Part shown: piece after piece, positions 1 through 35,032 of the stretch
How positions within the stretch are numbered: position 1 is the stretch's first letter
Layout of the letters: every line of letters begins with the position of its first letter
Source of the DNA: Candidatus Peribacteria bacterium
Lineage (GTDB): Bacteria; Patescibacteriota; Gracilibacteria; Peribacterales; Peribacteraceae
Length of the DNA: 35,032 nucleotides
NCBI GenBank assembly: GCA_023245935.1
Contig: JAHFJM010000006.1
Coordinates: forward strand, 1 to 35,032
Direction: 5' to 3'
Translations under genes and position numbers: made by a program
The notes under the pieces: generated by a model
Told to the model about the DNA's origin: nothing
Database searches by the model: none
Seen by the model: only the letters and a program-made list of their open reading frames with translations

Positions 1-1081
1 TCTTGGTGCCTACGCCACTGCCTGCGCCGAGCGGGATACGGCCGCGGAGATCCGGAAGGTTGAATGTCGTGGATCCGTTGCCTGCGCCGAAGGTCGTACT
101 GATCGCGGCGAAAAGGGTTGCGTAGGTCGTTCGCGATACTGCTGTGCCGTTACACTCTAGCCATCCGGCGATCGATGTGCCGGTCGCTAAAGCAGTCTGG
201 ATGATCGAACCAGTCGGCACGGTGCCGGCGTTTGCGAGCTTCGCGGCCGTGATGACGCCATCGGCGATCTGATCGGCGTCGTTAATGTACATGATCTGAT
301 TGAACGGCCGAGTATCTTTCCGGATGTAGCCGGTCGATGTTCCCGTTGCTTGGTTATCAGTCTCGCGGATCTCGGTCTGGCCGACGGCGCAATAAACTTC
401 GCAAAGCACAAGTTTGTCTTTCGGATATGTCGGAGCGGATGGCGAAGCTCCCTCGGATCCGGCCGTGATCGTGATCGCGTTGCCGGTACCTAAACAAAGA
501 AGATCGATGCGCGGGTTCGTGACCGCTGCAGCAAACGTACCAGTCGGAGATCCGTCGAACTCTACCTTAGTCGTGCCGACGTAAAAGACGCCTGGCTCGA
601 TGTAGAGCTTGAGCGTCGATACTTCGTAGCTGCCGCCGGTGATGGTTGTGGTAGCAGAAAAAGAAGTGAGCGGAGCTTCTGCAGAGTTATTGAGCGAGTA
701 GGCGATAAGGTTCGTGTCCTTTCTCGTCCATCCGACATAGCTCAAGATCTGCTGATCGGACGCGCTCGCGGCGACTTGGTTCGAGTTTGTGACGCTCGGG
801 TTTTGTAAAAAAGCTAAGACGTTCGCCGCGGTAGCCGTGCCGGATGCGCCGATCTTCACCTCGTTCGGGTTTGCCGGAGTACTGGAAACGAGCGTAACGA
901 TAAGAGCGCTACCGTTTATCGTAGGCGTGAGCGTCTGTGTGTTCGATGCGTTCGTCGGGAGCTTTATGATCCCTAGCATCGTATGCGAGAGAAGGTTGCC
1001 GGATCCCTGCGCGTCATCGCGAAGCGAGTTGAACTGCCGCGCGGTCGCCTGATTTCCTGTAGCCTGTTTCGGAGATTTCAT
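1..1081 (-). CDS. Tail fibre with phage collar domain, C-terminus cut by window edge
   Basis: At least 360 residues are open from the ATG at 1081 to the left edge with no stop, so the gene is partial at its C-terminus. The last 75 or so visible residues fit the phage tail-collar domain: PTGSIIQTA, then GWLECNGTAVSRTTYATLFAAI, then FNLPDLRGRIPLGAG. The N-terminal two thirds is a Ser/Thr/Ala/Asn-rich beta-type sequence with no catalytic motif, typical of fibre shafts. It is the last visible gene of the tail module, where host-recognition fibres usually sit. The start has no Shine-Dalgarno sequence and lies six bases after an extended -10 element. The role in adsorption is inferred from the domain and position. 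Confidence 0.85.
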   Translation of the reverse strand, partial: MKSPKQATGNQATARQFNSLRDDAQGSGNLLSHTMLGIIKLPTNASNTQTLTPTINGSALIVTLVSSTPANPNEVKIGASGTATAANVLAFLQNPSVTNSNQVAASASDQQILSYVGWTRKDTNLIAYSLNNSAEAPLTSFSATTTITGGSYEVSTLKLYIEPGVFYVGTTKVEFDGSPTGTFAAAVTNPRIDLLCLGTGNAITITAGSEGASPSAPTYPKDKLVLCEVYCAVGQTEIRETDNQATGTSTGYIRKDTRPFNQIMYINDADQIADGVITAAKLANAGTVPTGSIIQTALATGTSIAGWLECNGTAVSRTTYATLFAAISTTFGAGNGSTTFNLPDLRGRIPLGAGSGVGTK

Positions 1082-1087
1082 GCGTTT

Positions 1088-1096
1088 ATTATAACA
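1088..1096 (-). promoter_or_regulatory. Extended -10 promoter TGTTATAAT six bases before a start codon
   Basis: The minus strand reads TTGTTATAATAAACGCATG. The extended -10 TGTTATAAT ends six bases before the ATG of the fibre gene, so a normal start site would fall on or next to that ATG. No good -35 is visible. The same 13 bases (TTGTTATAATAAA) recur at 25980-25992 at the same distance from another ATG. Confidence 0.5.
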
Positions 1097-1098
1097 AT

Positions 1099-1608
1099 TT
1101 AGGAAATAGTAAAGTCGACCTCGACAGTGGTATCTTCACCGGTCGCCTTAGTGTAGGGAGTGGAAAAAAGGATGTGGTTGAACATCTGGCCGGTCGACGT
1201 TCCGGATAGACCATCAACGAAAGTGCCGAACTCGTAATAAGTTCCGTTCGCGAGCTGCGAGTCCGTCCAAAAGAATTGAAGTTGCGCCTCGTTCAGAGTG
1301 GATCCGATCGAACCGAGTGCCTTCGTCGTGCGAGCGGCCGGCGTACCGAGAGCCGTATCTGCCGCAGTCGGCGTACCAATCGAAGTACCGAGCTCGCCGT
1401 GAGTGACGTTTAGTGAGTAGGTATTCACGCCCACAAGCCGCTGCGCGATAAGGTTCTTGCCGCGGCCGTCGTTATTCACGATCAAGTTATCCATCCAATC
1501 GGACTGCGAGACGACCTCGTTCGTGCCGGCACGATACTTTGTGATCCGGACTTTCCCGAAAATGAATTGTTTTTCTTTAAGATTTAGTTCCATGTTGAGA
1601 AGTTCCAT
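1099..1608 (-). CDS. Minor tail or baseplate structural protein
   Basis: This is a protein of 169 residues, or 164 if it starts at the second ATG at 1593. I do not recognise a named family. It lies between the tail hub and the collar fibre and has features common in small phage tail proteins: an N-terminal strand-rich segment (FIFGKVRITKYRAGTNEVV) and a Gly/Thr/Ala-rich middle (TPTAADTALGTPAARTTKALGS) followed by beta-rich sequence ending in VEVDFTIS. The start overlaps the end of the hub gene by 25 bases, or by 10 from the internal ATG, so translation is probably coupled. A structural role is inferred from position and composition only. Confidence 0.6.
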   Translation of the reverse strand: MELLNMELNLKEKQFIFGKVRITKYRAGTNEVVSQSDWMDNLIVNNDGRGKNLIAQRLVGVNTYSLNVTHGELGTSIGTPTAADTALGTPAARTTKALGSIGSTLNEAQLQFFWTDSQLANGTYYEFGTFVDGLSGTSTGQMFNHILFSTPYTKATGEDTTVEVDFTIS

Positions 1609-3110
1609 TTAAAACTTTCTGCATTTATTTCCGAGTCTGTGACCGTGGAGCTGATGAGCTTGTCGCCGTTCTCCTGTAATAGTTTACCGCTGTCCTCTTT
1701 AAGTAAGAAGTAGTTGGTTGTGGAAAGAACTGTCACGAGGAGCCCCCATAGGTAAGGCCGAGCTCGAGCTGTACCCGTGGCTGCATCGGCGACGGTGATC
1801 GTCTCGCTCAAGAGCTCGAGGCGCTGTAGCACTTCGTTCGTCGCGATCACGATGTTTTTCTTATCCTGCCCGAGAAGGTTCACCATGATGTCGGTGAAGG
1901 TTATCTGGCCGGAGGCGATCATATAAACCGTGTACTCCATTTCTGATCCGGTGCGAGTCTTGCCGACGATGCGGTTGATCTTGAAGGTCTTAGTGATATT
2001 CCGGATGACGCTTGTGAGTGTGATGTTCTGGCCGACTCGCAAGCCGGTTTGTGTAGTTTTGAACGTAGCCTCATAAACGCTCTCGGAGTACTTCTTGAGC
2101 TCCGCGCGGGCGCGAGTCTGTGCTTCGTTTACCGAGGTAATGCTCTTGTCGACGAGCGCAGTCTGGTATTCGCCATAAGTGGCGATCGAGACTGTATCGC
2201 GAGCCTGCGCGATGATCGGAATATACGCATCGCCGAATACGATGACGGCATCCCCGCCCGATAAAGCGTTCGTGAACTTCACGAACTTCTCATTAAAGTT
2301 ATAGAGCACGTCCACGGTGGCAGGATCGCTTTGCTGATCGGTACCGATCACCTGCACGACGCCGTTCTTTAAGACCGTGATGTTATCGTATTTGAACGCT
2401 AGACCGAATGTGCTCTGTCCGGCCGAGGCTTCATACTTGTCGTAAGCGTCCGCCTGCGCGATCGTCTTTTTATATTCGCCGCCGCGGACATAAACGGAGT
2501 TCTTGAGCTGCAGCAAGGACTTATTTATTTCCAAGCTATCCCACTGGAACTTACCGCTAGTGTCATCGAGATCGAAGGGCGAAGGCGTAGACTCCTCATC
2601 GAAGAAGTGAATATCGCGATCGTAATCGACATACCAATCCCACCCGATCTGATCGGCAAGCTGCGTAAGGCAGCGCGTCGGCTGCTCGTAATTGAACTTG
2701 ATGGATCCCACTATCGGCGTCGAGGTGAGCACGTTTGTCGTCGTAAAACCACTCGTAAAAGTAGCGATAATGTCAAGCACGATCGATCGCGCCGTTGCGG
2801 ATCCGTATGCCTTAGTTACCACTTTCCGATCGAGATAGTGCGAGAAGTCTTTGCAGCGGATCTCATAGCCGAGCAGTAAGCCGCCTTTAATGACTTCGTT
2901 CCGTTCAATCACCACGCCGCCAAAGACCTTACTGCCATCTTCCGTAAGCACCACTTCATCGCTCACGTCCGGAATGGATGAGCGGTTCGGGGTTTTCACG
3001 ATCTGAAACTCCATGCGATCGACTTCCTTCGTGAGTACCTCCGTCTTTTGGAGCGTATCCCATTTGACGTATGAGCTGCGATCTACTCCGTTGACGGTTA
3101 AGATGAGCAT
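1584..3110 (-). CDS. Tail hub / tail-associated (gp27-like) protein
   Basis: The 508-residue protein begins MLILTVNGVDRSSYVKWD and continues with beta-rich sequence typical of tail hub proteins at the tail tip: VVLTEDGSKVFGGVVIE, YEIRCKDFSHYLDRKVV and LTQLADQIGWDWYVDYDRDIHF. Residues about 330-400 (RAELKKYSESVYEATFKTTQTGLRVGQ) match the usual C-terminal hub domain that packs against the tube. The final 100 residues contain LLKEDSGKLLQENGDKL and are a likely attachment region. It sits between the tape-measure/DUF6527 pair and small fibre genes, the standard siphovirus order. No peptidase or muramidase motif is visible. The hub call is by order and pattern, not by a catalytic motif. Confidence 0.7.
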   Translation of the reverse strand: MLILTVNGVDRSSYVKWDTLQKTEVLTKEVDRMEFQIVKTPNRSSIPDVSDEVVLTEDGSKVFGGVVIERNEVIKGGLLLGYEIRCKDFSHYLDRKVVTKAYGSATARSIVLDIIATFTSGFTTTNVLTSTPIVGSIKFNYEQPTRCLTQLADQIGWDWYVDYDRDIHFFDEESTPSPFDLDDTSGKFQWDSLEINKSLLQLKNSVYVRGGEYKKTIAQADAYDKYEASAGQSTFGLAFKYDNITVLKNGVVQVIGTDQQSDPATVDVLYNFNEKFVKFTNALSGGDAVIVFGDAYIPIIAQARDTVSIATYGEYQTALVDKSITSVNEAQTRARAELKKYSESVYEATFKTTQTGLRVGQNITLTSVIRNITKTFKINRIVGKTRTGSEMEYTVYMIASGQITFTDIMVNLLGQDKKNIVIATNEVLQRLELLSETITVADAATGTARARPYLWGLLVTVLSTTNYFLLKEDSGKLLQENGDKLISSTVTDSEINAESFKWNFSTWN

Positions 3111-3111
3111 G

Positions 3112-3354
3112 TTAGGCGTTTACGATTTCCCCGTTCGTTATGAAAAAGTGACTATGACAGATCGGCGGATAGTTATGATCGATGCTCGGCGTGAGCGTAG
3201 TCGTTTCGAAATCTTCACCACTATGACCCCACGCCTTCGCGCCGGCGATCGGCACTCCGATCTCGTGATCGCGGCACTTCGGACAATCAAAGATGATGTG
3301 CGTCCTCACGCCATCAGTCGAGCCATATCTAGGATTTAGTTCGTTGAGTCTCAT
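3112..3354 (-). CDS. DUF6527-like small zinc-binding phage protein
   Basis: The 80-residue protein has the hallmarks of the DUF6527 family: FDCPKCRDHEIGVPI near residue 22, a central tryptophan segment, TLTPSI, and a C-terminal CHSHFFITNGEIV. The two N-terminal cysteines plus the later Cys/His residues could hold one zinc. Family members are frequent in phage genomes and their function is unknown. Its ATG overlaps the TGA of the tape-measure gene (ATGA), and it ends one base before the hub start, so it is made with the tail proteins. It could be a tail-tip component or an assembly factor. Confidence 0.7.
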   Translation of the reverse strand: MRLNELNPRYGSTDGVRTHIIFDCPKCRDHEIGVPIAGAKAWGHSGEDFETTTLTPSIDHNYPPICHSHFFITNGEIVNA

Positions 3355-4742
3355 GCTCGTATCGCAAGATTTAATTGATTTTTAATGATGCGGGCAATCT
3401 CGTTACCGAACCTCTCCGCGACTTCCGTAGTCGTGTAGAAGTCTCCGGAGAGTACGATCGTTACGCCACCACCTCCCATAGCGCCCATTTTAGAAAGGGG
3501 AATGATAGCCTCGGGTTCACCGCCCTCGCCTACCATCGCGAGAGTCGGGCGCGTGACGATGCCGCCATCGGCGAAACCGAGAATACCTTTAAGAGATCCA
3601 ACCGCGGAGCTGAACGTGCTGCTGATCCCTTTTGCCGCACTTTGAATAGGAGCCGACACTGCGCTCACGACGCTATTAAAGAAGTCAAGAATGGCCTGCA
3701 GTTGTCCGCGCACAAAATCCATCGCGGAGCCGAAAGTATTTTTAATAAAGTTAGTGAGCTTCGTCCAATACATCTGAATGTTCACCGTGAAGATCTCAAA
3801 GAGGGCGCGAGCTTGCTCCCAATTGTTCTGCCAAAGCGTGACGAACAAAGCCACGACTGCGGCGATCGCAGCGATGGCGGCGATCACTGCTCCGCTGATG
3901 CCGACGAAAGCAAAGAGCGCTGCGCCTGCAGCAACCGCACCGGCGACAAAGATGCCTGATAGAAATACTGCGAGACCCACGAGCACCGGCTTTAATAGAT
4001 TCACGGCCGCCTGTACGCCGCCTACCGACTCGATCCACTTTTTAAGGTGATCGATCACATAGTTGATAGCCGGAGCGAACTGTGACCCGAGAGCTTCGCT
4101 GAACTCACCGACAACCTGCTTTCCAACGTCGAGCTGTCCGGCAAGAGTCTTGCTGTACTCCTCCGTCTGGCCGGCGAGCTTGGCTGTCACCGCGGCAAGG
4201 ATCGTCTCCTTGCTCGCGTGATCGTCGACCTCAATGCCGAACTGTTTTAAAAGCCGACCGCCTCCCTGAAACGACATGATGAGCGCGTTCGTCGCTTCAT
4301 CGAGCGAGACACCTTTAAACCGAGCAAGATCCATCGCAGCTTGAAATGCCTGCATGGTAAAGCTCGTGTCATGCGTAGCCTGCAGAAGCCGAGCCATTGA
4401 AAGTGCTGCGTCCTCATTATCGAAACCGAACTTGAGCAAGGCTTCATCGGAGGTCTTTAGGATCTCTCCGCGAAATGCCTGTAAGCCGGCCGGCAGCGTT
4501 TTCATGATCGCATCGAACCTAGCCATCTGCGCTTGGCTTTCGGCAAAGGCGGAGATGGAGTTCTTGATTACCTGCGTCGCACCGACTGCAGCGAGAGCAC
4601 TGGCGAGAATACCGGCCTTGTCGCCGGCGAAGTTCAAGGATCCTCCGAGATCTGAAACGTCGCCGGACAAGCGGCTTAAAGACGCGCTCGCTTCGTCGCG
4701 TACTTTGACGATGATATTCAGATTAGAGTTTGACTCCGCCAT
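3351..4742 (-). CDS. Tail tape-measure protein (short)
   Basis: The 463-residue protein starts with a coiled-coil and Ala-rich helical region (VRDEASASLSRLSGDVSDLGGSL). A hydrophobic block follows at about residues 250-305 (VLVGLAVFLSGIFVAGAVAAGAAL and AVIAAIAAIAAVVALFV). It ends with the tape-measure signature FADGGIVTRPTLAMVGEGGEPEAIIPL. Tape-measure proteins set tail length at roughly 0.15 nm per residue, so a tail of about 70 nm is expected, at the short end for siphoviruses. It follows the two chaperone frames, the conserved order. The hydrophobic block may form the membrane channel during DNA ejection. The ATG is two bases after the stop of the -1 frame. Confidence 0.92.
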   Translation of the reverse strand: MAESNSNLNIIVKVRDEASASLSRLSGDVSDLGGSLNFAGDKAGILASALAAVGATQVIKNSISAFAESQAQMARFDAIMKTLPAGLQAFRGEILKTSDEALLKFGFDNEDAALSMARLLQATHDTSFTMQAFQAAMDLARFKGVSLDEATNALIMSFQGGGRLLKQFGIEVDDHASKETILAAVTAKLAGQTEEYSKTLAGQLDVGKQVVGEFSEALGSQFAPAINYVIDHLKKWIESVGGVQAAVNLLKPVLVGLAVFLSGIFVAGAVAAGAALFAFVGISGAVIAAIAAIAAVVALFVTLWQNNWEQARALFEIFTVNIQMYWTKLTNFIKNTFGSAMDFVRGQLQAILDFFNSVVSAVSAPIQSAAKGISSTFSSAVGSLKGILGFADGGIVTRPTLAMVGEGGEPEAIIPLSKMGAMGGGGVTIVLSGDFYTTTEVAERFGNEIARIIKNQLNLAIRA

Positions 4743-4743
4743 G

Positions 4744-4946
4744 TTACTTTTTAGCTTTCGCGCTTTCTCGGTTAATTGCTTCGGCTTCTGCCTTCAACAT
4801 CTCGATGACGTAATCGACGAACCAAGCGGGCTGCTCTTGAAGTTCCTGATATGTCCACTTCATCTCGCGGCATACCAGAGTGGCGATCGCCCGATCAGAG
4901 AGTCTACTGGCTTTCGAGGCGAAATAGCTTGTCCACTCGTATTCTG
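4744..4946 (-). CDS. Tail assembly chaperone, downstream (-1 frame) half
   Basis: An open frame without its own good start runs to TAA at 4744-4746. It ends with YQELQEQPAWFVDYVIEML, the usual pattern of the second (T) half of siphovirus tail chaperones. It is in the -1 frame relative to the preceding gene and stays open upstream to a TAG at 5047-5049, so a -1 shift between 5046 and 4950 would give a fusion of the two. The only in-frame ATG leaves 39 residues and starts inside the conserved part. The position between tail tube and tape measure is exactly where such frameshift pairs occur. No canonical XXXYYYZ heptamer is present. The best single-tRNA slips are the two T TTC steps. Confidence 0.7.
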
Positions 4947-5279
4947 CTACTTCGCCGGCTTGAAATTGCCGATCTTGTTGGACTCGACAACCACGAAATC
5001 GTAATCCTCCGGAGAGCCGTCGAGCAGGCGTTCGATCACGTTCTCGCTATTGCCGTCGTAAGCGACGACCGCGAGCTCGAGGATCTTGCGCTCCGCCCTT
5101 TCGAGCAGCTCACCGGATAGATCCGCGATCTTCGGCTGCAGGTTCGCAGGATCCGTGGAGACGTTCGAGAGGAACACTGCACGGAGCTCGTTGCGCTCGC
5201 GGGCTGTGAGATAGCTCTTGAGCGTGACGGCTTTTCCGGATGGAGTAGTTATTTCGTGTGTGGTTCGGTTATCTGTCAT
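4947..5279 (-). CDS. Tail assembly chaperone, upstream (G-like) protein
   Basis: The 110-residue protein starts MTDNRTTHEITTPSGKAVTLKSYLTARERNELR, a pattern shared by phage tail assembly chaperones that coat the tape measure while the tube polymerises. The rest is acidic and helical (LSGELLERAERKILELAVVAY) and ends DFVVVESNKIGNFKPAK. It lies between the tail tube gene and the tape measure. Its last 97 bases are also open in the -1 frame that leads to the downstream half, so most product should be this short form with a minority of fusion. The leader has no SD and carries AAAGGTCG 24 bases before the ATG. Confidence 0.75.
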   Translation of the reverse strand: MTDNRTTHEITTPSGKAVTLKSYLTARERNELRAVFLSNVSTDPANLQPKIADLSGELLERAERKILELAVVAYDGNSENVIERLLDGSPEDYDFVVVESNKIGNFKPAK

Positions 5280-5303
5280 GGTCGTGGTTAGGGAAAGAGT
5301 TAT

Positions 5304-5311
5304 CGACCTTT
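5304..5311 (-). promoter_or_regulatory. AAAGGTCG leader motif
   Basis: Minus-strand AAAGGTCG, 24 bases upstream of the chaperone ATG at 5279. It is one of the recurrent 5' leader motifs described in the findings. Confidence 0.5.
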
Positions 5312-5316
5312 AGATT

Positions 5317-6306
5317 TTAGTAAGACTGCTGCGAGTTGACCGCGGTGATCGTCACCATCTTCGAATCCGTGGCGCTGTAGTGGGCTCGGAATGAGACCCG
5401 CTGCACCATAATGTCGTTCAAGCGGATCGGCTTCGTGATCGGCTGAAATACGACCTTATTAAGATCGATCCTGATCGACGGGTTCGCTGCACCAGTGCCG
5501 ATTACGGCATCTGTGTTGATGAGATCCAAACGCATCGCGCGGGCAGTACCAGTGAGAGAGTTCGATTTGAAATCGGTCTCGTTCTGGTAGATTGCCTCGA
5601 GCTCGCCTTCGATCGCAAACTGCTTCGAGAGGAAGTCGGCCGGCGACACGCTACCAAGCACGTCGTCGTCCTGAATGTTCTGCGTGATGCGCAACGTCGC
5701 GGACTTAATCGGCATCGCGGTCGCAGCGGTAAGACCGGATTGCGTGGTCGCGAGCTTAAAGACAACGTGCTGCGGCAAGAACCTGTTCTCGCTTACGGCA
5801 ACCGGATTGACCGTCGCCGCGGCTCCCTTCATGGCCTTCACGGAAGCCGTGTAGCTCAAGAAGGCTTCTCGCTCATACGCGATCTCGAGCTGCGCTATCA
5901 CCGCGTTCGCGTGCTTATAGTCCTGCCCGCCGATCGGATCGTCGAGAAGAATGGTTAAGCTCTGATGCTGTGCGGATTGCGCCACCGTGATCGTGTGCGT
6001 GCAGGGCGTACCCGTCGCCGTTCCGATCGAAGTGTTTAAAGTGCCGAGGATCGAGTAGAGCAAGAGCGGGAAGTGGTTATCGCCGATCGGAGCCTTGATG
6101 GATGCCTCCATCCACTGCTTCACAATGCTCTCGCCGACGCTGTTCTCCACCACTCCGTAAGACTGCTCATCGATGACCCGCTGATCCTTCTCGTCGAGAT
6201 CCAACTCGGCGAAGGCGATCATATACGTCGGGGTACCAACGGCCGTGCCTCGCGAAGTTTCCTTTGCGATACCTACCTGATTTAATCTTCCAATTCCTTT
6301 ACTCAT
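5317..6306 (-). CDS. Major tail tube protein
   Basis: The 329-residue protein starts SKGIGRLNQVGIAKETSRGTAVGTPTYMI, the characteristic opening of the phage tail-tube family. It continues with alternating beta strands and a central TASVKAMKGAAATVNP insert, as expected for a tube subunit that stacks in hexameric rings. The order terminator, tube, chaperone pair, tape measure is the conserved siphovirus arrangement and supports the call. The leader is AT-rich with no SD, and AAAGGTCG lies 23 bases upstream. No Ig-like decoration domain is evident, although the length leaves room for one. Confidence 0.82.
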   Translation of the reverse strand: MSKGIGRLNQVGIAKETSRGTAVGTPTYMIAFAELDLDEKDQRVIDEQSYGVVENSVGESIVKQWMEASIKAPIGDNHFPLLLYSILGTLNTSIGTATGTPCTHTITVAQSAQHQSLTILLDDPIGGQDYKHANAVIAQLEIAYEREAFLSYTASVKAMKGAAATVNPVAVSENRFLPQHVVFKLATTQSGLTAATAMPIKSATLRITQNIQDDDVLGSVSPADFLSKQFAIEGELEAIYQNETDFKSNSLTGTARAMRLDLINTDAVIGTGAANPSIRIDLNKVVFQPITKPIRLNDIMVQRVSFRAHYSATDSKMVTITAVNSQQSY

Positions 6307-6329
6307 GATTTTTTTATTTTATTTTTTGA

Positions 6330-6337
6330 CGACCTTT
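6330..6337 (-). promoter_or_regulatory. AAAGGTCG leader motif
   Basis: Minus-strand AAAGGTCG, 23 bases before the tail tube ATG at 6306 and separated from it by an almost pure A/T spacer. Confidence 0.5.
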
Positions 6338-6359
6338 CCGTTTTTCTTGCTCTCTAGTT

Positions 6360-6824
6360 TCATACAAAACTTAGATCTCTGATTGCTTTCGCTCTAACGG
6401 TTATTCCGAAAACAATATAGTTCTTGCTTCCAGATGTAACCGCTTCGGGCGTACTGGACGATGGCTCGACTCCGCCATCGGCCGCTCCGGTAGCCCCGCC
6501 CGCTTTGAGCGAGGGATCGTTATCAAATTGATTGATGATGTTCTCGATCAGATCCTCCACGTCGAACGAGCTCGTGATATTCTCGGCGTTCATCACCACT
6601 ATGATCTCGAATGTGTACGTCCGGAGGTTCTGTACATTCGTCGCGGCCGTGCTCTCGAGCGTCGGCGTCGTAAGGATCGCAGTCGGAAACTGCGTAAAGT
6701 CTCTGCTCAACAACCCCTTTTTATAATCATCCACCTGCACCTCTTTGAGCGTGCCGGTTGTAACGAGTCCGTCGAGGATCGTCTTGATATTGTCTTTTAT
6801 CGTATGGATTTTATTTGCGGGCAT
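6360..6824 (-). CDS. Probable tail terminator / tail completion protein
   Basis: The 154-residue protein begins IHTIKDNIKTILDGLVTTGTL and has RTYTFEIIVVMNAEN in the middle and YIVFGITVRAKAIRDLSF at the end, an alpha/beta pattern seen in tail terminators that cap the tube and join it to the head. A low-complexity Gly/Ala/Ser insert at about residues 107-130 (KAGGATGAADGGVEPSSSTPEA) looks like a surface loop. The position between the HK97 gp10-like gene and the tail tube fits. The start is three bases after the preceding stop, so translation is probably coupled. The family assignment is by order and shape. Confidence 0.6.
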   Translation of the reverse strand: MPANKIHTIKDNIKTILDGLVTTGTLKEVQVDDYKKGLLSRDFTQFPTAILTTPTLESTAATNVQNLRTYTFEIIVVMNAENITSSFDVEDLIENIINQFDNDPSLKAGGATGAADGGVEPSSSTPEAVTSGSKNYIVFGITVRAKAIRDLSFV

Positions 6825-6827
6825 GGA

Positions 6828-7355
6828 TTATATATTTCTGGTTTGTTTAGCGATCTCTTTCACAATCATATCCCCCGCCTGTCCAAAAAGACGATTGATC
6901 TCTGGCTCTGATTTCTTCACGATACCCTCCATGTATGGCCGAGGCTTCGTGCCTGGATGATGCACGACCATCGCAAAAGTCTTTCCTCCGGATCCGGCTT
7001 TATAGTACTGCCGGCCAGATGCGGCCGTAACGTATCTGCCCGAGGATCCTCCCCATGCGAGCGCTCGAGCGTTCACCGGCCGGATCTCATGCGGACGTGT
7101 ACCGAACTCCACGAACGGAGCATAGCGAGCAGTCGGATACCATCGCGACTGTCCGGCGCCTGTTCGGAAGCGAAAGCTCTGTAACAAGTTTCCAGTTCTC
7201 CACGGAACCGGATCGTCTTTCAGAGTATTCTTTTGAAAGACGAACTGCGTCGCCTCGAGCGCTTTATTGATGATCGGCGCGGCGATGCGCGGATATTCTC
7301 TAAAAGCTCTGCGGAGCTCCGGTAGATTCTGGATTGTTACTTCGAACTGGCTCAT
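6828..7355 (-). CDS. HK97 gp10-like head-tail component
   Basis: The 175-residue protein carries the family signature: NLPELRRAFREYP at the start, RTGNLLQSF near residue 53, ARYAPFVEFGT near residue 76, and VHHPGTKPRPYMEGI near residue 130. Proteins of this family are minor components at the neck or tail. A short insert around residues 95-120 (WGGSSGRYVTAASGRQYYKAGSG) is longer than usual. The start codon overlaps the end of the connector gene, a tightly packed neck-gene order. Confidence 0.82.
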   Translation of the reverse strand: MSQFEVTIQNLPELRRAFREYPRIAAPIINKALEATQFVFQKNTLKDDPVPWRTGNLLQSFRFRTGAGQSRWYPTARYAPFVEFGTRPHEIRPVNARALAWGGSSGRYVTAASGRQYYKAGSGGKTFAMVVHHPGTKPRPYMEGIVKKSEPEINRLFGQAGDMIVKEIAKQTRNI

Positions 7356-7981
7356 TAAATAAATTGTGGTAGCCGTTTATATCTCGACAAGATCTCTTTG
7401 TCATCGTCGTTGAGCAGCTTATCTAACGTCACCGTATTGCCTTCAAAGCTCTCGGTGCTGTTGCCTTCTCGTTCGCGTCGCTTCCATATCTTTACCGTGA
7501 GACGCTCCGCAAGATCAGTGATGTCGGCCGGTAGCGTGTGTGCGGTAGGGGATCCAGTGTTCGTGAAGTCGATCTTATAGCCCGCGACATACGAGATCCG
7601 GACGGCATTGATGTCCGCGAAAAGCCCGTACACGCGGATCATGCCCTCCTTCCCATCGTTCACGATCTCCCAATCGTCGTTATTAAAATCTGTATAGTTC
7701 GGCGCACTCTTTAAGCCGGTACGATACTGCAGCGAAGAAACGCTCTCGATGGGCGTATTCTTCACGTTCAAGTACTTCTGATTTTGGTTAAAGATCGTGA
7801 TGATCTCATTCGTGTAAGTCGTGCGCAAGAACCTTCGGCCGCCGCACTCTCCCTCGATCCGATCTGTAACGGCCGCGATGATCGCAGCTAATACGGGCGT
7901 ACCGACGGCGGTGCCTAAGCCGATGCGCGTCTGGACGCGATCGACGGTAGTGAGTGCGTATGCTATTTCGATCTGATTCAT
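7355..7981 (-). CDS. Head-tail connector protein (gp6-like)
   Basis: The 208-residue protein is the likely adaptor that sits under the portal. It starts with a helical segment (ALTTVDRVQTRIGLG, then LAAIIAAVTDRIEGECGGRRFLRTTYT). That is the pattern of gp6-like connectors, in which a DIxxA-type helix bundle is followed by a beta-rich part (EIITIFNQNQKYLNVKNTPIESV, VRISYVAGY) and a final helix (LAERLTVKIWKRRERE). Head-tail connectors of this type occupy the same place between capsid and gp10 genes in many siphoviruses. The leader contains two strong hairpins and a variant AAAGGTTC motif 18 bases before the ATG. Confidence 0.75.
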   Translation of the reverse strand: MNQIEIAYALTTVDRVQTRIGLGTAVGTPVLAAIIAAVTDRIEGECGGRRFLRTTYTNEIITIFNQNQKYLNVKNTPIESVSSLQYRTGLKSAPNYTDFNNDDWEIVNDGKEGMIRVYGLFADINAVRISYVAGYKIDFTNTGSPTAHTLPADITDLAERLTVKIWKRREREGNSTESFEGNTVTLDKLLNDDDKEILSRYKRLPQFI

Positions 7982-8007
7982 GTTGTTCTTTTTTATTTAG
8001 AACCTTT

Positions 8008-8058
8008 GGGGCGTTTGAGCGCCCGCTCCTCATCCCCGCAGGAGAGGATGAGAGAGCG
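8008..8058 (-). other. Two adjacent RNA hairpins in the connector leader
   Basis: GGGCG (8009-8013) pairs with CGCCC (8020-8024). CGCTCCTCATCC (8024-8035) pairs with 8046-8058 across one bulged base. No U-tract follows on the minus strand, so these are not clear terminators. They could stabilise or process the late mRNA. Confidence 0.45.
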
Positions 8059-8071
8059 GAAGTTCAAAGAA

Positions 8072-8518
8072 CTAACCGCTTACCGAGGCGCTGTTGCCAA
8101 CCGGTACCTTGAAGCCACGAGCCAGGATAAACTCGGCCGAGACCGGAATATCGTGACCTGCAGCCGAAGGAGTGACGAGCGGAGTTACTTTGAGGTAACG
8201 CTGCCGACTCGTGCCGAGACCTTCGATTCGGATGTCACAAGCCAAGCCCGCGGCGGTCGTGGTACCAGTTACAGTACCAGTCGCTCCGGAAATGTCGGTG
8301 AATGTTCCGTTAGAAGTCGCGCACTCCTGCACCTGAATGGAAACAACGTAGGTGATCGCGGTACCGGTGGCAGAGCCAACGGCGACGTGAAGCATACCGG
8401 TGTTGTATCCCTGCGTGTCGCAAGCGGAAATCGCTGCGGCAACGGGAGTACCGGTGCTCGTGACCACGGACGGCCGAACGGCCGTCACTATCTTTACATT
8501 GTCGTATACACTGCGCAT
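8072..8518 (-). CDS. Capsid-associated or decoration-type structural protein
   Basis: The 148-residue protein has no catalytic motif and I do not assign a family. It is Thr/Ala/Gly-rich and strand-rich (TGMLHVAVGSATGTAITYVVSIQVQECATSNGTF). It has a repeated VTGTT-type stretch and a basic segment RQRYLKVTPLVTPSAAGH before the C-terminus. It lies between the capsid/GE-rich protein pair and the connector, where decoration proteins or extra neck proteins are usually coded. It contains three cysteines. A structural role is inferred from position and composition. Confidence 0.55.
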   Translation of the reverse strand: MRSVYDNVKIVTAVRPSVVTSTGTPVAAAISACDTQGYNTGMLHVAVGSATGTAITYVVSIQVQECATSNGTFTDISGATGTVTGTTTAAGLACDIRIEGLGTSRQRYLKVTPLVTPSAAGHDIPVSAEFILARGFKVPVGNSASVSG

Positions 8519-8555
8519 GATCGTTTTTTCTAATGCCCTATGATCTTGTCAGATC

Positions 8556-8606
8556 CCCTCTCTGTTCGACTTTCTTGGATGCGGACGCATCACGAGAAAG
8601 AGAGGG
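8556..8606 (-). other. Composite hairpin in a gene-free gap
   Basis: The 111-base gap 8519-8629 holds a nested structure. An inner perfect hairpin GATGCG-GA-CGCATC (8578-8591) is extended by CTTTCT/AGAAAG (8570-8575 with 8595-8600) and CCCTCT/AGAGGG (8556-8561 with 8601-8606). There is no U-tract, so a terminator is unlikely. I see no gene in the gap. Confidence 0.4.
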
Positions 8607-8629
8607 CGGTGCGGGGTTCCGTTAGGCGT

Positions 8630-8977
8630 TTATTCTCCCGCTGCACCACTTCCCTCGCCGGCGCCTTCACCAGTTCCGGCTCCTGCGCCGTCACCAGATC
8701 CTTCGCCTTCTCCGGAAGTGTCTTTGTTGCCTTCACCTTCACCGGACGCAGCGCCTTCGCCCTCGCCCGCGGCTGCAGATCCTTCGCCTTCTCCGGATCC
8801 TTCACCGTTACTTTCCGAGGCAGCCGCGCCATTCTCGGCCGCGGATCCTTCCTCGACCAACTCCACGCGAGGAGTCGGTTCACCGGCGTTATAGCTGTTC
8901 GCCTGCTCCGCCGTGAGTTCCACGATCGATCCAACTTCTAAGCCGTTCGTCGGGAGTAAAACTTTGTATTTGTTCAT
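8630..8977 (-). CDS. Small capsid-module protein with acidic Gly/Glu-rich tail
   Basis: The 115-residue protein has two parts. The first 38 residues (MNKYKVLLPTNGLEVGSIVELTAEQANSYNAG) resemble a small beta domain often coded next to the major capsid gene. The rest is a low-complexity acidic tail built from SGEGEG/AGEGEG units with almost no hydrophobic residues. Such tails are expected to be disordered. The tail could be an unstructured spike on the capsid or a scaffold-like charge mimic; neither is shown. The leader has AAAGGTCG 42 bases upstream and a long A/T stretch next to the ATG. Confidence 0.65.
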   Translation of the reverse strand: MNKYKVLLPTNGLEVGSIVELTAEQANSYNAGEPTPRVELVEEGSAAENGAAASESNGEGSGEGEGSAAAGEGEGAASGEGEGNKDTSGEGEGSGDGAGAGTGEGAGEGSGAAGE

Positions 8978-9019
8978 GATGTTTTTTTATTTATTTTTTT
9001 TGTTCTTTCGTAGCTGTCT

Positions 9020-9027
9020 CGACCTTT
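9020..9027 (-). promoter_or_regulatory. AAAGGTCG leader motif
   Basis: Minus-strand AAAGGTCG, 42 bases before the ATG at 8977. This is the longest spacing in the set. Confidence 0.4.
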
Positions 9028-9098
9028 GTACCTCCGGCTCTGGCTGCTCCCGAACGCGAGGATCACGATCGGGAGAGTGTCAGAGCCCAAGGCTTTGA

Positions 9099-10280
9099 CT
9101 AAGTTCCGGTCTTTGCGACCGCAAACGCTGCGGATAAGGTGTTCACGAGCGCGTGGCGGTGGCTGTAAACCAATCCGCGCTGCTGCGCTTTCGCAATTTC
9201 CTTACCACCGAAGCTGCCGGAACGGAACTCCTCAACTTCCATTTCGCCCTTGTCGCCGTAGGCGAAGGCTTTGAGGTTTCCGAACACGATGAACTTCGTA
9301 GCGGTGCCAGTGGCAGAGAGAGCGGGGAAGTGCCGGCTAGTGAAAACCGGATAACCCAAGATCTCGCCTGCCGGACGCACTCCACCTGCAGCGGGGAACT
9401 GTGCGAGCACATTGTTCGAGGCCGCACCAGAGTACGGCAAAATGTATTCGTTCGTTCCTTTCTGCGAGCGGAGGGAAGCCCAAACGGTGCGATGCATGTA
9501 AAAGCCGGCACCATTCAGAACACTTTCCTCGACGGATCCGATCAAGGTCGAGCTGTCATCGATTACCTTGTACAACGCAAAGGTCGTACCGGTGATCGTA
9601 GTGACGTTCACGTCCGAGTCGTTTAAGAGACCCAAGAACGGAGCACCCGTACCATTGAAAGCCTGCTTGTCAATCATGTTCGCAAGAGCTTCGCCACCGA
9701 GAGCGAGGAGCCAGTCCGCGAGGTTGACAGAGGCATCTTGCATAAGAGCCTTGCCGACCACGAAGGACAACTGCCACGTCTTAGTGATAAGCCGCGCCTG
9801 ATTGAAAGTCAGAGCTGTATCGGAACCGCCAGCGTCTACGCCGAGGTACTCACCCTCCAAGAAGGAGCCGGTGTACGCCGGAATGTCGAGCTCGTCGGTA
9901 GACATAGGCCATCGCTGCGCCTGTGACATGACGAGACCAACCGAGGCCGCGATGCGCTGAATGGCGCTCGCAACTTCCGTCGAAACCAAGTATCCGCCGC
10001 GGTTGTCCTGATCGCCGATAAGAGCCTCATTCGCTTTGGTATCAATGCGATCGCCGAAAGCGGCCGCCTTAACTGCCTTTGCGAACGCGATCTTAGTGTC
10101 GTCAGTGAGGCCGCTGCGATCTTGACCAAAGAGAGCACGCTCTAAGCGCATCTTCTCAACGATCGATTTCGTTTCGGCCGCAACCATCGGGGAGAGCACG
10201 TTCTTGAGCTTCTCCTCCATTACGGAGTCGAAAGCCTTCGCGAGCTTTTCCTCTAACTGTTTTAGCTGTTGTTCGTTCAT
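9099..10280 (-). CDS. Major capsid protein, HK97 fold
   Basis: The 393-residue protein has an N-terminal coiled coil (MNEQQLKQLEEKLAKAFDSVMEEKLKNVL) that may act as the scaffold-like delta domain. The HK97-fold body follows: DNRGGYLVSTEVASAIQRIAASVGLVMSQAQRW, TWQLSFVVGKALMQDA, and a C-terminal part with GEILGYPVFTSRHFP, FGNLKAFAYGDKGEMEVE and QQRGLVYSHRHALVN. The length is typical for this fold. It lies directly after the prohead protease, which probably trims the N-terminal arm during maturation, though I cannot place the cleavage site. Even this presumably abundant protein has no SD: its ATG follows an A-rich stretch. Confidence 0.93.
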   Translation of the reverse strand: MNEQQLKQLEEKLAKAFDSVMEEKLKNVLSPMVAAETKSIVEKMRLERALFGQDRSGLTDDTKIAFAKAVKAAAFGDRIDTKANEALIGDQDNRGGYLVSTEVASAIQRIAASVGLVMSQAQRWPMSTDELDIPAYTGSFLEGEYLGVDAGGSDTALTFNQARLITKTWQLSFVVGKALMQDASVNLADWLLALGGEALANMIDKQAFNGTGAPFLGLLNDSDVNVTTITGTTFALYKVIDDSSTLIGSVEESVLNGAGFYMHRTVWASLRSQKGTNEYILPYSGAASNNVLAQFPAAGGVRPAGEILGYPVFTSRHFPALSATGTATKFIVFGNLKAFAYGDKGEMEVEEFRSGSFGGKEIAKAQQRGLVYSHRHALVNTLSAAFAVAKTGT

Positions 10281-10315
10281 TTTTTTATTTTTAAGAGATG
10301 AAATACTCCCGATAA

Positions 10316-11569
10316 CTAGCGCACGCGCTTGGTCTTTTCCTCGGCGATCCGTTTATTGATCTTTTCGAGGGAACACTGCGCGACGGTAGTTATCGACCGC
10401 ACGAGCCGCTGCACCGCGAGGAAGTCATCAAGACTTTCCATCTTGAGACCCTTCACGGCATCCACGACTCCTGCAGCTTCCGACCTTTGCTCTAGGGCAT
10501 CGCCATCGCGATGTTCCTCCCCCTCGGAGATCCCGAGCTTTTGCTCGACATCTGCGATTACAGATTTGATGGCTTGAATGGAGGGATCCGATTTAACGGC
10601 TTCGGAGATCGCGGCTTTGCCGGCCGAGCTCTGTCCGTATTCCGTTTGAAGAATGTCGAGGATCAACTTCGATGCGGTGACGAACGCGGTATCGATCACG
10701 TTCTGCAACTGCACGAGGATCGCGCCGATCTGCTGCACGTCTTTCTCTTTGTGCTCGGCCTTCGCGTAGTAGTCCTCGATAAGTTTCTGATCCGATTCTT
10801 TCGCCAATTCTTCCGCAGTTTTTTCCGGAGCGGGCGCGGCTTTCGGCTTACATACCATGCCGCCATTCCCGTCATCTTCCATCACTCCGGCTGCACCGTC
10901 ATCCATCGTGCAGTCATCGCCGATCGCTTTCGCTGCCTTCGCGATACAAACGCCTTCCGCGTCCATAACGCCTTCCGATCCATCGTCCATAGTGCAAGTA
11001 TCCCCTTCTGCCTTTGCTTCGATCTTCAAGCCTTTCGCGGAGAGCATCGCAAAGTCGATGCCGAGTTTCTTGGCCTGCGAGAGAGAGAGGGCATAAGGAT
11101 TAGCCGGTACTGGCACAAAGGAGAACTCGAGGAGCTCCGCCTTTGTGATTTCGTTGCCGACCATCTCGAGGGCGATAAAGCCTACAGATGTCGCGCGGAC
11201 AATTTTCAAGTCATAAAGCCTGCGTACCTGCTGCGCGAAGGGGTTAGCCTCCTCCGGAGCAAAGCGGCCACGCGCGACGAGCTTACCTTCCTCTAATGAG
11301 ATAGAGTCGCAGACGCCGATCGGGAGAGAGTAGTAGTCATGCCCCCAAAGGACGACCGGATTTTCCATATACCGCGACAGATCCCATCCGTTCTGATTAA
11401 CGGACTCGCCTTGCCGATCGACATCGGCTGTGGAGATTACGACCTCAAAACTGCCCGAGTCGGTTGCTGCCTTCGTTGCTTCAACGAGCGATTTGAACTC
11501 TGCTTGCGCAAGGATCTCGCTCATCTTCGCCTTCACTTCCTCTGAAAGTTTTCGTAGTTTTTCGTTCAT
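10316..11569 (-). CDS. Prohead protease fused to a scaffold-like tail
   Basis: The 417-residue protein contains an HK97-type prohead serine protease at about residues 35-165. The likely catalytic His77 is in NPVVLWGHDYYSLPIG and Ser128 in RATSVGF, followed by the conserved ELLEFSFVPVPANPYAL. A duplicated Cys motif follows: TCTMDDGSEGVMDAEGVC (190-208) and DCTMDDGAAGVMEDDGNGG (219-237, with Cys240). The last 170 residues are charged and helical (KTAEELAKESDQKLIEDYYAKAEHK) and may serve as internal scaffold that is degraded on maturation. It is placed before the capsid gene as usual. It is longer than the typical protease of about 200 residues because of the tail. Confidence 0.88.
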   Translation of the reverse strand: MNEKLRKLSEEVKAKMSEILAQAEFKSLVEATKAATDSGSFEVVISTADVDRQGESVNQNGWDLSRYMENPVVLWGHDYYSLPIGVCDSISLEEGKLVARGRFAPEEANPFAQQVRRLYDLKIVRATSVGFIALEMVGNEITKAELLEFSFVPVPANPYALSLSQAKKLGIDFAMLSAKGLKIEAKAEGDTCTMDDGSEGVMDAEGVCIAKAAKAIGDDCTMDDGAAGVMEDDGNGGMVCKPKAAPAPEKTAEELAKESDQKLIEDYYAKAEHKEKDVQQIGAILVQLQNVIDTAFVTASKLILDILQTEYGQSSAGKAAISEAVKSDPSIQAIKSVIADVEQKLGISEGEEHRDGDALEQRSEAAGVVDAVKGLKMESLDDFLAVQRLVRSITTVAQCSLEKINKRIAEEKTKRVR

Positions 11570-11598
11570 GATTTTATTTTATCATTTTGTTTTTTTAT

Positions 11599-11630
11599 CG
11601 ACCTTGTGGGTAAGTGACAATTCGACCTTT
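11599..11630 (-). promoter_or_regulatory. AAAGGTCG leader motif, two copies (one variant)
   Basis: Minus-strand AAAGGTCG at 11623-11630 and CAAGGTCG at 11599-11606, 53 and 29 bases before the protease ATG at 11569. The spacer next to the ATG is almost all A and T. Confidence 0.45.
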
Positions 11631-12680
11631 TTATTGCAATCCATTTCTGGTTTTCATTGATGCAGCCGCGAGACCGTTCACCGACTTCGGTGAGGCAAGA
11701 CCATTAACGGTCTTGATCGAGCTCTGCGGTGGCATAAATGAAACCATATTGCCTGCTATTTTTTGTCCTGCGGATGTGTTAGAGACTGTCATGCTTTGAG
11801 ATCCAGTGCCTACAGTGCCGTTGCTATCGAATATACCTGCACCTGCCGCCTCGCTTTGTCGTTGTGTCGCTCCTAATGTAGCCGTCGGCTGCCCGACTAA
11901 GGTTCGATAGCCTGCCACCAGCCAACAGTTCGATTTGACAACAGTAGTGGTAAGTAGTAAGGCGGTAACTGCGCTGCCTTTGGTTTGGCTATCTATCGGA
12001 GCACTCTGTGCTACTCCCGAGTACACGGCGGCCTCTGAAATACCTCCGGAAGAATCATCGAACGTGACGACATTGTTGTGCGCTCCGGTCGAAGGGTTTA
12101 CCAAGTACCAAAGAGAGACGTAAGCGTTCTGATCTGGCTCTTGCTGCTCATCGATCTTGGTATGGCTCTCGCTCGTATTAAAAACCACGCTTGATGTGTG
12201 TCCGGTACCTGCTCGGCCGGCGAACACATTCGAGATCATTAAGCGGTTAGCTCCGGAAGGTGTAATCGAGTAGGTGATAGTGCTCGCGCTCTGATACCCG
12301 CTGCCATTCGCGCTCGTTTCGTATGCGATCGCAAAGAGATAGTTTGAGGGCATCGGCCGCAATCCGATCGGAGCGAAGCTCGGAGTGAATACTAAAGAGG
12401 GGATTGCTACTTTGACCTTGCCGCGGATCACTCCTTCGACGTAGCAAAAAAAGCTCTCGATCGTACCGAAACGGACGATCGTGTAGCCGTTATTCCACCC
12501 CACCGCGGTCTCAAAGCGCTGCTCGAAGTCTCGGAAAAATATCTGCTCGTATATGCGAAACAGATTAAAGACGAAGCTCTCGCGCGACCATTCCATCTTC
12601 GGGAGATAGCGCTGCCGGCCGGTAAGATAGGCCATCGCCTCCGGCAAAACCATTCTTATTTTCCAGAAGATCTTCATCAT
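11631..12680 (-). CDS. Structural protein of the head module (fibre-like)
   Basis: The 349-residue protein has a basic and aromatic N-terminus (MMKIFWKIRMVLPEAMAYLTGRQRYLP) that could anchor it to the head. It is followed by a strand-rich domain with many Ser, Thr, Asn and Gly residues (RLMISNVFAGRAGTGHTSSVVFN, YVSLWYLVNPSTGAHNNVVTFDD). The last 30 residues contain three related units: KTVNGLA, KSVNGLA and KTRNGLQ. I do not recognise a named family. Placed between portal and protease, and overlapping the previous gene by ATGA, it is probably a virion surface or head-fibre protein. Confidence 0.55.
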   Translation of the reverse strand: MMKIFWKIRMVLPEAMAYLTGRQRYLPKMEWSRESFVFNLFRIYEQIFFRDFEQRFETAVGWNNGYTIVRFGTIESFFCYVEGVIRGKVKVAIPSLVFTPSFAPIGLRPMPSNYLFAIAYETSANGSGYQSASTITYSITPSGANRLMISNVFAGRAGTGHTSSVVFNTSESHTKIDEQQEPDQNAYVSLWYLVNPSTGAHNNVVTFDDSSGGISEAAVYSGVAQSAPIDSQTKGSAVTALLLTTTVVKSNCWLVAGYRTLVGQPTATLGATQRQSEAAGAGIFDSNGTVGTGSQSMTVSNTSAGQKIAGNMVSFMPPQSSIKTVNGLASPKSVNGLAAASMKTRNGLQ

Positions 12681-13543
12681 GTGTGTGTCATGTAATCCGG
12701 AGAAGGAGCGAAGAAAAGCTCGTCGGCGGTAGTGCTAAAGCCGATCACTCGGATTACCTGATCGGCTCCGGAAGGCTGCGCGGTTACGATCGTGCCTACC
12801 GGTGTACCCATATAGACCGGAGCTCCTACTGTAAGCGTCGGGAACTGCGCATCGGCGCGGATCTTGCCCCATCGCAATACGGTTACTGGACTTCCATTAC
12901 CGCCTGCGGCAACCACCACCATCGCAAGCATATTAGCGCCAGTACCCGTGCCGGACGCAGAAGCCTTCGCCCAAGATCCCGTTGAAGATCCGTAGACGAG
13001 CTCACCAAATGCGAGAGCTGCGGATGCGGTACCTACTTCCGTTATGCCGCAATACTTTCCGTCGGCCGAGAGTTGCGGCACGAGAGCGATCGAGACATTC
13101 TCGGAGAGCGTCGCGTTTCCGCCCAAAGTAAATGCCGGCAGAGTCCATACTCCGGATGCACTCCATGTGCCTTTCGCTACTGCGGTATCTAAAGTCTTAT
13201 TCGTAAGCGTCTGTGTGTCGCTGCTTCCAACAGGAGTACCAGTCGGCACGTCTTTCGTCGCAACCGGCACTCCCGATCCATTGAACGAGAGGAACTTGCT
13301 CGCGTTGCCTATGACGGTCTTGAGCGAGGCGATGCCGAGATCTTGTACGGTGTTATCATCGCCGTCGATCGTCTTATTCGTGAGTACCTGCGATAAAGAA
13401 GCGAGGTAAGTCGCGATCGCTGTCTTTAAGTTAGACCACGTTATTTTCTTCGTGGCCGGCGTCGTTACGTCGACGATCGGAAGAACGTCGGTATCGATCG
13501 GCGAGCTATACGAAGTGAGATCTGATATTTTTTGATCGGCCAT
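12677..13543 (-). CDS. Head or tail fibre-like structural protein
   Basis: The 288-residue protein starts MADQKISDLTSYSSPIDTDVLPIVDVTTPATKKITWSNLK, a well-known N-terminal motif of phage fibre and virion-surface proteins. A repeated LTNKTIDGDDNT / LTNKTLDTAVAKG motif follows, typical of fibre shaft entry. The remainder is Gly/Ser/Thr-rich beta sequence. Its location between the portal and protease genes, rather than in the tail module, makes a head fibre or decoration protein more likely than a tail fibre. It is one base from the portal stop. Confidence 0.7.
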   Translation of the reverse strand: MADQKISDLTSYSSPIDTDVLPIVDVTTPATKKITWSNLKTAIATYLASLSQVLTNKTIDGDDNTVQDLGIASLKTVIGNASKFLSFNGSGVPVATKDVPTGTPVGSSDTQTLTNKTLDTAVAKGTWSASGVWTLPAFTLGGNATLSENVSIALVPQLSADGKYCGITEVGTASAALAFGELVYGSSTGSWAKASASGTGTGANMLAMVVVAAGGNGSPVTVLRWGKIRADAQFPTLTVGAPVYMGTPVGTIVTAQPSGADQVIRVIGFSTTADELFFAPSPDYMTHT

Positions 13544-13544
13544 T

Positions 13545-15746
13545 TTATTCGAGTGAGATTTCTTCCGGACGGATATAGCAGCGGCAGCTCACATGGAGCG
13601 GAGGCGCGGATACGTTCGAGTAATCTACTTGGAACTTGGAACCATCGGATCCCGTCACCTCATCGCCTTTCTTGAAGAAGTCCTCATCGATCGAAATGAT
13701 CTTGCCGTTCATCGGTGCGCAATACGGACAAACACGCTCGTCGGCCGCGGTGTACCATTTCTGTGACTTCACAACTCCGGACTGCTTCCATGCCTGCTGT
13801 GTGGAATAGTTAGCGATCCGGAACGTCTCGGTGCGAGCAACCTGCTCCGCGCGTACTTCATCCGAGTAGTCATAGACGCCATTCACGACATCCGCGAGCT
13901 CGTCCTGCGAGAGACCTTCCTTCAAGCCCTGCTCGAGCTTGCCCTTGAGCATGTCGCGGGTAGTCTCGTTGTAGCTTTCAGCGAGAAGTTCGATCGCTCG
14001 ATCAAGCGCCTTACGGACTTCCGGAGAAAGAATATCGAGATCAGAAATACCCAAGAGTGCCGCGGCTTCCTTGCCCTCTCTGCCGGCGAGCTCATAGAGG
14101 ATCGGCGTAGAGAGATCCACGAACGCGCTCATACTATCCTTGAGATCAAAGAGGTCGTTTTTATTGATCGCCTTAGCCTCTGCTCCTGCGAAACCTTTTA
14201 TGGCTTTCGGTAGGTTCGCGATGACCTCTTTGCGCTGCTTGTTATTAAAGTCCTCGATCGCGGTGCGCTGCTTTTTTTCGTAAGGCGTGACGCGCAAGGC
14301 GAAACCCTTATAGATCTTTTCGTACTCGTCATCGGAGAGCTGCGTGATCTCGGCGCGGTTCTTGGACTTGATCTGCTCGATGTCTTTAATGAGCTCTGCA
14401 ATATCTGCAGCGGCTTTTTCCGCGATCGTTTTCGTGATCGATTGACGCTTCTTCATATTCATGGCGAAACGAGATTTAGTAATCCCCTTCCGGCCGGACT
14501 GATTCATCTGCTTCGGCTGCTGTATCGGCGCACCGAGCGGCGTGAAGTTGAAGGGGATCTGCACCTCATCTCCACCCTCCACCGGATCAAGACCGAAGTA
14601 AGTCTGCCGTGCTTCGTTTGCACTCATCACCGGAGCTCCGCCGGTCGCCTTGCTCATCTCGTCCATCTTCTGCGCACGATCTTCCGGCACCGGATCAGTG
14701 AAGGAAAGATAATACTCATCGCCGTAGCGCGGCACCAAGAACTCGTTCAAGTAGCTCGTGATGAACTTCATGATCGGTTTAATCGTGCGTGCCGCGAAAA
14801 CGTAATCGGTAGCTTCTGCGTTGGCTCGGTTGACATCATCCGTGATACCTAGTGCAGTGCGAGGCACCTTAAAACCGGCGATGATCCGATCGCGCATCAT
14901 ATCCATGAGGTTCGGGAAGTCGAGATCCTTCTGCGTCTTGCCGCCTTCCTCGTATTTTGTACCCTTCGGCAACGCAAGAACCTTATAGGCGTTCTCTACG
15001 CCCTTAAACGCGGCTTCGAAAGAAGTCTTGAGATACTCGAGCTGCTCCGGAGTGTATGCGGCGTCAGTCTCGAGGAAGCCGCCGATGCGGGCGCCATTCA
15101 AGAAGAAGCGTCGATTAAACTCCATCGCGTAGTTATCGGCGTCCACCCACTGCGCGATCGATTGGATCGTGCCGATGCCTTCGAACGGATCATTAGGATC
15201 GGGATATTTGAAGTGAATGATCTCGTAAGGCTTGAAGCTATAGGTCTTTTGGCCGAGGCGGTACTCATAGCCCTGTATGCGCGTCGGGAACTCCTCGCGA
15301 TTTACCACTGTCTTGACTTTAGAAGGCGTCATGATGTGGATAGCGAGCGGCTTATCAGTATCGTTTTTCACGCCCTCGAGATACCAGAACGCATTACCCA
15401 CTGCTTCAAGATGTGCGGCAGTAACATACTTGAGCTCGATGCCGGTCTGATAATCATTCACGCCGTTCAAGAGATCGAGCAGATCATGCTCGAAGATCTC
15501 CGTGTCGGCCTCTTTCCCCATTTTGAAAAGTTTGTGCTCGAGGCCGGACACTTCCATCGCGATCGCACGAGTCGCTGCATACACCCATCCGGTATAAACC
15601 TCAAGAGCTTTCTCCGGAGAGATCTTCTTGTTCTGCGCCCACAATGTAAAAGGGTTCACGCTATAGCTCGAGGCCACGGACGGAGCGGATGCTTTCTCGG
15701 CTCGGATCCATCCCCACTTGCTAATCAGTCTTTCGAATCGGTTCAT
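13545..15746 (-). CDS. Portal protein fused to MuF-type head morphogenesis domain
   Basis: The 733-residue protein joins two normally separate head proteins. Residues 1-400 are an HK97/lambda-type portal: EVYTGWVYAATRAIAMEVSGL, KPYEIIHFKYPDPNDPFEGIGTI, and FKVPRTALGITDDVNRANAEATDYVFAARTI. Residues 430-733 are mostly helical and end in a Mu gpF / SPP1 gp7-like domain: ARTETFRIANYSTQQAWKQSG, WYTAADERVCPYCAPMNGKII, and APPLHVSCRCYIRP, with a Cys-x2-Cys and Cys-x-Cys pair able to bind zinc. The portal forms the DNA entry ring and MuF proteins enter the head in small numbers. A fusion fixes their ratio at 1:1 unless it is processed. Its ATG lies five bases after the stop of the upstream zinc-ribbon gene and has no SD. 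Confidence 0.92.
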   Translation of the reverse strand: MNRFERLISKWGWIRAEKASAPSVASSYSVNPFTLWAQNKKISPEKALEVYTGWVYAATRAIAMEVSGLEHKLFKMGKEADTEIFEHDLLDLLNGVNDYQTGIELKYVTAAHLEAVGNAFWYLEGVKNDTDKPLAIHIMTPSKVKTVVNREEFPTRIQGYEYRLGQKTYSFKPYEIIHFKYPDPNDPFEGIGTIQSIAQWVDADNYAMEFNRRFFLNGARIGGFLETDAAYTPEQLEYLKTSFEAAFKGVENAYKVLALPKGTKYEEGGKTQKDLDFPNLMDMMRDRIIAGFKVPRTALGITDDVNRANAEATDYVFAARTIKPIMKFITSYLNEFLVPRYGDEYYLSFTDPVPEDRAQKMDEMSKATGGAPVMSANEARQTYFGLDPVEGGDEVQIPFNFTPLGAPIQQPKQMNQSGRKGITKSRFAMNMKKRQSITKTIAEKAAADIAELIKDIEQIKSKNRAEITQLSDDEYEKIYKGFALRVTPYEKKQRTAIEDFNNKQRKEVIANLPKAIKGFAGAEAKAINKNDLFDLKDSMSAFVDLSTPILYELAGREGKEAAALLGISDLDILSPEVRKALDRAIELLAESYNETTRDMLKGKLEQGLKEGLSQDELADVVNGVYDYSDEVRAEQVARTETFRIANYSTQQAWKQSGVVKSQKWYTAADERVCPYCAPMNGKIISIDEDFFKKGDEVTGSDGSKFQVDYSNVSAPPLHVSCRCYIRPEEISLE

Positions 15747-15751
15747 AAGTT

Positions 15752-15883
15752 TTATTGAGGTTCTTGATAGTTAGAAGAAGTAAGCCAAACGAAACCGTCG
15801 CACGTCGGGCATCGCTTTGAGATGTCGGCCGCGGCTTCTTCGGAAAAATCCGTATTGCACTTTGGACAATGGTATTCAGTCAT
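15752..15883 (-). CDS. 43-residue zinc-ribbon protein, first gene of the late operon
   Basis: A short gene from ATG 15883 to TAA 15752. The protein opens MTEYHCPKCNTDFSE and has a second pair in KRCPTCDG, so it is a complete treble-clef or zinc-ribbon with CxxC...CxxC. It resembles the proteins at 16676 and 16276 (MTHYQCTHC..., MTEYCAEC...) and looks like part of a local family of tiny zinc proteins. It precedes the portal gene by five bases and directly follows a hairpin with a T6 tract, so it is the first product of the late transcript. The function is unknown; it may bind RNA, RNA polymerase or protein. Confidence 0.7.
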   Translation of the reverse strand: MTEYHCPKCNTDFSEEAAADISKRCPTCDGFVWLTSSNYQEPQ

Positions 15884-15886
15884 AAT

Positions 15887-15938
15887 AAAAAAGGAGCTCG
15901 TGCATGATCTTCGTGAGGTAAAGATCAGCTCGAGCCCC
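15887..15938 (-). terminator. Terminator-like hairpin directly before the first late gene
   Basis: On the minus strand the outer stem pairs 15931-15938 with 15893-15900 (GGGGCTCG with CGAGCTCC, one mismatch) and the inner stem pairs GATCTT with AAGATC. TTTTTTATT follows at once, then the ATG of the late operon. It looks like an intrinsic terminator or attenuator that late transcription would have to pass. Confidence 0.6.
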
Positions 15939-15976
15939 GTGTGTTCTTCACTTGAGGCGCCGCGCTATTTGACTTT

Positions 15977-15985
15977 AATATAGCA
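15977..15985 (-). promoter_or_regulatory. Putative late promoter (extended -10 TGCTATATT)
   Basis: The minus strand has TGCTATATT with no recognisable -35. The box GAGTTATCCACA (16004-16015) sits 21 bases upstream of the -10, where a -35 or activator site would be. A start near 15970 would give a leader of about 80 bases ending in the hairpin before the late genes. Confidence 0.4.
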
Positions 15986-16003
15986 TTTCATTTTTCTATG
16001 GTC

Positions 16004-16015
16004 TGTGGATAACTC
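16004..16015 (-). promoter_or_regulatory. GAGTTATCCACA box (contains consensus DnaA box)
   Basis: The minus strand reads GAGTTATCCACA, including TTATCCACA, which matches the bacterial DnaA-box consensus. The same 12 bases occur at 32612-32623, and with one change (CACT) at 33295-33306. All three are intergenic and next to transcription signals. Confidence 0.5.
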
Positions 16016-16023
16016 AAAAAGAT

Positions 16024-16049
16024 AGGCTCCCGAGCGATGGCGGGAGCCT
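16024..16049 (-). terminator. Intrinsic terminator after the 33-residue zinc-ribbon gene
   Basis: AGGCTCCCG (16024-16032) pairs with CGGGAGCCT (16041-16049) around an 8-base loop. On the minus strand the stem is followed by ATCTTTTT. It separates the mini-operon from the late promoter. Confidence 0.75.
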
Positions 16050-16065
16050 TAACTTTATGCACCGG

Positions 16066-16167
16066 TTATGCACGATACGAGCGGCAGATCGAGCAGATCC
16101 ATACTCGGAATCCGTTGAACTTGTGGACGGTTTGGCGCTTACACTTGCGACAGTACATCTCTCTCAT
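16066..16167 (-). CDS. 33-residue zinc-ribbon protein in its own mini-operon
   Basis: The ORF runs from ATG 16167 to TAA 16066. The protein, MREMYCRKCKRQTVHK then WICSICRSYRA, is a minimal CxxC...CxxC zinc ribbon. Unlike almost every other gene here, it has a strong Shine-Dalgarno sequence (GGAGGG five bases before the ATG). It also has its own sigma70 promoter (TTGTCA-N17-TATAAA) and is bracketed by two intrinsic terminators. It lies just upstream of the late promoter and its leader hairpin. That layout resembles a separately timed regulator of the late switch, but no function is known. The opposite strand is open over the same region and is treated as a shadow. Confidence 0.65.
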   Translation of the reverse strand: MREMYCRKCKRQTVHKFNGFRVWICSICRSYRA

Positions 16168-16194
16168 ATCATCCCTCCGGAAGTAGGAGCTAAC

Positions 16195-16223
16195 TTTATA
16201 ATACGTTTAACAAAGGATGACAA
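16195..16223 (-). promoter_or_regulatory. Sigma70-type promoter TTGTCA-N17-TATAAA
   Basis: On the minus strand the -35 TTGTCA (16218-16223) and -10 TATAAA (16195-16200) are spaced by exactly 17 bases. It begins 12 bases after the terminator stem at 16235-16261 and would start transcription about 20 bases before the 33-residue zinc-ribbon gene. Confidence 0.7.
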
Positions 16224-16234
16224 GGAGAAAAAGC

Positions 16235-16261
16235 AACCCCACGGACATACGCCGTGGGGTT
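16235..16261 (-). terminator. Intrinsic terminator at the end of the early/packaging operon
   Basis: AACCCCACGG (16235-16244) pairs perfectly with CCGTGGGGTT (16252-16261) around a 7-base loop. On the minus strand the stem is followed by GCTTTTTC. It lies 15 bases after the last gene of the operon. Confidence 0.8.
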
Positions 16262-16275
16262 TCCGCCTCTCTCGC

Positions 16276-16467
16276 TTACGACGCTCTGCGCCGCAGGAGT
16301 AGATGAGGCCGGACTGGATGATGATTGCGCTCATCCGATGAAGATCCGCGGAGGGCGCGATCGTGCCGCTTGAGACAGTCGCCGTGATAGACGAGGGCGC
16401 CGCGAGCCTTGCGCTCGGGATCTTTCGGAGCCACGACCATGCGGCACTCTGCGCAGTATTCCGTCAT
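16276..16467 (-). CDS. 63-residue Cys/His protein, last gene of the early operon
   Basis: The ATG at 16467 overlaps the TGA of the preceding gene (ATGA), and this is preferred over a longer upstream start. The protein begins MTEYCAECRMVVAPKDPERKARGALVYHGDCLKRHDRAL, a Cys-x2-Cys followed by His-x2-Cys and a further His, so one zinc can be held. The C-terminal 25 residues are Arg/His-rich and probably disordered. The opening MTEYC is shared with the zinc ribbons at 15752 and 16676. It is followed by the strong terminator at 16235-16261. Confidence 0.6.
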   Translation of the reverse strand: MTEYCAECRMVVAPKDPERKARGALVYHGDCLKRHDRALRGSSSDERNHHPVRPHLLLRRRAS

Positions 16468-16619
16468 TTCTTCTCGCTCCCTTCCGCGATCTGCAAGGTT
16501 TCCTTTTTGCACCGATCGCAAAAATCGAAGTGGGTAGGTGCCTTGCACTCCTTGCTGCAGAAGTGTTTCGGCGGTAGCTCAACAACGGAGCCGCACAAGT
16601 AACATTGTGCCGAGGCCAT
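16464..16619 (-). CDS. 51-residue zinc-binding protein
   Basis: The gene is short, from ATG 16619 to TGA 16464. The protein MASAQCYLCGSVVELPPKHFCSKEC followed by FDFCDRCKKE has three Cys pairs (CxxC, CxxxC, CxxC), more than one zinc ribbon needs. It could hold two zinc ions or one zinc plus spare cysteines. The last residues are Glu/Lys-rich. It overlaps the next gene by ATGA. A 56-base gap precedes it with only a small GGGTcgatcACCC hairpin. The function is unknown. Confidence 0.6.
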   Translation of the reverse strand: MASAQCYLCGSVVELPPKHFCSKECKAPTHFDFCDRCKKETLQIAEGSEKK

Positions 16620-16675
16620 AGCAGGCGCTCTACTTTCTAGGGTCGATCACCCTCAAAGCGGTGGTACTCTTTTGA

Positions 16676-16822
16676 TTATACACCCTCACTTTTGTCAACC
16701 TGTTCGTAGTTCGTAAAGAGGATCCGCATGTACTCCTCGCAGCGCGGACACTTGCGATTTATGTTCGGCATCCGCTTCTCCACGAGATGATAGCCGCAGT
16801 GCGTGCATTGGTAATGCGTCAT
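16676..16822 (-). CDS. 48-residue zinc-ribbon protein
   Basis: The gene runs from ATG 16822 (overlapping the preceding TGA as ATGA) to TAA 16676. The protein opens MTHYQCTHCGYHLVEKRMP and continues NRKCPRCEEYMRI, a complete CxxC...CxxC ribbon. It is clearly similar in layout to the zinc ribbon that opens the late operon at 15752. It is part of a run of tiny zinc proteins between the terminase and the terminator. Its stop codon lies inside a TATAAT-like sequence that has a TTGACA only 12 bases away; I do not call that a promoter because of the spacing. Confidence 0.65.
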   Translation of the reverse strand: MTHYQCTHCGYHLVEKRMPNINRKCPRCEEYMRILFTNYEQVDKSEGV

Positions 16823-17031
16823 AAGGCTATAGTACCGAGCTCGTCGATTGCTTTCTTAAAACTCTCCGGATCGTCGAAGTCGATCGAGATCTTAACCTCC
16901 ATGCGTTTAATCTGGCCGTCCTTGATTTTTATATTCTCGATCGTGGCGAACTTGAGCGCCTCGAAGATCCGCAGCATCTTATCCTGTTCACCGCTTACTT
17001 GTCGGAGCATCCTTGCTTTAGGTTCGGCCAT
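16819..17031 (-). CDS. Small acidic/basic alpha-beta phage protein
   Basis: The start is placed at ATG 17031 (MAEPKARMLRQVSGEQDKM), immediately after the upstream zinc protein. A longer in-frame start at 17097 would run through that gene. The 70-residue protein has a helix (EQDKMLRIFEALKFAT), a strand pair (NIKIKDGQIKRMEVKISIDFD) and a C-terminal helix (PESFKKAIDELG). I do not recognise a family. It is sandwiched between two zinc-ribbon genes with start/stop overlaps, so it belongs to the same translational chain. Confidence 0.6.
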   Translation of the reverse strand: MAEPKARMLRQVSGEQDKMLRIFEALKFATIENIKIKDGQIKRMEVKISIDFDDPESFKKAIDELGTIAL

Positions 17032-17032
17032 G

Positions 17033-17155
17033 TTATTTATATTGCTTGCACTCACAATCGGCCTTGATGCACTCGTTACCGTATGGATGATCGACACGGT
17101 GATGACCGCACTTCCTGCACGAGTAAGATTTTTTTACTTGCTGTGGATGGTTCAT
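17033..17155 (-). CDS. 40-residue zinc-finger protein after the large terminase
   Basis: The ATG at 17155 overlaps the terminase TGA (ATGA) and the gene ends at TAA 17033. The protein MNHPQQVKKSYSCRKCGHHR then DHPYGNECIKADCECKQY has CxxC and a second Cys cluster (C-x4-C-x-C) with interspersed His, consistent with one zinc site. Small Cys-rich proteins next to terminase or head genes often turn out to be HNH-like or adaptor proteins, but this one lacks a complete HNH motif. The function is unknown. Confidence 0.6.
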   Translation of the reverse strand: MNHPQQVKKSYSCRKCGHHRVDHPYGNECIKADCECKQYK

Positions 17156-18669
17156 AGGACTATGACATCGAGCGGCTGCGCACCGCTTACTCTAAACATA
17201 CCAAGCACGAGCTGCACGAAAGCGTCCACGAGGTCGTCGTGTTCCTCAACGCCGAAGCCCAAGAGCTGCGCGATCAGATCCTCGCACCCTCGCCGCGGGA
17301 AGCGCACGAACTTTATAAACACTGCGGCCTGCGCAAGACGCGATCGCTTGTCTGTTCCGACTTTAACCGGCTCCGCCGGTATGCCCGCCTCCTGCACCAT
17401 TTCGATCGCCGCTCTTTGATAGGCAACATCTTCCATGAAAAATATCGGCTCGGCAAAGTTCTTCGCAACCGATACCCTCACTGCTTTCGCTCGCGCGATA
17501 GTCTCGGTAAATGAGAGCCGCTCGTTCACCGGATGAGGAAGGATATAAAGCAGGGGATGCTCGCCTTCTGCCGGCCGAGCGTTCACTCCGGAGACAAACG
17601 TAGTGCAGTCGGCCGTTTCTTTTTTACTGATTGCAAGGTCGTTGCCGACGCCGGCCGAAAGGATCGGATTAAACTTGAGAGATCTCTTACCGAGCCGATC
17701 GGTCTCGTAAACCGGTGCCGGCACTTCGTCATAGTATTCGATCATGTCGTCCTTAATGACGGCACCTTCTTCCGGAACGACCTGCAACAACATCTCTCTT
17801 TGCCACGCGACCATACCCATTTCGAGCCTCTTGCCCTCGAGCTTCTCCTGCGTGGGGTACTTCGCTTTCCACGAACACGATCCGTCCTTATTGAAAAGGG
17901 GATACTCGAGCACCTTGAAGCGGCCGCGGTTCTTCATGCGAGCCATAAGTGCGTCGCGATGCAACCAGTTCCCGAGCAGGACGACTTTACGCGTGCCTTC
18001 GTCCATCGCCGGCAATACCTCACCAGTCATCCATCGTTCGGTCTTGTCTCTGTTCTCTTTCGATCGTACCCATTCAAGATCCTCCGGATCGTCGATCGCA
18101 GCGAGCTTAGGCCGGTGCTGTCTATGACGGAGACCGCGCACCTTCTGCCCGCGGGATCTCGCAAGGATCCGGACGCCGTTCGAGAGCAACATATTTTTTG
18201 CCTGCCATTCCTCATCACTCTCGAGCGTAGGATCCTCGAGGGATTTATCCGGCGCTTTAGAAAGTTCGAAGCGGCCATAGTCTTGCAGTAAGAGCTCGTT
18301 ATTCTCGAACTCCTCTTTGATATTCGCGATATTGATCGCGGCCTGCAACGCGGTATCGGCGATCGGGAGAATGAACGGGTACACTTCCGGCTTTTCGACG
18401 GCCGCATAAATCGGCAGAACAAGAGATCCCATTACGGACTTCGCGCAGCCGCGCCATCCGATCACCTCTAAGAGATCTATATCCGGATCCTCGATATTCT
18501 TAATGAGATCGTTATGAAAGTCGGCCGGCGGCAAATAAAAGTAATGCGGCAAATAGAGGATGCCGAAGCCGAGCATACCGAACTTCTTCACGAACTCTTT
18601 GCGGAGATCGTAGTTCTCAAGAAGATCGTTGAGCTGCTGCGGGTTCAGTTGTAGGCTGCTCGGTAGCAT
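17152..18669 (-). CDS. terL: Terminase large subunit
   Basis: The 505-residue protein is the packaging motor ATPase and nuclease that cuts and pumps DNA into the prohead. A deviant Walker A is at 71-78 (GWRGCAKS), Walker B is near 190-197 (AIDDPED), and the coupling-motif region GNWLHRD follows at about 233. The RNase H-like nuclease domain has Asp344 (GVGNDLAIS), Glu413 (FMEDVAYQRA) and the final acidic cluster HDDLVDA at 477-483. All key residues appear present. It overlaps the small subunit by 53 bases, and its TGA overlaps the start of the small zinc-finger gene. The length is typical. Confidence 0.93.
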   Translation of the reverse strand: MLPSSLQLNPQQLNDLLENYDLRKEFVKKFGMLGFGILYLPHYFYLPPADFHNDLIKNIEDPDIDLLEVIGWRGCAKSVMGSLVLPIYAAVEKPEVYPFILPIADTALQAAINIANIKEEFENNELLLQDYGRFELSKAPDKSLEDPTLESDEEWQAKNMLLSNGVRILARSRGQKVRGLRHRQHRPKLAAIDDPEDLEWVRSKENRDKTERWMTGEVLPAMDEGTRKVVLLGNWLHRDALMARMKNRGRFKVLEYPLFNKDGSCSWKAKYPTQEKLEGKRLEMGMVAWQREMLLQVVPEEGAVIKDDMIEYYDEVPAPVYETDRLGKRSLKFNPILSAGVGNDLAISKKETADCTTFVSGVNARPAEGEHPLLYILPHPVNERLSFTETIARAKAVRVSVAKNFAEPIFFMEDVAYQRAAIEMVQEAGIPAEPVKVGTDKRSRLAQAAVFIKFVRFPRRGCEDLIAQLLGFGVEEHDDLVDAFVQLVLGMFRVSGAQPLDVIVL

Positions 18670-19204
18670 TTTGGATAGTTGTTTCGGGTAAGAGCCCCCA
18701 GTTTTTCATAGCCATCATGATCGCATGTTTGCGATCCTCTGTGAGCGGCGTGTTTCGCTTCTCGATCTCGAGCGTGCCTAGATTTCGTTTATAAATGCCC
18801 GCGTCCATTTCGGCTTCGATGAGCGCGATGTCCATCTTCATTATGACCTCGAGAGCCTTGATGACATCTTTCGTCTCGGGCATGAAGATCCCCTCGTTCA
18901 TGTAATCCCACTGCCAAAACGCTATTTTAAAAAGCCGCTCGAAACTTGCTTTAAACCTTTCGCGCGTCTCGACCATACGCCCTTCGATCTCGGAGTTTTG
19001 AATATCTTGCCGCGCCTCTCCGTTTATTTTCCGGATGAGCTTCAAGATGTACTCGTGATCCAAGAGACCGCCACCTGCCGACGTGATACCTTTTTTCGCG
19101 AGCTCCTGTTGAAGCCGGCGCGATGAGATCATCGGATTGATCGCAAGTGCTACACGGATCTCTCGCTTGACCTCTGCCTCCTTTGTGGTATCAATTTTCG
19201 GCAT
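18617..19204 (-). CDS. Probable terminase small subunit
   Basis: The 195-residue protein lies directly upstream of and overlaps the large subunit, the usual place for the DNA-recognition subunit. The N-terminus is basic and helical with a helix-turn-helix-like stretch (EIRVALAINPMISSRRLQQELAKKGITSAGGGLLDHEYILKLIRKI). A long charged helical region then fits an oligomerisation domain (ERFKASFERLFKIAFWQWDYMNEG). The C-terminal 25 residues are Thr/Ala/Gln-rich and overlap the large-subunit start. There is no direct motif proof. The call rests on position, size and layout. Confidence 0.7.
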   Translation of the reverse strand: MPKIDTTKEAEVKREIRVALAINPMISSRRLQQELAKKGITSAGGGLLDHEYILKLIRKINGEARQDIQNSEIEGRMVETRERFKASFERLFKIAFWQWDYMNEGIFMPETKDVIKALEVIMKMDIALIEAEMDAGIYKRNLGTLEIEKRNTPLTEDRKHAIMMAMKNWGLLPETTIQNATEQPTTEPAAAQRSS

Positions 19205-19223
19205 GATGGCGGTTTCGGCGGTT

Positions 19224-19436
19224 TTACTTTCCTTGAGCGGCCGCTTTTCCTAGCTCTTGAATGTATTCTACCACTTTCTTACAGGTCTCGAGATCGGTCT
19301 CCATCTCCACTTTCAAGAGATGGCGGTCGCCGGCGTTGAGGTTCGTGATCGGCTTACCGGACTCGAGCTTCTTAAACACCTGATCGAGCGGCATACCCTT
19401 CACTGGCGACGCTTTTATTTTTAGATTAGTTATCAT
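19224..19436 (-). CDS. Small phage protein of unknown function
   Basis: The 70-residue protein MITNLKIKASPVKGMPLDQVFKKLESGKPITNLNAGDRHLLKVEMETDL... has a short beta start, an amphipathic helix and a C-terminal helix (ETCKKVVEYIQELGKAAAQGK). It has no metal site or membrane segment. It lies between a small Cys/aromatic protein and the terminase small subunit. AAAGGTCG is 32 bases upstream of its ATG and no SD is visible. The family is not recognised. Confidence 0.6.
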   Translation of the reverse strand: MITNLKIKASPVKGMPLDQVFKKLESGKPITNLNAGDRHLLKVEMETDLETCKKVVEYIQELGKAAAQGK

Positions 19437-19440
19437 GTTT

Positions 19441-19647
19441 TTAATCGGTTCCCCTGTCTATAACTGATCGACCTTTGCTGCGCGAAAGATCTCGAATAAA
19501 GAATACCCGATAGAGAAAGGTTCCGTCCTCCGTCCTCGCCCACCACCTATGACACCTCCAACACATGACATGCTTTTTGTCGTAGTAGTCATGATCGAGC
19601 TGTCGGCTGAAATCATGCCTAAAGATCCAACAGAGAAGCGTCCTCAT
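19441..19647 (-). CDS. Small Cys/aromatic protein, DUF1660-like layout
   Basis: The 68-residue protein MRTLLCWIFRHDFSRQLDHDYYDKKHVMCWRCHRWW has the layout of short phage proteins related to DUF1660: a hydrophobic start with Cys-x-x-Phe-x-His, then a CxxC pair about 20 residues later. A metal site from Cys6, His11, Cys29 and Cys32 is plausible. The tail RDLSRSKGRSVIDRGTD is basic. The start overlaps the TGA of the ATPase gene (ATGA). The family match is tentative. Confidence 0.5.
   Translation of the reverse strand: MRTLLCWIFRHDFSRQLDHDYYDKKHVMCWRCHRWWARTEDGTFLYRVFFIRDLSRSKGRSVIDRGTD
19469..19476 (-). promoter_or_regulatory. AAAGGTCG leader motif
   Basis: Minus-strand AAAGGTCG, 32 bases before the ATG at 19436. 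It lies inside the last codons of the preceding small gene. Confidence 0.4.
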
Positions 19648-21419
19648 TTTTCGAGAAAAAGCGTAGGCAGCGCGACGACCATTCCGGATCTCGGATACTC
19701 AATAAGCCCAAGCGTCCGGAGCGCTCCTAAATTGTTCTGGTAGCCGCTCGAGTTTGGACTCTGGCCGGCCTGCTCCGCGAGATCTCCTTTCGGTACCTCC
19801 TCCGGATAGATCCCGATGAGCACCTTCAAGATCGCCCACTGCGAGCTCGAGAGCTTCTTCTCGATCTGCCGGTGCAGATCCAAGGAAGAACTCGGCGCAT
19901 CGTCCGGCTGCGCTACCGCCCTACCCGCATCCGTTATCCCCACCATCTTCGAGCTCGGGTAGATAATCATTCCGGCCGAGCGCAAAGCGCCGAGGTTATT
20001 CTGGTATCCGCTGCTAGTCGAGCTCTGATCGGAAAGGAAGGCGAGTTGATTCTTGTTTGCCGGCGTGAGTCCGATCTGCTCAAGCCATGCGAGCGCGTTC
20101 AAAATCTTCTGCTGCGAGGCAGAAGGATTAAACTCGCCGAACGAGATCTCTACTTTCTGCTTTTCGGTTCGCATCACCGCACTACCTTTAGGCATCTTGT
20201 TATCGGTAATGACTGGAAACCCGAGGATCTTTCTGCCCGAGTCCTTGAGCTCCGGAACCTTGCCCGAGTACATCCCTGCCGGCTTATCTGATGGCCGGTT
20301 TTTCTCGAGCTCATCGAGCTGCTTTAAAAGCGAGAGGGCGAGATGGCGCACCATCGAAATGATATTTTTTGCGTACTCATTCTTTTCGCTCACTAGAGAT
20401 TTTACTGCGTTCCGCTCTGATGCGATGGCGATCAGATGCGGATGTAAAGCCTCCTCGATCTGCGCGGCCGTAGGCTTCCCGCCCTGCTTCTCGAGCCCCG
20501 TGATCTTCGCCTTGAGCGTTCCGATCTCCTGCCGCAACTCCACTTCGGTCTTTTTCTTTTGCTCTGCTTCCTGCGGGAGATCCTTGAGCTGCGAGAGGAT
20601 ACTCTTAATCGCTGCCTTCGGCGGCGTAGCTTTTCTCCCCTGCTTGCTGCCCTTCCGGAAGTGAGTCGTCTGAACCGCGCCGATTTTATACCGCTCGACA
20701 TGCCCGCTGATCGCGGTGCCGAACGCGAAGAACTCCCCAGGCGAAAGATTTCGGAGAGTCTCAAATGCTTCTCGGGCGCTCTTGGCGAAACCGAGCTCGT
20801 CGGCCGTCCGCTTCACGTCGATGTCTTGTCCAGTCCGGCCGAAAAACTTGTTATTGCACTCTGCGATCGCGTCCTTATGGAGCTTGGAGATCCTCTGTGT
20901 CGCGAGTACGCCGCAGAGCTCGCGCTTCCGGCCGCGCGTCATGAGATCGATCACCGCCGCGGCCGCTTCGCTCTCGCCCACCTGCGGGCAAAAGTGATGC
21001 GCCTCATCCAGTACCACCATGCACGGATGCCGGAGCTCCTCGGGCGCCTCGATCAAACTTTCTAAAAAGAGCCGGACGAAATGCTTGCGCTCGTGGAACT
21101 TGAGCTCGGAGAGATCGACGATTGCCGAGACGCCGAGATCGAGGAGCTTTGTCGCAAGAAGTGCGGCGGCGCGAACGTCCGCCGGCATATCCCCTCCCTT
21201 CCCGATCAGAAGATAGTCATCGAACTTTTCCCGCAGGGTATAGAACTCGCCCTCGAGATCGATCACGATCTGCTGCACCTCGCCGTGCGTCTCCTCGAGC
21301 AGCTTCCGGAGAGCCCACGATTTACCTCCTCCGGAGTTCGCCGCGAATAATGCGCGCGTATCGATGAACTTCGGGAGATCTATTTTAAATCCTTCGCCTA
21401 GTGTTATTGTTTTTTTCAT
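19644..21419 (-). CDS. HerA/DUF87-like ATPase with tandem C-terminal winged-helix repeats
   Basis: The 591-residue protein has a Walker A near residues 27-34 (ANSGGGKS) and Walker B near 137-143 (MVVLDEAHHF). ELCGVLATQRISKLHKDAI follows, the layout of HerA/VirB4-type hexameric translocases (DUF87). A Lys/Glu-rich coiled coil spans about 260-350. The C-terminus carries two copies of a winged-helix-like unit, each containing SGYQNNLGALR and an upstream SQQKIL / SQWAIL helix (about 435-500 and 525-590). This predicts a DNA-binding platform. Such ATPases move along or pump DNA. It lies between the HNH gene and the terminase genes. A recombination or packaging-related role is inferred. Confidence 0.82.
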   Translation of the reverse strand: MKKTITLGEGFKIDLPKFIDTRALFAANSGGGKSWALRKLLEETHGEVQQIVIDLEGEFYTLREKFDDYLLIGKGGDMPADVRAAALLATKLLDLGVSAIVDLSELKFHERKHFVRLFLESLIEAPEELRHPCMVVLDEAHHFCPQVGESEAAAAVIDLMTRGRKRELCGVLATQRISKLHKDAIAECNNKFFGRTGQDIDVKRTADELGFAKSAREAFETLRNLSPGEFFAFGTAISGHVERYKIGAVQTTHFRKGSKQGRKATPPKAAIKSILSQLKDLPQEAEQKKKTEVELRQEIGTLKAKITGLEKQGGKPTAAQIEEALHPHLIAIASERNAVKSLVSEKNEYAKNIISMVRHLALSLLKQLDELEKNRPSDKPAGMYSGKVPELKDSGRKILGFPVITDNKMPKGSAVMRTEKQKVEISFGEFNPSASQQKILNALAWLEQIGLTPANKNQLAFLSDQSSTSSGYQNNLGALRSAGMIIYPSSKMVGITDAGRAVAQPDDAPSSSLDLHRQIEKKLSSSQWAILKVLIGIYPEEVPKGDLAEQAGQSPNSSGYQNNLGALRTLGLIEYPRSGMVVALPTLFLEK

Positions 21420-21897
21420 TTGTATATTGATTCTTCCCTTCTGGATTAAACCGCCACGGCATCTCTCGCTTCGGGATCCGCTGCAGATTTCCTAGATCGT
21501 TATTGAGCGGGTTCCGATCGATGTGATGCAGGCAGTAATCATTCCCGATCTTGCCGTTCACCTTCTCCCAAACGTACACATGCAGCATGACTCGCTTTCC
21601 TCTTACCGTTCCCCGCAGGTATCCGCCTTTCGAAATAGTGAACCGGAAACCGTCTACGATCGTGAGCCCCTTGAGCTGCTTCGATCGGAGAGGATAGCCG
21701 CGGGATCGAAAGAGATCGTACACCGCTTGCCGGCTTTTCTTATAAACGCTCGCGATCTCCTCGAGGGAGCACGGCTTCCCTTCCGGCCCCCGCTTATACA
21801 TCGCGTACATCGCAGCCACGATCTCATTGTTCTTTCGCCGCGGATGCTTGTTGTACCGGATCTGATTTACCGGCCGATCAGTGGCGTAATCACGCAT
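21385..21897 (-). CDS. HNH endonuclease
   Basis: The start is set at ATG 21897, which overlaps the IF-1-like stop as TGATG; a longer start at 21942 would run into that gene. The 170-residue protein has an N-terminal DNA-binding part with a helix-turn-helix-like stretch (SLEEIASVYKKSRQAVYDLFRSRGYP). A strand region comes next (DGFRFTISKGGYLRGTVRGKRVMLHVYVWEKVNG), then the HNH core YCLHHIDRNPLNNDLGNLQRI. It resembles free-standing phage HNH homing endonucleases. It could be a selfish element or a nicking enzyme used in packaging. The translational coupling suggests it is established rather than a recent insert. Confidence 0.85.
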   Translation of the reverse strand: MRDYATDRPVNQIRYNKHPRRKNNEIVAAMYAMYKRGPEGKPCSLEEIASVYKKSRQAVYDLFRSRGYPLRSKQLKGLTIVDGFRFTISKGGYLRGTVRGKRVMLHVYVWEKVNGKIGNDYCLHHIDRNPLNNDLGNLQRIPKREMPWRFNPEGKNQYTNEKNNNTRRRI

Positions 21898-22100
21898 CAG
21901 TACCTTCGTAAGATCCTTCCGATCTCTCCGGAGACGATGCACTGCACCCGATCGCCGGCGAGAACCTTGATCTTATAGAGCCGCATCTTTCCGGATAGGT
22001 GACACCGGATCACCTGGCCGCTGCGGAGTTCGACCTTGAAATTGCCTGCCGGCAAAAGCTCGATCACTAACCCGTCTTGCGTGGGTTCTTTACTACGCAT
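21897..22100 (-). CDS. Translation initiation factor IF-1-like protein
   Basis: The 67-residue protein matches bacterial IF-1 along nearly its whole length: DGLVIELLPAGNFKVELRSG, then CHLSGKMRLYKIKVLAGDRV, ending GRILRRY. IF-1 is a single OB/S1-fold protein that occupies the A site of the 30S subunit. The HxSGKMR motif, the Gly-Asp-x-Val turn and the C-terminal GRI are all present. It lacks a few residues of the usual SPYDL loop before GRI. The start at ATG 22100 is used rather than the TTG one codon earlier, and it overlaps the preceding coiled-coil gene by eight bases. The HNH gene follows by TGATG. Some other S1-type RNA-binding role is possible. Confidence 0.85.
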   Translation of the reverse strand: MRSKEPTQDGLVIELLPAGNFKVELRSGQVIRCHLSGKMRLYKIKVLAGDRVQCIVSGEIGRILRRY

Positions 22101-22485
22101 CAAAAAGTTTCTGTTGTTTGAACGCGACCCTAAAGCTCGGCGTGAGCTTTATCTTTTTCTGATTCTTCACCTTAATCAGTTCCACCTTCTCGCCCTTAAT
22201 GTAGGCGTTTATCGTCTCGAATGAGAGCTTGTCGGAGAGATCTGCAACCTCATCCGAAAGCGTGTCGATACGATCCATGAGATCCGGATTCTTCTGATCG
22301 AAGTCGAGCTCTATCTTCTTGCGTGCCTCCCGCGCCTCATCGAGCTTCTTGGTAAGCCGCTCGTAGTCGGCCGAGTCGAGCAGAAGTTCGTCGTGCCGTT
22401 GCTTTTTAAGATCCGCGAGCTTTGCCTTCCGAGCCTCGAGGTCGTTGAAGGTGATCTGGATTTTACTTAGCTTGAACTGTGACAT
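22093..22485 (-). CDS. Coiled-coil protein of unknown function
   Basis: The 130-residue protein is highly charged with strong heptad patterns: FNDLEARKAKLADLKKQRHDELL, YERLTKKLDEAREARKKIELD and LMDRIDTLSDEVADLSDKLSFE. A more compact basic end follows (KGEKVELIKVKNQKKIKLTPSFRV). It has no catalytic motif or membrane segment. The order of coiled-coil gene then IF-1-like gene, with an eight-base overlap, suggests the two are made together. It could be a structural adaptor or a ribosome- or polymerase-binding protein; nothing in the sequence decides this. Confidence 0.6.
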   Translation of the reverse strand: MSQFKLSKIQITFNDLEARKAKLADLKKQRHDELLLDSADYERLTKKLDEAREARKKIELDFDQKNPDLMDRIDTLSDEVADLSDKLSFETINAYIKGEKVELIKVKNQKKIKLTPSFRVAFKQQKLFDA

Positions 22486-22518
22486 GGTTATTGTTTAATG
22501 TTGCGTGCTGATAGACTA

Positions 22519-22896
22519 TTAAAACTTTTCTTTAAACACTCGACGACGGCTCCATAGCTCCTCTGCCTGATTGCGCAGGGTAGCAGCTTGCCGCTGCATG
22601 GCCTCCGCTGCACGATCGCGGCCTTTGATCTTGGTCTCCACCTCCTCGATCTCTTTCTCTACTTCGGTTCGCTCTTTGCGCTTCTCATACTCTGTTCCCT
22701 CGCCGATCGAGGCGAGCTTAGCCTCAAGGTTCGCTTTCTGATCGAGATCTGCTTGCTTCAAAAAGAGAATGTCTTTGATGGTCTCCTCGGAATATAGCGC
22801 CGTTGCCTCCTTCAAGAAGGCGTCGCCGGCGAGTGTCCGCAGGTGCCTCCGTTTCCAGAAGAACTTGCGAAGCGGTTTAGTTATTGATTCGAACAT
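22519..22896 (-). CDS. Coiled-coil protein of unknown function
   Basis: The 125-residue protein has a basic, aromatic N-terminus (MFESITKPLRKFFWKRRHLRTL) and then an almost continuous coiled coil (ADLDQKANLEAKLASIGEG, KRKERTEVEKEIEEVETKIKGRDRAAEAMQRQAATLRNQAEELW). The amphipathic start might touch membrane or nucleic acid. It is the first of two coiled-coil genes in a row. The A-rich leader ends AACC before the ATG, as in several neighbours, and has no SD. Confidence 0.6.
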   Translation of the reverse strand: MFESITKPLRKFFWKRRHLRTLAGDAFLKEATALYSEETIKDILFLKQADLDQKANLEAKLASIGEGTEYEKRKERTEVEKEIEEVETKIKGRDRAAEAMQRQAATLRNQAEELWSRRRVFKEKF

Positions 22897-22922
22897 GGTT
22901 ATTGGTTTTTGATTAAGACTTT

Positions 22923-23087
22923 TTATTTTGCACTACCTTCCTTCCTCCGGATACGGCACGGCTTACAACGCTTCGGCGGATGCACAAGACCTTTTTCCGC
23001 ATAGAACGCTTGATCCTTTGCCGTCCATACGAAATCGTTCCCGCAGTCGGAGCAGGTGATCGGCCGATCTAGGTATTCTTCATTCAT
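22923..23087 (-). CDS. Zinc-ribbon protein of the zf-trcl type
   Basis: The gene is too short for most callers, from ATG 23087 to TAA 22923, 54 residues. The sequence LDRPITCSDCGNDFVWTAKDQAFYAEKGL followed by PPKRCKPCRIRRK matches the small zinc-ribbon family known as probable zinc-ribbon domain (zf-trcl), with CxxC...CxxC. It overlaps the RusA-like stop by eight bases. AAAGGTCG lies 29 bases upstream, inside the resolvase gene. Family members occur in bacteria and phages and have no proven function; nucleic-acid binding is plausible. Confidence 0.75.
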   Translation of the reverse strand: MNEEYLDRPITCSDCGNDFVWTAKDQAFYAEKGLVHPPKRCKPCRIRRKEGSAK

Positions 23088-23514
23088 GATCGGGTATCGT
23101 GATTTTTACTTCGACGCGACCTTTCTTATCTTCCGCATGGGAGAAATCGAAGCTGCCTTTGAGATGCTTGTCGTCCACGAAGATCGCATCGGCGATCGAT
23201 CCATAGATGCTCTCCGGATCCGCGTGCGTCTCATCCGCCCAGAAAATCATGATGTCCATTCGGAGATCTCCGGAAAGCGTGATCGGCTTCAAGTACCGGC
23301 CGCCGCCTTTGAGGATCTTCTTCGCATCGATTACGGGCATATCCGCGGCGAGTGCGATAAGGTGCGGTTGTAGGGCGGCTTGGACGTACTGCTTCCAACC
23401 GGCGTACCGCTGCGCCTTCGGGTTCCACTGTTGCTGTCGCGTGAGCTTTACCTTCGGGATCGGGTTGCCGGCCGGATCCTCTTGATTTCCGCTGATGATG
23501 AAATCTAAAATCAT
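23080..23514 (-). CDS. rusA: RusA-like Holliday junction resolvase
   Basis: The 144-residue protein shows the RusA pattern. A basic N-terminal part precedes a strand (LSGDLRMDIMIFWAD), and the core HADPESIYGSIADAIFVDDKHLKG has acidic residues at 99, 109 and 114-115 that bind the catalytic metal. RusA-type enzymes cleave four-way junctions made during recombination and clear branched DNA before packaging. This fits the RecT and YqaJ genes upstream in the same operon. The second Asp is part of the signature DAI...DD. The usual length is about 120-140 residues. Confidence 0.82.
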   Translation of the reverse strand: MILDFIISGNQEDPAGNPIPKVKLTRQQQWNPKAQRYAGWKQYVQAALQPHLIALAADMPVIDAKKILKGGGRYLKPITLSGDLRMDIMIFWADETHADPESIYGSIADAIFVDDKHLKGSFDFSHAEDKKGRVEVKITIPDHE

Positions 23515-23518
23515 GTTT

Positions 23519-23680
23519 TTAAAAGTTGACTATACCGATCATTTCTGATATTGCGCCGAGCTTGTTATCAATCGACATCAAGGTGCGCAGGATGATGAGG
23601 CCGTAGAGGATCCCGACAAACATCGCTATCTTCATGAGGCGGATCTTCCGTGCTTGCATCTTTGCTTCGTCTGGTGTCAT
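23519..23680 (-). CDS. 53-residue single-span membrane protein
   Basis: The gene is short, from ATG 23680 to TAA 23519. The protein MTPDEAKMQARKIRLMKIAMFVGILYGLIILRTLMSIDNKLG has a charged N-terminus and one hydrophobic segment at about residues 18-34, then a short amphipathic end (AISEMIGIVNF). Orientation with the positive N-terminus inside is likely. It is the last of four membrane protein genes in a row, just before the RusA-like gene. Its function is unknown; superinfection exclusion or membrane docking are possibilities. Confidence 0.6.
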   Translation of the reverse strand: MTPDEAKMQARKIRLMKIAMFVGILYGLIILRTLMSIDNKLGAISEMIGIVNF

Positions 23681-23681
23681 G

Positions 23682-23801
23682 TTAGCTTATGACTTCATCG
23701 TTCCATCCGACGAAAATGGAAATGAGTACGATCTTGAGCACGATCCAAGCGAGGTATGCGACGGTGATGCCTCCGATGCCGGCGAAAATTGTTTTAATCA
23801 T
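23682..23801 (-). CDS. 39-residue hydrophobic membrane microprotein
   Basis: The gene starts at ATG 23801, overlapping the previous stop (ATGA), and ends at TAA 23682, one base before the next start codon. The sequence MIKTIFAGIGGITVAYLAWIVLKIVLISIFVGWNDEVIS is almost entirely one long hydrophobic stretch, able to span a membrane once or form a hairpin. Tight start/stop packing on both sides supports it as a real gene despite its size. It could be a small toxin-like or exclusion protein. AAAGGTCG lies 19 bases upstream. Confidence 0.6.
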   Translation of the reverse strand: MIKTIFAGIGGITVAYLAWIVLKIVLISIFVGWNDEVIS

Positions 23802-24889
23802 TGTGCTGTAGGAGCTGCGGCGACCTTTTGCTGAAACTCAACATTGAGATACTGATGGCCGCGTTCATTGTCGATCCGCTTGAGCTCCTCTAATCGCTCG
23901 GGTAGCGGAACGCCTCGGTAATTGTGCGTATTGCGGCGCAGACAGAAATACCAGTCGGCATCATCGAGCGCTACCTTCTTCTCGTCGAGCTCCACTAGAA
24001 ACTCTTGCGCGAACTTCCGCGAGAATGAGCTGAAAAGAAAGAGTGCTCCGATCACGTATTTCAAAAAGCGGAACTTGCGCGGCACTCCTTCCGTGCGATC
24101 GGAGATCCCAGGAATAACGGTTAGGTTCGTCTGCCGCTCGAGCATGAGGTTAAAGAGCCGCATGGTCTCGCGCACTCCGGATCGCTTCGCGTTCTCGGTA
24201 TCCTTCTCGCCTAAGATGTCCTGTGTCGGAAACTTATATGCTCCGTCGAGCTCCATGATCTGAACTGCGAACGCAGTCGCTTTAGTGATCGCTCCGGCGA
24301 GGGCGAGCTTCCAGTTGCCAACGATCTGCGAAGGGATCGTGTTGTTATAAAGATCGTACTCCGGATCGATCTTGAGCAGCTTCTTCACGGCCACGTCGAC
24401 GGCTCGGCGGATCTCGCGCGAGTAGGCGTTCATGTGGAAGTCCGGAACGGCGTGATGCCTTAAAGTTTTCCATCGGATCTCCTCGAGGTAAAAGTTCACG
24501 TCCTCGATAAACTTCTTTCGCTGTAAGAGGAACCGGAGACCGATCGCGCTAACATAGATCACGCTCTTGCCGATCAGAAGCATCGGGATATTCGAGATCA
24601 TGGACTTGCCTTGCTCGAGGCCGAATGTCTTACTCTGCTGCGGATCTCCCTTGTAGAGATAGCTGCAGCCGACGAGCTTGAGAAAGGTTCCTCCCTCTGG
24701 TGGATGGATGACGGCTTCGCCTATGCCGTTGCACTGCATCTTGTCACCGATCTCTCCAAAGATCCCCTGCAAAAAATAGATCTGGATGTTCACCGGCTTG
24801 CCGCCGTTCGCTCGCACCGCTTTCTCCATGCCTAGCGCAGTGAGGAGCTGTGGATCTAAAAGCTGTCTAACCTCCGTTTCTTGATCCAT
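23798..24889 (-). CDS. Large phage protein of unknown function with hydrophobic segments
   Basis: I do not recognise this 363-residue protein. It begins MDQETEVRQLLDPQLLTALGMEKAVRAN. It contains two moderately hydrophobic stretches, one near residues 100-125 (MISNIPMLLIGKSVIYVSAIGLRFLL) and one near 280-295 (LKYVIGALFLFSSFS), separated by charged helical sequence (EIRRAVDVAVKKLLKIDPEYDLYNN). No Walker, nuclease or protease motif is visible. It is surrounded by membrane microproteins with overlapping starts, so it may be membrane-associated. Its expected role would be early, as it shares the operon with recombination and replication genes. Confidence 0.65.
   Translation of the reverse strand: MDQETEVRQLLDPQLLTALGMEKAVRANGGKPVNIQIYFLQGIFGEIGDKMQCNGIGEAVIHPPEGGTFLKLVGCSYLYKGDPQQSKTFGLEQGKSMISNIPMLLIGKSVIYVSAIGLRFLLQRKKFIEDVNFYLEEIRWKTLRHHAVPDFHMNAYSREIRRAVDVAVKKLLKIDPEYDLYNNTIPSQIVGNWKLALAGAITKATAFAVQIMELDGAYKFPTQDILGEKDTENAKRSGVRETMRLFNLMLERQTNLTVIPGISDRTEGVPRKFRFLKYVIGALFLFSSFSRKFAQEFLVELDEKKVALDDADWYFCLRRNTHNYRGVPLPERLEELKRIDNERGHQYLNVEFQQKVAAAPTAQ
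23821..23828 (-). promoter_or_regulatory. AAAGGTCG leader motif
   Basis: Minus-strand AAAGGTCG, 19 bases before the ATG of the 39-residue microprotein at 23801. It lies within the last codons of the 363-residue gene. Confidence 0.4.
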
Positions 24890-25223
24890 TGTTTTTGATT
24901 ATCTTTTCGAGTTCCTCGACTTTGGCGAGTATGAGCATAAGTTCCGGATTTTGTTCGTTCGCTATCTTCTGATTGTACTTTATGATCCCGCTCGCGACGA
25001 GTATCTTTCCGATCGTCGCCGCGGCGAGAAGGATAAAGATGTAGCCGGTCGCGATCTGAAATATAGATGGCCGTGTACCGCTTACCGCGAGAAAGGTGAG
25101 AATGAGGATCGTCTCATTCCAGAAGCCGAGCGGCTTTAAGAGTTCGTTTTTAGCCTGCCCTATGTAAAAAAAGCAGCGCTGATAAAAGTAGAACCCCTTC
25201 ATGCCGGCTTCTCTATAGCTCAT
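24867..25223 (-). CDS. Two-span membrane protein with C-terminal helix
   Basis: The start is placed at ATG 25223, overlapping the TGA of the gene before it (ATGA). A frame open from 25469 would run across two other genes. The 118-residue protein MSYREAGMKGFYFYQRCFFYIGQAKNELL has two hydrophobic segments (WNETILILTFLAVSGT and IFQIATGYIFILLAAATIGKILVASGI) and a charged C-terminal helix (PELMLILAKVEELEKIIKNN). The family is not recognised. It belongs to a run of four small membrane proteins, possibly a membrane complex with the 363-residue protein that overlaps it downstream. Confidence 0.6.
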   Translation of the reverse strand: MSYREAGMKGFYFYQRCFFYIGQAKNELLKPLGFWNETILILTFLAVSGTRPSIFQIATGYIFILLAAATIGKILVASGIIKYNQKIANEQNPELMLILAKVEELEKIIKNNGSRNGG

Positions 25224-25420
25224 CGCGGGATGTGTTTGAGTTCCCCTTTCACGATCAATAGCCGCGTTCGGCACGCGCGGCAAGTGACTCCATTCCAGAA
25301 TCGGGAGAATGTGACGTGGTTCATGCAAACCAAACATCGGCGGGTGCGCATCGAGAACAAGGCGATCATGAGCGAAAGCGGAAGGAGGACGAATAGGGCG
25401 AAGGTTAGAAAAGTTGTCAT
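25220..25420 (-). CDS. Membrane-anchored zinc-ribbon protein
   Basis: The 66-residue protein has an N-terminal membrane span (TFLTFALFVLLPLSLMIALF), then a basic stretch and two Cys pairs (RRCLVCMNHVTF and VTCRACRTRLL) that form a cytoplasmic zinc ribbon. Joining a membrane anchor to a zinc ribbon in 66 residues is unusual. It lies in a membrane-protein cluster and overlaps the next gene by ATGA. The leader is A-rich and ends AATTACC before the ATG. The function is unknown. Confidence 0.6.
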   Translation of the reverse strand: MTTFLTFALFVLLPLSLMIALFSMRTRRCLVCMNHVTFSRFWNGVTCRACRTRLLIVKGELKHIPR

Positions 25421-25437
25421 GGTAATTGTTTTGGTTT

Positions 25438-25665
25438 TTACTTTCGGCCGAATAAGTAATCTGCTGCACGCTGTCCGACGCTACGCTTTGCTTTTCTTGG
25501 AACGTAAGAGGATGGCTGATGGATCACTGGATCCGGTGCGGGCTCTAGCGCGAGATCTACGGTGCCGAGCTGCTTGCGAACTTTAAAGATCTTCCCGCGG
25601 TGCTCGGCTTCATACCACGCATGGGTGCCGCCGGCAGTAACAGAAAGCATTTTAGTGAGTCTCAT
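25438..25665 (-). CDS. Small basic protein of unknown function
   Basis: The 75-residue protein MRLTKMLSVTAGGTHAWYEAEHRGKIFKVRKQLGTVDLALEPAPDPVIHQ has a beta-rich first half, then a Pro-rich and basic C-terminal half (YVPRKAKRSVGQRAADYLFGRK). The sequence suits nucleic-acid binding but no family is recognised. It overlaps the end of the preceding gene by ATGA (stop 25662-25664) and belongs to the early operon. Confidence 0.55.
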   Translation of the reverse strand: MRLTKMLSVTAGGTHAWYEAEHRGKIFKVRKQLGTVDLALEPAPDPVIHQPSSYVPRKAKRSVGQRAADYLFGRK

Positions 25666-25976
25666 GGTTGTGATTTTAATTGATCGTTAAATGCATTATG
25701 CGAGTTCTCCCATATCGTGACTAGCTCAATGAGGATCTGCGCCGTAGCTTCGTTCCTCTGTACGCCGGCCGGAGTCATGTTCGAAATCATCGCGATCATG
25801 TTTGCTCCGAGGCTCACTAGTATCCCGAGCGCTTTATCTTCCGAGATCCGCTTGAACGCGGCATCCTTTTTCTGCTGCGCCCGAACCGCGAGATCTCCTG
25901 CGTTCCCTCCAAACAGTGCAGGCATCGGGTAAAACTTTCCGATCTCCTCCTGCACTAACTCATCCAAGCGCTTCAT
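25662..25976 (-). CDS. Helical phage protein of unknown function, leaderless start
   Basis: The start is set at ATG 25976, which gives 104 residues (MKRLDELVQEEIGKFYPMPALFGGNAGDLAVRAQQKKDAAFKRI...). A longer frame to 26063 lies over an upstream gene and a promoter. Most of the protein is helical with small hydrophobic patches (LGILVSLGANMIAMISNM and ATAQILIELVTIWEN). No family is recognised. The key feature is the promoter: TGTTATAAT ends six bases before the ATG, so its mRNA would begin at the start codon. Confidence 0.6.
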   Translation of the reverse strand: MKRLDELVQEEIGKFYPMPALFGGNAGDLAVRAQQKKDAAFKRISEDKALGILVSLGANMIAMISNMTPAGVQRNEATAQILIELVTIWENSHNAFNDQLKSQP

Positions 25977-25982
25977 GTCTTT

Positions 25983-25991
25983 ATTATAACA
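25983..25991 (-). promoter_or_regulatory. Extended -10 promoter TGTTATAAT six bases before a start codon
   Basis: The minus strand reads TTGTTATAATAAAGACATG. The 13 bases TTGTTATAATAAA are identical to those at 1085-1097 and the distance to the ATG is the same. No good -35 is seen. Predicted transcription would start at the ATG of the gene at 25976. Confidence 0.55.
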
Positions 25992-26020
25992 AGTGTAAGT
26001 TTCTGCCCTGTGTATATCTT

Positions 26021-26629
26021 TTAGAGCAAATACCCTTCGTGGAGTTTCCCGTACTCGACCCATACGGCAGGGGAATAGTCGACGATCTGCGCGGCCTTAT
26101 TCCGGTTCGTCCGGAGAGCATCGCTTAGTGTCGTTCGATCAGAGAAACGCTCCTCGATCTGGTTGCGGAATACTGCGACCCGTTTCGGCACGAGCTCGCC
26201 GCGGAGCGCAGCCCATCCCCGAGTCGTGATGATCCAGTGACCGCGCCTCTGGATCTTCTTACTGGCCGAGTTGAGGATCATCTTCTTCGCGATCAAGCCG
26301 AGCTTAGATGCCTGTGTCGTCCTGTGGCGTACCGAGTCTGGCGCATCGATCTGAACGACGTGGACGCTATTCGCATCAGTGAATGGGATCCCGTTGATCG
26401 TGTTCTGCCGCACTGCCTTCGCCATCGCGATCAGAAGTAGGGCGTCGGCATAGTCGAAAGTAAAGATCTCCTCAAGCATATTCGCGTTACAGTTCACGCA
26501 ACGATTGCCGGATACGTTACCAATGTGCTGATTGAAAAGACGTTGTACGGTATCCTGCGCGAAACTGAACTCCTGCATGAGCGCCTGTTTTAGATTTTCA
26601 AGTGCTCCGTGCTTCCGATCCTGTGTCAT
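26021..26629 (-). CDS. Probable zinc/winged-helix DNA-binding protein
   Basis: The 202-residue protein has a Cys-x-x-Cys pair (NRCVNCNANMLEEIFTF) near residue 43, then a helical core (YADALLLIAMAKAVRQN). HRTTQASKLGLIAKKM and RRGHWIITTRGWAALRGELVPKRVAVFRN follow, which read like a winged helix with a final recognition helix and wing. It lies directly downstream of the replication initiator, so it may be a loader, repressor or partner for replication. I do not assign a named family. The A-rich leader has no SD. Confidence 0.6.
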   Translation of the reverse strand: MTQDRKHGALENLKQALMQEFSFAQDTVQRLFNQHIGNVSGNRCVNCNANMLEEIFTFDYADALLLIAMAKAVRQNTINGIPFTDANSVHVVQIDAPDSVRHRTTQASKLGLIAKKMILNSASKKIQRRGHWIITTRGWAALRGELVPKRVAVFRNQIEERFSDRTTLSDALRTNRNKAAQIVDYSPAVWVEYGKLHEGYLL

Positions 26630-26656
26630 AGTTTTTGTTTGTGATGTGGTTTAGGA

Positions 26657-27616
26657 CTAGGCACTCACTTCTTCTCGTTCGGCCGGCGTGAGCGACACGG
26701 CCATCTTTCCTAAGTACTTTGCCTTGAGCTCGGCGAGATCATATACAATCTTATCTCGCGGCACCGGATCCATCCCGCGGCGGACGACATAGCTATCGAG
26801 CTCCTTCCAAAAGTCGGGATGGTTCTTCATTCGATTAAGCAGCCCATTGATTATGCCGGCGGACAAGAACGTGCTGATCGACGGCGAAAACTTTTTAAAG
26901 CTGTAGTTATGGAGGAAGTAGATCGCAGCCTGCTCTAGTGATGTAGGATTTACTCCGGCATGGAGGATGCGCTTTAGGTTGCGGCCATCCTGTCCGGTGA
27001 TGATCGGCTTTATCCCGCGTGCGCTCGTTACCTCATTAAACCAGAAATCGACGAACTTCTTATGCTCTGAAACAATCTTAATCTTTCCCTCGTTTTTATC
27101 TTGTATCGGTGCAGCCGATTTTTCCGGCTGCAAGGTATTTCTTTTTGTAATACCGGTTTCTTTTGTCGTGTCCACTTTTCGGCCAGGCCACTTTTCGGAC
27201 ACCCCCCCTCTTTTTCCAGAGCTTATCCCCACCCTGTCCACTTTTCGGACAGGTTCAAAAAGAGTGGGTTGAGGATGTTTTAGTGATAGCCGGTAATAGA
27301 TACGGTCTCCGTGCAGTCCTCGCTTTACTCCACTATCAAGCTGATTACCTTCCTCATCCAAAGCCTCGATAACCTTATGCGTCTCAACGAGACTTTTAAT
27401 CGCCGCGCTCACCGCACTATGCCCGCGGCCGGACTTCGCCATGAGCTGCCCGCGGCTGATCCAGTCGCGCTCCTTACGCCGGCCAGTCGCGACATCTTCA
27501 ATCCATCCGAGAGTTTGATCCGTAACGATTAAGAGTACCCGCAACTCAACATCTCCGAGTCTCGGCATCCATTCACGAATGATAATGTGCGGGATCTGTG
27601 TCGTGTTCGGGATCAT
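26657..27616 (-). CDS. Replication initiator (lambda O-like) carrying its own origin
   Basis: The 319-residue protein has an N-terminal winged-helix domain (HIIIREWMPRLGDVELRVLLIVTDQTLGW, then WISRGQLMAKSGRGHSAVSAAIKSLVETHKVIEALDEEG). This is the pattern of phage O-type replication proteins. A low-complexity basic linker (110-170) contains the iteron-encoded repeats, and a C-terminal helical domain follows (KFVDFWFNEVTSARG..., ILHAGVNPTSLEQAAIYFLHNYSF). Lambda O likewise carries its iterons inside the linker-coding part of its own gene. The linker DNA here holds three near-palindromic repeats plus a DnaA-like box. The C-terminal part should recruit host helicase machinery. Confidence 0.8.
   Translation of the reverse strand: MIPNTTQIPHIIIREWMPRLGDVELRVLLIVTDQTLGWIEDVATGRRKERDWISRGQLMAKSGRGHSAVSAAIKSLVETHKVIEALDEEGNQLDSGVKRGLHGDRIYYRLSLKHPQPTLFEPVRKVDRVGISSGKRGGVSEKWPGRKVDTTKETGITKRNTLQPEKSAAPIQDKNEGKIKIVSEHKKFVDFWFNEVTSARGIKPIITGQDGRNLKRILHAGVNPTSLEQAAIYFLHNYSFKKFSPSISTFLSAGIINGLLNRMKNHPDFWKELDSYVVRRGMDPVPRDKIVYDLAELKAKYLGKMAVSLTPAEREEVSA
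27111..27131. repeat. Perfect inverted repeat near the iterons
   Basis: GCAGCCG (27111-27117) and CGGCTGC (27125-27131) flank a 7-base loop ATTTTTC. It lies 37 bases from the first iteron inside the replication gene and may be part of the origin. Confidence 0.45.
27168..27252. repeat. Three iterons, putative replication origin
   Basis: Near-palindromic repeats with the consensus TGTCCACTTTTCGGACA occur at about 27169-27185, 27186-27202 and 27235-27251. The core CCACTTTTCGG is identical in all three. The middle copy is read in a different frame from the outer two (EKW versus RKV), so the repeat is conserved as DNA and not as protein. A DnaA-like box TTATCCCCA lies at 27223-27231 between copies two and three. 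Flanking T-rich stretches could unwind. Confidence 0.7.
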
Positions 27617-27631
27617 GATTTATTCATTATG

Positions 27632-27666
27632 CCTCGGCGCGAGTTTCTTGAGAACAAGCGCCGAGG
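27632..27666. repeat. Inverted repeat between the ribbon-helix-helix gene and the replication gene
   Basis: CCTCGGCGC (27632-27640) and GCGCCGAGG (27658-27666) form a 9-bp stem with a small inner TTCT/AGAA stem in the loop. No U-tract follows on the minus strand. An operator for the adjacent ribbon-helix-helix protein or an RNA attenuator is possible. Confidence 0.5.
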
Positions 27667-27682
27667 TGCATAACCTGTGCGC

Positions 27683-27817
27683 TTACTTTTTCTTTGCGAG
27701 CAAGCGATCCACGACGACCTTGATTGAGGTCTTTTCCTTCGCGGCCATAGCCTTCAAAGTCGCATGAGCTTCCTTCGAGACGTGAACGTGATGGAAAACC
27801 TTTTTAGCTTTTGTCAT
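27683..27817 (-). CDS. Ribbon-helix-helix DNA-binding protein
   Basis: The gene is short, from ATG 27817 to TAA 27683, 44 residues: MTKAKKVFHHVHVSKEAHATLKAMAAKEKTSIKVVVDRLLAKKK. A basic strand (VFHHVHVS) is followed by two helices (EAHATLKAMAAKEKT and SIKVVVDRLL), the fold order of ribbon-helix-helix repressors. These bind inverted repeats as dimers. The inverted repeat at 27632-27666 just downstream could be its operator. AAAGGTCG lies 19 bases upstream, followed by an A-rich spacer. It may control the replication gene or act as an antitoxin-like regulator; no toxin neighbour is apparent. Confidence 0.75.
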   Translation of the reverse strand: MTKAKKVFHHVHVSKEAHATLKAMAAKEKTSIKVVVDRLLAKKK

Positions 27818-27836
27818 GTTTTTTATTTTTGATTTG

Positions 27837-27844
27837 CGACCTTT
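27837..27844 (-). promoter_or_regulatory. AAAGGTCG leader motif
   Basis: Minus-strand AAAGGTCG, 19 bases before the ribbon-helix-helix ATG at 27817, with an AT-rich spacer lacking any SD. Confidence 0.5.
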
Positions 27845-27853
27845 GTGAGTGAT

Positions 27854-28675
27854 CTAGGAACTTTCGTTAGGATCGAATGTGGCGACTTTTTTCCAGAGCG
27901 TGATCTTGCCTCCGATGTCCTGCGTCGTGTAGAACTCGGTGCGATTGTAACCATGCTCTTTTAAGAAGGACTGATAGCGCTCATCTCGTTCACGCTTCTC
28001 TTTCTCCTCGCGCTCCTGTTCCTCTTTTAGAAGGCGCTCACGTTCCTCGCGCTCTGCCTTTTCTTTTTCTTCCCTCTGCCTTCGTTCTTCCGCTTCCTGC
28101 TTCTCCCTTTCGGCACGAGTCTCGGCATCCTTTCGGCCGCGCTCCTCGGCATCTTTAAGCTCCTGCTCTCGCTGCCGAGATCGTTCTTCTTGAGCGAGCT
28201 TCGCTTTTTCTTCCTCGATCTTCTGGCGCTCGAGCTCGTTCTTGTTCGCAAGCCGCATATTGAAGTAACCCTCGAACTGTGAGCCGTCCATCTCGAGCAG
28301 CTCATCGTCCGTGATCGGTACTTCGTCTCCGATCGCAGCGAGTCGTTCCCTGCGCTTCGGAAGGAACTCACGACGCTCCTCGCGCTTCCGGTTTCTTTCC
28401 TGCAGTTCCTCGATCTCATCAAGCCGTTCTTCTTCCGGCTCGATGATTGCGATGAGTTCCTTTTCTTTTCCAATCACTGCTTTCTGGAAGGCGACCGCAT
28501 CCTCGCGGAGCGCCTTGCCGGTCTTAGTGATCGCGTTGCGCGTTTTGCTCAAACGCGATCGCATCTCTTTGACTTTATCCGGAGGATCCTGATCGGTTAT
28601 GCTTCGCGCCTCCTCCGCAAGCGTTGCGAGTTCCGCCCTTGTGGGCGAGAACTTTTCAATGTTTAAGTCGGGCAT
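27854..28675 (-). CDS. Recombination-associated coiled-coil protein (DUF1351-like)
   Basis: The 273-residue protein follows RecT and the YqaJ nuclease. The N-terminal third contains KEMRSRLSKTRNAITKTGKALREDAVAFQKAVIGKEKELIAIIEP, the characteristic region of phage proteins coded next to single-strand annealing proteins. A very long Glu/Arg-rich coiled coil spans about 145-240. A small C-terminal domain (YQSFLKEHGYNRTEFYTTQDIGGKITLWKKVATFDP) ends it. Family members probably bridge or regulate the recombination proteins. No enzymatic motif is seen. It has no SD and starts immediately next to the nuclease stop. Confidence 0.7.
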   Translation of the reverse strand: MPDLNIEKFSPTRAELATLAEEARSITDQDPPDKVKEMRSRLSKTRNAITKTGKALREDAVAFQKAVIGKEKELIAIIEPEEERLDEIEELQERNRKREERREFLPKRRERLAAIGDEVPITDDELLEMDGSQFEGYFNMRLANKNELERQKIEEEKAKLAQEERSRQREQELKDAEERGRKDAETRAEREKQEAEERRQREEKEKAEREERERLLKEEQEREEKEKRERDERYQSFLKEHGYNRTEFYTTQDIGGKITLWKKVATFDPNESS

Positions 28676-29344
28676 CTAAAAAGTTAATTGATTTACGATT
28701 TCGTTGACCTTTCCCATCGTCCGCCGTTCGAAGGTGAGATACTCCTCAATGAGCGGCTGTACGTCCTCCCGCTTCACGTCTAGCCAGAAAAACTCTAGCT
28801 TGTTTTTCTTGCGCTGCTCCGGACTCTGATACATGGCGAAACGCGGATCATAGAATACGAAATGCAGAGTTTGCAGATCATCGTTCACGATGAAATACTG
28901 CACGGCCTGCATCTGATAATCGTCCGGAATCGCTTCGAAGTCCGAGAGCTTGTCGATGTTTTTCTTGATGTACGCTTCGATATGCCGCGCGGACGAGAGG
29001 CACTTCGCCTCCACTGCCTCGTGCGGCCAGATCACGCCGTCCGGAGAGATGGCGATATTCTCATCGTCATCTCTAAACCAGATGAGCAGGCTCTTGTCGA
29101 TCTCCTTACCGCTTACCTCCGCGTAACGATCAACTGCCTCCTCCTCGAGTCGGGTGCCGCGCTCCATCGCTGTCTCACCATCATCCGGAGGTAAGCCCAA
29201 CTTCTCTGCCACGAGTTCATAGAAGCCTATCTTACGCTTATCCGGATCCCGCTTAGAGTAGATCTCCTTTAGCCGCGAGCCGGTGATCTTACCTCTGCGG
29301 AAATACATCCACTCCTCGCGGCTATCGTACTTCTCGACTCTCAT
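28676..29344 (-). CDS. YqaJ/lambda-exonuclease-like recombinase
   Basis: The 222-residue protein has the YqaJ order: WMYFRRGKITGSRLKEI near residue 12, MERGTRLEEEAVDRY near 60, and the metal site AISPDGVIWPHEAVEAKCL with Asp102, Glu112 and Lys114. Further on, PDDYQMQAVQYFIVNDD matches the Gln-containing motif of the family. The enzyme degrades one strand from double-stranded DNA ends so that RecT can anneal the exposed strand. It overlaps the recT gene by 23 bases. Catalytic residues are intact. Confidence 0.88.
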   Translation of the reverse strand: MRVEKYDSREEWMYFRRGKITGSRLKEIYSKRDPDKRKIGFYELVAEKLGLPPDDGETAMERGTRLEEEAVDRYAEVSGKEIDKSLLIWFRDDDENIAISPDGVIWPHEAVEAKCLSSARHIEAYIKKNIDKLSDFEAIPDDYQMQAVQYFIVNDDLQTLHFVFYDPRFAMYQSPEQRKKNKLEFFWLDVKREDVQPLIEEYLTFERRTMGKVNEIVNQLTF

Positions 29345-30068
29345 GTTTTTTCTTGAGATCCTCCTTGTAGTTCTCTAGTTCGGCCTTTGCTTCCGGCGGC
29401 AAGGAAGCCCACGCGGTCTTGAGCTCCTCGAGGTTCTGCGCTGCATCGAGCTTTTCAATACACTTCTGTTTGTCGTACATCACCGTAGCAACCGCAGGCT
29501 TGCGATCCCGCTCAAGTTCTTCTTCAACATAGCTCTGCGAGAGCTCCTCCGGACACGCCTTGCGAAGCGCGTGCATCTCGGCGACTTTAGAGATCATCGT
29601 GCGCGGCTTGGTATCCCATAAAGACGGCTTATATTCGTTGTTATAAGTCTTGCCGGCGCGGTAATACTCATCGAAGTAAACACGAGCGGTGAACTCTCCG
29701 ATGTCCTCTCCGATCCTGCGCTTCACCATGACCGTGCAGGACACGATCTTTTCCTTACCTTCTACCGTCGTCACTTCGAACTCCGGCGCCATCGTACCGA
29801 TAATGCCGCTTCGCATCCCGATCTTTCGAGAGTGGTCGATCGAAGTCACGAGAGAGTATCCGGATCCGTAAGGGATCGCATAGATATTCTTCTCGAGAAA
29901 GTCCTTAAACGTAAACCCTCGGATCATGCCTTCGGTGATCGCCTGCGGCATCACCTCCTGCGATAATCCTTTAAACGTCGTCGCAAGGAGCATCTTCACT
30001 GCTTCCTTATTCGCGAGCTCCACCGTCACCTCCTTCTGTATCTCGACCAGTGACCTTGATTGAGTCAT
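29322..30068 (-). CDS. recT: RecT-family single-strand annealing protein
   Basis: The 248-residue protein matches the RecT/Bet pattern: FLEKNIYAIPYGSGYSLVTSIDHSRKIG near residue 58, CTVMVKRRIGEDIGEFTARVYFDEYY near 112, and the conserved core LWDTKPRTMISKVAEMHALRKACPEELSQSY near 150. It coats and anneals single-stranded DNA in partnership with the neighbouring YqaJ nuclease. The C-terminal 55 residues are acidic and charged and may contact host SSB or the exonuclease. The leader is A-rich with no SD and follows a hairpin. Confidence 0.9.
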   Translation of the reverse strand: MTQSRSLVEIQKEVTVELANKEAVKMLLATTFKGLSQEVMPQAITEGMIRGFTFKDFLEKNIYAIPYGSGYSLVTSIDHSRKIGMRSGIIGTMAPEFEVTTVEGKEKIVSCTVMVKRRIGEDIGEFTARVYFDEYYRAGKTYNNEYKPSLWDTKPRTMISKVAEMHALRKACPEELSQSYVEEELERDRKPAVATVMYDKQKCIEKLDAAQNLEELKTAWASLPPEAKAELENYKEDLKKKHESREVR

Positions 30069-30106
30069 TGTATGTGTTATGATTTTTATGCTTTTTACCT
30101 CTGCCT

Positions 30107-30133
30107 AGAAGCGCTCCTCGATCGGGCGCTTCT
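30107..30133. other. Hairpin upstream of the recT gene (T-tract on the plus side)
   Basis: AGAAGCGC (30107-30114) pairs with GCGCTTCT (30126-30133). On the plus strand a TTTTTATTTT tract follows, so it would end plus-strand (antisense) transcription. On the minus strand it is a plain leader hairpin. Confidence 0.4.
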
Positions 30134-30135
30134 TT

Positions 30136-30342
30136 TTATTTTGTCTTAATCCCATTCGCCTCGAGGATCTGATAGATCCTGCTGCGTGCCGGCGGCTGAA
30201 AGCCTTCGCGCTTTAGGAGCACAAGGATCTCTGTCGGCGAGAACTGCTTGCGAGCCTTATCGATTATGAAGGCGTCGCGGGCGCTTATCTGCTTATCCTT
30301 CGGTGCGCCCTTCATCATCTTGTCTTTCGAGTTTTTAATCAT
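30136..30342 (-). CDS. Small helix-turn-helix DNA-binding protein
   Basis: The start is taken as ATG 30342; a TTG two codons earlier is possible. The 68-residue protein MIKNSKDKMMKGAPKDKQISARDAFIIDKARKQFSPTEILVLLKREGFQPPARSRIYQILEANGIKTK has a basic N-terminal tail. A helix-turn-helix follows in which FSPTEILVLLKREGF and PARSRIYQILEANGI form the two helices, typical of small phage regulators. AAAGGTCG is 17 bases upstream. It is coded just before recT and may regulate the early operon. Confidence 0.65.
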   Translation of the reverse strand: MIKNSKDKMMKGAPKDKQISARDAFIIDKARKQFSPTEILVLLKREGFQPPARSRIYQILEANGIKTK

Positions 30343-30910
30343 GTGCAATTTTATTCATGCGACCTTTTTTATAGTTTATGTCAGTTTGTGTCTTTCGTCT
30401 AGCTGCACGTTTTGGGGATAACTCAATTTCCCATCCGCGAGCTAGGAGTGGTTTTGAATGGACAACGAGTACCACCGGAGAAATGAAGAAATCTAGGCCG
30501 CCTTCGAACTTCGGATCGAGATTTTCCTTGCTCCGGATCCCGAGCTTTTGCTCACGCTTCACGGTATCGAGCACGGAAAGGAGATACGCCCGTGCATCTT
30601 CTTTGGTCGGGAATGTCGAGATGATCCTAAATCCGTTCGGGGTATCCATCGCTTTAATCCCTACCTGTTTTAACCCGACGGCCTGCATAACTCCCCACGA
30701 TAACATCTGTATCGTGTCTTTTTGCTTTCGGATCGCGACGTAGTTTTTTCCGGAATCTCGCTCGTAGCGGTAGGTCTCTACCTCCGGAACCTTAGAATGG
30801 ATCGGACACTTCCGGAGATCTTGGTATCGCCGATCGTAGTCCTGTGAAGTCCATCCCACCCTCGGAGTCAGATCGCCGCAGGTACATTTTTTGTTGCTGA
30901 ATATGCTCAT
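30335..30910 (-). CDS. Phage protein of unknown function
   Basis: The 191-residue protein opens MSIFSNKKCTCGDLTPRVGWTSQDYDRRYQDLRKCPIHSKV, with three cysteines and a His (CTC...CPIH) that may bind zinc. An alpha/beta region follows (TIQMLSWGVMQAVGLKQVGIKAM, FRIISTFPTKEDARAYLLSVLDTV) and then a basic C-terminus (SPKRAARRKTQTDINYKKGRM). The family is not recognised. It overlaps the helix-turn-helix gene by eight bases and the upstream gene by ATGA, so it belongs to the early operon. It carries a copy of AAAGGTCG near its end that serves the next gene. Confidence 0.6.
   Translation of the reverse strand: MSIFSNKKCTCGDLTPRVGWTSQDYDRRYQDLRKCPIHSKVPEVETYRYERDSGKNYVAIRKQKDTIQMLSWGVMQAVGLKQVGIKAMDTPNGFRIISTFPTKEDARAYLLSVLDTVKREQKLGIRSKENLDPKFEGGLDFFISPVVLVVHSKPLLARGWEIELSPKRAARRKTQTDINYKKGRMNKIAHD
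30360..30367 (-). promoter_or_regulatory. AAAGGTCG leader motif
   Basis: Minus-strand AAAGGTCG, 17 bases before the helix-turn-helix ATG at 30342. This is the closest spacing in the set. Confidence 0.45.
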
Positions 30911-31197
30911 GGATTGAATGTTGTATGCGGGTATCGCCGGCCGTTGAAGTAGGCACGCACGAACTCCGCAAGGTTTTTTGCTCCGCCCCTCTGGTTCGTC
31001 TTTAAGATGTGGAAGCGGTTATGGATCGGCCAGAGATCGATCGTGCCGTTGATCCGGAAGTGGTACTCGGTCTTTTGGACGACTCGGTACCCTTCCGATC
31101 GGAGCGCGAGGATCTCGGCCGTCCGGATCGGCAGGCGCTTTAGCCGGCGTTCCCGCTGCGCCTCTTTGTATTCATCGAACTCGATACTCTCGCTCAT
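30907..31197 (-). CDS. Small phage protein of unknown function
   Basis: The 96-residue protein MSESIEFDEYKEAQRERRLKRLPIRTAEILALRSEGYRVVQKTEYHFRINGTIDLWPIHNRFHILKTNQRGG has a charged helical start. It then has the motif YHFRINGTIDLWPIHNRFHIL, which recurs in small phage proteins of unknown role. No metal or catalytic site is certain. It overlaps both neighbours by ATGA-type junctions, so it is translated as part of the chain with the DUF6166-like gene. Confidence 0.6.
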   Translation of the reverse strand: MSESIEFDEYKEAQRERRLKRLPIRTAEILALRSEGYRVVQKTEYHFRINGTIDLWPIHNRFHILKTNQRGGAKNLAEFVRAYFNGRRYPHTTFNP

Positions 31198-31679
31198 AGC
31201 GTGACGAGTTTGGTTAAGATCTTCTTTGTGTTCTCGAGATCGAGTTCGAACGTATCGCGCGGTAACTTGGCGACGACCTCAAACTTAAAGAGCTGATAGA
31301 CCGTAATCGCTTCCGCTTTGGTTAGCCATTTGAGCGCGATCGCAAGCGCAAGCTGCGAGCATCCGGATCCGGCATAGCCCCACTCGAAGCCGTCCGGCGA
31401 ATGATTCACTACTGCAAGCGAGGGTGCGGGATCGAGCCATGAACCGTTATAAAACACTACCGGCCGGCCATCGATCCTCGCTCCGAAGATCTTCCCTATC
31501 TTGTCGTTCCGGAACTGTATGATCGGAACTTGATAACGCTCCTTCCTCTCGTGACTTTTTAATGCGAGCGGGTTGCCGTGATTTATTCCTCGGCACCTGC
31601 AGCGGCAGATCGGATTTTTAGCTCGAGCGCATCTATCCGTCCACCCGCGGCCGCACTCTACTTTCTTCTCATCTGTCAT
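31194..31679 (-). CDS. DUF6166-like phage protein with Cys-rich N-terminus
   Basis: The 161-residue protein has an N-terminal cysteine cluster (ECGRGWTDRCARAKNPICRCRCRGINHGNP) able to bind metal. The DUF6166-type domain follows: RIDGRPVVFYNGSWLDPAPSLAVVNHSPDGFEWGYAGSGCSQLALAIAL. The NHSPDGFEWGYAGSG core is a strong family marker. Such proteins are widespread in phages and plasmids with no known activity. It is in the early operon. The combination of the Cys cluster with the DUF domain in one protein is seen in phage relatives. Confidence 0.8.
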   Translation of the reverse strand: MTDEKKVECGRGWTDRCARAKNPICRCRCRGINHGNPLALKSHERKERYQVPIIQFRNDKIGKIFGARIDGRPVVFYNGSWLDPAPSLAVVNHSPDGFEWGYAGSGCSQLALAIALKWLTKAEAITVYQLFKFEVVAKLPRDTFELDLENTKKILTKLVTL

Positions 31680-31709
31680 GGTTTTTGTTTGTGTAATGGT
31701 ATCGACGTT

Positions 31710-31853
31710 TTAGCTCAATGTAGGCTCGTCCACTCCGTAAAGCAAGATATGCTGATCGATCGGATCCTGCTCGACTTCGAAGAAACTCTCCGGATCTCGG
31801 AGTCCTCCGAGGTTCCAGTTCATCCAGTTTATAATGCGTTTGATTTTGTTCAC
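31710..31853 (-). CDS. 47-residue phage protein, GTG start
   Basis: The GTG at 31853 overlaps the preceding TGA (GTGA) and the frame ends at TAA 31710. The protein VNKIKRIINWMNWNLGGLRDPESFFEVEQDPIDQHILLYGVDEPTLS has a basic aromatic start and an acidic remainder, with no recognised family. The tight stop/start overlap on its 5' side supports it despite the non-ATG start. A 30-base leader with the near-motif AAACGTCG separates it from the next gene. Confidence 0.5.
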   Translation of the reverse strand: MNKIKRIINWMNWNLGGLRDPESFFEVEQDPIDQHILLYGVDEPTLS

Positions 31854-32008
31854 TTTATTTTTTTACTTTTCTTTTTTATTTCCTCCTGCTTCGCTGCGAC
31901 ATAGCGAGTTAGGAGATCTTCGAGCTCCGCTGGTTTAAGGATCCGGCGGAGGTATTTAATCATGATCGTGTGCTGCGGGATCGTATCGGACTTCCACTTG
32001 TTGCTCAT
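31850..32008 (-). CDS. 52-residue basic phage protein
   Basis: The start is at ATG 32008, overlapping the preceding TGA (ATGA); an earlier in-frame codon at 32056 would cut into that gene. The protein MSNKWKSDTIPQHTIMIKYLRRILKPAELEDLLTRYVAAKQEEIKKKSKKIK has a mixed first half and a helical, lysine-rich C-terminus that may bind nucleic acid. The family is unknown. It is part of a chain of three tiny overlapping genes downstream of the early promoter. Confidence 0.5.
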   Translation of the reverse strand: MSNKWKSDTIPQHTIMIKYLRRILKPAELEDLLTRYVAAKQEEIKKKSKKIK

Positions 32009-32178
32009 ATCTTTTTGAAGTGGATCGTACCTTCTTTGAGTGGCCGGCCTTTCCAATGTTCACGCCTCCACCTCTCGACTGCTCGTTTCACTGCGAGCTC
32101 GGCCTTTGATCCCTTGCCGGTTGTCTCGTAGTGCTTCGGGTACGGATCATTGATCGTGATCCGGATGAAATAGTTCAC
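32005..32178 (-). CDS. 57-residue phage protein, GTG start
   Basis: The frame runs from GTG 32178 to TGA 32005. The protein VNYFIRITINDPYPKHYETTGKGSKAELAVKRAVERWRREHWKGRPLKEGTIHFKKI has a strand-helix-strand appearance with many basic residues, compatible with a small nucleic-acid-binding fold. No family is recognised. It has no SD and an AT-rich leader (AAAAATATACC), and it overlaps the next gene by ATGA. Confidence 0.5.
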   Translation of the reverse strand: MNYFIRITINDPYPKHYETTGKGSKAELAVKRAVERWRREHWKGRPLKEGTIHFKKI

Positions 32179-32207
32179 GGTATATTTTTGTTTTTATTTT
32201 TTGTCGA

Positions 32208-32525
32208 CTATCTGATCTGTCTCACGTTGCATAGAAGAACATCTCCCACGATCGTACCGTCGTTGTTGTGCGGGTAGATCTCGATCGGATACCACTCGCG
32301 CCAGATCTTCGAAGCTGCCTCATTCACCGGCGACCCATCGAGCTTTCCGTTATCGTTCACGACCATGCAACGCTTCGAACCTTTTCTATGAGATCCCACG
32401 CCGCGGTTCACTTGGATGTCGATCGTGCCACCTACCAGAGTGCGAAGCTCGTTTAGCGTAAACTTCTTGCCGTCCACCGGAAGGATCTCTTGCTCCGTGC
32501 CGTCCGCTTTTAAGTATTTAGCCAT
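32208..32525 (-). CDS. DUF3846-like protein, first gene of the early operon
   Basis: The true start is ATG 32525 (MAKYLKADGTEQEILP). An earlier in-frame ATG at 32564 sits inside the -10 element and cannot be used. The 105-residue protein has features of DUF3846-like phage proteins: GKKFTLNELRTLVGGTIDI, MVVNDNGKLDGSPVNEAASKIW and GTIVGDVLLCNV. These small alpha/beta proteins are frequent near phage early promoters and have unknown function. AAAGGTCG is 20 bases upstream and lies almost at the predicted 5' end of the mRNA. Confidence 0.75.
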   Translation of the reverse strand: MAKYLKADGTEQEILPVDGKKFTLNELRTLVGGTIDIQVNRGVGSHRKGSKRCMVVNDNGKLDGSPVNEAASKIWREWYPIEIYPHNNDGTIVGDVLLCNVRQIR

Positions 32526-32545
32526 GATGATTATGTTTTTGCGTT

Positions 32546-32553
32546 CGACCTTT
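32546..32553 (-). promoter_or_regulatory. AAAGGTCG leader motif near the early transcript 5' end
   Basis: Minus-strand AAAGGTCG, 20 bases before ATG 32525. With the -10 at 32563-32568, transcription should start a few bases before this motif, so here it acts in RNA or just downstream of the start site and not as part of the promoter. Confidence 0.5.
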
Positions 32554-32562
32554 AATATCTCC

Positions 32563-32592
32563 ATTATACCTTGCCTGTCTAACTTGTGTCAA
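32563..32592 (-). promoter_or_regulatory. Consensus sigma70 promoter TTGACA-N18-TATAAT
   Basis: On the minus strand the -35 TTGACA (32587-32592) and -10 TATAAT (32563-32568) are both perfect consensus with an 18-base spacer. It drives the early operon and is the strongest promoter seen in the window. Confidence 0.85.
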
Positions 32593-32595
32593 TTT

Positions 32596-32623
32596 GCGTC
32601 AGTACCCCTAATGTGGATAACTC
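32596..32623 (-). repeat. 28-bp element shared with the lysis region
   Basis: On the minus strand GAGTTATCCAC is followed, after a short variable part, by TACTGACGC. The same layout is present at 33279-33306 with 24 of 28 bases identical. It ends three bases from the -35 of the early promoter and contains a consensus DnaA box TTATCCACA. Confidence 0.65.
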
Positions 32624-32625
32624 GG

Positions 32626-32661
32626 CCGACCACTCCCCTCCCCTACTACCGACCACTCCCC
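32626..32661. repeat. Direct repeat CCGACCACTCCCC upstream of the early promoter
   Basis: The 13-base unit occurs at 32626-32638 and 32649-32661, 23 bases apart and roughly two DNA turns. Its position just upstream of the shared element suggests an operator or activator site. Confidence 0.5.
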
Positions 32662-32686
32662 CGCCTAGAAAACCCTGAAAAAGCGA

Positions 32687-32710
32687 CCCCTCTCCGGTAG
32701 GGGAGAGGGG
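32687..32710 (-). terminator. Intrinsic terminator of the lysis operon
   Basis: CCCCTCTCC (32687-32695) pairs with GGAGAGGGG (32702-32710) around a 6-base loop. On the minus strand the stem is followed by TCGCTTTTT. It lies 40 bases after the lytic transglycosylase stop and upstream of the early promoter, insulating the two units. Confidence 0.8.
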
Positions 32711-32749
32711 ATAGTACCGCTATAGGCTCGCTACATCCATATATGGACT

Positions 32750-33259
32750 TTAGCGAGGCGTTTGTCCTCCGGATGCCTCGTAGGGTGCTAGAAACAGATC
32801 GAGCTCCTTGAGGCGTTTTTCGACAAGTTCCGCATAGGCAAAGTTCGGCTTGGCGGGCGAATTGTATCGTGCGATCGCGAGCTTGCGATCTGTGCGGTAG
32901 CCGTATCGTATTAGACGATTAACCACCCACGCTGCCTCCTGCTCCGGATCTCCGATGAGATCCTTTGCTTCCGGATTAGCGCAGAGATTGATATGAAACC
33001 ATCCTCTGCTGCAGCCACTATCACCAACCTTAGCTTTCCCGAGAGAGCTCTCTTGTGCGCTGATCGCGAGAAGATCTTCCTCGGGAATGTTATTAAGTCT
33101 TGCGACTGTGCGGATCTTATCTATCGGGCTTTGCGGTGTTGCCGGATCCTTCCGGATCTCGATCGCGACTGTCCTAGTTGTACAGAACAGGATCCCGATC
33201 GCTGCGGCAATCACTGCGATAGCTATGAGGATCTTTACGACCCTCGATTTCATACTCAT
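32750..33259 (-). CDS. Membrane-anchored lytic transglycosylase-like protein
   Basis: The 169-residue protein starts with a membrane anchor (VVKILIAIAVIAAAIGILFC, residues 8-26, not a canonical lipobox). It then has an SLT-type lysozyme-like domain with the catalytic Glu near residue 70 (LLAISAQESSLG), the substrate-binding GWFHINL at about 86 and a late YNSPAKPNFAYAELV. Such enzymes cleave the glycan strands of peptidoglycan. Together with the upstream peptidase fusion and holin it completes a lysis set; alternatively it could act in DNA entry if carried in the virion. The start is at ATG 33259 or 33253. Confidence 0.8.
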   Translation of the reverse strand: MSMKSRVVKILIAIAVIAAAIGILFCTTRTVAIEIRKDPATPQSPIDKIRTVARLNNIPEEDLLAISAQESSLGKAKVGDSGCSRGWFHINLCANPEAKDLIGDPEQEAAWVVNRLIRYGYRTDRKLAIARYNSPAKPNFAYAELVEKRLKELDLFLAPYEASGGQTPR

Positions 33260-33268
33260 ACGCTCAAT

Positions 33269-33274
33269 TTTATA
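33269..33274 (-). promoter_or_regulatory. Candidate -10 (TATAAA) before the lytic transglycosylase gene
   Basis: TATAAA lies 20 bases from the GAGTTATCCACT box (33295-33306), almost the same spacing as at the late promoter (21 bases). No clear -35 is present. This is weak by itself. Confidence 0.3.
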
Positions 33275-33278
33275 ACGA

Positions 33279-33306
33279 GCGTCAGTATGCGTAAAGTGGA
33301 TAACTC
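33279..33306 (-). repeat. 28-bp element, second copy
   Basis: Second copy of the element at 32596-32623, with the same outer blocks (GAGTTATCCAC and TACTGACGC) and identical spacing. It lies between the holin and lytic transglycosylase genes and upstream of a TATAAA. Its left-hand block overlaps the last codons of the holin gene by two bases. Confidence 0.65.
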
Positions 33307-33538
33307 AAGCGGCCGCTTCCGCTCTTTTGGCGGTTAGGCCGGTGTTTATCCACTTAGAGATCTCGCCGAGCACGAGCCCGATTAGAACCGTGAGCTGCGG
33401 CGAAAGCTGAAACTGCGTAAGGTTATCGATTGCGAACTGCACGATCAGTGCGGCAAGCATCATTACCGCCCTCCACAAGAAGGACTGTATGCGCTTCCAG
33501 AGCTGATCTATGAGCTGCTTTTTTGCTTCTGGTGTCAT
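33305..33538 (-). CDS. Holin-like two-span membrane protein
   Basis: The 77-residue protein has two hydrophobic segments (RAVMMLAALIVQFAIDNL at about 23-40 and LTVLIGLVLGEISKWINTGL at about 49-68) joined by a short loop, with charged ends. This is the layout of a class II-like holin that permeabilises the inner membrane at lysis. The start overlaps the peptidase stop (ATGA). The segment GLVLGEISKWINTG resembles small membrane proteins coded beside endolysins. The call is by topology and position. Confidence 0.7.
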   Translation of the reverse strand: MTPEAKKQLIDQLWKRIQSFLWRAVMMLAALIVQFAIDNLTQFQLSPQLTVLIGLVLGEISKWINTGLTAKRAEAAA

Positions 33539-34668
33539 GGTTTAAAAAGTTCGTTTAACTTTACTCTGGTTTTAGCTCCTGCGCGTCGACCATTCACGAT
33601 AAGGAGCTCGGCGAGTGAGGCGACCTTGTACCGTGACTGGAACTCTCTCACCGCCTTCTGTGTAACCGATCCGTAATATCCGAGTTGTTTCTCATCGAGG
33701 AGCTGCTTGTAGAGATCCTTCGAAAACTCTCCATCGATCATGAGCGCCGTCTGCAACGCCTCTACCTCTGTGCCGCGCTGTCCGGACTCGAGATCTGTAT
33801 TAAACACATGCCGGAAAGTCTCCGCGCTCGGGAGCTTCTGCACCACCTCGAGATAGTTATTCGGCAGATCGATCGCGCCCCATGCTTCGACAAGGAAGTT
33901 TTTATAGTCGTCATACCAGAACCACCCGCGGCCGGCTTGCGCCCATGCGTTACTCCAAGAGTTTATGAAATATATCTTTAGCCTGCTGTCGCCCACGACT
34001 TCATACTCATCCGGAAAGATCGCATGACCGGAAACTACCGACGCCGGTGGCCGCAGCGGAAGGATCACGGCGGGATCGTAGGATCCTAAACCATTCCGAT
34101 CAGTCCACCATTCCTTGCCGAGCTGCACGCCGAGGAGTAATCCGTTTCCTTCGTAGATGCCCTGCATGAGCTGTTCGGCCGAGATCTTCATAAAGGATCC
34201 TACCTGTGCGTAACTCGCAATCTTATATTTCTTTGCGAGCTCGTATGCCTGCGCGGGGATCTTCGAAAGATCGATATACTCCGCGTGCGAGAGATCCGTG
34301 TCATTCGTGTATTCGGGGATCTCCGGAGGAGCTCCGAACTTCTGTAGGATCTTCACGCCGTTGCGGTAGTACGTTCCTTCGGCCGGCAGGCCATCATCCG
34401 CTTTCGAAAGCGCGTAGACGAAACGCGGATTGATTGGGATGATCGAAGCGGTCTCAATATATTCCTGCTCCTGCTTTTTCTTTCCGCCGGCGTGTCCTAC
34501 GCACGCGCCGATCTTCTTCTGGTTCCAGATCGGCAGCGCGGCCGTATTCGCCCTAAACTTACTAGGCAGGCTCGCGGCCGCGGCGGATCCTAGAACTGCC
34601 TCGGCCGGAATGTCGCGATAGTCCGGAACCGACTGAATACCTCCTAAAGAAATGTTTGGTGTGTTCAT
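33535..34668 (-). CDS. Papain-type cysteine peptidase fused to a peptidoglycan-binding domain
   Basis: The likely start is ATG 34668, two bases after the upstream stop; an ATG three codons earlier is possible. The peptidase is C1A-like. Numbered from that earlier ATG, Gln53 and Cys59 lie in NQKKIGACVGHA, a catalytic His in VVSGHAIFPDEYEVVGD near 220, and Asn in YFINSWSNAWAQAGRGWFWYDDY near 245. The order Gln-Cys-His-Asn is complete. The C-terminal 100 residues form a PG_binding_1-like domain (GQRGTEVEALQTALMIDGEFSK, VTQKAVREFQSRY). It lies directly before the holin, so it is a candidate endolysin or lysis-associated peptidase; a virion role is the alternative. Confidence 0.82.
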   Translation of the reverse strand: MNTPNISLGGIQSVPDYRDIPAEAVLGSAAAASLPSKFRANTAALPIWNQKKIGACVGHAGGKKKQEQEYIETASIIPINPRFVYALSKADDGLPAEGTYYRNGVKILQKFGAPPEIPEYTNDTDLSHAEYIDLSKIPAQAYELAKKYKIASYAQVGSFMKISAEQLMQGIYEGNGLLLGVQLGKEWWTDRNGLGSYDPAVILPLRPPASVVSGHAIFPDEYEVVGDSRLKIYFINSWSNAWAQAGRGWFWYDDYKNFLVEAWGAIDLPNNYLEVVQKLPSAETFRHVFNTDLESGQRGTEVEALQTALMIDGEFSKDLYKQLLDEKQLGYYGSVTQKAVREFQSRYKVASLAELLIVNGRRAGAKTRVKLNELFKP

Positions 34669-34669
34669 A

Positions 34670-35032
34670 TTATGCATGTACTTTTAATCCGTTTCCGATC
34701 TTGTTATTAAGCGCTTCCAAGAAGTCGCGCACCTGCTTCAATGTTTCCTCGAGCTCGGGGTTCCGGTTTGAAATGATCCGGAGGTACTGTTCGAGTAGCG
34801 CGTCTTTGTGCTTGTTCACTTCCTCGAGCTTGGCGATCTTGATCTCGTTTTCGTGATGCATCTTCCGCATATCCTCGAGCTCTTTCTGGAAAGCGTCTGC
34901 ACGTTTTGAAAGAAGATCGATCGTAGAGTTCGCGGTCGATAGAGCATCGGACTCTTTTTTGCTGCGGCCGTTCCGCCACTGCCCGATCGCGAATATCACC
35001 CCTCCGATCGCGATGCAGATATTGATAGTGAT
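34670..35032 (-). CDS. Membrane-anchored coiled-coil protein, N-terminus beyond window
   Basis: The frame is open to the right edge, so the gene is partial. A GTG at 34999 is only an internal codon. The visible start ITINICIAIGGVIFAIGQW is a membrane span, followed by RNGRSKKESDALSTANSTIDLLSKRADAFQKELEDMRKMHHENEIKIAKLEEVNKHKDALLEQYLRI, a coiled coil, and then a short tail. Membrane-anchored coiled coils next to holin and lysin genes are often spanin-like or holin partners. The stop is followed two bases later by the peptidase start, so the two are likely coupled. Confidence 0.65.
   Translation of the reverse strand: MTINICIAIGGVIFAIGQWRNGRSKKESDALSTANSTIDLLSKRADAFQKELEDMRKMHHENEIKIAKLEEVNKHKDALLEQYLRIISNRNPELEETLKQVRDFLEALNNKIGNGLKVHA

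Follow-up and report, generated by a model that had tools for sequence, protein, structure and literature searches.

A probable lambda-type replication origin within an O-like initiator gene in a Patescibacteria-associated tailed phage

A tailed phage associated with an uncultured, ultra-small Patescibacterium very probably carries a lambda-type theta replication origin embedded in its own O-like initiator gene. The gene lies in a stretch of 35,032 b, referred to here as the window, which corresponds to one whole contig of a 1.2-Mb genome that is 99% complete. Near-palindromic iterons, an A-rich element that we call the AT box and an inverted repeat follow one another within the part of the gene that encodes the protein linker (Table 1). 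Lambdoid origins are known to lie in O, where iterons are combined with AT-rich DNA. As far as the open-access literature shows, the new elements are the occurrence in Patescibacteria-associated phages, the conservation through three reading frames and the geometry, with a dyad at -11 and a hairpin near +33. The open-access papers searched include none on origins in Patescibacteria phages; most subscription papers, including the 1979 comparisons of lambdoid origins, fall outside this search.

The phage and its O-like protein

The window is a tailed phage, either binned with or resident in the Patescibacteria genome. It has genes for a terminase, a portal protein, head proteins, a tape-measure protein of the tail and minor tail proteins. 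In addition, a replication and recombination block contains RecT-like and YqaJ-like genes, both upstream of the O-like gene, and a weak RusA-like match. The binning suggests that the phage infects the genome with which it was grouped. The O protein was not found in 143 relatives or 352 class members, which indicates that the phage is rare in the host's own lineage. A clear large terminase subunit (TerL) is encoded at 17152-18669, separately from a HerA/FtsK-like ATPase gene at 19644-21419 (-) whose PHROG match is labelled terminase large subunit; the product of the latter gene could be a second DNA-translocating ATPase.

The O-like protein gave a moderate match to PHROG 678, "replication initiation O-like" (5e-8), and a match below the cut-off to Pfam Phage_rep_O (1e-3). 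An AF2 model, built from a 15-row alignment, places an N-terminal domain and a helical C-terminal domain, both predicted with confidence, on either side of a linker predicted to be disordered (amino acids 114-178; pLDDT under 50). A profile search of PDB sequences returned nothing credible and Foldseek found no significant match in the PDB. A second structural aligner, applied after Foldseek, matched the N-terminal domain to winged-helix domains with Z up to 10.8 and an rmsd of 2-2.5 over 83-88 residues. Such a modeled fold fits the predicted dimeric binding to dyads. The iterons encode amino acids 122-150 and therefore fall within the linker.

The place of lambda P, just downstream, is taken by a gene with a CxxC motif, which is conserved in the related locus L001 (1574-2227). 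It showed no Pfam or PHROG family match, and no P-like loader was recognized beside the O-like gene. By position only, its product is a candidate helicase loader.

Table 1 Features of the O-like gene and the putative origin in the window
Feature	Coordinates	Strand	Evidence
O-like replication initiator gene, 319 aa	26657-27616	-	PHROG, Pfam, AF2, winged-helix matches
Distal iteron TGTCCGAAAAGTGGACA (coding strand), exact, 77 bp upstream of AT box	27235-27251	-	
DnaA-like 9-mer TTATCCCCA, one mismatch from TTATCCACA, putative	27223-27231	+	
Middle iteron, 2 mismatches, frame unlike that of the outer copies	27185-27201	-	17-mer search, out-of-frame repeat test
Iteron nearest AT box, 1 mismatch, dyad centre 27177	27169-27185	-	
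AT box 1 ACAAAAGAAAC (coding strand), corresponds to lambda 39121-39131	27156-27166	-	
AT box 2 TTACAAAA (coding strand)	27143-27150	-	
Hairpin TGCAGCCG-GAAAAAT-CGGCTGCA, starts +34 from anchor	27110-27132	-	
Gene in place of lambda P, just downstream of O-like gene	26021-26629	-	Position; also in L001

Iterons, AT box and hairpin in the window

The first-pass annotation of this DNA had described three near-palindromes in the linker-coding part of the O-like gene. All three were recovered as copies of the 17-mer TGTCCACTTTTCGGACA, one of them exact and the others with one and two mismatches. Elsewhere in the 35-kb window, no place lies within three mismatches of this sequence (shuffles, mean of 0.04), and a tandem-repeat search of the window revealed no further iteron-like array. 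The middle iteron and the iteron nearest the AT box have base 27185 in common. As had been noted earlier, the middle copy is read in a different frame: the spacings are 16, 50 and 66 bases, so that the outer two copies share a frame. From the dyad centre nearest the AT box to the ACAAAAG anchor at 27166, the distance is 11 bp.

To quantify the repeats, 300 synonymous-codon shuffles that keep the protein and its codon usage served as the null. The 120 nt before the AT box contain 24 near-identical 11-mer pairs, whereas the shuffles average 0.58 and never exceed 7, and the repeats therefore go beyond what the encoded protein imposes. Of the 24 pairs, 13 are out of frame, compared to a shuffle maximum of 4. 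These counts support the earlier proposal that selection acts on the DNA, and the AT box, which occurs in three frames among the relatives, supports it more strongly still.

Two further iteron candidates were set aside. A degenerate fourth copy in the window (CTCTTTTTCCAGAG, 27208-27221) was omitted as unsupported. The single exact match to the iteron in viral contigs, in L003, lies inside a methyltransferase-like gene and is an unrelated chance occurrence.

Although it forms the strongest part of the evidence, the AT box was absent from the first-pass annotation. Directly after the last iteron, the coding strand carries a strand-asymmetric A-rich region (ACAAAAGAAACCGGTATTACAAAA, 27143-27166, minus strand), and lambda has the same class of string. 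The window element adjoining this iteron has the form ACAAAAGAAAC-N5-TTACAAAA.

The perfect 7-bp inverted repeat reported close by was found at 27111-27131 (GCAGCCG/CGGCTGC), and its stem grows to 8 bp when the flanking T and A are included. Of 20 relatives, 8 have a strong stem that starts between +32 and +37. Between +20 and +90, the best stem is on average stronger than in any of 20,000 random-window draws from the same genes. The inverted repeat thus recurs among the relatives at a preferred position. Candidates for its role are delimiting the opened region and assisting helicase loading.

The DnaA-like box fared less well. It is present between iteron copies two and three, as described, but it is weak, with its one mismatch and with exact boxes in only 2 of 19 relatives. 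The latter two, L016 and L017, each have two exact boxes near the AT box, a total of 4 versus 0.04 expected. DnaA may thus help at the origins of some relatives, and the single imperfect box of the window is weak evidence for such a role.

Conservation and geometry among relatives

Protein searches yielded about 20 non-redundant O-like relatives. Their N-terminal domain is well conserved and their linker poorly so; a linker whose protein sequence is free to vary leaves the DNA there able to carry an origin. Repeat or dyad families particular to each phage occur in these linkers, among them GCAAAAAGTGCGGG, CCCTCGTCAAAAA, CATCGTGTGACAAAA and TTCGGAAAGTGAA; different iterons thus occupy the same place and are followed by the same AT box. 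In the relatives, TACAAAAGAAAC comes directly after the last iteron, and then TTACAAAA or a close form. Comparison with related phages, which the annotation had envisaged, thereby confirmed the layout and showed it to be more widely and strictly kept than had been claimed. Other Patescibacteria-associated phages (L001, L002, L010, L014 and L015), with homologous O-like proteins of about 46-57% identity, resemble the window in having an iteron pair 15-16 bp apart plus a distal copy, an AT box and, in most cases, a hairpin. They differ in that each has its own iteron sequence and in that L010 is without the C-terminal domain.

Among the relatives, the AT box is kept at the DNA level whichever of the three reading frames it falls in. 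Its translation is TKETxxTK in most, YKRN in L002, L019 and L077, and YKRK in L072; the first copy gives LQK in L026 but QQK in L020. TKET-frame genes with an intact box use ACA-AAA-GAA exclusively, with a product probability of 10^-13 when each gene's own codon usage is applied and kinship is ignored. Repeats exceed the synonymous shuffles in most tested relatives, with L010, L015, L016 and L069 not significant on the total count. Out-of-frame repeats are significant in L001, L002, L014, L018, L026, L067, L074 and L075, and nominally so (p 0.01-0.05) in L010 and L015.

With the first A of ACAAAAG as zero point, the mean palindrome score over 20 loci peaks at -11, where it equals 0.583 versus 0.236 +/- 0.058 elsewhere (next best, 0.383). 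This peak was reached by 0 of 20,000 circular-shift controls. The second iteron lies 15-16 bp beyond the last in most relatives (16 in the window), and a third copy 41-75 bp beyond the last. In 16 viral-contig classes picked by the AT box alone, the -11 dyad is found in several but is not significant for the group (P = 0.76); some of these classes place the dyad near -10 or do not represent origins.

The exact AT pattern occurs four times in 380 genomes of the phylum. Three occurrences lie in O-like genes found independently by the protein search and the fourth in an unrelated reading frame (L082), while the reversed pattern, used as a control in the same genomes, gave 0 matches. In viral contigs, a good share of the AT-box matches falls in unrelated genes or intergenic repeats, outside O genes, so the AT box alone is not proof of an origin.

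Comparison with lambda and competing readings

The lambda ori consists of four iterons (ITN1-4) and a 38-40 bp AT-rich region inside gene O. Like that of the window, it sits in the linker-coding part of the gene, and its iterons are near-palindromes with an A-tract centre. The last lambda dyad lies 11 bp before ACAAAAG when the ITN4 centre is set by the register of the other iterons (the automatic best centre is at 10.5). After ITN4 follows a ACAAAAGA-AC...TTACAAAA box, which reads ...CCCTCAAAACAGGGGGACACAAAAGACACTATTACAAAAGAAAA in the annotated lambda record, and an inverted repeat, GTCAGAG...CTCTGAC, is found downstream at +41, near the +34 of the window. This direct comparison, together with the relatives, supports the earlier view that the window copies the lambda arrangement of O with an origin in the gene and a new iteron.

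However, several features differ. The window iteron, TGTCC-GAAAAGT-GGACA, is not that of lambda, and its three copies, at -11, -27 and -77, are less regular than the four of lambda at -11, -34, -58 and -78. Most relatives have a spacing of 15-16 bp between their last two iterons, against 20-24 bp in lambda (last pair, 23), which would place neighboring dyads about 1.5 helical turns apart in the window and its relatives and about 2 in lambda. The two AT boxes of the window are 3 bp further apart. Unlike lambda, the window is without a recognizable P gene, and its setting is Patescibacteria.

Published lambda deletions bear on the function of the boxes. The ori deletions r99 and r96 span 39120-39131 and 39138-39152, respectively (PMC6022878). 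When these coordinates are mapped on the lambda record, r99 removes CACAAAAGACAC exactly and r96 removes most of the second box. O proteins with 12- and 15-bp in-frame deletions of the AT region (ori95 and ori96) complement in trans, and prophages with ori95/ori96-type deletions are defective in replication from ori (PMC6022878). Since r99 and r96 fall on the boxes and the O alleles complement in trans, the conserved boxes coincide with lambda DNA needed in cis. In lambda, unwinding requires the AT region, but O can bind the iterons without it (PMC7466680), and the region is opened by O binding (PMC5043065).

The dyad 17-mers would also suit a dimeric winged-helix protein acting as a regulator. 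They might then be operators at which the O-like protein or another such regulator controls transcription through the gene that contains them, with replication starting elsewhere, and a binding site within the gene could act as a transcription roadblock. We nevertheless consider operators very unlikely, because they would not account for a conserved A-rich box at a constant distance of 11 bp, for the hairpin that follows it or for the resemblance to lambda ori, in which r99 and r96 fall on the boxes. Even less probable is selection at the protein level, by which the repeats and TKETxxTK would be peptide motifs maintained in the linker, for example for docking. The similar TKETxxTK and TKDTITKE readings of most relatives and lambda agree with this, but the same DNA is read in each of the three frames, the repeats outnumber those of synonymous shuffles, the linker is predicted to be disordered and lambda O with the boxes deleted still complements (PMC6022878). 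The RecT-like and YqaJ-like genes upstream and the irregular iteron spacing could point to a decayed origin, inherited in arrangement while replication now proceeds otherwise, for instance by recombination through that gene pair; this is highly improbable given that iterons and AT box are intact and that the repeat is homogenized within the locus yet unlike those of relatives, which points to current use.

For an active lambda-type origin, we propose that the O-like protein, as a dimer, uses its N-terminal winged-helix domain to bind the near-palindromic iterons. Once assembled, this complex would strain and open the adjacent A-rich element, ACAAAAGAAAC-N5-TTACAAAA, with the hairpin possibly marking its far edge, and a host or phage helicase would be loaded there. 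GC skew across the window is uninformative in this respect, with no clear switch at the site.

The same iteron-AT-box layout with phage-specific iterons is seen in P22 gene 18, Proteus BPM-V3 and Mannheimia 1152AP2. These three differ in that their iterons are about 23 bp apart and their proteins are only distantly alike outside the N-domain. In Pseudomonas PAJU2 and an Acinetobacter phage, the AT box is not clearly present. More tentatively, and with somewhat more doubt than conviction, we suggest that lambda-type origins from Enterobacteria to Patescibacteria phages have one DNA grammar in common, in which the boxes are read as sequence. It would run from an iteron dyad over 11 bp to ACAAAAGAAAC, then over 2-8 bp to TTACAAAA and a hairpin near +33. 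The DNA would stay constant when the frame changes, the iterons would be replaced along with the initiator, and the boxes, rather than being merely AT-rich, might for example be read as single strand by the O/helicase machinery. In iteron plasmids (P1, RK2 and R6K), the origin also combines repeats specific to the initiator with an adjoining AT-rich region, and in some cases DnaA boxes are present (PMC5043065). However, the iterons of plasmids are bound by monomers and are mostly located outside the gene for the initiator, whereas those of the window are dyads inside the gene.

The DNA signature can pinpoint lambda-type phage origins in metagenomes, including those of phages of not-yet-cultured bacteria, and suggests that the "AT-rich" part of such origins carries a specific sequence code. 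Moreover, a mapped Patescibacteria phage replicon would offer a basis for developing replicating vectors for these bacteria, which have few genetic tools.

Some loci deserve separate mention. L010, L017 and L025 look truncated. The L010 O-like gene, a close relative of the window gene from a Candidatus Kaiserbacteria MAG, is sequence-identical to that of G350, a member of the window's phylum, which identifies this phylum as Patescibacteria. In L010 / L022 (Kaiserbacteria MAG), the gene is cut to 179 aa; the C-terminal domain is lost while linker, iterons and AT box are intact, which indicates that the origin was kept. L072 has three tandem 17-bp AT-box copies (TACAAAAGAAAAACTAT, about 2436-2485), each in a different frame of one linker. 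Among viral contigs, L032, L039, L044, L045 and L047 contain GTTACAAAAG-type repeat arrays outside long reading frames and unrelated to O genes, which may represent another origin or regulatory array. Finally, the window gene at 33535-34677 (-) encodes a C-terminal peptidoglycan-binding domain (PG_binding_1) and, by eye, papain-like sequence features. A similar architecture occurs at 1053-2537 of L002, 2.5 kb upstream of O, and the product may serve these phages as an enzyme for lysis or acting on the cell wall.
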